A stretch of DNA of 48,373 bases from Bacteroidota bacterium (lineage in GTDB: Bacteria > Bacteroidota > Bacteroidia > Bacteroidales > JACABE01). This document shows, one piece after another, positions 1-48,373 of the stretch (its first letter is position 1; the number at the start of each line of letters is the position of its first letter). The notes beneath the pieces were generated by a model. The model saw only the letters and a program-made list of their open reading frames with translations. It did no database searches and was not told the DNA's origin. The stretch spans positions 1-48,373 of the forward strand of contig JAPLDQ010000007.1 in NCBI GenBank assembly GCA_026391675.1. Reading direction: 5' to 3'. A program made the position numbers and the translations under genes.

Positions 1-80
1 ATTTGAGTTATGGTAAAATAATCTAAAACTTCTTTTGGTAATATAATACGGGCAAGATCAATTCCTTCATTTATTTGCAT
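1..80 (-). mobile_element. 5' end of an IS transposase gene (ISAon1-like), cut by the window edge
   Basis: An ATG at 80 on the reverse strand opens a reading frame of 26 codons that runs off the left edge. It begins MQINEGIDLARIILPKEV and continues LDYFTI. This resembles the N-terminus of Bacteroidota ISAon1/ISL3-type transposases, which usually start with a short acidic helix followed by a LLPxxxLDYF-like stretch. Only 26 residues are visible, so the family is a guess from a short motif. The IS end should lie between 80 and about 190; I see a 10-bp palindrome (atcctaggat) at 137–146 but cannot define the terminal repeat. Confidence 0.45.
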
Positions 81-195
81 AGCGTTTTTTTATGCAAAGT
101 AAAAAAATATTTCTTTCTCCTCAACTTTTCGTCTTGATCCTAGGATTGAGAAAATAAATAAGCAACGCCTTGTAGTTTTAAAAGACGTCACAAAA

Positions 196-2277
196 TTGTA
201 TAATCAGATTATTCTGAAATCAGGCGCTGAACTGAAGTCTGAAATCAAGGAAAGGAATAAACTTTATGCATTACGTGAAACCAGGAGAGATTTTGATGCA
301 ATTAAGGTATTGGCAACTGAACGAATGATAGGGGGGGCAGATGAAAGCAAAGATGTGGCACCTAATGAAAATGCAAAGAAACATGGTATTCCGGTAGCCA
401 GATTATATGAAATTGGAGCAGAGTTAGAACCCAAAGGATTTGGTACTGGTTTCCTTGTCGCGCCAAATGTATTAATAACAAATAACCATGTTTTTCAAAC
501 ACTGGCAGATGCTTTTAATTGCGCTGCAAATTTTTTATATGAACGAAAAGAAGGCAGCAGTATAATCCAAGAAGGTATAAGTTACCGACTACGACCAGAT
601 ATCTTTTTTTACACGTATGTGGATCTTGATTTTTCTCTTGTTTATGTTGAAGAAATTCCAATATATGGTAATCGTTATTTAAAAACACTGGATATGTTAA
701 GTTTAATAGAAACAAAAGGAAAAATTAAGCTTAACAGTCCCATCAATATTATTCAGTACCCAAAAGGGAGTGTGAAGAAGTATACTACGGAAGATAATTT
801 AGTAACCAACATTGATGATGCATCTGGTATTATCTATTATACAACCGACACAGCAGTTGGGTCATCCGGTTCTCCTTGTTTTAATAAATATTGGGAAGTC
901 GCGGCACTTCACTATACTGGTATTCCAAAAACGAATAGTAGCGGAAAATGGCTGGCAAAGAACGGAGAGGTATGGAATCCAAAAACAATGGGAGAGGAAG
1001 ATGTCGATTGGATTGCAAATGCCGGTAAAAGTATAAGTAAAATTGTTGAACATTTGAGAAAAGGAGGTTTTAAGATAAATGAAAAAAAATACGTTGAAAA
1101 AATTCTGAAGAATTCATTTGACCCTCTTAAAAATGTCACAGAAATTAATCAAAATCCAATTCATGGACTAAATAATAACAGCAATATGAACACAATAAAC
1201 ATGAATTTTAATGCGAACACTAATGTTTACATTAATAACAATAATTTATCAAATGATCAGAATAAGCTAGTTGATGATATTCAAATTAAAAATGATGATG
1301 CCTTACTGGAGAAAAAAGAACGTTTTGATGAAGATTATGACAACCGTGAAGGATATAATGAAGAATTTCTGAATGGCTTTAAAGTTCCTTTACCCACTGT
1401 ATCAAAAGAAAGAGAACATGAATTATATAAAAATATAGAGTCATCGGTTCCTTATATTGTTCCTTACCATCATTTCTCATTGGTGATGAATAAAACAAGG
1501 AGAATGTTAATGTGGGCAGCTTCTAATGTTAACTATGACCCAAAATTCCGTGACAACCGTGAAAGAGCTGATTTTGGCAACGGAGCATGGAGGCTTGATA
1601 AACGAATACCCGCTATTTATCAAATACAGGCTGCCGAATTTTATGATCCTGCCACTCTGGTGGATAAAGGACATATTGTAAGAAGGGATGATAATTGTTG
1701 GGCAGAATTGAAGAATAATGAAACTAATAGCTTGGGTATTGAATATGCAAATGCAGATACTTTTCACTGGACAAACTGCACACCTCAACATGAGGCTTTC
1801 AACAGGGATACGGCACAATATGCAGGAATAGGATTATGGGGAGTGCTTGAAAATGCCATTAAAGAACAATTAGAATTGCCCGATAATGACTCTGAAAATA
1901 GTAATAAAGATTATTGCCAAAAGGCGTGTGTGTTAGCTGGTCCTATATTAAATGAAAATGATCCTGAATATTGCGATATTCAATATCCATTAAGATTCTG
2001 GAAAGTTTTTGCAATTAAAAGTAAATCTGCAGGCAACCTGGTATTTGGATTTATCCTGAGCCAGGAAGATAAAATTGAAAAAACTGGACTTGAAAAAGAA
2101 GGAATACCAAGGTTTGATAGAAAGGTAAAAGCATTACAGGTTAGTTTAAAGACTATAGAAGATGAATCAGGAGTTATTTTTGATCAGTCATTGCATGATG
2201 TAGATGTTTTTTTAAACATTGCTAATGTTGAATTGAAGAACAATCTTGAGAATATGAAACGAATAAATAAAATATAA
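196..2277 (+). CDS. Trypsin-like serine protease fused to DNA/RNA non-specific endonuclease
   Basis: The 693-aa product has two catalytic domains. Residues about 70–290 are a chymotrypsin/V8-fold protease: oxyanion-side GTGFLV at 83–88, catalytic His98 in NNHVF, Asp145 in LDFSL, and Ser224 in GSSGSP. A linker follows (about 310–400) with an Asn-rich stretch at 325–350. Residues about 410–690 are a beta-beta-alpha-Me NUC endonuclease: DKGH at 490–493 (the DRGH motif, His493 general base), Asn527 in HWTNCTPQ for metal binding, and Glu552 in WGVLE. No signal peptide is visible, so it is probably cytoplasmic. Fusions of trypsin-like and toxic effector domains are known in bacterial conflict systems; self-cleavage releasing the nuclease is an inference. 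The start is a TTG with an in-frame stop at 172–174; the next in-frame ATG is at 325. The N-terminus may have been clipped by the neighbouring IS. Confidence 0.85.
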   Translation: MYNQIILKSGAELKSEIKERNKLYALRETRRDFDAIKVLATERMIGGADESKDVAPNENAKKHGIPVARLYEIGAELEPKGFGTGFLVAPNVLITNNHVFQTLADAFNCAANFLYERKEGSSIIQEGISYRLRPDIFFYTYVDLDFSLVYVEEIPIYGNRYLKTLDMLSLIETKGKIKLNSPINIIQYPKGSVKKYTTEDNLVTNIDDASGIIYYTTDTAVGSSGSPCFNKYWEVAALHYTGIPKTNSSGKWLAKNGEVWNPKTMGEEDVDWIANAGKSISKIVEHLRKGGFKINEKKYVEKILKNSFDPLKNVTEINQNPIHGLNNNSNMNTINMNFNANTNVYINNNNLSNDQNKLVDDIQIKNDDALLEKKERFDEDYDNREGYNEEFLNGFKVPLPTVSKEREHELYKNIESSVPYIVPYHHFSLVMNKTRRMLMWAASNVNYDPKFRDNRERADFGNGAWRLDKRIPAIYQIQAAEFYDPATLVDKGHIVRRDDNCWAELKNNETNSLGIEYANADTFHWTNCTPQHEAFNRDTAQYAGIGLWGVLENAIKEQLELPDNDSENSNKDYCQKACVLAGPILNENDPEYCDIQYPLRFWKVFAIKSKSAGNLVFGFILSQEDKIEKTGLEKEGIPRFDRKVKALQVSLKTIEDESGVIFDQSLHDVDVFLNIANVELKNNLENMKRINKI

Positions 2278-2450
2278 TATGCATGAATATTTTAAGGTTG
2301 ATTAAAAATTAAATTATTATAATGGATTTAACCACATGACTGGAGAATTTTATAAAAAAGAGAATTATAATGTTTCTCTTTCAATTACATTCTTCATCAA
2401 GATTCATAAAAAGAAATATACTTAAATTATTAACTTTAAAACCTCTTAAT

Positions 2451-3224
2451 ATGGCAAACGATGGAATTATTAAATCAAAAGAAGGGATTACACTTCCTGT
2501 ATTATCATTAGGAATATGGATTCTTACAGGAATAATATATAAATTACTTGCTATACCATTTAAAAGCATTAATTACTATAACGCTGTATTTATTACTTCT
2601 TTGTTATTTTCTGTTATATGTGGATTTACTTTTCTTAATGATCTTTTAAAAAAGAATTCTCAACCCTCTCGGCTATTTTTAATATTATTGAATATAATCT
2701 TACTTTTTGCTTCAGCCAATGGTTATCAGCAGGGATATTCATTTATTGCTTCTAATCCAGACCAAAAAGAAACAAAAGCAGGCTTTTTTACTTCAATTTT
2801 GGATCCACGCCCTTGGATTCCTGATAAGTTACTCCAAAATAAAAATAATGAATTGATAACTGAAAATGAAAATAGAAAAGATACAATAAATAAAATTTCA
2901 ATAGAAAATAAGAGCTATAAAATTAAAATAACAGCCCGTGAGAATCAAATTAGAAATATTAGTCTAAATGGAAGTGCTCAAATAAGAGTAATTAATAATC
3001 TGACAAATGAAAATATAAATTTAAAGAATGCTAATGCTCAGTTACATAGAAAGATAAATGATCATAATAATTTGATAAGACAATTTGTAAGATATTCAGA
3101 AGAAAGAAACGTTAAACCAGAAGTTAATAAATTTTTGAATAGCACTAAAAAATCAAAGATATTAGAAAGGTTAACAAGTAGTTTATTATACTCACCGATT
3201 GATACAACAATTAATATCCAATAG
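2451..3224 (+). CDS. Membrane protein with three TM helices and a long coiled coil; partner of the protease-nuclease
   Basis: I do not recognise a named family. From the ATG at 2451 the product is 257 aa: a short polar N-terminus (MANDGIIKSKEG), three hydrophobic segments at about residues 13–35, 42–60 and 72–90, then ASANGYQQGYS, a short PRPWIPD motif, and about 100 residues rich in Asn, Lys, Glu and Ile with heptad-like spacing typical of a coiled coil. An alternative ATG at 2370 would add 27 basic/hydrophobic residues; I prefer 2451 because the extension is unlike a normal leader. It lies 173 bp (or 92 bp from the upstream ATG) after the protease-nuclease gene on the same strand, suggesting one unit. 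A membrane-anchored sensor or scaffold role is inference only. Confidence 0.6.
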   Translation: MANDGIIKSKEGITLPVLSLGIWILTGIIYKLLAIPFKSINYYNAVFITSLLFSVICGFTFLNDLLKKNSQPSRLFLILLNIILLFASANGYQQGYSFIASNPDQKETKAGFFTSILDPRPWIPDKLLQNKNNELITENENRKDTINKISIENKSYKIKITARENQIRNISLNGSAQIRVINNLTNENINLKNANAQLHRKINDHNNLIRQFVRYSEERNVKPEVNKFLNSTKKSKILERLTSSLLYSPIDTTINIQ

Positions 3225-3311
3225 ATAAAAAACAATAATTAACTGAATGTCTTTAAATAAATTTCAACATTTTTGTTCATAAGTCATTAAAATTGATTCA
3301 TTTCAAAAAAA

Positions 3312-5957
3312 TCAGTTGGCAGAAAAAGAATCAATGATTGTTGCTGCTGTCCATTGCGTATTTACCCTGTGGATTTCAACGATACCCATATCGAGATTAT
3401 TTACCTGAGCTGTGATGATAATCTTCAGGTCATTATTATCTGCTCCCATATCCCATGTTTTGGTATTTCCGGTATTTGGCAGTGAACCAGAGGTTCTTAC
3501 GCCATTAAGATAAGCAATCCAATAAACGCCCAAACTACTCGTACATCGCAATTGTATCCTTCCGGTCACGCTGACAGTTTCCAAAACACTGTTATAAAAA
3601 GTATGCAAAGTTGTATTTACAGCTGTTGAAAATTGTAGATTTTGCGTATTCACTTCCTGGTGTTTACCATCAACCATGTCAGCATTCAGATTGGTAACTG
3701 CTGTTGTAGAAGTTACGTTTAAAGGTGCAGTCCCGGTGGCAACAGTGGAAATGAACTGATTGTTCGTTCTGATGGCACCTCCTGCTACATCAAGCATCTG
3801 CGCCGGACTGGAGGTTCCAATACCTACATTGCCTGTATTGTTATCTATTGTAATCCTTTCGCTGTATCCTTCCTGATGGATGGCAAAGGCGCCATCATAA
3901 CGCGCTTCGAGGTACCAATCCACTCCGGCGGTTTGATCCTTAATTCCAACATATGTGTTTGAAGATGCTCCGTAATTATCGCCGACAAATCTGGCGACTA
4001 TATCGTTGGTTTTTACAACATGTAAGCCTGCGGTGGGGCTGGGTATACCAATCCCGACACTGTTATTGTTATAATCAAACACGAAACTGCCGGAACCGCT
4101 TAGTGTACCGTTGTTGTTATATATTATGTTTCTGTTGGTTCCGATAGTAGTAATATAATTAGGCGTCCAGTTTTCCCATTTGGAAGTAGCTGTATTGTAT
4201 TTTAACAATTGATTGTTAGCTGCCGAAGTAATTAAAAATGGATTGGAAGTAATTTCACTCCATGCCGGTACATATGTCATTGGACGGTACAAGCCGGCAT
4301 GATTACCCCAGCTGTATGCTGAAGTCCAGTTATTAATGTTAGTTAAAGTAATTGTATTTGCTATGTGTGCAGTTGTCATAGCATCTGAAATTCCATAACC
4401 GGAAACTGTGGTTGGTTTGTTGGTTAAGTTGTTGAAATGTAACTGTGAAGTACCGCTGTTTTGCATATTTGTTTTGGTGTAATAATTAATGCTTGCCGAA
4501 GTCCATGCCGGATCGGTTTCGGTGTAAGTGGTAAGAAAGCTAGGCGTCCAGTTTTCCCATTTTGAAGTAGTTGAGTTGTATTTTAACAATTGATTATTAG
4601 CTTCCGAAGTGATTAAAAATGGATTGGAAGTTATTTCACTCCATGCCGGTACATATGTCATTGGACGGTATAAACCATTATGATTACCCCAACTGTATGC
4701 GGTGTTCCAATTTGTAATTAAAGCAGAAGTTATGCCATTTGCAGGATGGGCTCCAAAAACAGGGTCAGTTTCGGTGTAAGTGCTAAGAAAGTTAGGTGTC
4801 CAGTTTTCCCATTTGGCTGAAGTTGAATTGTATTTCAGCAATTGATTGTTAACAGCTGAAGTAATTAAAAATGGATTTGAAGTAATTTCACTCCATGCCG
4901 GTACATATGTCATTGGACGGTATAAACCATTGTGGTTACCCCAACTGTATGCAGTGTTCCAGTTTACAATTAAAGCAGAAGTTATGCCATTTGCAGGATG
5001 GACTCCAAAAACAGGGTCAGTTTCATTGTAAGCAGTAAGAAAATTAGGTGTCCAGTTTTCCCATTTGGCTGAAGTTGAATTGTATTTCAGCAATTGATTG
5101 TTAACAGCTGAAGTGATTAAAAATGGATTGGAAGTTATTTCACTCCATGCCGGTACATATGTCATTGGACGATACAAGCCGCTGTGGTTACCCCAACTGT
5201 ATGCGGTGTTCCAGTTTACAATTAAAGCAGAAGTTATGCCATTTGCAGGATGGGCTCCAAAAACAGGGTCTGTTTCGTTGTAAGTGGTAAGAAAATTAGG
5301 TGTCCAGTTTTCCCATTTTGAAGTAGTTGAGTTGTATTTTAACAATTGATTGTTAGCTGCCGAAGTAATTAAAAATGGATTGGAAGTTATTTCGCTCCAT
5401 GCCGGTACATATGTCATTGGACGGTATAAACCGTTGTGGTTACCCCAGCTGTATGCGGTATTCCAATTTACAATTAAAGCAGAAGTAATGCCATTTGCAG
5501 GATGGGCTCCAAAAACCGGATCTGTTTCGATAATTCCTCCGCTGATATTTTCTGCTGTTTTAGCATATAATGCATAAGGTACACTCAATAATTGACTTGT
5601 ACCTGTAATTGTATAATTTGTCCCCCCTGTAGGGTCAGTTTCGGTTTTAATAAAATACGGTGCATTTGCCCAGTTGATTGTTGCAAAACTTCCTGTTAAA
5701 GGTATTCCTGAGCCAATTTCAATAGTCAGCAATCCGTTAGCATTGGTTTGAGGATTAGGATTATATATTTCTTTATATACTTCTGTCCCTGTTACCGAAC
5801 CTTGTATAATACTTACCCGCATTCCTACTGCATGAGATGTAACAAGATTGTTAGCAGAGTTGCGGATTACTGCCTGATAGCTCATCTTTTGCGGTGACTG
5901 AGCAAACACGACTAGCGTTGCTAATAAGGCCACTAAAATGATGAATATTTTTTTCAT
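3312..5957 (-). CDS. Secreted repeat protein with 84-aa tandem repeats (tail-fibre-like)
   Basis: 881 aa with a clear signal peptide (MKKIFIILVALLATLVVFAQ, cut after about residue 20). Residues 21–140 form the common Bacteroidota secreted head domain (QKMSYQAVIRN, then an IEIGSG stretch and SVPYALYAKTA). Four repeats of exactly 84 residues start with ETDP at 144, 228, 312 and 396; each contains AYSWGNH, GLYRPMTYVPAWSEI and LLKYNS. A fifth, rearranged copy covers about 480–600. The tail (600–881) has two VGIG(x)SP motifs and NADMVDGKH, both seen in tail-fibre and adhesin-like proteins. It lacks an obvious T9SS sorting domain. It is probably an exported structural or adhesive protein; no enzymatic motif is seen. 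It sits 4 bp from the upstream gene, so the two are likely co-transcribed. Confidence 0.8.
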   Translation of the reverse strand: MKKIFIILVALLATLVVFAQSPQKMSYQAVIRNSANNLVTSHAVGMRVSIIQGSVTGTEVYKEIYNPNPQTNANGLLTIEIGSGIPLTGSFATINWANAPYFIKTETDPTGGTNYTITGTSQLLSVPYALYAKTAENISGGIIETDPVFGAHPANGITSALIVNWNTAYSWGNHNGLYRPMTYVPAWSEITSNPFLITSAANNQLLKYNSTTSKWENWTPNFLTTYNETDPVFGAHPANGITSALIVNWNTAYSWGNHSGLYRPMTYVPAWSEITSNPFLITSAVNNQLLKYNSTSAKWENWTPNFLTAYNETDPVFGVHPANGITSALIVNWNTAYSWGNHNGLYRPMTYVPAWSEITSNPFLITSAVNNQLLKYNSTSAKWENWTPNFLSTYTETDPVFGAHPANGITSALITNWNTAYSWGNHNGLYRPMTYVPAWSEITSNPFLITSEANNQLLKYNSTTSKWENWTPSFLTTYTETDPAWTSASINYYTKTNMQNSGTSQLHFNNLTNKPTTVSGYGISDAMTTAHIANTITLTNINNWTSAYSWGNHAGLYRPMTYVPAWSEITSNPFLITSAANNQLLKYNTATSKWENWTPNYITTIGTNRNIIYNNNGTLSGSGSFVFDYNNNSVGIGIPSPTAGLHVVKTNDIVARFVGDNYGASSNTYVGIKDQTAGVDWYLEARYDGAFAIHQEGYSERITIDNNTGNVGIGTSSPAQMLDVAGGAIRTNNQFISTVATGTAPLNVTSTTAVTNLNADMVDGKHQEVNTQNLQFSTAVNTTLHTFYNSVLETVSVTGRIQLRCTSSLGVYWIAYLNGVRTSGSLPNTGNTKTWDMGADNNDLKIIITAQVNNLDMGIVEIHRVNTQWTAATIIDSFSAN
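4521..5528 (-). repeat. Four in-frame 252-bp tandem repeats
   Basis: The DNA repeats with a period of exactly 252 bp, which encodes the 84-aa units of the secreted repeat protein. Adjacent copies differ at only a few positions, for example the stretch reading ttaacagctgaagt is near-identical at 4851 and 5103. A further diverged copy with an insertion lies at 4158–4520. Such near-identity points to recent duplication or gene-conversion homogenisation and would allow copy-number change by recombination. Confidence 0.92.
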
Positions 5958-5961
5958 GTTT

Positions 5962-6450
5962 TTAATTTTTAATGATTTTAAATAATTTCACTTCTTTATT
6001 GTTGTCAGATACTTTTAAAAAATAAGTGGAAGGAGTATATTTTTTCATAAAAATGAGCGTTTCTTTGCCTGCTATGTTTTCCCATTCTAAAAGTTTTCCA
6101 TTGATATCAAACAGGGAAAAGCTGAAAGCTGAGAACTCATGGTTTTCAATATTCAGTTTAATATAGTCATCCACAGGATTAGGAAATACAGAACAGCTAA
6201 GGCGAATGTCTTTATATGCTTCAGTTACATTTACAACTGAAATTTCAAAAGCTTGCTGAACGCCTTGAGCTTCAGAACCGGACAAACCGGTGTTGGTAGA
6301 ATAAACAAACTGTCCAATAGTATAGCTCACAGAACCTCCACTTCCTGAAGCATTACCGCCAGTGGCAGGTATGACTTCCTGTGCGTGAAGCATTCTAAAT
6401 ACAAAAACTAACAGGATTGTAGCAAATAATTTATATTTTTTGTGTCGCAT
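5962..6450 (-). CDS. Small T9SS type A sorting-domain protein
   Basis: 162 aa. A signal peptide ends near LHAQ (residue 24). Residues 25–70 are a Gly/Ser-rich segment (TGGNASGSGGSVSYTIGQ) found at the start of many short Bacteroidota T9SS proteins. Residues about 88–162 are a type A sorting domain: VFPNPVDD, then LFDINGKLL and a final TYFLKV–FKIIKN strand. No other functional domain is present, so its role is unknown; it is exported and probably anchored by the T9SS. It lies 4 bp upstream of the repeat protein and has a canonical Shine-Dalgarno site. Confidence 0.8.
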   Translation of the reverse strand: MRHKKYKLFATILLVFVFRMLHAQEVIPATGGNASGSGGSVSYTIGQFVYSTNTGLSGSEAQGVQQAFEISVVNVTEAYKDIRLSCSVFPNPVDDYIKLNIENHEFSAFSFSLFDINGKLLEWENIAGKETLIFMKKYTPSTYFLKVSDNNKEVKLFKIIKN

Positions 6451-7024
6451 TTTAGACCTCCTTTTTTATAATTAATTATTACAATTTTTATTTATTGGTG
6501 ATACGCTGTTTGATGGTATCATTTTTTGTTTATTTCAATGAACGTTAACAAATTTTTTGTGTGAAATACCTATTCAGATCTCACAAATTTTAATGCTGTT
6601 ATTTCAATAACAAAATTAATAATAATAAACCCAAAAAGCTGAAAATAAATAAGAAGCATCATTTAAAAATATATATGTTCTGTCAATTAAAATGATGATT
6701 TTATTGAATTGCATTGAGGAAGATACTCGTCTTTTTTATTAGGGAGTTTTCAAGACAAACATAATTATTTTAACCCGGGACAAAACATCAGGGAATCCTT
6801 ATGGGTAAATAAAAAAGGAATAGAATGGACTGTTGTTACAGGCTCTTTTGCTTAATCTGAATTTAAAAAAAATCAACCATTTAAAACAGCCATACTTATA
6901 TATATTATTTATTCATTATCAGTTGATAAATTGGGCTATTTCAAAAAGTAATGGAATAAAAGAATTGAGCAAATAATTCTTATCTTAAATATTAATCTCA
7001 TATGCTTTAAGAAATACAAAATAA
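6451..7024. other. Intergenic region without a recognisable gene
   Basis: About 570 AT-rich bases between two reverse-strand surface-protein genes. It probably holds the promoter for the 6450 gene. The only coding-like stretch is a short forward frame at 6721–6855 that has no start codon; I see no RNA gene or repeat. Confidence 0.5.
6456..6461 (-). promoter_or_regulatory. Canonical Shine-Dalgarno site
   Basis: Reverse-strand GGAGGT lies six to seven bases before the ATG at 6450. Strong Shine-Dalgarno sites are uncommon in Bacteroidota, and most genes in this window lack one, so this site firmly supports the chosen start. Confidence 0.7.
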
Positions 7025-7070
7025 AAATTCTTACTCTTGTTTCAATGTGTCGAAACAGGAGTAAGAATTT
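7025..7070 (-). terminator. Rho-independent terminator of the giant T9SS protein gene
   Basis: A 19-bp stem (7025–7043 with 7052–7070, a single G·T pair) and an 8-base loop lie about 20 bp after the stop codon at 7092. On the reverse strand the stem is followed by TTTTATTTT. Confidence 0.8.
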
Positions 7071-7091
7071 AACTAAAAAATGGTCTTGTAA

Positions 7092-10000
7092 TTATTCTTT
7101 AACGAGTTTACCGGATTGAATTAATCCGAAACTATCGTCAGTTAGCGTAACAAAATAAATTCCACTCTTCAATTTGTGGATATCCAATTCGATTCCGCCT
7201 GCTACAAAATTAAAATTATAATCTGTAACAAGCTTTCCAACTGCATCATACAATTTGATTTTTCCGTTTACCATATCAGTCTTTGCTACCTCTATGAAGA
7301 CTCTTTCACTTGCAGGGTTCGGGAAAAATAACAGATTGGTTTCATTATTACCTAATTGTTGTATTTCACCGCTCTTTGTTATATCAGGAAGTGATATTTC
7401 TTCAAAAATATAATTACGGTAAGATGAAGCATTATTTAATAATGAAATGGCAAAATTCGAATTCATTGATTTTTTGTTTTCAATGGTTTTCAAATTCTGT
7501 ATCGTATTTTCATCTATAACAGACAAACCATTTTCGATTACATCCAGATCAGTTAAACGTAAGTATTTAAAATCAGTCTGATCAGCATTTTTAGGATTAT
7601 AATTATTCATATTTATTCTGGCATTTGAATAATCTGTATGATGATAATAATAATTGTACTTAAGTATTGACTTTTCATTTTCAGTAAGCGACGACAATGC
7701 AAGCATTTGATTAAGCAGCGTGATATCAGCATTTTCCAATGAAGTGAGTATCATATTTGCATCATCAAACTGAGTGTTTGATGCATTTAATAATGTATTA
7801 TAATCACTTGTCAAACTGAATGATCCTCCAACAGAACCGGATAATACAGCGAATAGAGGTGCGTAATTATCGCAGCTGTATTTTATGTTCAGGTTGTTTT
7901 GTGGTATCGTATTGTAAATCTGATGACCGCAGGAAGCGGTAGAATAATAAGGCCGGTTGCTTACAACCTGCACCTGAGGGAATGAAACATTATTCATTCC
8001 AAAGTTATCAGCTACAGTGATATTCAAATTACTATTAATATCAATTGAGAGATTATGATTACTCCATAGTGTATTAATACCCGGATCTGCAGGAACTAAT
8101 GTCCCTATATTACCATTATAACCATTTACATTAATACCAAATGAATTATAATTATACAGATAGTTGTTTCTGATTTTTGGAAGGGTGGGTACAGCAAATG
8201 ATCTGATATCCATTGATGCATAACAATCTGTAATACAATTGCTGGTAATTTCACTCAGCGTTGACAGATCAATAGTGTATATACCTCTGGTACTACTGTA
8301 ATTTCTCATTTTTATTTCATTACACGTAATATAGTTTTTATCAGTACCTGTACCCTGGAAATAAATTCCATTGATATCAGGATTAACAATCACATTGCTG
8401 CTTATCTGGAATTTTTTTGCATTGGCTGCAATAATTCCATATCTGAAACCATTAATTTTATTCCCGACTATGCTTACATTAGATGAAAAACGTGTATATA
8501 TAGCTGAATTACTGTTGTATTTATTGAAATTGTTTGATATTTCATTATTGTTAATTTCAATAATTGTACTAACCGAATTATCGATATAAATAGAAGAAGG
8601 AGGAGCAACAGCAGCAACATTAACTTCAATTTTATTGTTTTCGATATTTGAAGGGAAAGCAGCTGTATTCAATAAAATTGAATAGGTTTGATCTGTAAAC
8701 GTATTGGAAGATAATAATCCACCTCCTTTGTATTGATAGATACCATAAGTAGTCGGATTATTGGATGCTTTGGTATTTACAAAGCCATTTTGTGATACCT
8801 GTTGCAATAATCTTGAACTGGATGTATATATCCCATAAGTACTGCTATTATTAACAAAACTATAGCAAGACGTGAATGTCGGGAAAAATTGTTCACATAC
8901 AAACTGATTTCCTGATATCGGATGATTGAAAGTATTATTATTATCAACCCTAACACCATAGTTGCAATTTGAAAAGAGGTTATTAGAAACCACACCATCG
9001 GATTGCGACTGGAAATAAAGCGCAACTTCAGCATTTTTGAAAGTTGACTCATTGATAATATTACTAAACTGTCCGTTTCCGACAAATCGTAATCCTCTCC
9101 ATGTCCCGTTAATATTACATGGTCTGAAAACTGAATTGCTTGCACGCAAATGTCCGCCATTGATAAAATCAATACCGGCACATTGTCCGAATACAACATC
9201 CATCGTAGTAATATCAAGCGTTGCTCCGGATGAAACTGTTACTATTACATTGTCAGCAATATAATATTTTCCATCCCATACAGTATTCGTGTTATAAGTA
9301 ATGTTAGCGGTAATCTTGTGGAAAGTTGTATCAATTTCTGCAAAACAGCAATTGGGCTTTTTGTTATTAATATCGATATGATAGGTTGCAATACAACTGC
9401 CTAAAGCATTAGATATGGTTATAGTATAGGTACCTGACGGTAAATTGGATACTAATAGCGGAACCCCAGGAGTAATAGTAGTCGGCATTGGAGGTACCAG
9501 TGGATTTGTAGTAATTGTAAACGGACCACCAACCGATGCAGGGTTTAGCAAAATTGAAAACCATCCATCTGAAACCGTCGGACATGAAGCATCTCCCGAA
9601 TGTAAATCCTGTAATAAGATGGTGCAGCAAAGATCATTTTTAAAACAAAATACACCGGCTGTATCGATACATCCATAGCTATTTGTTACAACAACAGATA
9701 TCTGATGGTTGCCTGTACCTGATGGAAATGCCAGATTCTGACCACTGCCAATAGGTGTAGCATAATTTCCATTGTCGTACCATTTTATTAAAGGATAAGC
9801 ATTGGCATAGGTATTATTTGGAAATAATGCATTAAGTGGCAAAGGAATGTATAAATGCAGGGTATCTATATTGCACATGGAGGCACAGCCTAATGGGAAT
9901 AAGCTCAAATCAGGTTTTGGATTAATAAAACCTGCATTTGCACTGGAAGAACATCCTGTAGCTTTGTCGGTTATAGTGAGACCGTAGAAACCGGGATCCT

Positions 10001-13000
10001 TTGCAATAATTACAGGAGTTGTAGCTCCATTCGTCCATTGATAGCTGTATTTAACTGTATTGACAGGTGTTGGTGTTAATGTAAACGATGTTCCCTGACA
10101 TGCATTTAAATAAGGGACAGTCAGTGAAGGCGTTTCAAAAAATGTCACACACATAGTATCACTTACCGTACAGGTTGTAACAGTATCGGTTACAGTTACA
10201 ATGAACTGATAGGTAACAGGCAATATTGCAGGCAGTGTTAATGTAGCCACAGTAGCATTTGTATTTGAAGGTGAAAATACAGCCCCTGCAGGGAAACTGC
10301 TCCAGCTGTAAATATAATTGGTATTAAAAATTGTTGATAGATTTACATTAACAACACTGGCTGCAGCTGCACAAACACGTCGGCTTCCTGTAATTTTTGC
10401 CTTGGTAGGTGAATGCATGTAAATATATATATGATTAGAAGTATTTGAACATCCGTTTCCATTGGTAACTTCAACCCAGTATTCTCCTATTTTATTTACA
10501 TTATATGTTGAATTATTGGCCCCACTGATTGGATTTCCATCTTTATACCATTGATAGGAACTCATTCCGTTACATGCTGATAAAGTAACAAAACCTCCGG
10601 GACAGAAAATAGTATCTGAGGCAGAGATTGTACAGTTTGGAAGTGGATTTACAGTTATTGGATTCGCTGCTTTTGCAATACATCCATAAGGGTCAACAAA
10701 AATCAATGAATCAGTATAAACTGGTGGACTTGCTACAGTATAAGCATGTTGGGTAACCTGAGTATAAGAAGTAGCACCATCACCAAATTTCCATGTAAAA
10801 CTCTGCCAAGCCACTACAGATGGAACCATAGTAAAGGTAACCGGTGTATTTACACAAACAGGTGTAGTATAAGTGAAGTTTATGTTTGGTAAAAGCACAT
10901 TTACATTCTGTGTCCATGTGGTAATACAGCCTGTTGAGGAAGTTACAGTAAGCGTAATTGTATAATTACCGGAGGCATTAACTGTTAAACCCGGTGTTGC
11001 AGCATTGGCATTGGGTGTAAACGTTCCTGTTCCCGGTCCTGATATAGCCCATAAATAACTGCTGATAGTAGCCGGTGCAATAACGGTTGACAGATTTACC
11101 AAAGTAATCTTGTCACAATTTACATAAGTTTTGAAAAATGCCAGTGCATCACATGAGCCCGGTAAAGGTCCGCCTCCGGGTTGGCCGGCTGTACAGTTAT
11201 CTATAATTACATTTATTATATTTGAATTAACAGAGCAGCCATTTTGTGTGACTTTTACATAATACTGATAAGTTCCAACAGCTAATGGTGCAATATTGAT
11301 ATTAAGTGTAGGAGCGGTAGCTAAAGGAATTAATACATTGTTCTGATACCATTGATAACTATAACCTCCTACAAACGGAGTTGATAATATTAATGTCTGG
11401 CTCACTCCTTGGCAGAATAAAGGAAGGATATTGTATGATGCCACAGCTGTTGGTGGTGCATTTACTATAACAGGAAACATGTCGTTACCGGCACAGCTTG
11501 TAACCGATAAGGTTGCAGTATTGGAAGGACCGTGCCATAGTATAGTTACTGAGTTGCTTCCCTGTCCGCTTTGTATTGTTCCCTGGCTTGCCGGACTGAT
11601 GGACCATTGATAACCTCCTGGAGGTATAGGTAGTCCGACAGTATATGTTCCGACACCATCAGCACATAAAGTACCCGGTCCTGAAATTATTGGAGGACTA
11701 TATGGATTTATCAAAATTGATGATGTAAGGGAAGGACAGAATACACCGGGACTTATTTCAACATCCTGATAAACACTGAGAACCCAGGGGCCAAAACCGG
11801 AGAATTCTACAACTATTGAATCATTGTCATCACCCATTTGGGAATTTATAGTTCCGGTTCCACCACTTATAGACCATATAAACGGACTTCCTGATTTGTT
11901 TGAGGAAATGCTGTAAACCATTTTTTTACCGGGACAAGCGTTAATACTTCCATTAATACTTCCTAATATTGGTCTTGCTTTAACTTCAACCTTCAGTATT
12001 GCATTTGGATTACAGAAAGCAGCTGTATTTATTGGTGTTGCTGTTATTGTATAAGTTCCCGGTAAAAATGAAGCCACTATGGATGATGACCCATTTCCCG
12101 ATAAAATTGTTCCACCGGCAGGTGAAATGGTCCAGTTGGCAGCACCATTTGCTGTATAGGTTTTTGGAGTTCCTTCGCAGACGATTTCGTCTCCGCCAAA
12201 AGTAAATATTGGCAATACATTAACCAATACAGAATCAGCCCCACTGCATCCTTTTAAAGGATTATTATATACACATTTAACCCAGAAAGAGCCAGGGGTA
12301 TTAAAAGTGATATTTACAGTTTTAGAATTTCTGTCCACTAAATTAAAAGCATACAAGCCTCCGCTTACCGTCCATTTGTAATAAGTGCCCGGTAACCAGG
12401 GCAGCGAATATGTTCCTGACGCTCCTACACATATAACGGTAGGTCCGCTAATTGGTAAGTTTGGATATAAAACCGGTACATTTAAAGTAGTTGAACCCGC
12501 ACAGGCCGAAGAAGGGCAACTTTGTAAAGTTACAGTTGTAGGTTGAACATAAGTGGTGAACCATTTTATTTTAATACAGCTTGTTCCTGCACCTGAGATT
12601 ATGGTACCACCTGTAACACTCCAGTTATAGCTTCCACAAACCATTGTAGTGCAAAATGAGGAGGTGTCTCCGGCACATACAGTTCCAAAACAACAGTCAT
12701 AATTTATTACGGGTCCGTCACCACTTAATACTACTATTTTTTTAGAAATGGTATCCCTGCATCCGCATGGGGCAATTTGTGGTTCACCTTGTGTATTGGG
12801 AATCAGCTGACCTGAACCCATATCAATGGCAGTTAATAATACAGTATAAGTACCGGGTACTGAATAAGAATGGTCAGGAGGGTTGGCAAGATTGGAAGAA
12901 GTTCCGTCACCGAAATCCCAATGATAAACACTGCCACCCATAGACGTATTCGTAAAATGTACCGGCGTATTTTTACAAACCGTATCTTTTGATTTTGTAA

Positions 13001-13592
13001 AATTTGCTTTTGGTCCATCTATTAAACAAATATTTTGAATAATAGAATCAACACAACTTCCTCCAACTCCAACATTACTGGTAACAACTTTAATTGTTCC
13101 TGTAGTTCCTGAACCCCACACAATTATCATAGGGTTGCCTGTAAATGAAACAGGCGTTCCTCCGGTAACAGTCCATGTATAAGTAAAACTCGGATCATTC
13201 GGATACACAGTATAAGTATGGGCTGTATTTTTACAGGCTGCAATTTTTTGAACAATATTACCAAGCGGGCTTTGCGGATGTGCGCAGCTGCCTTCTGCAG
13301 GGCATATTTCAACAGCATCTTTTAAAATAAATTCAGGACAACAGGCTTTTGATGTCATCAACAGTATGTTATTTGAATTTATCGGTTTGATATCAATTGT
13401 AGAAGGGAATAAATAATTCAATTTTGAACTTGCGGAAGCAGTAATCTCTTTTAAAAATCCTCCTTTTACAACAGTATTATTTGTTGGATTAAATGCACTA
13501 TTATCTGATAAATAGACATTTGGATATAGATTATTCATTCCTGAAATGAATAAAACAATCAACAATATTTTAAAATGTAATTTTTTTCTCAT
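7092..13592 (-). CDS. Giant PKD-repeat / beta-helix surface protein with T9SS sorting domain
   Basis: 2166 aa. A signal peptide is seen at residues 1–24. PKD domains are marked by the HWDFGDGTSS motif near residue 229 and WKFGDGATSY near 937; between and after them lie many Ig/PKD-like beta-sandwich units, each with paired cysteines and motifs such as YQWYKDG and YSYQWTNG. Residues about 1430–1890 read as a right-handed parallel beta-helix (repeated NNxFSN, SNVI and NNEISN strands). The last 80 residues are a type A sorting domain (LLFFPNPASERV, then KLYDAVGKLV and GIYFVTLTD). It is secreted through the T9SS and displayed on the cell surface. The family is usually considered adhesive or involved in glycan contact; no catalytic residues are recognised. 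It has its own terminator and a possible structured leader. Confidence 0.9.
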   Translation of the reverse strand: MRKKLHFKILLIVLFISGMNNLYPNVYLSDNSAFNPTNNTVVKGGFLKEITASASSKLNYLFPSTIDIKPINSNNILLMTSKACCPEFILKDAVEICPAEGSCAHPQSPLGNIVQKIAACKNTAHTYTVYPNDPSFTYTWTVTGGTPVSFTGNPMIIVWGSGTTGTIKVVTSNVGVGGSCVDSIIQNICLIDGPKANFTKSKDTVCKNTPVHFTNTSMGGSVYHWDFGDGTSSNLANPPDHSYSVPGTYTVLLTAIDMGSGQLIPNTQGEPQIAPCGCRDTISKKIVVLSGDGPVINYDCCFGTVCAGDTSSFCTTMVCGSYNWSVTGGTIISGAGTSCIKIKWFTTYVQPTTVTLQSCPSSACAGSTTLNVPVLYPNLPISGPTVICVGASGTYSLPWLPGTYYKWTVSGGLYAFNLVDRNSKTVNITFNTPGSFWVKCVYNNPLKGCSGADSVLVNVLPIFTFGGDEIVCEGTPKTYTANGAANWTISPAGGTILSGNGSSSIVASFLPGTYTITATPINTAAFCNPNAILKVEVKARPILGSINGSINACPGKKMVYSISSNKSGSPFIWSISGGTGTINSQMGDDNDSIVVEFSGFGPWVLSVYQDVEISPGVFCPSLTSSILINPYSPPIISGPGTLCADGVGTYTVGLPIPPGGYQWSISPASQGTIQSGQGSNSVTILWHGPSNTATLSVTSCAGNDMFPVIVNAPPTAVASYNILPLFCQGVSQTLILSTPFVGGYSYQWYQNNVLIPLATAPTLNINIAPLAVGTYQYYVKVTQNGCSVNSNIINVIIDNCTAGQPGGGPLPGSCDALAFFKTYVNCDKITLVNLSTVIAPATISSYLWAISGPGTGTFTPNANAATPGLTVNASGNYTITLTVTSSTGCITTWTQNVNVLLPNINFTYTTPVCVNTPVTFTMVPSVVAWQSFTWKFGDGATSYTQVTQHAYTVASPPVYTDSLIFVDPYGCIAKAANPITVNPLPNCTISASDTIFCPGGFVTLSACNGMSSYQWYKDGNPISGANNSTYNVNKIGEYWVEVTNGNGCSNTSNHIYIYMHSPTKAKITGSRRVCAAAASVVNVNLSTIFNTNYIYSWSSFPAGAVFSPSNTNATVATLTLPAILPVTYQFIVTVTDTVTTCTVSDTMCVTFFETPSLTVPYLNACQGTSFTLTPTPVNTVKYSYQWTNGATTPVIIAKDPGFYGLTITDKATGCSSSANAGFINPKPDLSLFPLGCASMCNIDTLHLYIPLPLNALFPNNTYANAYPLIKWYDNGNYATPIGSGQNLAFPSGTGNHQISVVVTNSYGCIDTAGVFCFKNDLCCTILLQDLHSGDASCPTVSDGWFSILLNPASVGGPFTITTNPLVPPMPTTITPGVPLLVSNLPSGTYTITISNALGSCIATYHIDINNKKPNCCFAEIDTTFHKITANITYNTNTVWDGKYYIADNVIVTVSSGATLDITTMDVVFGQCAGIDFINGGHLRASNSVFRPCNINGTWRGLRFVGNGQFSNIINESTFKNAEVALYFQSQSDGVVSNNLFSNCNYGVRVDNNNTFNHPISGNQFVCEQFFPTFTSCYSFVNNSSTYGIYTSSSRLLQQVSQNGFVNTKASNNPTTYGIYQYKGGGLLSSNTFTDQTYSILLNTAAFPSNIENNKIEVNVAAVAPPSSIYIDNSVSTIIEINNNEISNNFNKYNSNSAIYTRFSSNVSIVGNKINGFRYGIIAANAKKFQISSNVIVNPDINGIYFQGTGTDKNYITCNEIKMRNYSSTRGIYTIDLSTLSEITSNCITDCYASMDIRSFAVPTLPKIRNNYLYNYNSFGINVNGYNGNIGTLVPADPGINTLWSNHNLSIDINSNLNITVADNFGMNNVSFPQVQVVSNRPYYSTASCGHQIYNTIPQNNLNIKYSCDNYAPLFAVLSGSVGGSFSLTSDYNTLLNASNTQFDDANMILTSLENADITLLNQMLALSSLTENEKSILKYNYYYHHTDYSNARINMNNYNPKNADQTDFKYLRLTDLDVIENGLSVIDENTIQNLKTIENKKSMNSNFAISLLNNASSYRNYIFEEISLPDITKSGEIQQLGNNETNLLFFPNPASERVFIEVAKTDMVNGKIKLYDAVGKLVTDYNFNFVAGGIELDIHKLKSGIYFVTLTDDSFGLIQSGKLVKE

Positions 13593-13610
13593 GATCTTAA
13601 ATTATTAATT

Positions 13611-13690
13611 TCCCTACTCATAAGGCTTTTCAGTTTCGCCCCGTTTGATTTCGACTGTCTTAGCCATCGAAAATGGTTACCGGACTCCAT
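13611..13690 (-). promoter_or_regulatory. Possible structured RNA leader of the giant surface-protein gene
   Basis: The 5' leader of the 13592 gene contains a markedly GC-richer stretch in an AT-rich spacer. Read on the reverse strand it can form CCAT–TTTCG–ATGG, and next to it GGCT..AGCC enclosing CAGT..ACTG, with A-rich internal loops (AAATCAAACG, GCGAAAC). The two helices share bases (13664–13665), so they could be mutually exclusive. It ends about 20 bases before the ATG. It lacks the core signatures that I know for GEMM, TPP, cobalamin, SAM-I, glycine or purine riboswitches. Pairing is by eye; a family assignment is not made. Confidence 0.35.
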
Positions 13691-13873
13691 TTTTATATTA
13701 CAGACTAAAGGTTATTATACTACTATTGAACATTTATTGTTAATTAATTGTTATAATTTTTCGCTTATCAATTTCCTGAATATATTTATTTTAAATGTAA
13801 AAATTTATAAATCAATAGAATGTGAAGTTAATAAGGGATTATTAAAAATGGATATACGAATATTTTTGATGGT

Positions 13874-14704
13874 ATGGAAATAAACATTGAATTGTTTAGA
13901 CAACAGTTAGGAATACAAAAATATAGTGATAGCAGTATAAATTCATACATTAACTGTATGAAAAAAATTAAGCCCTTCTTATATAAATATGAGTTGGATA
14001 TCATTAGTGCTGAAATTATCGAAAGTCATATTCAATGGCTGTATGCAGAGAAAACTATAAGCCAGTCGTATCAAAAACAGATTATAATGGCTATTCAGAA
14101 GTATTTTGAACTGGTACTTAAAAAAAATATTAATCTGACAGCTATCTATCCTAAACAGATTTCTTATCATTTGCCTAATTGTATCAGTAAATCCGAAATT
14201 AAGGAAATGATTGAGAAAACTACCAATATAAGGCATAAAATCATAATTTGTCTGTTGTATAGTGCAGGATTACGTCTTTTTGAATTGCTCAATCTTTGCT
14301 TAAAAGATATTGATGTTGAAAACCAGCTGATTCATATATATCAATCAAAAGAAAAAGCAAAAAGAATGCTAATGCTTTCAACTGTTTTGGTGGATTTATT
14401 GCCAAAATATTATCAAAAATATCAACCTAAGTATTTTGTTATTGAAGGTAAGGGAGGAAAACCAATGACAGCCAAGAGTATTCAGCAGATAGTTAAAACT
14501 GCAGCATTAAAATCAGGTATCAAAGTTCCGGTTACTCCGCATTGTTTGCGACATAGTTTTGCATCACATTTATTGGAGAATGGTACTGATATACATTATG
14601 TCCAGAAGCTATTAGGTCATCAATCAATAAAAACAACAGAAAATTATACCCATACAAATGATTTCCATAAAATGAAAATTCAGAGCCCCATGGATTTGTT
14701 CTAA
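13874..14704 (+). CDS. Tyrosine recombinase (XerC/D or IntI-like)
   Basis: 276 aa, the usual size of a compact tyrosine recombinase. Residues 1–85 are the SAM-like core-binding domain. The catalytic domain shows Arg in SAGLRLFELL, Lys in the QSKEKAKR beta-hairpin, HCLRHSFASHLL (His-x-x-Arg), GH in KLLGHQS and the nucleophile Tyr in TTENYTH. The C-terminus IQSPMDLF recalls the SPLD ending of integron integrases, but I see no IntI-specific insertion. It strand-exchanges DNA at a specific site. It stands alone: no excisionase, attC array or other mobile genes adjoin it. It could be a remnant of an element or a resident recombinase acting on nearby inverted DNA. Confidence 0.88.
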   Translation: MEINIELFRQQLGIQKYSDSSINSYINCMKKIKPFLYKYELDIISAEIIESHIQWLYAEKTISQSYQKQIIMAIQKYFELVLKKNINLTAIYPKQISYHLPNCISKSEIKEMIEKTTNIRHKIIICLLYSAGLRLFELLNLCLKDIDVENQLIHIYQSKEKAKRMLMLSTVLVDLLPKYYQKYQPKYFVIEGKGGKPMTAKSIQQIVKTAALKSGIKVPVTPHCLRHSFASHLLENGTDIHYVQKLLGHQSIKTTENYTHTNDFHKMKIQSPMDLF

Positions 14705-14744
14705 TTTATTGATCTAATGTAAACTTAGTCTCGATGGGAGCAAG

Positions 14745-14766
14745 AGCCACTGCATAGTGGCTTTTT
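14745..14766 (+). terminator. Rho-independent terminator after the recombinase
   Basis: A perfect 7-bp stem, AGCCACT–GCAT–AGTGGCT, is followed by TTTTTG, 41 bp after the stop codon of the recombinase gene. Confidence 0.8.
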
Positions 14767-14966
14767 GTTTTTATATTAAGATTCTAGAGAAAACGACAAT
14801 AATTTATACATATTGAAAATTATGATATTATATTTGTAAAGAATTAAATTTCTTTTAGTTATATAAAAGAGATTGAACTTCTGTCAATATTCAGATGCAA
14901 TAAACAATTTAAAAATATGACGTGACGGGAATCCGGACGGATAGTGAAATTTAAAAATTGATAAAA

Positions 14967-15665
14967 ATGAATAAGGGTATTTTACTTTTTTATTTAATTA
15001 TGCTTGTCAATTTAGTATCAGGACAGGATATTATCATAAAGAAAAACGGTGATGAAATAAAGTGTTATGTTTCGGAGATTACGTTCACGGCGATTAAGTA
15101 TCAGCTCCCTTTTCGTACAGGAGTGACGAATAAAATTCTCAAGAAAGATGTATCTATAATTAAATATGAAAATGGAAAGATAGATACAATTAATTATACA
15201 TCTGATTTAAATCGCTATCAAAATATTCGTACACAGATTATAAAAAAAGGAGATAATTTTTATCAGAATGATAAAAAATTATCGCTTTCTGAATTGAAAG
15301 AAATATTAGTAACAGATTCTGCTACAGAATATAATATGCAGAATTTTGAAACATACCATAATTTTGGTAATATTATTTCAGTAGCAGGAATTTTTTTCTT
15401 AGTATATGGTGGCTGTGATGCGATATTTTTTCCTCAAAAATTTTTTGATAATAAAGAATCTAAATTTCTTTATACCGATATACCAATTATTTTTGGAGGT
15501 GCTGCTGTGTGTGTTTTTTCTTTAGTTTTTTTAATACCTGCAAATACCAATTTAAACAAAGCTGTAAGTATCTATAATTCAAAAGCTCAAAATACTGCTA
15601 CAAGTGCTTTTAAAATAGATTTTGTTATTAATCCTGCCGGATTTGGGTTAATTATGAAGTTTTAG
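14967..15665 (+). CDS. Uncharacterised Bacteroidota membrane protein
   Basis: I do not recognise a named family. From the ATG at 14967 the product is 232 aa with a signal-like N-terminus (ILLFYLIMLVNLVSGQ). Residues 20–75 carry a pattern common in Bacteroidota secreted proteins, KKNGDEIKCYVSEIT followed by IKYQ and KKDVSIIKYENG. Two hydrophobic helices follow, near residues 133–152 and 170–192, so it is probably an inner-membrane protein. A TTG three codons earlier is possible, but the ATG is the better start. A TATATTTG box at 14829–14836 resembles a Bacteroidota -7 element. It stands alone between a recombinase and the SOS cassette. Confidence 0.6.
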   Translation: MNKGILLFYLIMLVNLVSGQDIIIKKNGDEIKCYVSEITFTAIKYQLPFRTGVTNKILKKDVSIIKYENGKIDTINYTSDLNRYQNIRTQIIKKGDNFYQNDKKLSLSELKEILVTDSATEYNMQNFETYHNFGNIISVAGIFFLVYGGCDAIFFPQKFFDNKESKFLYTDIPIIFGGAAVCVFSLVFLIPANTNLNKAVSIYNSKAQNTATSAFKIDFVINPAGFGLIMKF

Positions 15666-15766
15666 TTTGTTACCAAATATTTACGATTAACAATCAACGA
15701 ATACAGAAGTATGAAGATTGCCAAAAACCAATAGCAAATAGCCAAAACCCAATTACTTAGTCTCAC

Positions 15767-16369
15767 TTATAGCTGTAAAGCAATTAAATTGTCGTTTAAT
15801 AATCGGGGCGCTTTACCCATAAGCCATTCCGTTTCATTATCTGCAGTTAAAATAACCGGCATACGCTTTTTTGAGTTATGTATCCGTCTCATTAAATCGT
15901 TGGCTTCAGTGGTTAAAATGGTATAGGTGTTTATTATTTCGCCTGTTGATTTATCAGCCCATTCACTCCAGAGACCGGCAAATGCAAATGCTTCATTATC
16001 AGCTAAGGTGATAAGATATTTCTGCTTATTTTTACCCTTTTCATCCAGCCATTGCCATTCAAAAAATCCATCTGCCAGAACCAGACATCTGTTATTAACT
16101 GAATTCCTGAAGGCGGGCTTTTCATTAATGGTTTCGATACGTGCATTCAATGTCATTTTTTTTATCGTATCATCTTTTGCCCAGGCCGGTATTAAACCCC
16201 AATTGAATAATTGTATCTTATCACTAGCTGCATTGGTAATAACAGGCGTTTTGGGGTACTGAAATGCATTATATGTTTCAGGGAACTGAATTTCTATGTT
16301 TGCGAACTTAGCATTGAAACGATGTTGCAATGTCTGTGCTTTTTTTGATAATTTTGAATGGAAACACAT
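15767..16369 (-). CDS. yedK: SOS response-associated peptidase (SRAP/HMCES family)
   Basis: 200 aa, typical length. SRAP proteins form a thiazolidine crosslink with abasic sites in single-stranded DNA through Cys2, shielding them from cleavage. The sequence begins MCFHS, so Cys2 is available once Met is removed. Other family residues are present: Asn76 in NARIET, Glu104 in GFFEW and His164 in RIHNSKKRMP. It abuts umuC, sharing one base, and forms an umuD–umuC–yedK operon, consistent with a DNA damage-tolerance role. Confidence 0.93.
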   Translation of the reverse strand: MCFHSKLSKKAQTLQHRFNAKFANIEIQFPETYNAFQYPKTPVITNAASDKIQLFNWGLIPAWAKDDTIKKMTLNARIETINEKPAFRNSVNNRCLVLADGFFEWQWLDEKGKNKQKYLITLADNEAFAFAGLWSEWADKSTGEIINTYTILTTEANDLMRRIHNSKKRMPVILTADNETEWLMGKAPRLLNDNLIALQL

Positions 16370-17628
16370 CAGGAACTGATTATTATAATGTCATTAATAT
16401 TGGTTGAATACCTCGGCGATAATTTTTCTTGTCGCATTTTCCACATTCTTTTAATATCCTGCGAAGCCAGTTTTACTTTCTGTTGACCCATTCTTGTATT
16501 GATATGATCAACCGCTTTCATCAGAGGGATATGTTTAACATTGCTGTTTTCGAAAATATTCATCTGAATGCTTTTTTCCTGTATGAGATCCATTACAATG
16601 ATACCGGCTTTTTTGTAAGCAAAGCCTTTCTTGAAAATCCTGAATAAACCTTCTTTTGCAAATTTCGAAAGCTCTATAGCCGAATTTGTAGGAAATGGTA
16701 ATTTTAAAATAATATTTCTGCTGTATTGTGGTAAATCCTGTCTGTAGCCATTGGTATGAATAAAAACCATCATCGTATTGCAGCATGATTGCTGCTTTCT
16801 CAGTTTCTCGGCACAGCTGACCGCAAAGCTGGAAACTCTTTCGCATAAATCATCATATTCAGTATATAGTTTTTCAAATGAACGGGTAGTTGCAATGTTT
16901 TTTTTAGGCTGTATTTCTTCAAAATCAAGTGTGGGAAAACCCAGTAAATCACGTTTCAGCCGTAAGCCAACAACAGACAGATGTTTCTGAATCCAGCTAT
17001 CAGGCATTTGTGTAAAATCATAGGCCGTATTCACATTTAATGCCTTTAATCTTTTTGTGTGTTGTCTGCCTATACCCCAGACATCCTCAATACTCAGCCA
17101 TTTTAGTGCTTTTATGCGTTTTTCATCACTGTCGATAATATAAGTATTTGCTGTCTGTACCGGAAATTTCTTGGCAATGCGATTGGCAACCTTAGCCAGT
17201 GATTTTGTGGGAGCAATGCCCACACTTATCGGAATACCGGTCCATTTAGTTACCTTATAACGAATATCTTTTGCATAATCATTTAAATTGAAATGTCCGA
17301 AACCGTCCAGTTTTAAAAATGCTTCATCAATGCTGTAAATTTCTATATCGGGGCTAAAGGTTGAAAGGATGGACATTACCCTGTGGCTCATATCGCCATA
17401 TAAGGCAAAGTTTGCAGAAAACACCTTAACATTATTCTTTTTAAATAATTCTTCATACTCAAATGCAGGAGCACCCATAGGAACACCGGCAGCCTTTGCT
17501 TCATTGCTGCGTGCAATAACACATCCGTCATTGTTTGACAATACAACAACAGGCCTGCCGTTGAGGTCGGGACGGAATACCCGCTCACAAGAAGCATAAA
17601 AATTATTGCAGTCAACCAAGGCAAACAT
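16369..17628 (-). CDS. umuC: Y-family DNA polymerase V catalytic subunit UmuC
   Basis: 419 aa, matching UmuC. Translesion DNA polymerase of the SOS response. Asp6 in FALVDCNNFYASCE and Asp101-Glu102 in YSIDEAFLKLDG are the metal-binding carboxylates of Y-family polymerases. The steric-gate region NNFYASCERV, the SNNDGCVIARS fingers motif and the C-terminal DUF4113-like region (HINTRMGQQKVKLASQ) are present. Its ATG overlaps the umuD stop by one base, which implies translational coupling. Confidence 0.96.
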   Translation of the reverse strand: MFALVDCNNFYASCERVFRPDLNGRPVVVLSNNDGCVIARSNEAKAAGVPMGAPAFEYEELFKKNNVKVFSANFALYGDMSHRVMSILSTFSPDIEIYSIDEAFLKLDGFGHFNLNDYAKDIRYKVTKWTGIPISVGIAPTKSLAKVANRIAKKFPVQTANTYIIDSDEKRIKALKWLSIEDVWGIGRQHTKRLKALNVNTAYDFTQMPDSWIQKHLSVVGLRLKRDLLGFPTLDFEEIQPKKNIATTRSFEKLYTEYDDLCERVSSFAVSCAEKLRKQQSCCNTMMVFIHTNGYRQDLPQYSRNIILKLPFPTNSAIELSKFAKEGLFRIFKKGFAYKKAGIIVMDLIQEKSIQMNIFENSNVKHIPLMKAVDHINTRMGQQKVKLASQDIKRMWKMRQEKLSPRYSTNINDIIIISS

Positions 17629-18077
17629 TATACTGATTTAATTACGTGGGTAACTATACCCCAGATGATTAAGTTGTTTTCTTCTTCAATTTTAATCGGC
17701 TTGTATTTTTCATTGGCAGGAATAAGCCATACTTCCTTTTTATCAATTTTTATCCTTTTTAATGTAAATTCACCATCAATAAAACAAACTGCAATTTTAC
17801 CATTGATGGGTTCAATGCTTTTGTCGATAACCAATAAGTCACCATCAAAAATACCGGCATCTTTCATCGATTCACCTTTAACACGGCCATAAAAAGTAGC
17901 TGAAGGATGTTTAATCAGATGCTTATTTAAGTCGATGCTTAGATCAATAAAGTCCATGGCAGGAGAGGGAAAGCCTGCACTAATGCCACCGGGAATCACC
18001 TGGATTTCGAGTTCTGTTTCAGTTAAAGCAGAATATAAATCCAGATTAGAACCTGAATGTAATTTTAGTGATTTCAT
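17628..18077 (-). CDS. umuD: SOS mutagenesis protein UmuD (S24 self-cleaving peptidase)
   Basis: 149 aa, usual length for UmuD. The likely self-cleavage site is Ala34-Gly35 in SAGFPSPA; the catalytic Ser70 lies in KGESMKDAGI and Lys107 in FTLKRI. RecA–ssDNA stimulates autoproteolysis to UmuD', which joins UmuC to form polymerase V. First gene of the cassette. No LexA box that I can name is visible upstream, but a perfect 7-bp inverted repeat lies 127 bp before the ATG. Confidence 0.95.
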   Translation of the reverse strand: MKSLKLHSGSNLDLYSALTETELEIQVIPGGISAGFPSPAMDFIDLSIDLNKHLIKHPSATFYGRVKGESMKDAGIFDGDLLVIDKSIEPINGKIAVCFIDGEFTLKRIKIDKKEVWLIPANEKYKPIKIEEENNLIIWGIVTHVIKSV

Positions 18078-18203
18078 GTGTTGTTATTTCTTATTATTTA
18101 TTTGTCACATGGAATACGCCATATAATATCATTGTCGTTTTGTATGAATATAATACTTATGGCTATTTCATCTTATTTTATTATTACTTAGCGGACTTTT
18201 TTA

Positions 18204-18220
18204 ATGGTATTTTATACCAT
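18204..18220. promoter_or_regulatory. Inverted repeat upstream of umuD (possible operator)
   Basis: ATGGTAT–TTT–ATACCAT, two perfect 7-bp arms with a 3-bp spacer. It lies between umuD and the fdh operon. Its symmetry would fit a dimeric repressor site; assignment to the SOS regulator is speculative because the distance to the umuD start is 127 bp. Confidence 0.3.
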
Positions 18221-18255
18221 ACTGATTTATAAATTAGTTCAATCGAAAATGTTAT

Positions 18256-18328
18256 AATGCCGACCAGAAAGATGTTGTAGTTCCAAGAACGAAGTGAATT
18301 GGACTACTACATATTTCATTTCGGTATT
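18256..18328. repeat. Long imperfect inverted repeat
   Basis: Two arms of about 30 bases (18256–18286 and 18299–18328) match at roughly four positions in five and enclose a 12-base centre. The outer parts pair as AATGCCGA with TCGGTATT and the inner parts as GTAGTTCCAA with TTGGACTAC. It could be a REP-type or MITE-like element or a hairpin RNA; no reading frame covers it. The rest of the 18078–18498 gap shows nothing else recognisable. Confidence 0.6.
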
Positions 18329-18498
18329 ACTCTACAAAATTAATTCAATATTTGCTTAAATCTACCATATATAATAAAAAAAAGGCTATACTTGCGGTAA
18401 GGCTTTACAGACAAAATATAAGAATTAAGGGATTATTTAAAATTATACATTAATTCTATCAATAAGCAGAATTGCCTGATTAAATGATGAGTAAAAAA

Positions 18499-18687
18499 CT
18501 AATTTAAATTAAACCCAAACGAATTGTCGGATTTGCGTTTTTCAATGGATTCAAGGACAGCTTTTTTTTCATCATTTGTCAATGTAATCCAGTTGACGAT
18601 TTCTTTAGATGTGCGATAACATCCCACACAGACACGGTTAGCATCGTATTTGCAAATTGATTTACAGGGTGATTTTATTTCTTCCAA
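18499..18687 (-). CDS. DUF1289 domain protein (small Cys-rich, Fe-S type)
   Basis: 62 aa. The motif CKSICKYDANRVCVGCYRT has the C-x3-C-x8-C-x2-C spacing of DUF1289 proteins, followed by ITLTNDEKKAVL. The function is not established; the four cysteines suggest a metal or Fe-S site. It starts with TTG (no in-frame ATG precedes the motif). It lies 25 bp after the formate dehydrogenase catalytic gene, so it is probably the last gene of that operon. Confidence 0.8.
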   Translation of the reverse strand: MEEIKSPCKSICKYDANRVCVGCYRTSKEIVNWITLTNDEKKAVLESIEKRKSDNSFGFNLN

Positions 18688-18712
18688 TTTTTATTTTTCT
18701 TTTATTAAAAAA

Positions 18713-21436
18713 TTATACTTTTTCGACTTTACATGCACTCAATTTAAAAGGTGCAATTTTTGAATGGGGATCTAACTCATCCCGCGTTAAATTGTTCACC
18801 GGCGATTCGCTAAAATGCCAGGGCATAAATAATTCGCCTTCCAGTACTTCCTCACTGATTCTTAGCGTAGTTGTGAGATTTCCTCTTGCTGAAGTTAATT
18901 TAACTTCAATTCCATCAATAAAGTTATGTTTTATAACATCATTGGGATGCATCAAAACATAGGATTTGTTGGCAAAAGCATTCAGTGCATCATTTTTACG
19001 CGACATGGTTGAGGAATGGTACTGGTATAATATTCTGCCCGAATTGAGCAAAAACGGATATTCATCACTCACTTTTTCCTGCTGAGCAACATAATCTACA
19101 GGATTTAATTTTGCTTTACCATTGGGAGTATTAAATTTTTCAAGAAAGAGGGTAGAAGTACCCGGATGATTTTTATCGTAACAGGGCCATTGAATGCCAT
19201 GTTCTTCAATTCGTTCATGATTAATACCTGCCATTATGGGAGTAACAGCAGCAATTTCATCAAATATTTCTGATTCATTGTTATATGTTTTCATTGGTTT
19301 TCCCATACGTTGGGCAATATCCAGTATAATTTTCCAGTCGTTACGGGCTTCTCCCGGAGAATCAACTACTTTTCTGACCCTGAGTACCCTGCGGTCGCTA
19401 TTAACGAAAGTACCGTTCTTTTCAGCAAATGAAGCAGCAGGTAAAATTACATCGGCAAATGCAGTGGTTTCTGTGTGAAAAATATCCTGTACAACCAGAA
19501 AATCCAGCTTATTAAAAGATTCTTTGGCATGGTTAAGATTAGGATCCGTTAACATGGGATTTTCACCCATGATATACAAGGCTTTTATCTTTCCGTTATA
19601 GGCAGCATGCGCAATCTCAACTGTAGTTAATCCCGGTTTGGATGATAATGATTCATATGGAACATTCCATATTTCAGCTACTTTTCTGCGGTTTTCATCG
19701 TTGGTAACAGGAATATATCCCGGATAATTTAAAGGTGAAGCACCGACATCTGTAGCTCCCTGCACATTGTTCTGTCCTCTGGGCGGATCTATTCCGGCTC
19801 TTTCTTTACCAATCTGTGCAGTAATCAGCATCATATTTATTAAAGAAAAAACATTATTCGTTCCGGTAACCTGCTGACTCATCCCCATACCGGTTGCTAT
19901 CATTGAAGTGGGTGACGTAGCGTAAATCCTTGCTGCTTCTGTCATTAACTTTCCGGGCACTCCTGTAATTTGCTCAACATAAGCCGGGGTATATTTCTGA
20001 CAAAGTTTTTTCAAATATTCAAAAGCCTGCATTCCATTGTCAATTCTGCTTTCGATAAATTTCTTATCCATTAAATCATTCTGAATGATATAACGAATCA
20101 TCCCATTTAAAAGCGCTACATCAGTTCCTAATCGTGGTTGTAACCAGATGCTGGCATAGTTAACCAAAGGTGTCCATTTGGGGTCGATGATGATTACCTG
20201 CATCCCTTTGCTGACACCACGTTTTACATAGGTTGCCGTAATCGGATGTGTTTCTATGATATTATTACCTGTAACCAGCAGACAATCTGTGGTCTCAAAA
20301 TCTTCAATAGAATTGCTGCCGGCACCATCACCGATAGAACGTAACATAGCAGTTACTGTTGATGCATGGCACAAACGGGTGCAATAATCTACGTTGTTAT
20401 TCCCAAAAACAGTACGGATAAATTTCTGAAAAATATAATTTTCTTCATTGGTGCATTTTGCAGAGGAGTAACCTGCAAGTGCTTCATTTCCATATTTATC
20501 AATACATTCATTAAATTTCGATGCAATTAAATCAAGTGCTTCGTCCCAGCTTGCTTTTTCAAATTTTCCGTTTTTCTTTATTAACGGATGGGTTAAGCGT
20601 TCTTTACTTTGCACAAAATCATATCCAAATCTGCCTTTTATGCATAATCTGCCATCGTTTGGCGAAACACCTTCCACACCATTGGAACGCAGAATTTTTT
20701 CATCCTTCACCTGCATTTCAATCTGACAGCCAACACCACAATAAGGACATGTAGTTTTAACTTTTCTGTCCAAATTATTGATATTTATTTCACTGCGATG
20801 AGGTTTTTCAACAATAGCTCCGGTAGGACAGAGTTGAATACATTCTCCACAGCCATCGCATTCCGATTCTTTCCATTTGTCGAATCCGGCAATAATATAG
20901 GATCCCATTCCTCTGTCATTAAATGATAAAACGTTTTTACCCTGCACTTCGTCACAGGCTTTTATGCACCTGAAACATTTAATACATTTTGAAGCATCAT
21001 AGGTTAAAACGGGTGAACTATCATCTTTTGAATAATTCATTAATTTCCATACCGACGGATATTTTCTCTTGCTTTTATCATAAAGATTATATTTTTTCAG
21101 CAATTCAAAGAACTCATCTGTATAGCTATTGTCATTTTCTTCATTATGTTCAGATACCAGATAATCGAGTAAATATTTACGGCATTCTTCCAGTTCATCA
21201 TCAAAAGCAGTAACTTCCATTTCTTCCTTAACCTGAACCGTGCAACTTGCTACCAGTCCGTTTGTTCCTTTAATTTTCACCAGGCATAAACGACAGGCTC
21301 CGGTAGGACTTAACTTCTTATGATAACACAGACTCGGTATCGGAATACCGTTATCTTTAGCAAGTTGTAATAAGTTACTTCCTTTTAAAGCATTTATATG
21401 TTTGCCGTCTATCGTTATTTTTACAAATTCTTCCAT
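18713..21436 (-). CDS. fdhA: NAD-dependent formate dehydrogenase, molybdenum catalytic subunit
   Basis: 907 aa. Oxidises formate to CO2 (or the reverse) at a bis-MGD molybdenum centre in the cytoplasm. N-terminal 2Fe-2S domain with Cys37, 48, 51 and 65; two 4Fe-4S sites (Cys151/154/157/161 and Cys193/196/199/203); the molybdopterin 4Fe-4S site (Cys230/233/237/265); and the active-site Cys356 in CTRLCHAST, where selenoenzymes have Sec. C-terminal molydopterin dinucleotide-binding domain about 790–907. It lacks a Tat signal. The NuoG-like N-terminus plus the adjacent NuoE- and NuoF-like subunits indicate electron transfer to NAD+. Which direction it runs cannot be told from sequence. Confidence 0.93.
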   Translation of the reverse strand: MEEFVKITIDGKHINALKGSNLLQLAKDNGIPIPSLCYHKKLSPTGACRLCLVKIKGTNGLVASCTVQVKEEMEVTAFDDELEECRKYLLDYLVSEHNEENDNSYTDEFFELLKKYNLYDKSKRKYPSVWKLMNYSKDDSSPVLTYDASKCIKCFRCIKACDEVQGKNVLSFNDRGMGSYIIAGFDKWKESECDGCGECIQLCPTGAIVEKPHRSEININNLDRKVKTTCPYCGVGCQIEMQVKDEKILRSNGVEGVSPNDGRLCIKGRFGYDFVQSKERLTHPLIKKNGKFEKASWDEALDLIASKFNECIDKYGNEALAGYSSAKCTNEENYIFQKFIRTVFGNNNVDYCTRLCHASTVTAMLRSIGDGAGSNSIEDFETTDCLLVTGNNIIETHPITATYVKRGVSKGMQVIIIDPKWTPLVNYASIWLQPRLGTDVALLNGMIRYIIQNDLMDKKFIESRIDNGMQAFEYLKKLCQKYTPAYVEQITGVPGKLMTEAARIYATSPTSMIATGMGMSQQVTGTNNVFSLINMMLITAQIGKERAGIDPPRGQNNVQGATDVGASPLNYPGYIPVTNDENRRKVAEIWNVPYESLSSKPGLTTVEIAHAAYNGKIKALYIMGENPMLTDPNLNHAKESFNKLDFLVVQDIFHTETTAFADVILPAASFAEKNGTFVNSDRRVLRVRKVVDSPGEARNDWKIILDIAQRMGKPMKTYNNESEIFDEIAAVTPIMAGINHERIEEHGIQWPCYDKNHPGTSTLFLEKFNTPNGKAKLNPVDYVAQQEKVSDEYPFLLNSGRILYQYHSSTMSRKNDALNAFANKSYVLMHPNDVIKHNFIDGIEVKLTSARGNLTTTLRISEEVLEGELFMPWHFSESPVNNLTRDELDPHSKIAPFKLSACKVEKV

Positions 21437-21470
21437 GTTTTTGGATTTAGCAGCGTATTCACGTTTAAAA

Positions 21471-22721
21471 TTAAGCTGAAAAGGTTAGCAATTCTTTTTC
21501 AAAGTATTTTATACTACTTTTAACGGGTAATATTGGTGACTGACCAAGCGGACATAGTGATGATTTTGCCATCAATTCTGACTGATGAAAAATTTCTTTT
21601 AATATATCTGCTTTATCAGCCTCAGATTTTATTTTATTCATCAATAACATTAATTGTGTGGTTCCTATCCTGCATGGAACACATTTACCGCAGGATTCAT
21701 GCTTAAAGAAATTTAAAACACTGAATAATACTTCAAATACAGATTGGTCATTGTCTAATACAATAATAGCACCGGAACCCAGTGTTGCTCCTTTTTCTTT
21801 AAGGCTGTCATAAGCCATTGCAGTATCAAGCATACTTTCGTCAACAAAAGTTCCTGCAGCTCCACCCAGCAAGGCAGCTTTAAATGTTTTACCTTCTTTC
21901 ATTCCACCGGCAAAATCATAAATCAACGACCTTAAACTTACACCCAGTTCAACTTCATAATATCCCGGTTTATTAACATTTCCACTGATGGTAAATATTT
22001 TTGTCCCTTTTGATTTTTCAGTTCCTAAGCCGGTGTACCATTTAGAACCTTTAACAATAATGGTAGGAATATGAGATAATGTTTCAACATTATTAATTAA
22101 AGTTGGTTTGCCAAATAATCCTTTTTCAGCAGGAAAGGGTGGCTTAATACGCGGATAACCTCTTTTGCCTTCCAGTGATTCCATTAAGGTAAGTTCTTCG
22201 CCACATAAATAAGAACCAGCACCTAATTTTATTTCAAGATAGAAACTAAAATAAGTTCCCATGATATTTTTGCCAAGATATCCTCTTTCACAGGCAGTTT
22301 CAATTGCTTTTTTAACTCTTTCAACAGATAAATAATACTCAGCACGTATATAAATATAGCCTTTTGAAGCACCAATGCCGTAAGCACTGATTAGCATGCC
22401 CTCAATCAAAAGATGGGGGTCATTTTCCATAATGATACGATCCTTAAAAGTACCCGGTTCGCCTTCATCAGCATTACAAATAATGTATCTGTCACAGTCC
22501 TCACATGAAAGTGTAGTATAACGATCTTTAATCCCTGTAGGAAAGCCTGCTCCACCTCTGCCTCTTAATCCTGAGTCTTCAATTTCCTTAATTACGGATG
22601 TAGGTTTCATCTCTAAAACTTCAGCAAATGCAAGGTATCCTCCCTGAGAGATGTAATCATCAATACTTTCAGGGTTTATTTTACCTAAATTTTTTAAGGC
22701 TATTCTGGTTTCCTTTATCAC
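21471..22721 (-). CDS. NuoF-like diaphorase subunit of formate dehydrogenase
   Basis: 416 aa. FMN and NAD(H) site: GLRGRGGAGFPTG near residues 51–63 and CNADEGEPGTFKDR near 82–95. The C-terminal 4Fe-4S motif is SCGKCVPCRIGT with a distal Cys in SSLCPLGQSP. Passes electrons between the Fe-S chain of the catalytic subunit and NAD. It lacks the extra N-terminal thioredoxin-like and C-terminal ferredoxin domains of the HydB type. It starts 10 bp after the NuoE-like gene. Confidence 0.92.
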   Translation of the reverse strand: MIKETRIALKNLGKINPESIDDYISQGGYLAFAEVLEMKPTSVIKEIEDSGLRGRGGAGFPTGIKDRYTTLSCEDCDRYIICNADEGEPGTFKDRIIMENDPHLLIEGMLISAYGIGASKGYIYIRAEYYLSVERVKKAIETACERGYLGKNIMGTYFSFYLEIKLGAGSYLCGEELTLMESLEGKRGYPRIKPPFPAEKGLFGKPTLINNVETLSHIPTIIVKGSKWYTGLGTEKSKGTKIFTISGNVNKPGYYEVELGVSLRSLIYDFAGGMKEGKTFKAALLGGAAGTFVDESMLDTAMAYDSLKEKGATLGSGAIIVLDNDQSVFEVLFSVLNFFKHESCGKCVPCRIGTTQLMLLMNKIKSEADKADILKEIFHQSELMAKSSLCPLGQSPILPVKSSIKYFEKELLTFSA

Positions 22722-22731
22722 GTTGCAGTAA

Positions 22732-23187
22732 TTAATTGTTTCGTAAATTTTTAATTATCAGTTCAATATTATTCTCATCCAATTCAGTATAGGTTTCCCT
22801 GTTTATCATCATACTGGGTTTGTTTCCGCATAAACCCAGGCATTCACTCAGTTCAAGGGTAAACAGACCATCTGCTGTTGTTTGGTTGATATCAATCTTA
22901 AGTATTTCTTTTAATTTTTCAGCTATCATTTTTGAGTTGAACATATTACAAACAGGTGATTCGCAAAGTCTGATAATGTATTTGCCTCTGGGAGTGGTGC
23001 TGAACATGGAATAATAACCAACAACACCATAAACAAAACTTCTGGTAATATTCAGATATTTGGCTACTTTCAGTAAATCCGTTTCTGTCAAATATTGTTG
23101 GGGATGTAAATCCTGAATTTCATGTAATATCTGAATTAAATTTTCTTTATCAGGTTTATATTTTAATAGAATTTCTTCTGTATTCAT
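22732..23187 (-). CDS. NuoE-like 2Fe-2S subunit of formate dehydrogenase
   Basis: 151 aa. Thioredoxin-fold 2Fe-2S protein: N-terminal helical part (HPQQYLTETDLLKVAKYL) and the four ligand cysteines in CESPVCNMF and SECLGLCGNKP. Works with the NuoF-like subunit as the diaphorase module. Gene order NuoE, NuoF, FdhA matches NAD-dependent formate dehydrogenases and distinguishes the cluster from complex I, of which no membrane subunits are present. Confidence 0.92.
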   Translation of the reverse strand: MNTEEILLKYKPDKENLIQILHEIQDLHPQQYLTETDLLKVAKYLNITRSFVYGVVGYYSMFSTTPRGKYIIRLCESPVCNMFNSKMIAEKLKEILKIDINQTTADGLFTLELSECLGLCGNKPSMMINRETYTELDENNIELIIKNLRNN

Positions 23188-23222
23188 AATCGGGGAAATT
23201 AAAAGTATAAATTTAATAAATT

Positions 23223-23912
23223 TTAAAGAATAATTCTGTTTTCTCCCGAATAAATATTCATTTTATCTTTTCGGGCAAAACCGATAATTGTTATGTTTTC
23301 TTTTTTGCCAAGCAATACCGACTGATAAGTTGGCGGTGCTTTTGATATGATTGTTTTAATTCCTGCCCTGTGAATTTTTTTCATGATTTCCATTGGCATT
23401 CTGCCGGTAGTGAGCAGAATTTTATCTTCCAATGCTTTGTTTTCGAGCATCATTCTCCCGATAATCTTATCAATCGCATTATGCCGGCCAATATCATCAT
23501 AGAATATACTGATATCATTATTCTCCACTATAGCTGCACTATGGAAACAGCCGGTCTGCTGAAATTTTTCAGAATAATGCGTAAATTTATCCATCCAGAC
23601 TAATATTTGAGATGCTTTTATCGTATAGTCAGCTTTTTTATAGGAGATGGATTTTATATTTGCAGCTATCTTTACATTTGATGTTAAGTTTATTTCATCA
23701 ATTGTGTATTCAAGCATATCAGAAATGTGATTAATATATCCGGACGTAAATAAATGTCCAATTAGTATTTCTTTCAATGCTTCAGGTGTACAGATTAATT
23801 TCAGGGTATGGCCGTTGTTGATGTGAATTGTAAAATCAACTTCTTCTGCTACAACATCTTCAATGTTTTCGAATTGATTGATATTAAATTTTATTAATTG
23901 AACTGATTGCAT
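23223..23912 (-). CDS. fdhD: Formate dehydrogenase accessory protein FdhD
   Basis: 229 aa, shorter than the common 260–280. FdhD transfers sulfur to the Mo-bisMGD cofactor before it enters formate dehydrogenase. Family motifs are present: HLFTSGYI at 53–60, FQQTGCFHSAA at 117–127, DDIGRHNAIDK at 139–149, and TGRMPMEIM. The usual CxxC sulfur-transfer loop is absent; the only cysteines are Cys41 and Cys122. It sits 35 bp before the NuoE-like gene and 4 bp after mobA. Confidence 0.9.
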   Translation of the reverse strand: MQSVQLIKFNINQFENIEDVVAEEVDFTIHINNGHTLKLICTPEALKEILIGHLFTSGYINHISDMLEYTIDEINLTSNVKIAANIKSISYKKADYTIKASQILVWMDKFTHYSEKFQQTGCFHSAAIVENNDISIFYDDIGRHNAIDKIIGRMMLENKALEDKILLTTGRMPMEIMKKIHRAGIKTIISKAPPTYQSVLLGKKENITIIGFARKDKMNIYSGENRIIL

Positions 23913-23916
23913 GTGT

Positions 23917-24525
23917 TTATTTGTTTTGTATCGCTTGATAATCTGAAGGATGATTAATATTTGTAAAGGATTTTAAATAGTTCTCGTTAGTTGGAACTTC
24001 AAAATAATTAACACTAAGTAAATTAAACAAGCCTCTGATTCTGAAAGTTGCGGAAGTTTCAATATAATTTTCCAGTAATTTCAGTATCTCTTTATTATAA
24101 ATTCCATGTAAAGGTTCTATTAAACCATCGTGTACAGGAATTGTCAGGGGCATTGCATTTTTCAGGTGACTTTCTAATTGTTGATTAATAAGTGTTTCAT
24201 TTAAGTAAGGCATATCACAGGATACAATAAATATCATATCATTTTCTACTGCTGTCAAAGCTGCATGTATACCACCCAATGGTCCGATTTCTTTATAAAA
24301 ATCACTCACAATTTGAAATCCGGAATAATTTGAATATAACTCAGTCTGATTAGTGACAATAATAATTTCATCAAAGATATTTTGTAAAACATTTATCGTT
24401 TTATCAATAATATATTGATTGTCAAGCTTTAAAAAAGATTTTTGTTCTCCGTTAAAACGTGAATTTTTTCCACCAGCCAAAATAGCTGCACTAAAATTCC
24501 TAAATGGTTTTACTTGCAATATCAA
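23917..24525 (-). CDS. mobA: Molybdenum cofactor guanylyltransferase
   Basis: 202 aa, usual length. Adds GMP to molybdopterin to form the MGD cofactor. The N-terminal nucleotide-binding motif is LAGGKNSRFNGEQKSFL (canonical LAGGxSSRMGxDK). VSCDMPYL holds the Mg-binding Asp, and IGPLGGIHAAL is conserved. It uses TTG as start: no ATG exists between an upstream in-frame stop and the LAGG motif. First gene of the formate dehydrogenase operon; a TATATTTG -7-like box is present on the reverse strand at 24551–24558. Confidence 0.9.
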   Translation of the reverse strand: MILQVKPFRNFSAAILAGGKNSRFNGEQKSFLKLDNQYIIDKTINVLQNIFDEIIIVTNQTELYSNYSGFQIVSDFYKEIGPLGGIHAALTAVENDMIFIVSCDMPYLNETLINQQLESHLKNAMPLTIPVHDGLIEPLHGIYNKEILKLLENYIETSATFRIRGLFNLLSVNYFEVPTNENYLKSFTNINHPSDYQAIQNK

Positions 24526-24700
24526 TAGTATTTATATACTTACTTATCAACAAATATAACAAATAAATGGTTTAAAATTGTGGTATTATTTTTATAGCAA
24601 TATGAAATAGCTATTAATCCCATTTAATTTAAATCTGAAACAGGGATCAAAATAAAATGTAAAAAATAAAATCGAAAAGGCGAATATAAAATAACAAAGC

Positions 24701-24740
24701 AAAAAAAGTCTGCAATATATTAATTATAGCAGGCTTTTTT
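24701..24740. terminator. Bidirectional rho-independent terminator
   Basis: The stem AAAAAAAGTCTGC pairs with GCAGGCTTTTTT around a 15-base AT-rich loop, between the mobA promoter region and the 3' end of the PepSY-like gene. The A-run and T-run make it usable from both sides; the reverse-strand PepSY-like gene ends 62 bp before it. The rest of the 24526–24801 gap is AT-rich with nothing else visible. Confidence 0.7.
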
Positions 24741-24801
24741 CGCTGAATGTCTGTACTTAAATTTAAAAGCAAATTAAATACTTAATCGTAAGCAGTAAAG
24801 C

Positions 24802-25254
24802 TTATTTTTCTGTATTTATTTTTCTTTCAATTATCTTTCCATTTTTGTCAAACATGATATCATACTTATCCTTGCCTTGTTCTATTTCAACTTCGTAATA
24901 TACACCTTTGCTTACATGGGTGATTTTATTGAATTCATTCTTTTTGTAATCGCTGAATCGATTTGTGATTTCCTGCTGCACAGCAACAGGTAATGCGTTG
25001 AAATCAATTTTTACTTCTGTTTCCACCCATTTACCATCCTGGCTGAATACAGCTGAAGTTTCAACATTATTTTGCATAAATTCAGCCTCGTAAGTATTTG
25101 CTTCCTTTTCCCATTTTACTTTTGGAATAGCCGGGAATTTTGCTTTAAATGCTTTTTCAACAGTTGCAGGAACTTTAGTTGTAGCTGATTCTTGCGAAAA
25201 TGCCAATACACTGATAAACAATGTACAGAATAATAAAATACTTAATTTTTTCAT
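24802..25254 (-). CDS. Secreted PepSY-like domain protein
   Basis: 150 aa with signal peptide (MKKLSILLFCTLFISVLAFS). The mature part contains two PepSY-like beta-alpha-beta units: KAFKAKFPAIPKVKWEKEAN followed by YEAEFMQNN, and ITNRFSDYKKNEFNKITHVSK followed by YYEVEIEQGKDKYDIMFD. This is the pattern of the Bacteroidota BLIP-like/PepSY-like periplasmic proteins. The function is unknown; a peptidase-inhibitor or envelope role is often suggested. 20 bp after the SRPBCC gene. Confidence 0.8.
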   Translation of the reverse strand: MKKLSILLFCTLFISVLAFSQESATTKVPATVEKAFKAKFPAIPKVKWEKEANTYEAEFMQNNVETSAVFSQDGKWVETEVKIDFNALPVAVQQEITNRFSDYKKNEFNKITHVSKGVYYEVEIEQGKDKYDIMFDKNGKIIERKINTEK

Positions 25255-25274
25255 GTTTTTTTGTTTTTAATTGA

Positions 25275-25814
25275 TTATTTTTCCAATATATTTTTAAGGT
25301 TGGTTAAACCGGTTAAAAAATCCTTACCAATCATTTTGTCCATATCTGAAAATAAAAGCATCAGATTCATAGGGTAATTGAAACGACTCTCGAAACCCCA
25401 TTTCACCCTGCATTGGTTTGAATCTAATTCTTCTGTAATCATGTAGGAATCGGCAAAACTTTTAAATGGTTTAATAAAACGGATTTTAAAATCAATTCTT
25501 AAACCTTCTATAATGTTAATAATTTCCTGTTCACCCTGACCAACATTTTTATTATTGCTTTCCCAGGCTGAAATAAACCCGATAGTGCCATCTTCGCCGC
25601 TATATGTTTTTTTCATATTTGGATCCATGCTTGCCCATTTACTGAAATTGTCCTGATTTTTAAGCAAGCGGATATAATCAAATACTTTTTGTTTGGGTTG
25701 ATTGATTTGTATTTCTTTTTCACAGTTGAAATCCTTTTTTGTAAAAGCAGCTATGATTAATAACAGGAGAATAAGTCCAAATAATATTGAAAGTATGATA
25801 ATAAGTATATTCAT
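25275..25814 (-). CDS. SRPBCC-family protein with N-terminal membrane anchor
   Basis: 179 aa. An N-terminal TM helix (IIILSILFGLILLLLIIAAF) is followed by a START/Bet v 1-like fold: EIQINQPKQKVFDYIRL, WASMDPNMKKTYSG and a final helix with DFLTGLTNLKNILE. Such proteins bind hydrophobic ligands; the ligand is not known here. Same-strand neighbours on both sides are exported proteins; it may be co-transcribed with the PepSY-like gene downstream. Confidence 0.8.
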   Translation of the reverse strand: MNILIIILSILFGLILLLLIIAAFTKKDFNCEKEIQINQPKQKVFDYIRLLKNQDNFSKWASMDPNMKKTYSGEDGTIGFISAWESNNKNVGQGEQEIINIIEGLRIDFKIRFIKPFKSFADSYMITEELDSNQCRVKWGFESRFNYPMNLMLLFSDMDKMIGKDFLTGLTNLKNILEK

Positions 25815-25888
25815 TTCTATGATGTTTTTAATTTATTAAACAACAATTTGATAAATAAAATTGTTTGTAAAGTTAAATCATCTTTTTT

Positions 25889-27166
25889 TTATTTTCTTAA
25901 AAAATCAATTAATAAATTAAAAATCCCGTTGTATTTAGTAAATGGTAATTTTTGAGCAACATCATCCAGATTATGATACTCAGTAAATTCTCCGCCCATT
26001 GCATAAATAAAAATAGCAGGTACTCCTTTTTCATAGAATGGACAATGGTCGCTGTTGCATGATTCGCCTCTTTCAGCTACCGTCTTTATATAGCCTTTTT
26101 CTTTATTTATATTAACAAGTCTTTGATATTCATCTTTAAATTTAGTAGCATTTACAACTGTAATTCCTTCGCTGCCGGTTCCCAGCATATCAAGATTGAT
26201 AAGGAATTTTACATTTTTAAGCGGGAATAAGGGGTGATTTGCTAAATAGGTTGATCCGAGTAATCCTGCTTCTTCACCGCTAAACAGAAAAAAAACAATT
26301 GAGTAATCCTGCCGGATAGAATCCATTGAAAAATAGCGTGCCAGATCCATCACCATTGCAGTTCCGCTGGCATTATCATTAGCTCCGGGAAAATATACCT
26401 CATTACCCATTTGACCTAAATGATCGTAATGTGCAGTAAATACATAAAAAGAATCAGGATATAATTTCCCTTTAATATAACCCGCAACATTTTGAGTGGC
26501 ATAATCCTGCAGGTAATCTGCAGTAACGTCAATATTGATTTTCTTTATCTTTGAAGGGAGAGCTTTCCGGAGTAAATTAATTTTAATAAAATCTTTTACC
26601 TGTTTGCCATCCGATGCTGCCCAGCTAAGTTTCCCATCATTAATATAGGCAATCCCTTTAGAATGAAATGTATTTTCATTTTTTAATTTCTTCCAGAATT
26701 CGAGCACCTCTTTGTCTGTAATGTTTTGTTTATCAATAAGTACAATTTTATTGCTGAGGTTTTTCTTCAGTATTTTATCTATATCAGTCTGGCATTTAAA
26801 ATTTGAACTGTCAATCCTGAAAACTTTATATTCAGCTTTTATACCTGCCGATGATAAACTTACCATGAAATCAATACCTGCTTTCAATTGTGTTTTTCCA
26901 ATTGATAATTTCATTTCTTTACTGAAAGAATTGATAGAAATATGGTATTCCTGAAAATAATTGTTGTTGAATTTTGCTAATTTATGTTTCTCAAATTGAC
27001 CGGCAATAAATGCTGCAGCTTTTTTATCGCCGTTATTGGTATATCCTCTGCCATAAAATGCAGGTGAACATAATGAGTCAACAATAGAATGGGCATACCT
27101 GACATCCTGTGCCTGGATATTGATAAAACCCAGCAATAATAAAAATAGTATAATTTTATTTTTCAC
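25889..27166 (-). CDS. Secreted M28-family metallopeptidase
   Basis: 425 aa with signal peptide ending near NIQAQ. Residues about 30–230 include a PA-like insert. The M28 catalytic motifs follow: AHYDHLG (zinc His), GANDNASGTAMVMD (bridging Asp), FSGEEAGLLGS (catalytic Glu and zinc Glu), INLDMLG and SDHCPFYEKGVPAIF (zinc His). It is probably an aminopeptidase acting on peptides in the periplasm or at the surface. No T9SS sorting domain is present. Confidence 0.92.
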   Translation of the reverse strand: MKNKIILFLLLLGFINIQAQDVRYAHSIVDSLCSPAFYGRGYTNNGDKKAAAFIAGQFEKHKLAKFNNNYFQEYHISINSFSKEMKLSIGKTQLKAGIDFMVSLSSAGIKAEYKVFRIDSSNFKCQTDIDKILKKNLSNKIVLIDKQNITDKEVLEFWKKLKNENTFHSKGIAYINDGKLSWAASDGKQVKDFIKINLLRKALPSKIKKINIDVTADYLQDYATQNVAGYIKGKLYPDSFYVFTAHYDHLGQMGNEVYFPGANDNASGTAMVMDLARYFSMDSIRQDYSIVFFLFSGEEAGLLGSTYLANHPLFPLKNVKFLINLDMLGTGSEGITVVNATKFKDEYQRLVNINKEKGYIKTVAERGESCNSDHCPFYEKGVPAIFIYAMGGEFTEYHNLDDVAQKLPFTKYNGIFNLLIDFLRK

Positions 27167-27194
27167 TTTATAAACTTTTAAACTTTACAAACTA

Positions 27195-28067
27195 TTATAA
27201 AATATTCATTAATTGTTCCTTGATTTTCTCTAACTCATCTTTCATCTGAACTACAATCTGTTGTATGTTTACATCGTTGGCTTTTGAACCTATTGTATTA
27301 ATTTCTCTGCCAATTTCCTGACAAACAAAAGATAATTTTTTCCCTTGTGAAACCTCATTTTTAAGTGTATCTGTAAAATAATCAAGATGTTTTTTTAAAC
27401 GTGTTTTTTCTTCAGTAATATCTATTTTTTCAAGATAATAAATTATTTCCTGTTCGAAACGATTGTTATCTATCTTAGTAGCTTCAAGCATATCGTTCAG
27501 GTTTTTCCATAATTTATCCTTGATAGACTGAATTCTGGCAGTTTCAAAAGGAAGAATTGCATTAAGCAATGATTCTATTAAATCAATTCTTTTTAAAACA
27601 TCTAATTGCAAGATTTTCCCTTCATTTATCCTGAAAATATCAACTTGTTCTAATGCGTCATTAATTGTATTCATTAAGGCTTTCCATTCCTTTTCCTCAA
27701 TTTCTTCATTATTGGTATTATAAATATCGGGCATTCTCATCAATAAACTCATGATATCCTGAGGTTGTTCACCTAATTCTGCCGCAATTTGCCTGAGTTC
27801 AGTATGATGTGCTTTTAAAACTGCAGCATTTATTGAACACTCAGCATAACCGCCAATATTTTCAACCTGAATATTAACATCAGCTTTTCCTCTTTCAAGT
27901 TTAGCTGCTATTATACTCCGGATTTCAGTTTCTTTTTCACGGTAATATACCGGCGTCTTGGTATAAATATCCATCTGTTTGCTGTTGAGGGTTTTAATCT
28001 CGACCAGTATTTTTTTATTGGGTAGTTCGCAATAGGCTTTACCAAAGCCCGTCATTGATTTTATCAT
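27195..28067 (-). CDS. yicC: YicC-family endoribonuclease
   Basis: 290 aa, usual length. Starts MIKSMTGFGKAY, the hallmark of the family, followed by VEIKTLNSKQMDI. The C-terminal DUF1732 part is LEKIDITEEKTRLKKHLDYF, then GKKLSFVCQEIGREINTIGS and the KDELEKIKEQ tail. YicC proteins are metal-dependent RNA endonucleases. It is divergent from the phospholipase D gene; a reverse-strand TATCTTTG at 28093–28100 is a candidate -7 box. Confidence 0.92.
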   Translation of the reverse strand: MIKSMTGFGKAYCELPNKKILVEIKTLNSKQMDIYTKTPVYYREKETEIRSIIAAKLERGKADVNIQVENIGGYAECSINAAVLKAHHTELRQIAAELGEQPQDIMSLLMRMPDIYNTNNEEIEEKEWKALMNTINDALEQVDIFRINEGKILQLDVLKRIDLIESLLNAILPFETARIQSIKDKLWKNLNDMLEATKIDNNRFEQEIIYYLEKIDITEEKTRLKKHLDYFTDTLKNEVSQGKKLSFVCQEIGREINTIGSKANDVNIQQIVVQMKDELEKIKEQLMNIL

Positions 28068-28107
28068 GCTATTTTTTTATTGTTTTAACTGACAAAGATA
28101 CATCTTT

Positions 28108-28138
28108 TTGAAAATTCAATTTTTTTTTCTTAGCTTTG
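28108..28138 (+). promoter_or_regulatory. Bacteroidota-type promoter of the phospholipase D gene
   Basis: TTG at 28108–28110, 20 bp, then TAGCTTTG at 28131–28138, matching TTG-N19-21-TAnnTTTG. The -7 box overlaps the TTG codon at 28136 that would otherwise extend the reading frame, so translation must begin later, at the ATG at 28163. A reverse-strand TATCTTTG box (28093–28100) in the same gap may serve yicC. Confidence 0.65.
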
Positions 28139-28162
28139 TATTTCAAATGCTCCTGTAATACT

Positions 28163-29227
28163 ATGTTTAACAATTCTGTTTTATTCGATGATAATAATCT
28201 GCTTTTCGAAGCAATGTTGAAAGATATTGCTGAAGCCAGGACTTATATTTATCTGGAAACCTATCGTATTAAAGAAGATGAAGTTGGTGCAAAATTTCGT
28301 GAAGCTTTAGAAACAAAATGTAAAGAAGGCGTAAAGGTTAAAATATTGGTTGATTCCTGGGGTATTGCTGTTTCGCCATCCTATTTTACTAAAATTATTC
28401 AGTATGGAGGACAGGTGAGGTATTTTAAAAAATTTAAGTTTTTTATTGATATTTTTACAAAAAATCATCGCCGTAACCATAGGAAATTATTATTGATTGA
28501 TGATAAGATTACTTATATCGGTTCTTCCAATTATACCTCTTACAGCTTGGTTTGGCGTGAATCTGTATTGAGAATTGAAGGTGAAATAACCCATTATTTC
28601 AACAAAATATTCAGGGAAAGTTTTCTTATATATAAAAAATATCATTTCAATAAATTCTCACATAAAAAAATTATCAAATTTGGTGATTTCAAAATTATAC
28701 AGGATATACCTTCAATATATTTTCAAAGAATCAGAAAGGAATTTACCCATTTAATCAATCATGCCAGGCATGAGATTTTAATTGAAACACCCTATTTTTT
28801 ACCTGGTTTTAAATTGCGTAAATCATTGATGGATGCTGCCAATAGGGGGGTAGATGTTAAAATTTTGGTTCCCAAGAATTCTGATGTCAAGCTGGCAGAT
28901 ATATTAAGAAATAAATATTTAGGTCTTTTTTATAAGAACAATGTTAACATACTTTTTTATACACCCAATAATCTGCATGCAAAGTGTATGCTTATTGATA
29001 ATGAGATATTTGAAATAGGCTCACCTAATTTTGATTACAGAAGTTTTCGCTATCAATATGAAATAGCTTTGTTTGGAAATCATGACGAAACCAATAAAGC
29101 AATCAGAAAGCATATTTTAGAAACGATTAAATATTGTGAAGTATTTGATTATCATAAATGGCATTCACGCCCTTTGATAGAAAAGATATTTGAATGGCTG
29201 ATGCTCCCGATCAGATATCTGTTATAG
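28163..29227 (+). CDS. Phospholipase D-like / cardiolipin synthase-like phosphatidyltransferase
   Basis: 354 aa from the ATG chosen by the promoter position. Two HxKxxxxD catalytic motifs are present: NHRKLLLID (His106, Lys108, Asp113) followed by GSSNYT, and LHAKCMLID followed by IGSPNFDYRS. This is the arrangement of bacterial cardiolipin synthases, which condense two phosphatidylglycerols. It lacks the two N-terminal TM helices of full-length cardiolipin synthase, like the ClsB type, so a peripheral enzyme is likely. It ends directly against the stop of the convergent methyltransferase gene. Confidence 0.87.
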   Translation: MFNNSVLFDDNNLLFEAMLKDIAEARTYIYLETYRIKEDEVGAKFREALETKCKEGVKVKILVDSWGIAVSPSYFTKIIQYGGQVRYFKKFKFFIDIFTKNHRRNHRKLLLIDDKITYIGSSNYTSYSLVWRESVLRIEGEITHYFNKIFRESFLIYKKYHFNKFSHKKIIKFGDFKIIQDIPSIYFQRIRKEFTHLINHARHEILIETPYFLPGFKLRKSLMDAANRGVDVKILVPKNSDVKLADILRNKYLGLFYKNNVNILFYTPNNLHAKCMLIDNEIFEIGSPNFDYRSFRYQYEIALFGNHDETNKAIRKHILETIKYCEVFDYHKWHSRPLIEKIFEWLMLPIRYLL

Positions 29228-30400
29228 CTACTGATCTAAAGAATAATCATGTTTAGATGCTTTTTTACTTCCATCATAAATCTCAAATTTAGCTAAGCGG
29301 CATTCCAATGGCCCATTAAAAAGGGTGATTTTCCGTGTAGGTTTTAAGCCGATAAATTTCAATGCAGTCAGGTCGGAACTGATAATCCATGCATTATATC
29401 CTTTAAAGTTTTTTTTCAGTCCGTTACCAATTTCCTGGTATAGTTTTATAATATCGTCAGGTACAATTCTCTCTCCATAAGGTGGATTACAAATCATTAC
29501 ACCTCCTCCTTCAGGCGGAATCTGTTTTTCAAACGAAATATGCTGAAAAACAATATCCTTATGCAATTTTGCAGCTTTTGCATTTTCTGTTGCAATTTCA
29601 ATACTTTCGCGTGAAATGTCTGACCCAATTATCTCATTTTCAAAATCAGTTTGCAGAGATAGGGCTTCAGTTTTAATATTTTCCCACAATTGTTTGTCAA
29701 AGTCTATCCATTTTTCGAAGCCAAATGATTTTCTGTAATAACCCGGAGGGATATTATTCGCAATTAATGCAGCTTCGCATACAAAAGTACCTGAGCCACA
29801 CATGGGATCAATGAAATTGGACTTTTTGTCCCAATCACTTAATAAAATGATACCAGCGGCCAGCACTTCACTGATTGGAGCAGCACCGGTTTTTATCCTG
29901 TAACCGCGTTTATGTAATGAATACCCTGAGCTATCCAGTGAAACATTACATAAATTTTTAAAAAGATGAATATTGATTCTTAAATCAGGGTTTTCAGTAT
30001 CAACATTAGGGCGGATATTTTCCATATCTCTGAAACGGTCTACAATGGCATCTTTTGTTTTTAGGGAAACGTAATGTGAATGTGTCATAACGGAGGCATT
30101 TACTGTAGCATCAACCGCAATAGTGCCTTTTGAACTAATTATTTCTTCCCATTTGATATCATAAATTTTTTTATACAAATCTTCTTCTCTGCGAATATAA
30201 AAACTGCAAACAGGCTTTAATATATGCAAAGCGGTTCTGCACCAGTAATTAGCTTTATACATAACGGCTGTATCACCTTTAAAACTAACAGCCCTGTTTG
30301 AAAGTTCAATCTCTGTAGCGCCTATATCATGTAATTCGTTAGCAAGCACTTCTTCCAAACCAGTCATGGTTTTAGCCAGCATTGAAAATTGATTTGTCAT
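29228..30400 (-). CDS. THUMP-domain class I SAM RNA methyltransferase (RlmL N-domain type)
   Basis: 390 aa. An N-terminal ferredoxin-like/THUMP RNA-binding domain (about 1–165: LAKTMTGLEEVLANEL, then VDATVNAS) is followed by a Rossmann methyltransferase: DPMCGSGTFVCEAALIA (motif I, SAM binding) near 200 and CNPPYGER (motif IV, N-methylation of guanine) near 305. This matches the m2G2445 23S rRNA methyltransferase part of RlmL/YcbY. The second (m7G) RlmK domain is absent. 4 bp from the thioesterase upstream, so the two are likely co-transcribed. Confidence 0.9.
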   Translation of the reverse strand: MTNQFSMLAKTMTGLEEVLANELHDIGATEIELSNRAVSFKGDTAVMYKANYWCRTALHILKPVCSFYIRREEDLYKKIYDIKWEEIISSKGTIAVDATVNASVMTHSHYVSLKTKDAIVDRFRDMENIRPNVDTENPDLRINIHLFKNLCNVSLDSSGYSLHKRGYRIKTGAAPISEVLAAGIILLSDWDKKSNFIDPMCGSGTFVCEAALIANNIPPGYYRKSFGFEKWIDFDKQLWENIKTEALSLQTDFENEIIGSDISRESIEIATENAKAAKLHKDIVFQHISFEKQIPPEGGGVMICNPPYGERIVPDDIIKLYQEIGNGLKKNFKGYNAWIISSDLTALKFIGLKPTRKITLFNGPLECRLAKFEIYDGSKKASKHDYSLDQ

Positions 30401-30404
30401 ATAT

Positions 30405-30797
30405 TTATTGATTATTAGCTAATTTTTCCATGAATTTTTTTGAGTCAACGATACATCTTTCATGTGTACCATATCCTATTTCTCCCTGTTCATCCCATGC
30501 TTTTACTTCAAATATGAGTTTTCTGCCTTCAATTGAAATAAGTTTTGATTCACAACTGACTTTCATTCCTACTGCAGTAGCTTTGATATGCTTGATGTTA
30601 ATTTCTGTACCCAAAGTTATACTTCCCTCAGGTAAATATGACTGAACACTGCATTGTGCAGTTTTTTCCATTAATGCAATCATTGCCGGTGTTGCAAATA
30701 CATCAATCAGGCCTGAACCATATTGTGATGCTGTATCTTTAGTTGTAACTTTAATGCTTAAATTTCCAATGATTCCATTTGGAATTTGATTATTCAT
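30405..30797 (-). CDS. Hotdog-fold thioesterase (FlK-like)
   Basis: 130 aa. It has the hotdog pattern of the fluoroacetyl-CoA thioesterase-like family: a start QYGSGLIDVFATPAMIALMEK, whose Glu caps the long helix, then a GTEINIKHIKATAVGMKV strand and IGYGTHERCIVD with the His near the C-terminus. It hydrolyses an acyl-CoA thioester; the substrate is unknown and a general house-cleaning role is likely. Confidence 0.85.
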   Translation of the reverse strand: MNNQIPNGIIGNLSIKVTTKDTASQYGSGLIDVFATPAMIALMEKTAQCSVQSYLPEGSITLGTEINIKHIKATAVGMKVSCESKLISIEGRKLIFEVKAWDEQGEIGYGTHERCIVDSKKFMEKLANNQ

Positions 30798-30867
30798 ATG
30801 AATTTATTTTTACAAAAATACTTCTAATTTTAATCAAATGTATTATAATACCTGAATTTAAAAAATG

Positions 30868-30903
30868 AAAAAGGCTGTATCAAATATTAATACAGCCTTT
30901 TTA
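30868..30903. terminator. Bidirectional rho-independent terminator
   Basis: The stem AAAAAGGCTGTA pairs with TACAGCCTTTTT around an 11-base loop, in the gap between the 3' end of the reverse-strand Cys-rich gene and the thioesterase start. It ends the Cys-rich transcript. Confidence 0.75.
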
Positions 30904-30933
30904 TTGGATTGATAAATAATTTTTAAATCAAAA

Positions 30934-31233
30934 TTACTTTTTAGCGTCAGCACATTTTTTTGCACATTCAGCTTTGCTATGATCACATTTTGCAGCACCA
31001 TCTTTTTTAGCAGCATCTTTGCAACATTTAGCATCTTTTTTACCATCTTTACAGCATTTTGCAGCAGCATCTTTTTTCTCGCCAGCAGCAGCTTTTTGTT
31101 CGCCGGTTTTAGCAACTTTCTGAGTAACTGTTACATTAGCTTTAGATTTGTCTTGTTTAATGATGTTAGCATTTGCAGTAAATATAAATAATACAAATGT
31201 CATTAAAGAAATTGATACAATTAATTTTTTCAT
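30934..31233 (-). CDS. Small secreted Lys/Ala/Cys-rich protein
   Basis: 99 aa with a signal peptide (MKKLIVSISLMTFVLFIFTANA). I do not recognise a named family. The mature protein is almost all Lys, Ala, Asp and Cys, with the motifs AKCCKDGKKDAKCCKD, AKCDHSKAECAKKC; eight cysteines and one His in the last 45 residues. The paired CC and C-x-H groups suggest metal binding outside the cytoplasm. It is divergent from a sensor kinase whose periplasmic domain is also Cys-rich. A reverse-strand TAATTTTG box is at 31260–31267. Overlapping reverse reading frames are composition artefacts. Confidence 0.75.
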   Translation of the reverse strand: MKKLIVSISLMTFVLFIFTANANIIKQDKSKANVTVTQKVAKTGEQKAAAGEKKDAAAKCCKDGKKDAKCCKDAAKKDGAAKCDHSKAECAKKCADAKK

Positions 31234-31403
31234 TTTTATACGATTTTAAATTAGAATGACAAAATTAGTATTAATTTTAATACAAAAACTGTTATTAAAA
31301 GTTAATTTTATCCCATTTGATAATAATTTATTAATAATCAGCAAAAAAAATAACCATTAAATTAAATAATTTTAACAAAAAATTATAAAATTATTAACAT
31401 TTA

Positions 31404-31435
31404 TTGCAAAAAACGATTTATTTTGACTAAATTTG
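31404..31435 (+). promoter_or_regulatory. Bacteroidota-type promoter of the two-component operon
   Basis: TTG at 31404–31406, 21 bp, then TAAATTTG at 31428–31435, matching the TTG-N19-21-TAnnTTTG consensus. The expected start point is about 20 bases before the ATG at 31461. Confidence 0.65.
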
Positions 31436-31460
31436 TAAAATCAAATTTATATCCATCGGA

Positions 31461-32768
31461 ATGAATAAAAAGGTAATAATTTTTATTACATTTATTTCTA
31501 GTGTATCGCTTATTGGGGTTGTTGTTATACAGCTGCTTTGGGCTAATTATGCATTAAAACTAAGGAGCGAAATTTTTGATAACAGGGTGCAGATCTTTTT
31601 AGAACAAGTTGTAAAAAAAATATCAAAAGATCCCAATATTGATGTTACTTCTTTACCTTGCATGTCTGAAAATGCTGATAAACATGTTTCGTGTGCTGAA
31701 AATTTCATCAAAATACACAATATTAACATACAACAGCTTGATTCAATGATGGAACATGAGTTTTGTGTTCATATGCAAGTTAATAAGGATTATGTTTATG
31801 GTATTATCGATAAGTCAAATAAAGAATTAATTTGCTGTTCGAATAATGCATATAAAAATGAACTATTAAATACAACATACACTTTTCCGATACCTTGTTA
31901 TAATAAATGCGAAACAAAATTATTGGGAATTTATTTTAAAGACAAACAGTCATATGTTTTAAACAGAATGATTTTTTTATTAATCATTTCAACTTTGTTT
32001 TTATTAATTGTAATTATTAGTTTTATTCTTACTGTTTTTATATTATTGCGACAAAAGAAACTTTCTGAAATGAAATCAGATTTTGTTAATAATATGACGC
32101 ATGAGTTAAAAACACCAATAGCTACCATCTCTCTGGCGAGTGAAATGCTTGCCAAACCATCAGTCCTGGAATCCAAAGATAAAATTCTACAGTATGCAAA
32201 TATCATTTTTGATGAAAATGCTCGTTTAAAAGCTCAGGTTGAACAAGTCCTTCAGATATCTGTTTTAGATAAGAAAGACTTCAAACTTTTAAAGAAAGAT
32301 ATAGATGTTCATCAAACAATAGAAATTATTGTTGATAATTTTAAGCTGGCAATAAAGCAAAAGAATGGTAAAATCACTTCAAATTTAACGGCTGATTCCA
32401 GTCATATTTTCGCCGATCCTGCGCATTTTTATCATATAATTTCCAATTTGATTGATAATGCTAATAAATATTCACTGGAAGAGCCTGATATAATTATTTC
32501 GACAAGGAGTAATAAGGATGGAATTTATATTACTGTAGAAGATCATGGAATCGGAATCAGTCCCGAAAATGCAAGACATGTATTTAAAAAATTATACAGA
32601 GTCCCAACTGGGAATATACATAATGTTAAAGGCTTTGGATTAGGACTCTATTATGTAAAAACCATGACCGAAGCACATGGTGGAAGTATCAAATTAATTA
32701 GCGAATTAAATAAAGGGAGTATATTTGAACTTTATTTCCCTTTTAGTCACAGTGTTAATATTCAATAA
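31461..32768 (+). CDS. Sensor histidine kinase with Cys-rich periplasmic domain
   Basis: 435 aa. TM1 at about 5–27, a periplasmic domain 30–168, TM2 at about 170–197, then HisKA with the phospho-acceptor His214 in NMTHELKTPI and HATPase_c with N, G1 and G2 boxes (LIDNANKYS, VEDHGIGISPEN, KGFGLGLYYVK). No PAS or HAMP domain is obvious. The sensor domain contains seven cysteines (67, 78, 102, 125, 126, 146, 150), which is unusual and suggests metal or redox sensing. Three bp separate it from the response regulator gene. Confidence 0.93.
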   Translation: MNKKVIIFITFISSVSLIGVVVIQLLWANYALKLRSEIFDNRVQIFLEQVVKKISKDPNIDVTSLPCMSENADKHVSCAENFIKIHNINIQQLDSMMEHEFCVHMQVNKDYVYGIIDKSNKELICCSNNAYKNELLNTTYTFPIPCYNKCETKLLGIYFKDKQSYVLNRMIFLLIISTLFLLIVIISFILTVFILLRQKKLSEMKSDFVNNMTHELKTPIATISLASEMLAKPSVLESKDKILQYANIIFDENARLKAQVEQVLQISVLDKKDFKLLKKDIDVHQTIEIIVDNFKLAIKQKNGKITSNLTADSSHIFADPAHFYHIISNLIDNANKYSLEEPDIIISTRSNKDGIYITVEDHGIGISPENARHVFKKLYRVPTGNIHNVKGFGLGLYYVKTMTEAHGGSIKLISELNKGSIFELYFPFSHSVNIQ

Positions 32769-32771
32769 ATT

Positions 32772-33482
32772 ATGAAAAAATATAAAGCAAAAATTTTACT
32801 TGTAGAAGACGATCCAAATCTAAGTCTTATATTGGTTGATTACCTGGAAATGTTAACATATGAAACCGTTTTATGTAAAGATGGAATTCATGGGTTAAGT
32901 ACTTTTAAATCAGCACAGTTTGATTTATGTCTGTTGGATGTTATGATGCCTAAAAAAGATGGATTTACTTTGGCAGAAGATATCAGAAAACTAAATCAGG
33001 ATGTACCTATTATTTTTCTAACGGCTAAATCCTTAAAAGAAGATAGAATAAGAGGATTTAAAACTGGTTGTGATGATTATATCACAAAACCTTTTAATAC
33101 TGAAGAATTAAGTCTCCGGATAGATGCAGTTTTAAAAAGAACTATGATAAAGGATAAAATTTCAACTCAGGAAAAGCAAGAAGTATTTGAAATTGGAATT
33201 TTTAATTTTGATTATACAAATATGACGTTGACATCACCTTCAATAAAGAATAATCTTACACGCAAAGAATCAGACTTGTTGAAAATGCTTTGTGAAAGTA
33301 AAAATTTATTATTAAAGCGTGAAACCGCACTAAAATCTATCTGGGGAGATGATAATTACTTTATAGGCAGAAGTATGGATGTATTTATTACCAAACTTAG
33401 AAAATATTTAAAAGAAGATCCAAATATATCCATTACAAACATACATGGTGCTGGATTTAAATTAGAAATTTATGAAAAATAA
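32772..33482 (+). CDS. OmpR/PhoB-family response regulator
   Basis: 236 aa. Receiver domain 1–120 with acidic pocket VEDD (12–14), phospho-acceptor Asp56 in LLDVMMP and Lys in FLTAKS; C-terminal winged-helix DNA-binding domain about 135–236 (LTRKESDLLKML, then RSMDVFITKLRKYL and NIHGAGFKL). Typical Bacteroidota RprY-like architecture. Targets are unknown; the two paralogous lipoprotein genes downstream and the divergent Cys-rich gene are the natural candidates. Confidence 0.94.
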   Translation: MKKYKAKILLVEDDPNLSLILVDYLEMLTYETVLCKDGIHGLSTFKSAQFDLCLLDVMMPKKDGFTLAEDIRKLNQDVPIIFLTAKSLKEDRIRGFKTGCDDYITKPFNTEELSLRIDAVLKRTMIKDKISTQEKQEVFEIGIFNFDYTNMTLTSPSIKNNLTRKESDLLKMLCESKNLLLKRETALKSIWGDDNYFIGRSMDVFITKLRKYLKEDPNISITNIHGAGFKLEIYEK

Positions 33483-33552
33483 TTCAATAAAAATGTAACC
33501 TTTTTTGAAATTTCTTGTCTATATATTATATAATAACTTAAAATTAATAAAA

Positions 33553-34479
33553 ATGAAACAAACAAAATTTCTATACCTTTTTTTTGCAATAGCAATTATA
33601 GGTTTAATATCAAATGCTTGTAAAAAGGATTCCACAGCTGAAACTTTTGATTCTTCTTCATTAGAACAACTGTCAAAGGACCAGGCTGCTATGGAATCAA
33701 ATATTAATGATGCTTTTAGTGATGCCAATGATGTTTTATCTTATAACGGAACTAAAAGTATTTTAAGTGGCCCCTGTAATGCAACTGTTGATACATTGCT
33801 TATGGGTGATACTGTTAAATATACGATTACGTTTAATGGTAATAATTGTGCTAACACAAAAACAAAATCCGGCAAAATTATTATTAAAAGAAAACTTACT
33901 ATTCCATGGACACAGGCAAATTCATGGGTTTCCGTTACTTTTGACAGTTTGAAAATTGGTAAATCATCCAATACTACTGACTGGATTTTATTTAATGGAG
34001 ATTTGCAATGGCAAAATGTTAGCGGTGGTAAAATCAACGACCTGAATTCATTTAATGATTCTGTAGTTTACAGAATAAGTGGTTCAGTTCTTGCAACCTT
34101 CAATGATAATACTTCCAGAACATGGAATCTTAAACGCCAATTACAATATAGTGGTGTTTATCCAAATAATATGCAAATTACAGTTACAGGATTTGGAACT
34201 TCAGGGTCTTATACTAACTTGATTACCTGGGGTGTTAATCGTCAGAATGAAGCATTTTATACTTCTATAACCCAAGCTGTTGTTTTAAAACAAAGTTGTA
34301 ACTGGGATCCTGTTTCAGGTGTTCAGGTTCATCAGATTCCATCACTCAACAAAACAGCAACTACTACTTTTGGTTACGACAATGCTAATTTACCTGTTAC
34401 AGGTACAAATTGTCCTACTAAATTTAAATTGGACTGGCAACATGGTACTTTATCTGGTTCAGTATTTCTATTTTTATAA
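33553..34479 (+). CDS. Uncharacterised lipoprotein, paralogue A
   Basis: 308 aa from the ATG at 33553. The signal peptide ends in a lipobox-like ISNACKKD, so it is probably a lipoprotein with Cys19–20 as the lipidated residue. I do not recognise a named family. The mature part begins with an acidic helix (LEQLSKDQAAMESNINDAFSD) and continues as beta-rich sequence with four cysteines (SGPCNAT, NNCANT, KQSCNWD, TNCPTK). It shares the whole layout with the following gene: WSQA/WTQANS, WQNV, GFGTSG, ITWGVNR and WDPVSGVQVHQIP. 70 bp after the response regulator. Confidence 0.75.
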   Translation: MKQTKFLYLFFAIAIIGLISNACKKDSTAETFDSSSLEQLSKDQAAMESNINDAFSDANDVLSYNGTKSILSGPCNATVDTLLMGDTVKYTITFNGNNCANTKTKSGKIIIKRKLTIPWTQANSWVSVTFDSLKIGKSSNTTDWILFNGDLQWQNVSGGKINDLNSFNDSVVYRISGSVLATFNDNTSRTWNLKRQLQYSGVYPNNMQITVTGFGTSGSYTNLITWGVNRQNEAFYTSITQAVVLKQSCNWDPVSGVQVHQIPSLNKTATTTFGYDNANLPVTGTNCPTKFKLDWQHGTLSGSVFLFL

Positions 34480-34500
34480 TATTTGAATAAGTAATTTTAA

Positions 34501-34532
34501 AAGGGCGATTTTAATTTAAAATCGCCTTTTTT
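34501..34532 (+). terminator. Terminator after lipoprotein paralogue A
   Basis: GGCGATTTTA–ATT–TAAAATCGCC stem followed by TTTTTT, 22 bp after the stop codon at 34479; separates the two paralogous genes into distinct transcripts. Confidence 0.8.
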
Positions 34533-34634
34533 AGTTCCTGCCTTTATTCTTGAATAAAAATTTACACAACTGATTAAACCTTTTCAACATTTATACATCT
34601 AAATTGTAATTAAAAACTTAAAAAACGAATAACA

Positions 34635-35573
34635 ATGAAAACAAGAAATTTTTTTATGCTCCTTTTTGTAATTGCAATAGCAGGATTTTTAACTACTTCC
34701 TGTAAAAAAGATGCTAAAGACGAAAAGTTTGATTCTACTTCATTACAACAATTATCAAAAGATGAAGTTACCATGGAATCAAGTTTTAATGATGCTGTTA
34801 ATGATGCAAATATTGTCGTAACAGGTAGTAATGGCGGTAAAAGTATATTATCCCTTCCTTGCAATGCTACAGTTGTAACATCCTTTAATGGTAGTATAAG
34901 AACAGATACTGTAACCTTTAACGGTTTAAATTGTGCAAATAATAAATACAAAACCGGTAAAATAGTTTTACAAAGAGATACTACTATCCCTTGGTCACAG
35001 GCATCTTCTACTATTCAAATCAGTTTTATAAATTTAAAAGTTGAAAGAGCTCCAATGGGTATTCCAAATGGTAACTGGGTAATTTTAAATGGAACTAAAA
35101 CCTGGCAAAATGTTAATGGTGGGTTAGTAAAAAATTTAACAGCTTCAAGTAATCCTGTGGTATTTAAATTACAAGGTGCAGTTCAGGCTACATTTAATAA
35201 TAATACAACAAGAACCTGGAATGTAGCCCGTCAGTTAACCTACACAGGTACATATCCATTGAATCTATTATTGTCCATTGAAGGATTTGGAACTGCTGGT
35301 GGATATACAAATCTGGTTACCTGGGGTATTAACCGTCATGGTGAAAATTTTTACACTCAAATTAATCAGGCTATTGTTTTAAAACAACAATGTGGCTGGG
35401 ATCCGATTTCAGGTGTAAAAGTTCATCAGATACCTGCTGATAGTAAAACAGCTACAATTACATTTGGTTATGATATTAACAATCTGCCGATAACGAATGG
35501 TGCTTGCCCTGATAAATATAAAGTTGACTGGGTAAAAGGAAATAACACAGGTACTGTATTCATTTTGTTGTAA
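34635..35573 (+). CDS. Uncharacterised lipoprotein, paralogue B
   Basis: 312 aa. The signal peptide ends LTTSCKKDAKD, a lipobox-like Cys. The same acidic helix (LQQLSKDEVTMESSFNDAVND) and same beta-rich body with conserved Cys, TIPWSQA, WQNVNGG, TRTWNVARQL, FGTAGGYTNLVTWGINR, CGWDPISGVKVHQIP and a final CPDKYKVDW. It clearly arose by tandem duplication of the preceding gene, with divergence at about half the positions. The function is unknown; both end in a hydrophobic GxVFxxL strand. Confidence 0.75.
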   Translation: MKTRNFFMLLFVIAIAGFLTTSCKKDAKDEKFDSTSLQQLSKDEVTMESSFNDAVNDANIVVTGSNGGKSILSLPCNATVVTSFNGSIRTDTVTFNGLNCANNKYKTGKIVLQRDTTIPWSQASSTIQISFINLKVERAPMGIPNGNWVILNGTKTWQNVNGGLVKNLTASSNPVVFKLQGAVQATFNNNTTRTWNVARQLTYTGTYPLNLLLSIEGFGTAGGYTNLVTWGINRHGENFYTQINQAIVLKQQCGWDPISGVKVHQIPADSKTATITFGYDINNLPITNGACPDKYKVDWVKGNNTGTVFILL

Positions 35574-35588
35574 ATAAAAATCAAAAAT

Positions 35589-35624
35589 AAAAGGGCGGTT
35601 TTTTCAATGAAACCGCCCTTTTTT
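35589..35624. terminator. Bidirectional terminator between convergent genes
   Basis: AAAAGGGCGGTTT pairs with AAACCGCCCTTTT around TTTCAATG, followed by a T-run; it lies between the forward lipoprotein stop at 35573 and the reverse MFS stop at 35623 and serves both. Confidence 0.8.
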
Positions 35625-36804
35625 ATTGTTGTTTCTTCTTCAACAACAGTTCTTTATCATATTCTTTTACTGAATAGGAATAGAATATAAGCATTGCGAG
35701 TAAAATAATTAAAGCCCAGACCAAAAAAGTATAAGTTAAGCTAATTAATTCTGCTAAAATACCTGTGATTACTGCTCCCAATCCAATACCTAAATCCACG
35801 GAAGTAAAAAAAGTTGAATTGGCAGCCCCGATTTTTTGCAACGGGACAATATGATTTACCATAGCCTGAAAAGTTGGAAATACAATTCCAAAACCAATGC
35901 CAATGATAAATGCTGATAATAAATATCCATAATTATTTTTTACCAGAGATAATATAACTAATCCAATAAACAGTGAAGCTAAACCATAAAACGTAATTTT
36001 ATGCGGTCCGCGTCTGTCAAATATTTTACCTGCAAAAAATCTTGATATTGCCAGTCCAATTGCGTAAATGGCAAAAAATACACCTGCTTTTTTTATGCCT
36101 ATTTCTTCAGCATATATCGAACTGAATACTACAATACTCCCATAAGAAAAGCAAACCATTAAAATTATCAAGGAAACAGGCAATGATGTTGGTTCTATTA
36201 GTTTATTCCATCGAAAGTTTTTATTAGCAGGATGTGCTTCAAATGATGGATATTTAATGCATGCGGCTAATATTAAACCTGTAAATGAAAGTAAAGCTGC
36301 AACAATAAACATTCGCTGGTAGTGATCATTTTCAGCTATATAATTTCCAATCATAGGACCTAATGCCATTCCCCCTGTCATGAATAAGCCAAAAAAGCCC
36401 AATCCTTCGCCTCTTCTTTTAGATGGAATAATATCAACCACTAATGTTGAAAAACTGGTAGTTGATGAACCCCAGCTTAATCCGTGCAAAAACCTTAAGA
36501 TTAGTAATTGTAACGCAGTAAAAACCAACGCATAGGAACCTAATAAAAGTGTAAATGCAAGAAATGAAATCAGGAAAATAGTTTTTCTGCCAAAACTATC
36601 CACTGCAAATCCTGTAAAAGGACGTATCAATAATGCAGCAACTGTGTAGGAAGCAAAAATAATTCCTACCTGCAATTTGGTCCCGTGTAATACATTTGTA
36701 ATAAATAGAGGCAGGGTAGGTATTAAAAAATAAAAAGCTAAGGACATCAGCAGATTTGCAATACACATTAAAATAAATTTTCGTGTCCAGAGTTTTTCAG
36801 TCAT
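35623..36804 (-). CDS. MFS transporter
   Basis: 393 aa with twelve predicted hydrophobic helices. Motif A-like GFAVDSFGRKT between helices 2 and 3 and the second-half GKIFDRRGPHK match the drug:H+ antiporter/sugar-type major facilitator superfamily. The substrate cannot be told; an efflux role is the common one for this subgroup. 26 bp after tex on the same strand, so possibly co-transcribed. Confidence 0.9.
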   Translation of the reverse strand: MTEKLWTRKFILMCIANLLMSLAFYFLIPTLPLFITNVLHGTKLQVGIIFASYTVAALLIRPFTGFAVDSFGRKTIFLISFLAFTLLLGSYALVFTALQLLILRFLHGLSWGSSTTSFSTLVVDIIPSKRRGEGLGFFGLFMTGGMALGPMIGNYIAENDHYQRMFIVAALLSFTGLILAACIKYPSFEAHPANKNFRWNKLIEPTSLPVSLIILMVCFSYGSIVVFSSIYAEEIGIKKAGVFFAIYAIGLAISRFFAGKIFDRRGPHKITFYGLASLFIGLVILSLVKNNYGYLLSAFIIGIGFGIVFPTFQAMVNHIVPLQKIGAANSTFFTSVDLGIGLGAVITGILAELISLTYTFLVWALIILLAMLIFYSYSVKEYDKELLLKKKQQ

Positions 36805-36830
36805 AATAAGATAGGGCTTATATTAATTGA

Positions 36831-38960
36831 TTATTTCTTCATTGATAATTGTATTCTTTTCCTTTCTTTATCCACTTCAAGTACTTTAACTTCTACTTTT
36901 TGGTTTAATTTAACGACTTCATTGGGATCCCGGATAAAGCGGTCAGCCATCTGACTCAGGTGCACCAGTCCATCCTGGTGAACACCAATATCTATAAACG
37001 CACCAAATGCAGTAATGTTTGTTACAATGCCCGGAAGTATCATCCCCGGTATTAAATCATTCATAGAATTTACATTTCTGTCAAATTCAAAATAATCAAA
37101 TTTGGTACGAGGATCTCTGCCCGGTTTTTCCAGTTCTTTTAATATATCAGTAATGGTAGGTAAACCGAAGTTCCCACTTACAAAAGCTGCTGGCTGAATT
37201 TTTTCACGCAATTCCTTGTTTTCAATCAGGTCTTTAATATCAGCATTCAACGATGCAGCCATTTTCTTTGCAATTTCGTAGCTTTCGGGATGAACAGCAC
37301 TATTGTCAAGTGGATTTTTTGCATCCCGGATTCTTAAGAAACCTGCTGCTTGCTCAAAAGCCTTATCTCCAAAACGTGCCACCTTTTTTAAGGCTGCCCT
37401 TGAAACAAAAGGACCATTTTCTTCACGATAATCCACTATGTTTTTAGCCAATGAACTACCTACACCCGAAACATAAGTAAGTAATTGTTTACTTGCCGTA
37501 TTAACTTCAACGCCGACATTGTTTACACAACTTATAACCACATCTTCCAGGCTTTTCTGCAAGGCATTCTGATTTACATCATGCTGATATTGTCCAACCC
37601 CAATTGCTTTGGGATCTATTTTTACCAGTTCAGCCAATGGGTCAGTAAGGCGCCTGCCGATAGAAACAGCTCCTCTGACGGTAACATCATAATCAGGGAA
37701 TTCTTCACGTGCAACTGCCGACGCTGAATATACCGAAGCGCCACTTTCATTTACCATGATGGCAACAATTTCTTTTGAGAAAGGAATTCTGCGGACCAGA
37801 TTTTCTGTTTCTCTCCCGGCAGTTCCGTTTCCTATGGCAATTGCTTCAATTTTATAGGCACTAACCAGTGATTGAATTTTACTGACAGCCAGTTTTACAT
37901 CGTTTTGTGGCGGATGAGGATAAATGGTTTCGTTATGCAGTAATTTCCCCTGTTTATCCAGACAAACCACCTTACAGCCTGTTCTGAAACCCGGATCAAT
38001 AGCCAATACCGTCTTCTGCCCTAAGGGTGATGCCATCAATAACTGGCGTAGGTTTTCTGCAAAAACACGTATGGCCTCAGCATCAGCTTTTTCCTTGGCT
38101 ATATTGCGTAATTCTGTTTCCATAGATGCACTGAGCAGTCGTTTGTAACTGTCTTTTACAGCTATTTCAACCTGTTCAGCACTATCATTATCGGCCTTAA
38201 CAAAAATTCTATTCAGAATTTCCAGTGCTTTTTCTTCATCAGGAGCAATATTAATCTTTAAAAATCCTTCGTTTTCGCCTCTGATCATTGCCAAAACACG
38301 GTGGGAAGGTGCTTTCATCAGATTTTCTTCCCATTCATAGTAATTTTCATACTTAATGCCATCGCTTTCTTTTCCTTTGGCAATTTTAGAAGTAATAACA
38401 GCTTCTCTGACAAACAAATTACGGATACGTTCACGGGCAGTTTTACTCTCGTTAACCCATTCGGCAATAATATCTCTTGCACCGGCCAATGCTTCTTCAA
38501 CTGTATTAACACCAAGTTCTGTATTTACAAATTTGCCGGCTCTTTCTTCAATATTGATGATATTCTGAACCATCAGGATTTTAGCCAATGGTTCCAGTCC
38601 TTTGTCGATAGCAATGGTAGCTCTGGTTTTACGTTTGGGGCGGTAAGGCAGGTAAATATCTTCCAATTCGGACATGGTAATGGCCTGATTGATTTGTCTG
38701 AGCAAATCATCGGTCATTTTATCCTGTTCAATGATTGAAGCAATAATGGCTTCGCGGCGTTTATCCAGTTCACGCAACTGGGCAACCCTGTCGCGCACCT
38801 GTGCTACCTGAACTTCATCCAGACTGCCTGTCATTTCCTTACGGTAACGTGATATAAACGGAACTGTAGCACCGCTGTCCAATAATTCGAGGGTTTTCTC
38901 AACCTGCCATGCTGCCACATTCATTTCAGCAGCTAGTATTGCTATATAATTATTTGCCAT
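36831..38960 (-). CDS. tex: Tex family transcription accessory protein
   Basis: 709 aa, usual length. N-terminal Tex helical part with ATVPFISRYRKEMTG and LEDIYLPYRPKRKT; YqgF RNase H-like domain (AIDPGFRTGCKVVCLD) in the middle; a helix-hairpin-helix segment (QLLTYVSGVGSSLAKNIVDY); and a C-terminal S1 RNA-binding domain (PGMILPGIVTNITAFGAFID). It is a conserved nucleic-acid-binding protein linked to transcription and RNA handling. A reverse-strand TATCTTTG box at 38981–38988 is a candidate -7 element. Confidence 0.95.
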   Translation of the reverse strand: MANNYIAILAAEMNVAAWQVEKTLELLDSGATVPFISRYRKEMTGSLDEVQVAQVRDRVAQLRELDKRREAIIASIIEQDKMTDDLLRQINQAITMSELEDIYLPYRPKRKTRATIAIDKGLEPLAKILMVQNIINIEERAGKFVNTELGVNTVEEALAGARDIIAEWVNESKTARERIRNLFVREAVITSKIAKGKESDGIKYENYYEWEENLMKAPSHRVLAMIRGENEGFLKINIAPDEEKALEILNRIFVKADNDSAEQVEIAVKDSYKRLLSASMETELRNIAKEKADAEAIRVFAENLRQLLMASPLGQKTVLAIDPGFRTGCKVVCLDKQGKLLHNETIYPHPPQNDVKLAVSKIQSLVSAYKIEAIAIGNGTAGRETENLVRRIPFSKEIVAIMVNESGASVYSASAVAREEFPDYDVTVRGAVSIGRRLTDPLAELVKIDPKAIGVGQYQHDVNQNALQKSLEDVVISCVNNVGVEVNTASKQLLTYVSGVGSSLAKNIVDYREENGPFVSRAALKKVARFGDKAFEQAAGFLRIRDAKNPLDNSAVHPESYEIAKKMAASLNADIKDLIENKELREKIQPAAFVSGNFGLPTITDILKELEKPGRDPRTKFDYFEFDRNVNSMNDLIPGMILPGIVTNITAFGAFIDIGVHQDGLVHLSQMADRFIRDPNEVVKLNQKVEVKVLEVDKERKRIQLSMKK

Positions 38961-39069
38961 ACTTCATTTTTTTAGAAATGCAAAGATAAGAGAAAATTGG
39001 ATTTGGTGGTTTTGGATTTGGTTAATTGGTGAATTGGCGATTTATGGCATTTGACAATTTTATTAGTGT

Positions 39070-39262
39070 GGAGAGTATCCGCATCACGCGTTTGTTATTT
39101 TTGTGCTGTCGGGGAGGAACCGCTTCGAGCGCATGCTATTTTCATGCTATCGGAGAGTATCCGCATCATGCGTTTGTTATATTTATGCTGTCATGGAGGA
39201 ACTGCATCGTGCGGAAGTTATTTTCATGCTATCGGGGAGAATCCGCATCAGGCGGTGAGAAT
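39070..39262. repeat. Five tandem copies of a ~41-bp unit
   Basis: Units begin near 39070, 39112, 39152, 39194 and 39236 and read roughly GAGAGTATCCGCATCATGCG followed by TTTGTTATTTTCATGCTATCG. Alternate copies resemble each other more (first, third and fifth share GAGAGTATCCGCATCA; second and fourth share GGAGGAAC), so the larger period is about 82 bp. Each has a small CGC-nnnn-GCG inverted pair. No stable coding frame. Confidence 0.8.
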
Positions 39263-39300
39263 TTTCCTAAATGCATATAATGAATTTGGTGGTTTAATGT

Positions 39301-39370
39301 TAATGACCTAAGGACAATATAATGAATATATTTGCTTTCTCTATTGATATTAATGCCCTAAGGGCAAATA
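39301..39370 (+). repeat. REP-like composite element, copy 1
   Basis: Two short palindromes, TGACCTAAGGACA and TGCCCTAAGGGCA, are joined by about 35 bases with TTTGCTTTCTC. A near copy occurs at 39685 and an inverted one at 39505. Confidence 0.75.
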
Positions 39371-39504
39371 ACTATTTCTATACACTGTTTGAGTAAATGA
39401 ATCCATTGAAAAACTTCGTATCAAATAAGTTAACATAAAGTGATTATTCTAGTAATATGAATGCTCAAATGGAATGTTGCCCTTGCTGTATTTTGTTGCT
39501 TTAA

Positions 39505-39575
39505 ATTGCCCGTAGGGCATAAATATTAATAGAATAGATGTTAGGATTGATAAATTATTGTCCGTAGGACATTAA
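39505..39575 (-). repeat. REP-like composite element, copy 2, inverted
   Basis: The palindromes TGCCCGTAGGGCA and TGTCCGTAGGACA lie in the opposite orientation to copies 1 and 3, separated by about 36 bases. Confidence 0.75.
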
Positions 39576-39684
39576 CAAAATATGCTTAAAATTTAGAATA
39601 GCTGATAATGAAATATTTCGATTTGTTGATTTGGATTTTTATTAATATATTTTAGCTGTTAGGATATTTGTAAAATGTTTAATA

Positions 39685-39755
39685 TTAATGTCCTACGGAC
39701 AATATGATGATTATTTTTGCTTTCTCCATTGATATTAATGCCCTACGGGCAAATG
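39685..39755 (+). repeat. REP-like composite element, copy 3
   Basis: TGTCCTACGGACA and TGCCCTACGGGCA flank a spacer holding TTTTGCTTTCTCCATTGATA, closely similar to the spacer of copy 1. Apart from these repeats the 38961–39832 gap has no gene or RNA that I can support. Confidence 0.8.
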
Positions 39756-39832
39756 CAATTCAAAATTATGCTGAATCGGAGAAAACATCGTCCTCAAAGG
39801 CATGATTAGCTTTTTACTTTATAAACTAAAAA

Positions 39833-42103
39833 CTAGTATTTATCACTAAAATCAAACTGATGTTCTTCGTTTTTGATTTCCTGCTTGAATTTCTGACAAT
39901 CAGTTCTTTCTGATAAGTCAACAGCGGGTTTTTCGAAACTGCTTTTGGGGATTTTTAATGATTTATCATCCCAGACTTTCTTCATATATAAAGCCCAGAT
40001 GGGTAAGGCCATATTGGCTCCCTGGCCTAATGTAATGCTACGGAAGTGTATGGAACGAACTTCACCGCCAACCCAAACGCCGGTGGTTAAACTGGGTGTT
40101 ACACCCATAAACCATCCGTCAGAATTATTCTGTGTAGTTCCGGTTTTGCCGGCAATAGGGGCATCCAGACCAAATTTATAACGAAGACGGGCTCCGGTAC
40201 CACTTTCAACAACACCTTTCATTAATTCAATCATCAGATAAGCCGTTACATCACTCATGGCTTCCTGTTGTTTGGGAATGAAATTTTCCAAAACGTTGCC
40301 ATTTTTATCTTCGATACGGGTAATGAAAATAGGTTCTACAAATACACCTTTATTTGCATACGTACTCATAGCTCCTGTCATTTCATATACCGATAAGTCA
40401 GGTGTTCCCAGACAGATAGCCGGTACTGCATCAATCGGACTGCTAACGCCCATTTTTCTGGCCATATTAATTACAGCAGCAGGGGAGAAGCGTTTCATCA
40501 GATAAGCAGAAATATTATTAATAGAATTTGCCAGGGCCCATTTTAAGGTAACCATTTCGCCTTCGCGTTTATCATCAGCATTCTGTGGTGTCCAGGTTTC
40601 ACCGTTACCCATATCAAAGGTTACCGGTAGATTTGGTATTTCTGTACAGGGCGAAAATTCACCTTCCTGCATGGCCAAAGTATAAACAAAAGGTTTAAAT
40701 GTTGAACCTACTTGTCTTCTGTTAACTTTAACATTGTCGAACTGGAAATATTTATAGTTAATACCACCTACATAAGCTCTTACATAACCGGTTTGCGGTT
40801 CCATCGACATCAGTCCGGTGTGAAGAAACCATTTGTAATACTTTAAAGAATCCCATGGTGTCATTACAGTATCCCTTTCACCCTGCCAGGTGAAAAGGCG
40901 CATTGCAACTTTTGTATTAAACTCTTTTTTTATTTCCTCATCGCTGGCACCGGCTTCTTTAAGATGGCGGTAGCGGTCAGAATTCTTCATGGCTGAGGTA
41001 TAGTTGGCTTCAATTTCTTCAGGTGTTAATTGCGAAAATGGAGCATTCTTCATTCCTTTCCAGTGTTTATAAAATGCAGGCTGTAAGTCTTTTCCCAGAT
41101 GTTCGGCAACAGCTTCTTCAGCATATTTTTGCATTTTATAATTGATGGTAGTATAAATTTTTAAGCCATCTTTATACAAATTATAATTTGTTCCGTCTGC
41201 TTTTTTGTGTCTGGTGCACCATTCATTTAGGTACTGGCGTAAATATTCCCTGAAATAAGTTCCATATCCGGCACTATGATCCTGTATAGTATATCTTGAC
41301 ATATCCAATTTCAACACCCTAAGTGAATCATATTGTTCCTGAGTGATAAATTTGTATTTACGCATCTGATTTAAAACAACCTCACGGCGTTTCATGGCAT
41401 TTTCAGGATTTCTGATAGGACTGTAATAGCTTGGTGCTTTTAAAATACCTACCATTAATGCGGCTTCTTCAGTTTTTAATGAGTCGGGTGATTTATTGAA
41501 ATAAGTTCTTGCAGCTGTTTTTATCCCAAATGAATTGCTTCCGAAATCGACGGTATTAAAATACATGGCAATAATTTCCTCTTTGGTATAATTGCGCTCC
41601 AGTTTTGCTGCCACTATCCATTCTTTAAACTTTGTAAATATCATAAAAAGTTTAAACTGATTTTTATTCCTGGGAAAAAGATTTTTAGCCAGCTGTTGGG
41701 TAATTGTGCTTCCGCCACCTGAACTTCTCTGTCGACCAATGATGGTTTTACCTAAAACCCTGAGTACAGAGCGCATGTCAACACCGGAATGTTCTTCGAA
41801 ACGTGCATCTTCAGTCGCAATCAGAGCATTAATAAGTGCAGGGGATAAGTCGCTGTAATGGCAATTACTGCGATTTTCAATATAATATTTTCCCAATACC
41901 TGCTGGTCGGCAGTAATAATTTCGGAAGCCAGATTACTTTTTGGATTTTCCAGTTCTTCAAAAGAAGGCATAAATCCCAGCCATCCCAATGACAGCAAAA
42001 TAAACAATAGTGTAATAAATGCAAAGGCAGCAGCTACAAAAATCCAGAATCGTTTAACATAGAACTTAGTATTACCGGAATTTCCTTTTGTTTTATTAGG
42101 CAT
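39833..42103 (-). CDS. Penicillin-binding protein 1A (glycosyltransferase/transpeptidase)
   Basis: 756 aa. A short cytoplasmic tail, one TM helix (about 19–41) and a GT51 domain with Glu98 in ATEDARFEEHSGVD and GGGSTITQQLAKNL (about 129–142). The transpeptidase domain carries GSTFKPFVY (active Ser about 467), the SIN motif in LANSINNIS, and GKTGTTQNNSDGWF near 650. It polymerises and crosslinks peptidoglycan. 10 bp after gldH; part of the Bacteroidota cluster with gldH, ricT and holB. Confidence 0.95.
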   Translation of the reverse strand: MPNKTKGNSGNTKFYVKRFWIFVAAAFAFITLLFILLSLGWLGFMPSFEELENPKSNLASEIITADQQVLGKYYIENRSNCHYSDLSPALINALIATEDARFEEHSGVDMRSVLRVLGKTIIGRQRSSGGGSTITQQLAKNLFPRNKNQFKLFMIFTKFKEWIVAAKLERNYTKEEIIAMYFNTVDFGSNSFGIKTAARTYFNKSPDSLKTEEAALMVGILKAPSYYSPIRNPENAMKRREVVLNQMRKYKFITQEQYDSLRVLKLDMSRYTIQDHSAGYGTYFREYLRQYLNEWCTRHKKADGTNYNLYKDGLKIYTTINYKMQKYAEEAVAEHLGKDLQPAFYKHWKGMKNAPFSQLTPEEIEANYTSAMKNSDRYRHLKEAGASDEEIKKEFNTKVAMRLFTWQGERDTVMTPWDSLKYYKWFLHTGLMSMEPQTGYVRAYVGGINYKYFQFDNVKVNRRQVGSTFKPFVYTLAMQEGEFSPCTEIPNLPVTFDMGNGETWTPQNADDKREGEMVTLKWALANSINNISAYLMKRFSPAAVINMARKMGVSSPIDAVPAICLGTPDLSVYEMTGAMSTYANKGVFVEPIFITRIEDKNGNVLENFIPKQQEAMSDVTAYLMIELMKGVVESGTGARLRYKFGLDAPIAGKTGTTQNNSDGWFMGVTPSLTTGVWVGGEVRSIHFRSITLGQGANMALPIWALYMKKVWDDKSLKIPKSSFEKPAVDLSERTDCQKFKQEIKNEEHQFDFSDKY

Positions 42104-42113
42104 GGCAATAATT

Positions 42114-42602
42114 TTATTTTGTATTATTTTTTTCTATTCTTAAACCTATGGATTTAATCCCCGAAACTGTTTCTACACGCATAGCATGTTCAATTTCAAA
42201 TTGATAACTGCCTTTCATCGGAAATATTGCATGTTGTTTTAACAAAATTTTACTGTCTTTAATTTTCCCGTTTCCTTTTCCCAGCCATTTGCCTTCAAAA
42301 TCAGTAATTATACATTCAAGGGTATCAATTGCTTTTTGTCCGTTAGGAAATGTAGTTTTAATAAAAAGGAAAAAATTACTGTTTTTATAATCTGTTGTAT
42401 TTCTTACGTTTATATAAAAATTATAGGATGATATCGTATCATCAACCAGAACTTCAGTTTTAAATTTATCTTTCACATTCCAGGCGGTTTCACTCACATC
42501 CATGCTTTTGTCAATTAATGGTGGTTTACCGCATGAGATAGTGATAACTATAACTAAGGTTATTATTAGAAAATTAATAATTTTATGATAATTTAATTGC
42601 AT
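42114..42602 (-). CDS. gldH: Gliding motility lipoprotein GldH
   Basis: 162 aa. Signal peptide with lipobox ITISCGKP, so a lipoprotein. The body contains YNFYINVRNTTDYKNSNFFL, FPNGQKAIDTLEC and a final GIKSIGLRIE strand, the usual GldH pattern. GldH is needed for gliding in Flavobacterium and belongs to the set associated with the T9SS. Its position between ricT and PBP1A is conserved in Bacteroidota. This supports that the host has a T9SS for the sorting-domain proteins in the window. Confidence 0.88.
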   Translation of the reverse strand: MQLNYHKIINFLIITLVIVITISCGKPPLIDKSMDVSETAWNVKDKFKTEVLVDDTISSYNFYINVRNTTDYKNSNFFLFIKTTFPNGQKAIDTLECIITDFEGKWLGKGNGKIKDSKILLKQHAIFPMKGSYQFEIEHAMRVETVSGIKSIGLRIEKNNTK

Positions 42603-42640
42603 TGTCCAACAGTTTATAAAGTTAAAGGTAACTTAACAGA

Positions 42641-43750
42641 TTAATCAAATCTGGTTAAATCATCCTGACCGATAAAGTTTTCGAAATCTTTTTTAGTTTC
42701 TTTTTTGATAGTGTAATCGTCTAAACTGCTGACTTTTTCACCTTTTTTATTTTTTTCCAGAATTTCTTTCACTTTATCCAGCGGGATTTCATAAAAGTTA
42801 CTGTAATCATTGGCGTAAGTATACCATATTGTTCTTTTGTAAACATCCAGTTTATTAAAAACGCCTTCTCCTTTAGCCGTTTTAAGCGGTATATCGGTAG
42901 AAGGAAATTCTTTTAAAGCATCTACATAAGAATCATTTTCAAAGTTCAGACAGCACTTCAGTTTACTGCACTGGCCGGCGAGTTTCTGAGGATTCATAGA
43001 TAACTGCTGAACACGCGCAGCATTAGTACTTACTGATTTAAATGTTGTAAGCCAGGATGAGCAGCACAATTCCCTGCCACAAACGCCTATTCCTCCTAAT
43101 CTGCTGGCTTCCTGACGAACTCCGATTTGTCGCATTTCGATCCTGACTTTGAATTCTTCAGCCAATATTTTAATCAATGTTCTGAAATCTACTCTGTCTT
43201 CAGCTGTATAGTAGAAAATAGCTTTTGTATTATCTCCTTGGTATTCAACATCGTTAAGCTTTAAGTTCAGGTTTTGTTCAGAAGCTATTTTCTTGGCTTT
43301 TGCCATTGTTTTTTCTTCATTTTCAACAGCCAGAACCCATTTTTCTATATCAGTAACTTTTGCTTTACGATAGACTTTTTTTAAACTATCAATATCAGGA
43401 TTGACATTCTTTTTCAGCATTTGAAGCCGGGTAACTTCACCGGTAAGTGCTACAATACCAATATCATGTCCGGGAACGCCTTCAACAGCAACTATATCTC
43501 CTTCATTGTATTCAGTGTTATCACTAATCTTGAAAAATTCTTTTCTGCTGTTTTTAAATCTTACCTCAATGCAATCAAATGCTTTATAAGATTGGGGTTG
43601 TTCAATGTTTTTAAGCCAGTTATAAGAATCCAGTTTGCTGCATCTGTGTGAAGTGTTAACATTGCAACCATCTGTATCCTTCATTGGGTTACAACAGCCT
43701 CTGGTCATAAAACTGTCGTTATTTATATCGTTGTTTTTTATTTCTTCCAT
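42641..43750 (-). CDS. ricT: PSP1-domain protein RicT (YaaT)
   Basis: 369 aa. The PSP1 domain is in the middle to C-terminal part (FRTLIKILAEEFKVRIEMRQIG, then the REASRLGGIGVCGRELCCSSW motif and CSKLKCCLNFE). RicT proteins work with RicA/RicF in RNase Y-linked RNA processing in Bacillus; the role in Bacteroidota is less clear. It is unusually Cys-rich: CCNPMKDTDGCN near the N-terminus plus the two CC motifs, fitting Fe-S cluster binding. Candidate -7 box TAACTTTG on the reverse strand at 43772–43779. Confidence 0.88.
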   Translation of the reverse strand: MEEIKNNDINNDSFMTRGCCNPMKDTDGCNVNTSHRCSKLDSYNWLKNIEQPQSYKAFDCIEVRFKNSRKEFFKISDNTEYNEGDIVAVEGVPGHDIGIVALTGEVTRLQMLKKNVNPDIDSLKKVYRKAKVTDIEKWVLAVENEEKTMAKAKKIASEQNLNLKLNDVEYQGDNTKAIFYYTAEDRVDFRTLIKILAEEFKVRIEMRQIGVRQEASRLGGIGVCGRELCCSSWLTTFKSVSTNAARVQQLSMNPQKLAGQCSKLKCCLNFENDSYVDALKEFPSTDIPLKTAKGEGVFNKLDVYKRTIWYTYANDYSNFYEIPLDKVKEILEKNKKGEKVSSLDDYTIKKETKKDFENFIGQDDLTRFD

Positions 43751-43833
43751 TTTCTAAAAATAATTAATCTACAAAGTTAGCATTTTTAGGTTTATGCTGA
43801 ACCGCTTTTTTATCTTAATCTGAAATCTGTTTT

Positions 43834-45027
43834 TTAATTTTGTCTGAGTAATTTGTGCATTTTTAAGGATAAATCCATAAATAAAATACTGGGATTAGCA
43901 TTTCTTTCAATATGAAAAATGGCTTTATTTAATTCATCAGAGACAGTTTCGATATTTTTAGCATTAATATATGTATAAAAGTTTTTAATAAATGCTGCTT
44001 CTTCAACTGATAATTTTACCAGATCGTTTTGGTTAAAATTAATAAGTATACTATACCTTGCAATTTTTAATGCATAGTTTAAAAAACTTTTTTGTTTTTC
44101 GCGTCCAATTTTAGCAATTACAGCTACCAATGATGTTATTCCTTCTAAAGGACCTGCTTTTGTATCGGAATCATTGGCAGAACCTTTAAAGCAACTTCGT
44201 AACCAGATGATTAAGAAATCAGTATTAAATTTTTCTTCATCAGTATTGTTGAGCAATTGTAAGGCTTCAGCATAATTTCCATCAGCATGGCTTGCAATTA
44301 AATGCGCTGTTTTTTCATCAATCCGGAATTTTTCACAGAGGTTTTCAAATATTTCTCTATCCTTGATTTTGGAAAGTTTAATCAACTGTGTCCTTGAAAT
44401 AATTGTAGGTAAAATCTGATCATGATTTTCTGAAACTAACAGGAATAAAGTTTTTTCAGGTGGTTCCTCTAATATCTTTAATATTTTAGGTGCTGCAGCA
44501 TGGTATAATTTTTCTACCATCCAGATTATCATTATTTTATATTCAGATTCATAGGTTTTAAAACTCAGTATGCGGTTTATCTCATTGCAGTCGCGTACAT
44601 TTATGCTTCCCTGTTTGTTTTCAATTCCTAATTTTTCAAACCATTCATTAAGATTGACATAATAATTGTTTTCGATTAAAAATTCCCGCCATTCCACAAT
44701 AAAGTTTTCGCTGTAATTTTTCGCTGTAATTTTTTTTGTAGTAGCATTAGGATAAACAAAATGTAAATCAGGGTGAGCTAATTTATTAAATTTCAGGCAT
44801 GAATGACATTTTCCACAGGCATCACCTATTAAACCCGAGGAATGATTTTCCCCATAATTTTGTTTGTCCACACAATTCAAATATCGGCTATATGCAATTG
44901 CCAGCGCAAGTTTGCCTGAACCTTCAGGTCCCAAAATAAGCTGAGCATGACTTACCCTGTTGTCGGCGACAGTTTGTATAAGTTTGTTAATAACGTCTTT
45001 ATGACCGATAATATCTTTAAAAAGCAT
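43834..45027 (-). CDS. holB: DNA polymerase III delta' subunit (HolB)
   Basis: 397 aa. AAA+ clamp-loader subunit: Walker A-like LGPEGSGKLAL near residue 34, a zinc-finger with CGKCHSC near 70 and an upstream Cys in YLNCVD, Walker B-like IMIIWMVEKL near 165, and KILEEPPEKTLFLLVSE with ISRTQ (SRC-like motif). The Cys of SRC is replaced by Thr. Part of the replisome clamp loader; the gene order holB–ricT–gldH–PBP1A is shared with other Bacteroidota. Confidence 0.9.
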   Translation of the reverse strand: MLFKDIIGHKDVINKLIQTVADNRVSHAQLILGPEGSGKLALAIAYSRYLNCVDKQNYGENHSSGLIGDACGKCHSCLKFNKLAHPDLHFVYPNATTKKITAKNYSENFIVEWREFLIENNYYVNLNEWFEKLGIENKQGSINVRDCNEINRILSFKTYESEYKIMIIWMVEKLYHAAAPKILKILEEPPEKTLFLLVSENHDQILPTIISRTQLIKLSKIKDREIFENLCEKFRIDEKTAHLIASHADGNYAEALQLLNNTDEEKFNTDFLIIWLRSCFKGSANDSDTKAGPLEGITSLVAVIAKIGREKQKSFLNYALKIARYSILINFNQNDLVKLSVEEAAFIKNFYTYINAKNIETVSDELNKAIFHIERNANPSILFMDLSLKMHKLLRQN

Positions 45028-45113
45028 GATTTTTCAGTGTAATTAAGGTAAATCCATGAATTGCGAAATTAATTTATTTTTCTAAATTAAAACTTATTCG
45101 CAACGTTAAAATT

Positions 45114-45142
45114 TTGATAAGTTAAAAATTTGATTAATTTTG
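45114..45142 (+). promoter_or_regulatory. Promoter of tRNA-Pro
   Basis: TTG at 45114–45116, 18 bp, then TAATTTTG at 45135–45142, eleven bases before the first base of the tRNA. It fits the Bacteroidota consensus with a slightly short spacer. Confidence 0.55.
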
Positions 45143-45152
45143 CATTCCAGTT

Positions 45153-45226
45153 CGGGGAGTAGCGCAGTTGGCTAGCGTACTTGTCTGGGGGGCAAGAGGT
45201 CGTGAGTTCGAGTCTCATCTCTCCGA
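45153..45226 (+). tRNA. tRNA-Pro (anticodon GGG)
   Basis: A 74-base cloverleaf: acceptor CGGGGAG with CTCTCCG and discriminator A; D arm GCGC..GCGT; anticodon stem CTTGT/GCAAG with loop CTGGGGG, giving anticodon GGG; T arm GTGAG-TTCGAGT-CTCAT. CCA is not encoded. The tRNA lies between the holB 5' end and the convergent lepA. Confidence 0.95.
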
Positions 45227-45227
45227 C

Positions 45228-45259
45228 AAAAAAGCAGCATCTTTTGGGTGCTGCTTTTT
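45228..45259. terminator. Bidirectional terminator (tRNA-Pro / lepA)
   Basis: AAAAAGCAGCA pairs with TGCTGCTTTTT around TCTTTTGGG. It follows the tRNA closely and precedes the lepA stop codon (45264) on the opposite strand, so it can serve both. Confidence 0.8.
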
Positions 45260-45263
45260 ATTT

Positions 45264-47051
45264 TTAATCCAATTTTAATACTGCTAAAAAGGCAGACTGT
45301 GGAACTTCGACATTCCCTACCTGACGCATACGTTTCTTCCCTTTCTTCTGTTTTTCCAGCAATTTACGTTTACGGGTAATATCGCCGCCATAACATTTTG
45401 CTGTAACATCTTTTCTAACAGCTTTAACAGTTTCCCTTGAAATAATTTTAGAACCTATTGCTGCCTGAATCGCAATATCAAATTGCTGGCGCGGAATAAG
45501 TTCTTTAAGTTTTTCGCAAATTCTCTTGCCAAAATTATAGGCATTGTCCTGATGTATTAATGTTGACAATGCATCAACCTGTTCTCCGTTTAATAAAATC
45601 TCTAAGCGAATAAGTTTTGCCTGTTTATAACCTGACTGAAAATAGTCGAAAGAAGCATAACCTTTTGATATACTTTTCAGTTTATCATAGAAATCTATCA
45701 CAATTTCACCCAAAGGCAGCTCAAAAGTTAATTCAATCCTGTCGGAAGTAAGATAAACCTGATTTTTTATTACGCCTCGTTTTTCAATACATAACGTCAT
45801 TACACCACCAAGGTATTCTGATTTTGTGATAATATGCGCTGTTATATAAGGTTCTTCGATGTAATCAAGATGGTTAGGGTCGGGGAGGCTTGAAGGATTG
45901 TGTACTTCAATCATTTCGCCTTTAGTAGTGTAAGCTTTGTATGAAACGTTAGGTACAGTGGTAATTACATCCATATTAAACTCTCTGTCCAGTCTTTCCT
46001 GTATAATTTCCATGTGTAATAAACCGAGGAAACCGCATCTGAATCCAAAGCCTAAAGCCATGGATGATTCAGGTTCAAAAGTCAATGAAGCATCATTAAG
46101 CTGAAGTCTTTCGATTGAATTGCGTAATTCCTCATAATCGTCAGCATCAATAGGATAAACGCCCGCAAATACCATGGGTTTTACATTCTCGAAACCATCA
46201 ATTGCAGTTAAACAAGGTCTGTTCACATGCGTAAATGTATCCCCAACCTTGACTTCTTTAGAAGTTTTTATTCCTGAGATGATATATCCTACATCACCGG
46301 CACTTAATTTATCTTTAGGTTCGGGTTTTAATCTTAAAACACCTATTTCATCAGCATGATATTCCTTGCCTGTAGCGACAAATTTAACAAAATCCCCTTT
46401 TTTTATTTCACCGTTCATGATGCGGAAATAGGAAATAATTCCCCTGAATGAATTGAATACAGAATCGAATATAAGTGCCTGTAAAGGTTCATCAACAGAG
46501 CCTTTTGGGGCAGGAATCCTGTGAATTATGGCTTCAAGAATATTTTCAACGCCATAACCGGTTTTTCCGCTGGCTTCAATGATATCATCCCTGTCACAGC
46601 CAATTAAATCAACTATCTGGTCTTTAACTTCTTCGGGCATAGCAGCATCCAGGTCAATTTTATTCAATACCGGAATAATTTCCAGATTATGATCCAAAGC
46701 TAAATATAAATTTGATATGGTTTGTGCCTGAATGCCCTGTGTTGCATCAACAATCAGTAATGCTCCTTCACAAGCTGCGATAGAACGTGAAACCTCGTAG
46801 GAAAAATCAACATGGCCGGGAGTATCTATCAAATTTAATTTATATTTAGTTCCGTCTAATGCATAATCCATCTGAATAGCATGACTTTTAATGGTAATGC
46901 CTCTTTCTCTTTCAAGATCCATGTCATCCAATACCTGAGCCTGGGAATCTCTTTCGGAAACAGTATGGGTGATTTCTAATAATCTGTCAGCTAGTGTGCT
47001 TTTCCCATGATCGATATGGGCAATTATGCAAAAATTTCTAATATTCTTCAT
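45264..47051 (-). CDS. lepA: Elongation factor 4 (LepA)
   Basis: 595 aa from the ATG at 47051, the usual length. GTPase motifs: G1 [10 protein letters not shown]2 RGITIKS, G3 DTPGHVDF, G4 NKID. The C-terminal LepA domain has [12 protein letters not shown] and the conserved ending [25 protein letters not shown] is split here as [13 protein letters not shown] plus a [11 protein letters not shown] tail. It back-translocates or remodels stalled ribosomes. A longer frame would start 12 codons earlier, at 47087, but that lies in the promoter. Confidence 0.97.
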
Positions 47052-47057
47052 TGTTTG

Positions 47058-47087
47058 CAAAAGTACAAAAAAAAGACAAATTTGCAA
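47058..47087 (-). promoter_or_regulatory. Bacteroidota-type promoter of lepA
   Basis: On the reverse strand TTG (47087–47085), 19 bp, then TACTTTTG (47065–47058) match the consensus. The -7 box ends six bases before the ATG, so the mRNA would have almost no leader, and an upstream start at 47087 is excluded. Confidence 0.6.
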
Positions 47088-47234
47088 CTACTTTATATTG
47101 ACAAATCTGCGTACAAATAATTGTATTTTTTACTATAGGCATACAACTTTTCTGTAAGTAATTACGTCTTAAAATAATTATTAATAATTTGTTAAATAAA
47201 TTTGTATTTTTGTATTTAATAAAAGTCAAAAAAA

Positions 47235-47705
47235 ATGAAAAAAATTACTATCTTATTTTGTAACTTGTTTATTATTATTTCAATTATAACAGGCAGTTCA
47301 GCGAATGCTCAAACAAAAAATGTGATACCGGACAGCCGGTTATTTCAATGTTTTGAAAAATCATACATTGATAATTTAGTTAAAACTAATCCGGAACAAA
47401 TTTTATATTTGAATTATTATCTGGATAATTCATATTATGTTGCAAGCTTAAAAGCTGAAAAACAAGTTTTAGGAATTGATATTCATACAGTTTTTGAAAA
47501 AACAAAAATTGGTGGAGTTACAACCATCCCATTTAGTTTAAAATCCTATAATAAATCAACTTTTAATGTATTAAAATATAATTTTCAGACAGGCTATTTG
47601 GAAATGCCTAATTATATCTGGAACGAAGCAGGTATTGTTGTTGTTTTTCGTCCTGAAAAAGACATCAGAGAAGATTTTAATATGTTACAAAAAGCAAAAA
47701 AATAG
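47235..47705 (+). CDS. Small secreted protein of unknown function
   Basis: 156 aa with a signal peptide (ILFCNLFIIISIITGSSANAQ). I do not recognise a named family. The mature region has a DNLVKTNPEQILYLNYYLDN helix, then IGGVTTIPFSLKSYNKSTFNVLKYNF and a final WNEAGIVVVFRPEKDIRE strand. No catalytic motif is seen. A TATTTTTG box at 47205–47212 resembles the -7 element. It is followed after 18 bp by the CUB-like gene and is probably co-transcribed with it. Confidence 0.7.
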   Translation: MKKITILFCNLFIIISIITGSSANAQTKNVIPDSRLFQCFEKSYIDNLVKTNPEQILYLNYYLDNSYYVASLKAEKQVLGIDIHTVFEKTKIGGVTTIPFSLKSYNKSTFNVLKYNFQTGYLEMPNYIWNEAGIVVVFRPEKDIREDFNMLQKAKK

Positions 47706-47723
47706 ACTTTAAAACAATTACAC

Positions 47724-48239
47724 ATGAAAAAAATATTTTTATTAATTGCTGTTGCTCTTTTAGTTAGCAATAATATTAAAGCTCAATATGATATTGTTTC
47801 TAATAACGGACAAACAATAACAGCTTGTACCGGGTATTTTACCTGTGGCAATTATGCTGCCAACCAGAATCTTACCATTACATTTGCTTCAACAGGATTT
47901 CCAAATACTCACATCAGTATAAGTTTTATAAGCTTTAATGTTCATTATTCCGATACTTTATATGTATATGATGGTCCAAACATAACTTCACCTTTAATAG
48001 GGAAATATAATAATAATAATCCGCTATCAGGTGGACAAAATATGGTTCAGGCTTCAGCTGGAAATACTTCCGGGAGATTGACATTTAAATTTGTTACAGA
48101 TGGATCTAATCAATCAACAGGATGGAATTCAGGAATTATATGTACAAAACCCTGCCAGAAGATTATAGCTGCTTTTGATACTATACTTACAACACCTCAT
48201 CCTAATGACAGCAATTATATTGATATATGTTTACATTAG
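47724..48239 (+). pseudogene. CUB-like domain surface protein, truncated at an IS insertion
   Basis: 171 residues remain. A signal peptide (MKKIFLLIAVALLVSNNIKAQ) is followed by a CUB-like fold: GQTITACTGYFTCGNYAANQN, then TFASTGFPNTHISISFISFNV, HYSDTLYVYDGPN and GRLTFKFVTDGSNQSTGWNSG. Full-length relatives normally continue after the PCQ motif into PKD domains and a T9SS sorting domain. Here the frame ends abruptly after NDSNYIDICLH, at the border of IS4-like DNA, so the gene was most likely cut by that insertion. The product, if made, would lack its sorting domain. Confidence 0.7.
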
Positions 48240-48246
48240 TGTCCAC

Positions 48247-48373
48247 TTAAATCAAACTGATTGACAGTTGATTATAATTCAGTTCTTTGACATCTTTGTA
48301 ATCTATATTTGTAAACAGCTCTTTTACAGGAGTTTTGTCAAGCAGAGATATACCTAACACCTGTAATATTTCG
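48247..48373 (-). mobile_element. 3' end of an IS4-type transposase gene, cut by the window edge
   Basis: A reverse-strand frame of 41 codons ends at 48247. It reads ILQVLGISLLDKTPVKELF, then NIDYKDVKELNYNQLSISLI. The VLxISLLDKTPxxELF block resembles the C-terminal tail of Bacteroidota IS4-family (DUF4372-bearing) DDE transposases. The stop is directly followed by GTGGACAC, presumably part of the terminal inverted repeat near 48235–48246. Family naming is from this short motif. Confidence 0.6.

Follow-up and report, generated by a model that had tools for sequence, protein, structure and literature searches.

The question raised by this locus was what the leader of a very large surface protein gene contains, and whether it carries a regulatory RNA. 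The window, that is, the whole 48,373-nt stretch of Bacteroidota DNA analyzed here, encodes on its minus strand a 2166-aa PKD/Ig-like protein, and an earlier note had described a GC-richer island in the AT-rich leader of this gene (13593-13700, minus strand) as a possible structured cis-regulatory RNA. The GC content was 0.45 over 13618-13690 compared to 0.19 over 13701-13870, and the island lies directly 5' of the ATG, which bore out the description. Folded as RNA, 13593-13700 had an ordinary energy (z -0.14; 89 of 200 shuffles were equally stable), and such plain energies are uninformative here because the key pairs are pseudoknots.

Identification of the Leader Element

At the gathering level, an Rfam scan of the whole window matched tRNA alone. 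A permissive covariance-model scan matched the island to RF03081, the DUF805 RNA, with E-values of 1.9e-6 in a 9-kb scan and 2.0e-7 in a whole-genome search. The score of 47.8 bits is under the gathering score of 51.1, which places the copy outside the family by score and is the reason why the standard scan missed it. It falls below the cut-off because a 25-nt insert splits the hairpin P1 from the conserved core, and since the orthologous leaders score above it, the window copy was classed as an insert-bearing variant. The features are as follows.

7092-13592, minus strand: gene behind the element; its 2166-aa PKD/Ig-like product carries a sorting domain for type IX secretion
13593-13614, minus strand: A-rich initiation region, 22 nt from GAGUA to AUG including the PK2 GG, nearly fixed in length in the family
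13606-13695, minus strand: DUF805-clan RNA (RF03081 match, model positions 1-68)
13613-13614, minus strand: PK2 3' strand GG, partner of CU 13632-13633
13615-13646, minus strand: conserved core AAACGGGGCGAAACUGAAAAGCCUUAUGAGUA, zero mismatches to the core pattern
13624-13626, minus strand: P2 3' strand GCC, pairs with GGC 13638-13640
13632-13633, minus strand: PK2 5' strand CU, within the P2 loop
13638-13640, minus strand: P2 5' strand GGC (Rfam consensus line and covariation)
13641-13642, minus strand: PK1 3' strand GG, pairs with the CC of the P1 loop
13647-13671, minus strand: insert of 25 nt between P1 and core, without counterpart in the orthologous leaders L272 and L273
13667-13671 with 13650-13654, minus strand: possible insert hairpin UUCGA/UCGAA
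13672-13691, minus strand: P1 hairpin AAUGG(AGUCCGGUAA)CCAUU
13682-13683, minus strand: PK1 5' strand CC, within the P1 loop; its register is not exclusive

The P1 hairpin with a 10-nt AG... loop, a feature of RF03081, is present in the window copy, and the core AAACGGGG..GAAAAGCC..GAGUAGG with P2 is matched with zero mismatches. The copy stands just before the coding region, 22 nt from the ATG, which is the modal value among the copies. It thus shares P1, the core and the place before a gene with the DUF805 RNA, and differs in the 25-nt insert, the sub-gathering score and the gene behind it, which encodes the PKD/T9SS protein and not the DUF805 protein that gave the family its name. In addition, when the genome that contains the window was searched at the DNA level, two short relatives appeared (L002 and L003), located upstream of unrelated genes by 23 and 22 nt, and at a permissive threshold these and the window copy all matched RF03081 (72.4, 65.9, and 47.8 bits, respectively). 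Whole-genome searches of the same genome gave five DUF805 matches and six matches to the sister family DUF805b.

On sequence comparison, we identify the island as an insert-bearing copy of the DUF805 RNA, an orphan cis-regulatory family of the Rfam clan CL00115. The family was reportedly described in a 2017 survey. The view of the earlier note that no known riboswitch core is present held for the described riboswitches (cmscan), and has to be amended by the orphan family RF03081, which matches just under its cut-off. The note had also asked for homologous leaders and compensatory base changes; both were found, so its proposal of a structured cis-regulatory RNA was supported and not refuted.

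Orthologous Leaders and the Insert

The first 300 aa of the window protein had a match in five of the five genomes of the taxonomic family searched, its own included. The leader of the G001 orthologue (70% identity) is a clean DUF805 RNA of 78.8 bits, 23 nt before the ATG, and that of the G004 orthologue (69% identity) is a clean copy of 71.0 bits, 21 nt before the ATG; neither has the insert. The G002 and G003 orthologues, of the same genus, have a different N-terminus and no DUF805 RNA in the leader, of which the G002 contig gives about 110 nt before the ATG. The 5' modules of the orthologues were of two kinds, either the RNA with one signal-peptide region or no RNA with another (MKSIFT...). 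The module without RNA was seen in L274 and L275 compared to the RNA module in L271-L273, as if leader and N-terminus had been swapped together.

A divergent tyrosine recombinase gene (Phage_integrase, 276 aa) lies next to the PKD gene at 13874-14704 on the plus strand. The recombinase was retained beside the PKD orthologues in L272 (67%), L273 (64%), and L275 (58%) and was not seen in the short contig stretch L274. The giant T9SS surface protein and a recombinase have remained genomic neighbors over time. The 235-aa ORF 3' of it (14958-15665, plus strand) had no Pfam match at E 0.001.

One other insert-bearing copy was found in the genus. This copy, L039 (G001:C21), precedes a different gene and has an insert of similar length with identical outer letters. 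Inserts elsewhere, between PK1 and P2, occurred in L077, L081, L291, and L292. At the PK1/P2 junction, a hairpin-like insert containing ACTGTTTCGCACAGT recurred before different genes in the genus g8 (L077:4175; L081, about 6190-6290; L292, about 1632-1730).

Evaluation of the Alternative Helices

The earlier note had built its structure on nested 4-nt inverted pairs, two of them sharing bases as in a switch. The words are all present in the leader, and the CCAT/ATGG pairing is real, being the P1 stem of the DUF805 RNA. As structure, GGCT/AGCC and CAGT/ACTG did not hold up. Both link the 25-nt insert to the conserved core, and their complementarity was at chance level: the leader has seven complementary 4-mers with at least two G/C, whereas 1000 dinucleotide shuffles averaged 5.4 and 307 of them reached seven. 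Moreover, both words of either pair never occurred together in the three related leaders compared (two orthologous leaders and L039). L039 has AGCC and CAGT and lacks GGCT and ACTG, so neither pair is formable there. The base-sharing helices could be formed in the window leader alone of the four compared.

A switch specific to this copy, in which GGCU..CAGU of the insert would pair with AGCC and ACUG of the core and melt P2/PK2, would draw on the folding energies. P1 with the alternative helices gave -8.2 kcal/mol compared to -7.6 kcal/mol for P1, the insert hairpin and P2, with pseudoknots not scored. Because the alternative is about as stable as the pseudoknot-less family fold, competition between insert and P2 is possible in the window copy. 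With complementarity that 307 of 1000 shuffles equal and pairs that the two orthologous leaders and L039 cannot form, such a copy-specific switch is improbable. As a functional switch, the alternative helices were rejected, being at chance level and not conserved.

Structure of the DUF805 RNA

To define the structure, 223 distinct core copies were gathered from 240 loci by overlapping searches, which are not an even sample of genomes, and all DUF805 and DUF805b sets are biased to high-scoring copies. The mutual-information alignment contained 199 of the 223 copies, as 23 were removed by the filters on P1, mismatches or length and one was an identical row. Set A2 contained 99 DUF805 sequences (175 kept, 100 after dereplication); L039 was taken out because its true P1 sits further upstream. 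Because their start codons were doubtful (spacings of 2, 34, and 50), three L204 representatives were placed outside set A1.

The structure supported by covariation comprises the hairpin P1, the short stem P2, and the pseudoknots PK1 and PK2, which are not drawn in the consensus line of Rfam. In A2, P1, PK1, P2, and PK2 together had 95.2% of cells paired. The covariation was 0.218 compared to 0.122 ± 0.006 in shuffles, and none of 500 shuffles was as high, with relatedness ignored by this control. The full structure had 60 double-change cells compared to 13.7 in shuffles and was better than every slid register. P1 itself showed changes on both sides in five of its five pairs.

The corrected mutual information (199 rows) ranked four P1 pairs on top, followed by the PK2 pair 36x54, the best pair outside P1, which joins the P2 loop to the base right after GAGUA. 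Its counts were C-G 154, U-G 22, U-A 18, C-A 3, and A-G 2. The Fisher p value was 7e-12, and 2.5e-3 and 5e-3 after dereplication at 80% (30 rows) and 75% (15 rows), respectively. In A2, PK2 alone was 98.5% paired with eight double-change cells compared to 1.7 in shuffles; in this set, neither the number of pair types nor that of pairs showing a double change was above shuffles (444 of 500 reached both). In the window copy, PK2 consists of a C-G and a U-G pair. PK1 alone had 96.5% of cells paired and four double-change cells compared to 0.7. It has only 2 bp, however, and its partner slid by +1 or +2 still paired in 93-95%. The PK1 associations faded on dereplication, with p values of 0.0093 and 0.083 at 80% and of 0.37 and 0.33 at 75%. 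PK1 is the weaker claim because neighboring registers pair well and its associations fade. Family, pairs, position and orthologous leaders all come from such comparison, which argues firmly for PK2 and weakly for PK1.

The Shared Core in the Sister Family DUF805b

The DUF805b RNA (RF02914) shares P2, CYGAAAA, GAGUA-RG, PK2, and the distance to the AUG with the window copy. It differs in having no P1/PK1, a PK2 of 3 bp with a variable outer pair, and a model of only 35 positions. A set of 70 copies was used, of which 30 were loci returned by the search and 40 were picked from further listed matches. The outer PK2 pair, a position at which the Rfam consensus line has no pair, was Watson-Crick in 69 of the 70 copies and G-U in one (L352), compared to 28.3 Watson-Crick pairs expected from the marginals. 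All four types occurred (G-C 37, U-A 23, C-G 6, A-U 3). The covariation of P2 and PK2 was 0.669 compared to 0.159 ± 0.017 in shuffles and 0.086 at best in slid registers; the number of pair types was unremarkable against shuffles (106 of 500). P2 and PK2 are therefore strongly supported by covariation in DUF805b. Since this family lacks P1 and has a covarying P2 and PK2, the core that the clan has in common is, on this comparison, an H-type pseudoknot in which GAAAA and GAGUA are invariant, and to which P1 and PK1 are accessory.

Position Before the Start Codon

Within 150 nt, 213 of the 223 DUF805 copies were followed by an ORF that starts with ATG and encodes 45 aa or more. The spacing from GAGUA to ATG was 18-27 nt in 183 of the 223, and the commonest value, 22, is that of the window. 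On the antisense side, an ATG ORF was found for 27 of 223 copies and at 18-27 nt for none of them, and random positions in the same loci gave 504 and 42 of 1115, respectively. For DUF805b, 69 of 70 copies had a callable ORF at a median of 25 nt, 61 of them at 18-29 nt. TPP riboswitches in the same bacterial class lay 28-372 nt from the ATG (30 of 30; search range 400 nt compared to 150 nt for DUF805), and 13 of the 30 had an ATG within 150 nt (28-107 nt).

In the 183 spacer sequences, A was present at -3, -6, -12, and -13 in 73, 66, 77, and 74%, respectively. A at these four positions has been described as a positive determinant in F. johnsoniae, in which pairing tends to be lower across nucleotides -20 to +20 (PMC6847099). 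The 3' end of the pseudoknot, about 20 nt before the AUG, stands about at the -20 boundary of this region. The AGGA of GUAGGA was considered as a Shine-Dalgarno sequence. This is unlikely, because the letter after GG varies together with its PK2 partner in DUF805b and SD-like words occurred in only 11 of the 183 spacers.

The anti-SD sequence is described as sequestered in Bacteroidia (PMC9976891), which would suit a constitutive enhancer, a pseudoknot that docks on the 30S platform, raises initiation and senses nothing. The nearly fixed spacing, the ordinary A-rich initiation region and the unrelated targets would suit it as well, but two pseudoknots and an accessory P1 are, as an argument only, elaborate for a plain enhancer, and we regard this explanation as quite unlikely.

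TAnnTTK showed a weak rise some 25 nt upstream of P1 (21 in the bin, 213 over 29 bins, 203 sequences), and no firm promoter claim is therefore made. Of the 148 copies with an upstream gene on the same strand, 22 began less than 40 nt after its stop, with the P1 start approximated. In some sets of neighboring genes, every gene had its own DUF805 RNA copy. Copies inside apparent operons and one copy per neighboring gene fit per-gene translational control. In G001, a similar two-gene set was seen on two contigs (L079:5954-7761 and L080:6906-8747), with a copy of its own before four of four genes.

In several genomes, copies follow one another on a single strand at intervals of 0.5-2.4 kb, which could also be read as a cassette array, the island being an attC-like DNA site for the tyrosine recombinase at 13874-14704. 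This recombinase is conserved next to the orthologues in three further genomes at 58-67% identity. The covariation of the pseudoknot and the nearly fixed distance to start codons speak against this, as does G003, which retains the recombinase without the RNA, and a DNA element of this kind is extremely unlikely. Integron attC sites are spanned by an imperfect palindrome and lie 3' of cassette genes; a general inverted-repeat scan listed no such palindrome over the core, and the copies are tied to start codons.

Proposed Mode of Action

From sequence and position, the DUF805 RNA is probably a translational control pseudoknot at the initiation region of the gene behind it. In this model, the leader, which would be transcribed with its gene, folds into P1 and a short P2 tied together by PK1 and PK2. 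PK1 would join the CC of the P1 loop to the GG just 5' of P2, and PK2 would join the P2 loop to the GG just after GAGUA. The element stops about 20 nt 5' of the AUG, at the border of the initiation region, in hosts mostly without Shine-Dalgarno pairing, and the formation or stabilization of PK2 would change the access of the 30S subunit. The position of the element suggests translation as the level of its expression-platform role, and we infer that translation is very probably what it acts on.

The preQ1-I and SAM-II riboswitches are H-type pseudoknots as well. The DUF805 RNA resembles them in its small size, its H-type topology and its A-rich segments close to the initiation region, and differs in that its pseudoknot contains no Shine-Dalgarno strand and no metabolic gene theme was seen. 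Their Rfam models had no match in the window copy locus (L001), L002, and L003 with cmscan at E up to 5. A pseudoknot backed by covariation, an offset of about 20 nt from the AUG and unrelated targets would turn an orphan "cis-reg" entry into a testable model of translational control, set in a phylum mostly without Shine-Dalgarno pairing.

Target Genes and Distribution

The genes behind the DUF805 RNA were unrelated: 213 proteins fell into 122 clusters, 95 of which were singletons. By representatives, the largest clusters were DUF805 (19), a zinc-ribbon protein (13), and an SCO4226-like protein (12), and the aquaporin-family cluster had eight; the DUF805 protein cluster stood behind 19 of the 213 copies with a called gene. 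The 69 DUF805b targets formed 45 clusters, with families including RiPP-like leaders, PixA, DUF2589, caspase, and muramidase. The target scan covered 119 of 122 DUF805 and 45 of 45 DUF805b cluster representatives. Surface and secreted proteins recurred among the families seen, and no metabolic pathway was found among the first 25 of 71 families for DUF805 or among 20 of 20 and 16 of 16 for DUF805b. A metabolite riboswitch defined by its gene theme was set aside, as no pathway emerged from the families seen and no gene theme pointed to a ligand.

All signaling-molecule riboswitch classes are described as having once been orphans or found among the representatives of another class (PMC7266159), and by this pattern the diffuse DUF805 regulon may mark an unrecognized signal. 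By analogy with these former orphans, the likeliest trigger would be a diffusible signal of cell state, to which we give slightly less than an even chance. A broader model would make the DUF805/DUF805b clan one H-type pseudoknot that senses a global signaling molecule and adjusts, for each gene separately, how surface, secreted and social proteins are translated in bacteria that lack Shine-Dalgarno pairing. The window copy would then be a genus-level subtype whose insert hairpin competes with P2 and re-sets the threshold. This composite is tentative and, taken as a whole, rather unlikely.

At an E-value of 0.001 or below, DUF805 matches occurred in 46 of 247 genomes of the phylum (35 over the cut-off) and in 152 of 395 genomes of the class (109 over the cut-off), and DUF805b matches in 92 of 296 genomes (59 over the cut-off), with up to 16 in one genome. 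This patchiness of the DUF805 RNA counts against a protein-bound translational operator, in which a regulator or ribosomal protein would bind GAAAA and GAGUA and block or recruit the 30S subunit. The extreme conservation of the unpaired letters, the very diverse targets and the nearly constant distance between the compact pseudoknot and the AUG are in its favor. The T4 gene 32 mRNA pseudoknot is an operator of this type. It resembles the DUF805 RNA in lying upstream of the AUG, and differs in that a single gene is autoregulated by its product, compared to many unrelated genes here. We know of no candidate protein, and consider the operator unlikely. We retain the translational control pseudoknot as the preferred reading.

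Among 14 control genomes, there was one DUF805 match (Bacteroides ihuae) and none for DUF805b. A literature search found no paper on the DUF805 RNA, the accession RF02914 itself occurring once in one paper, and passages on structured 5' regions in a transcriptome study of F. psychrophilum (PMC9723704) do not mention this family. An exact-pattern scan of named genomes gave at least 118 stretches. Exact cores were also seen in MAGs named Ignavibacteria/Ignavibacteriales, Calditrichaceae, Cloacimonadota, Kapaibacterium, Verrucomicrobia, and Syntrophomonadaceae, for which mis-binning is possible; the loci are L126, L137, L142, L147, L149, L151, L155, L165, and L170. At least 15 of about 150 listed copies from the class start within 700 bases of the first base of their contig, a number that seems high. 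The sole viral contig with an exact pattern match, IMGVR_UViG_3300007523_000148, carries a DUF805 RNA at L093:1751-1779, and the start of the protein downstream resembles that of the L163 protein.
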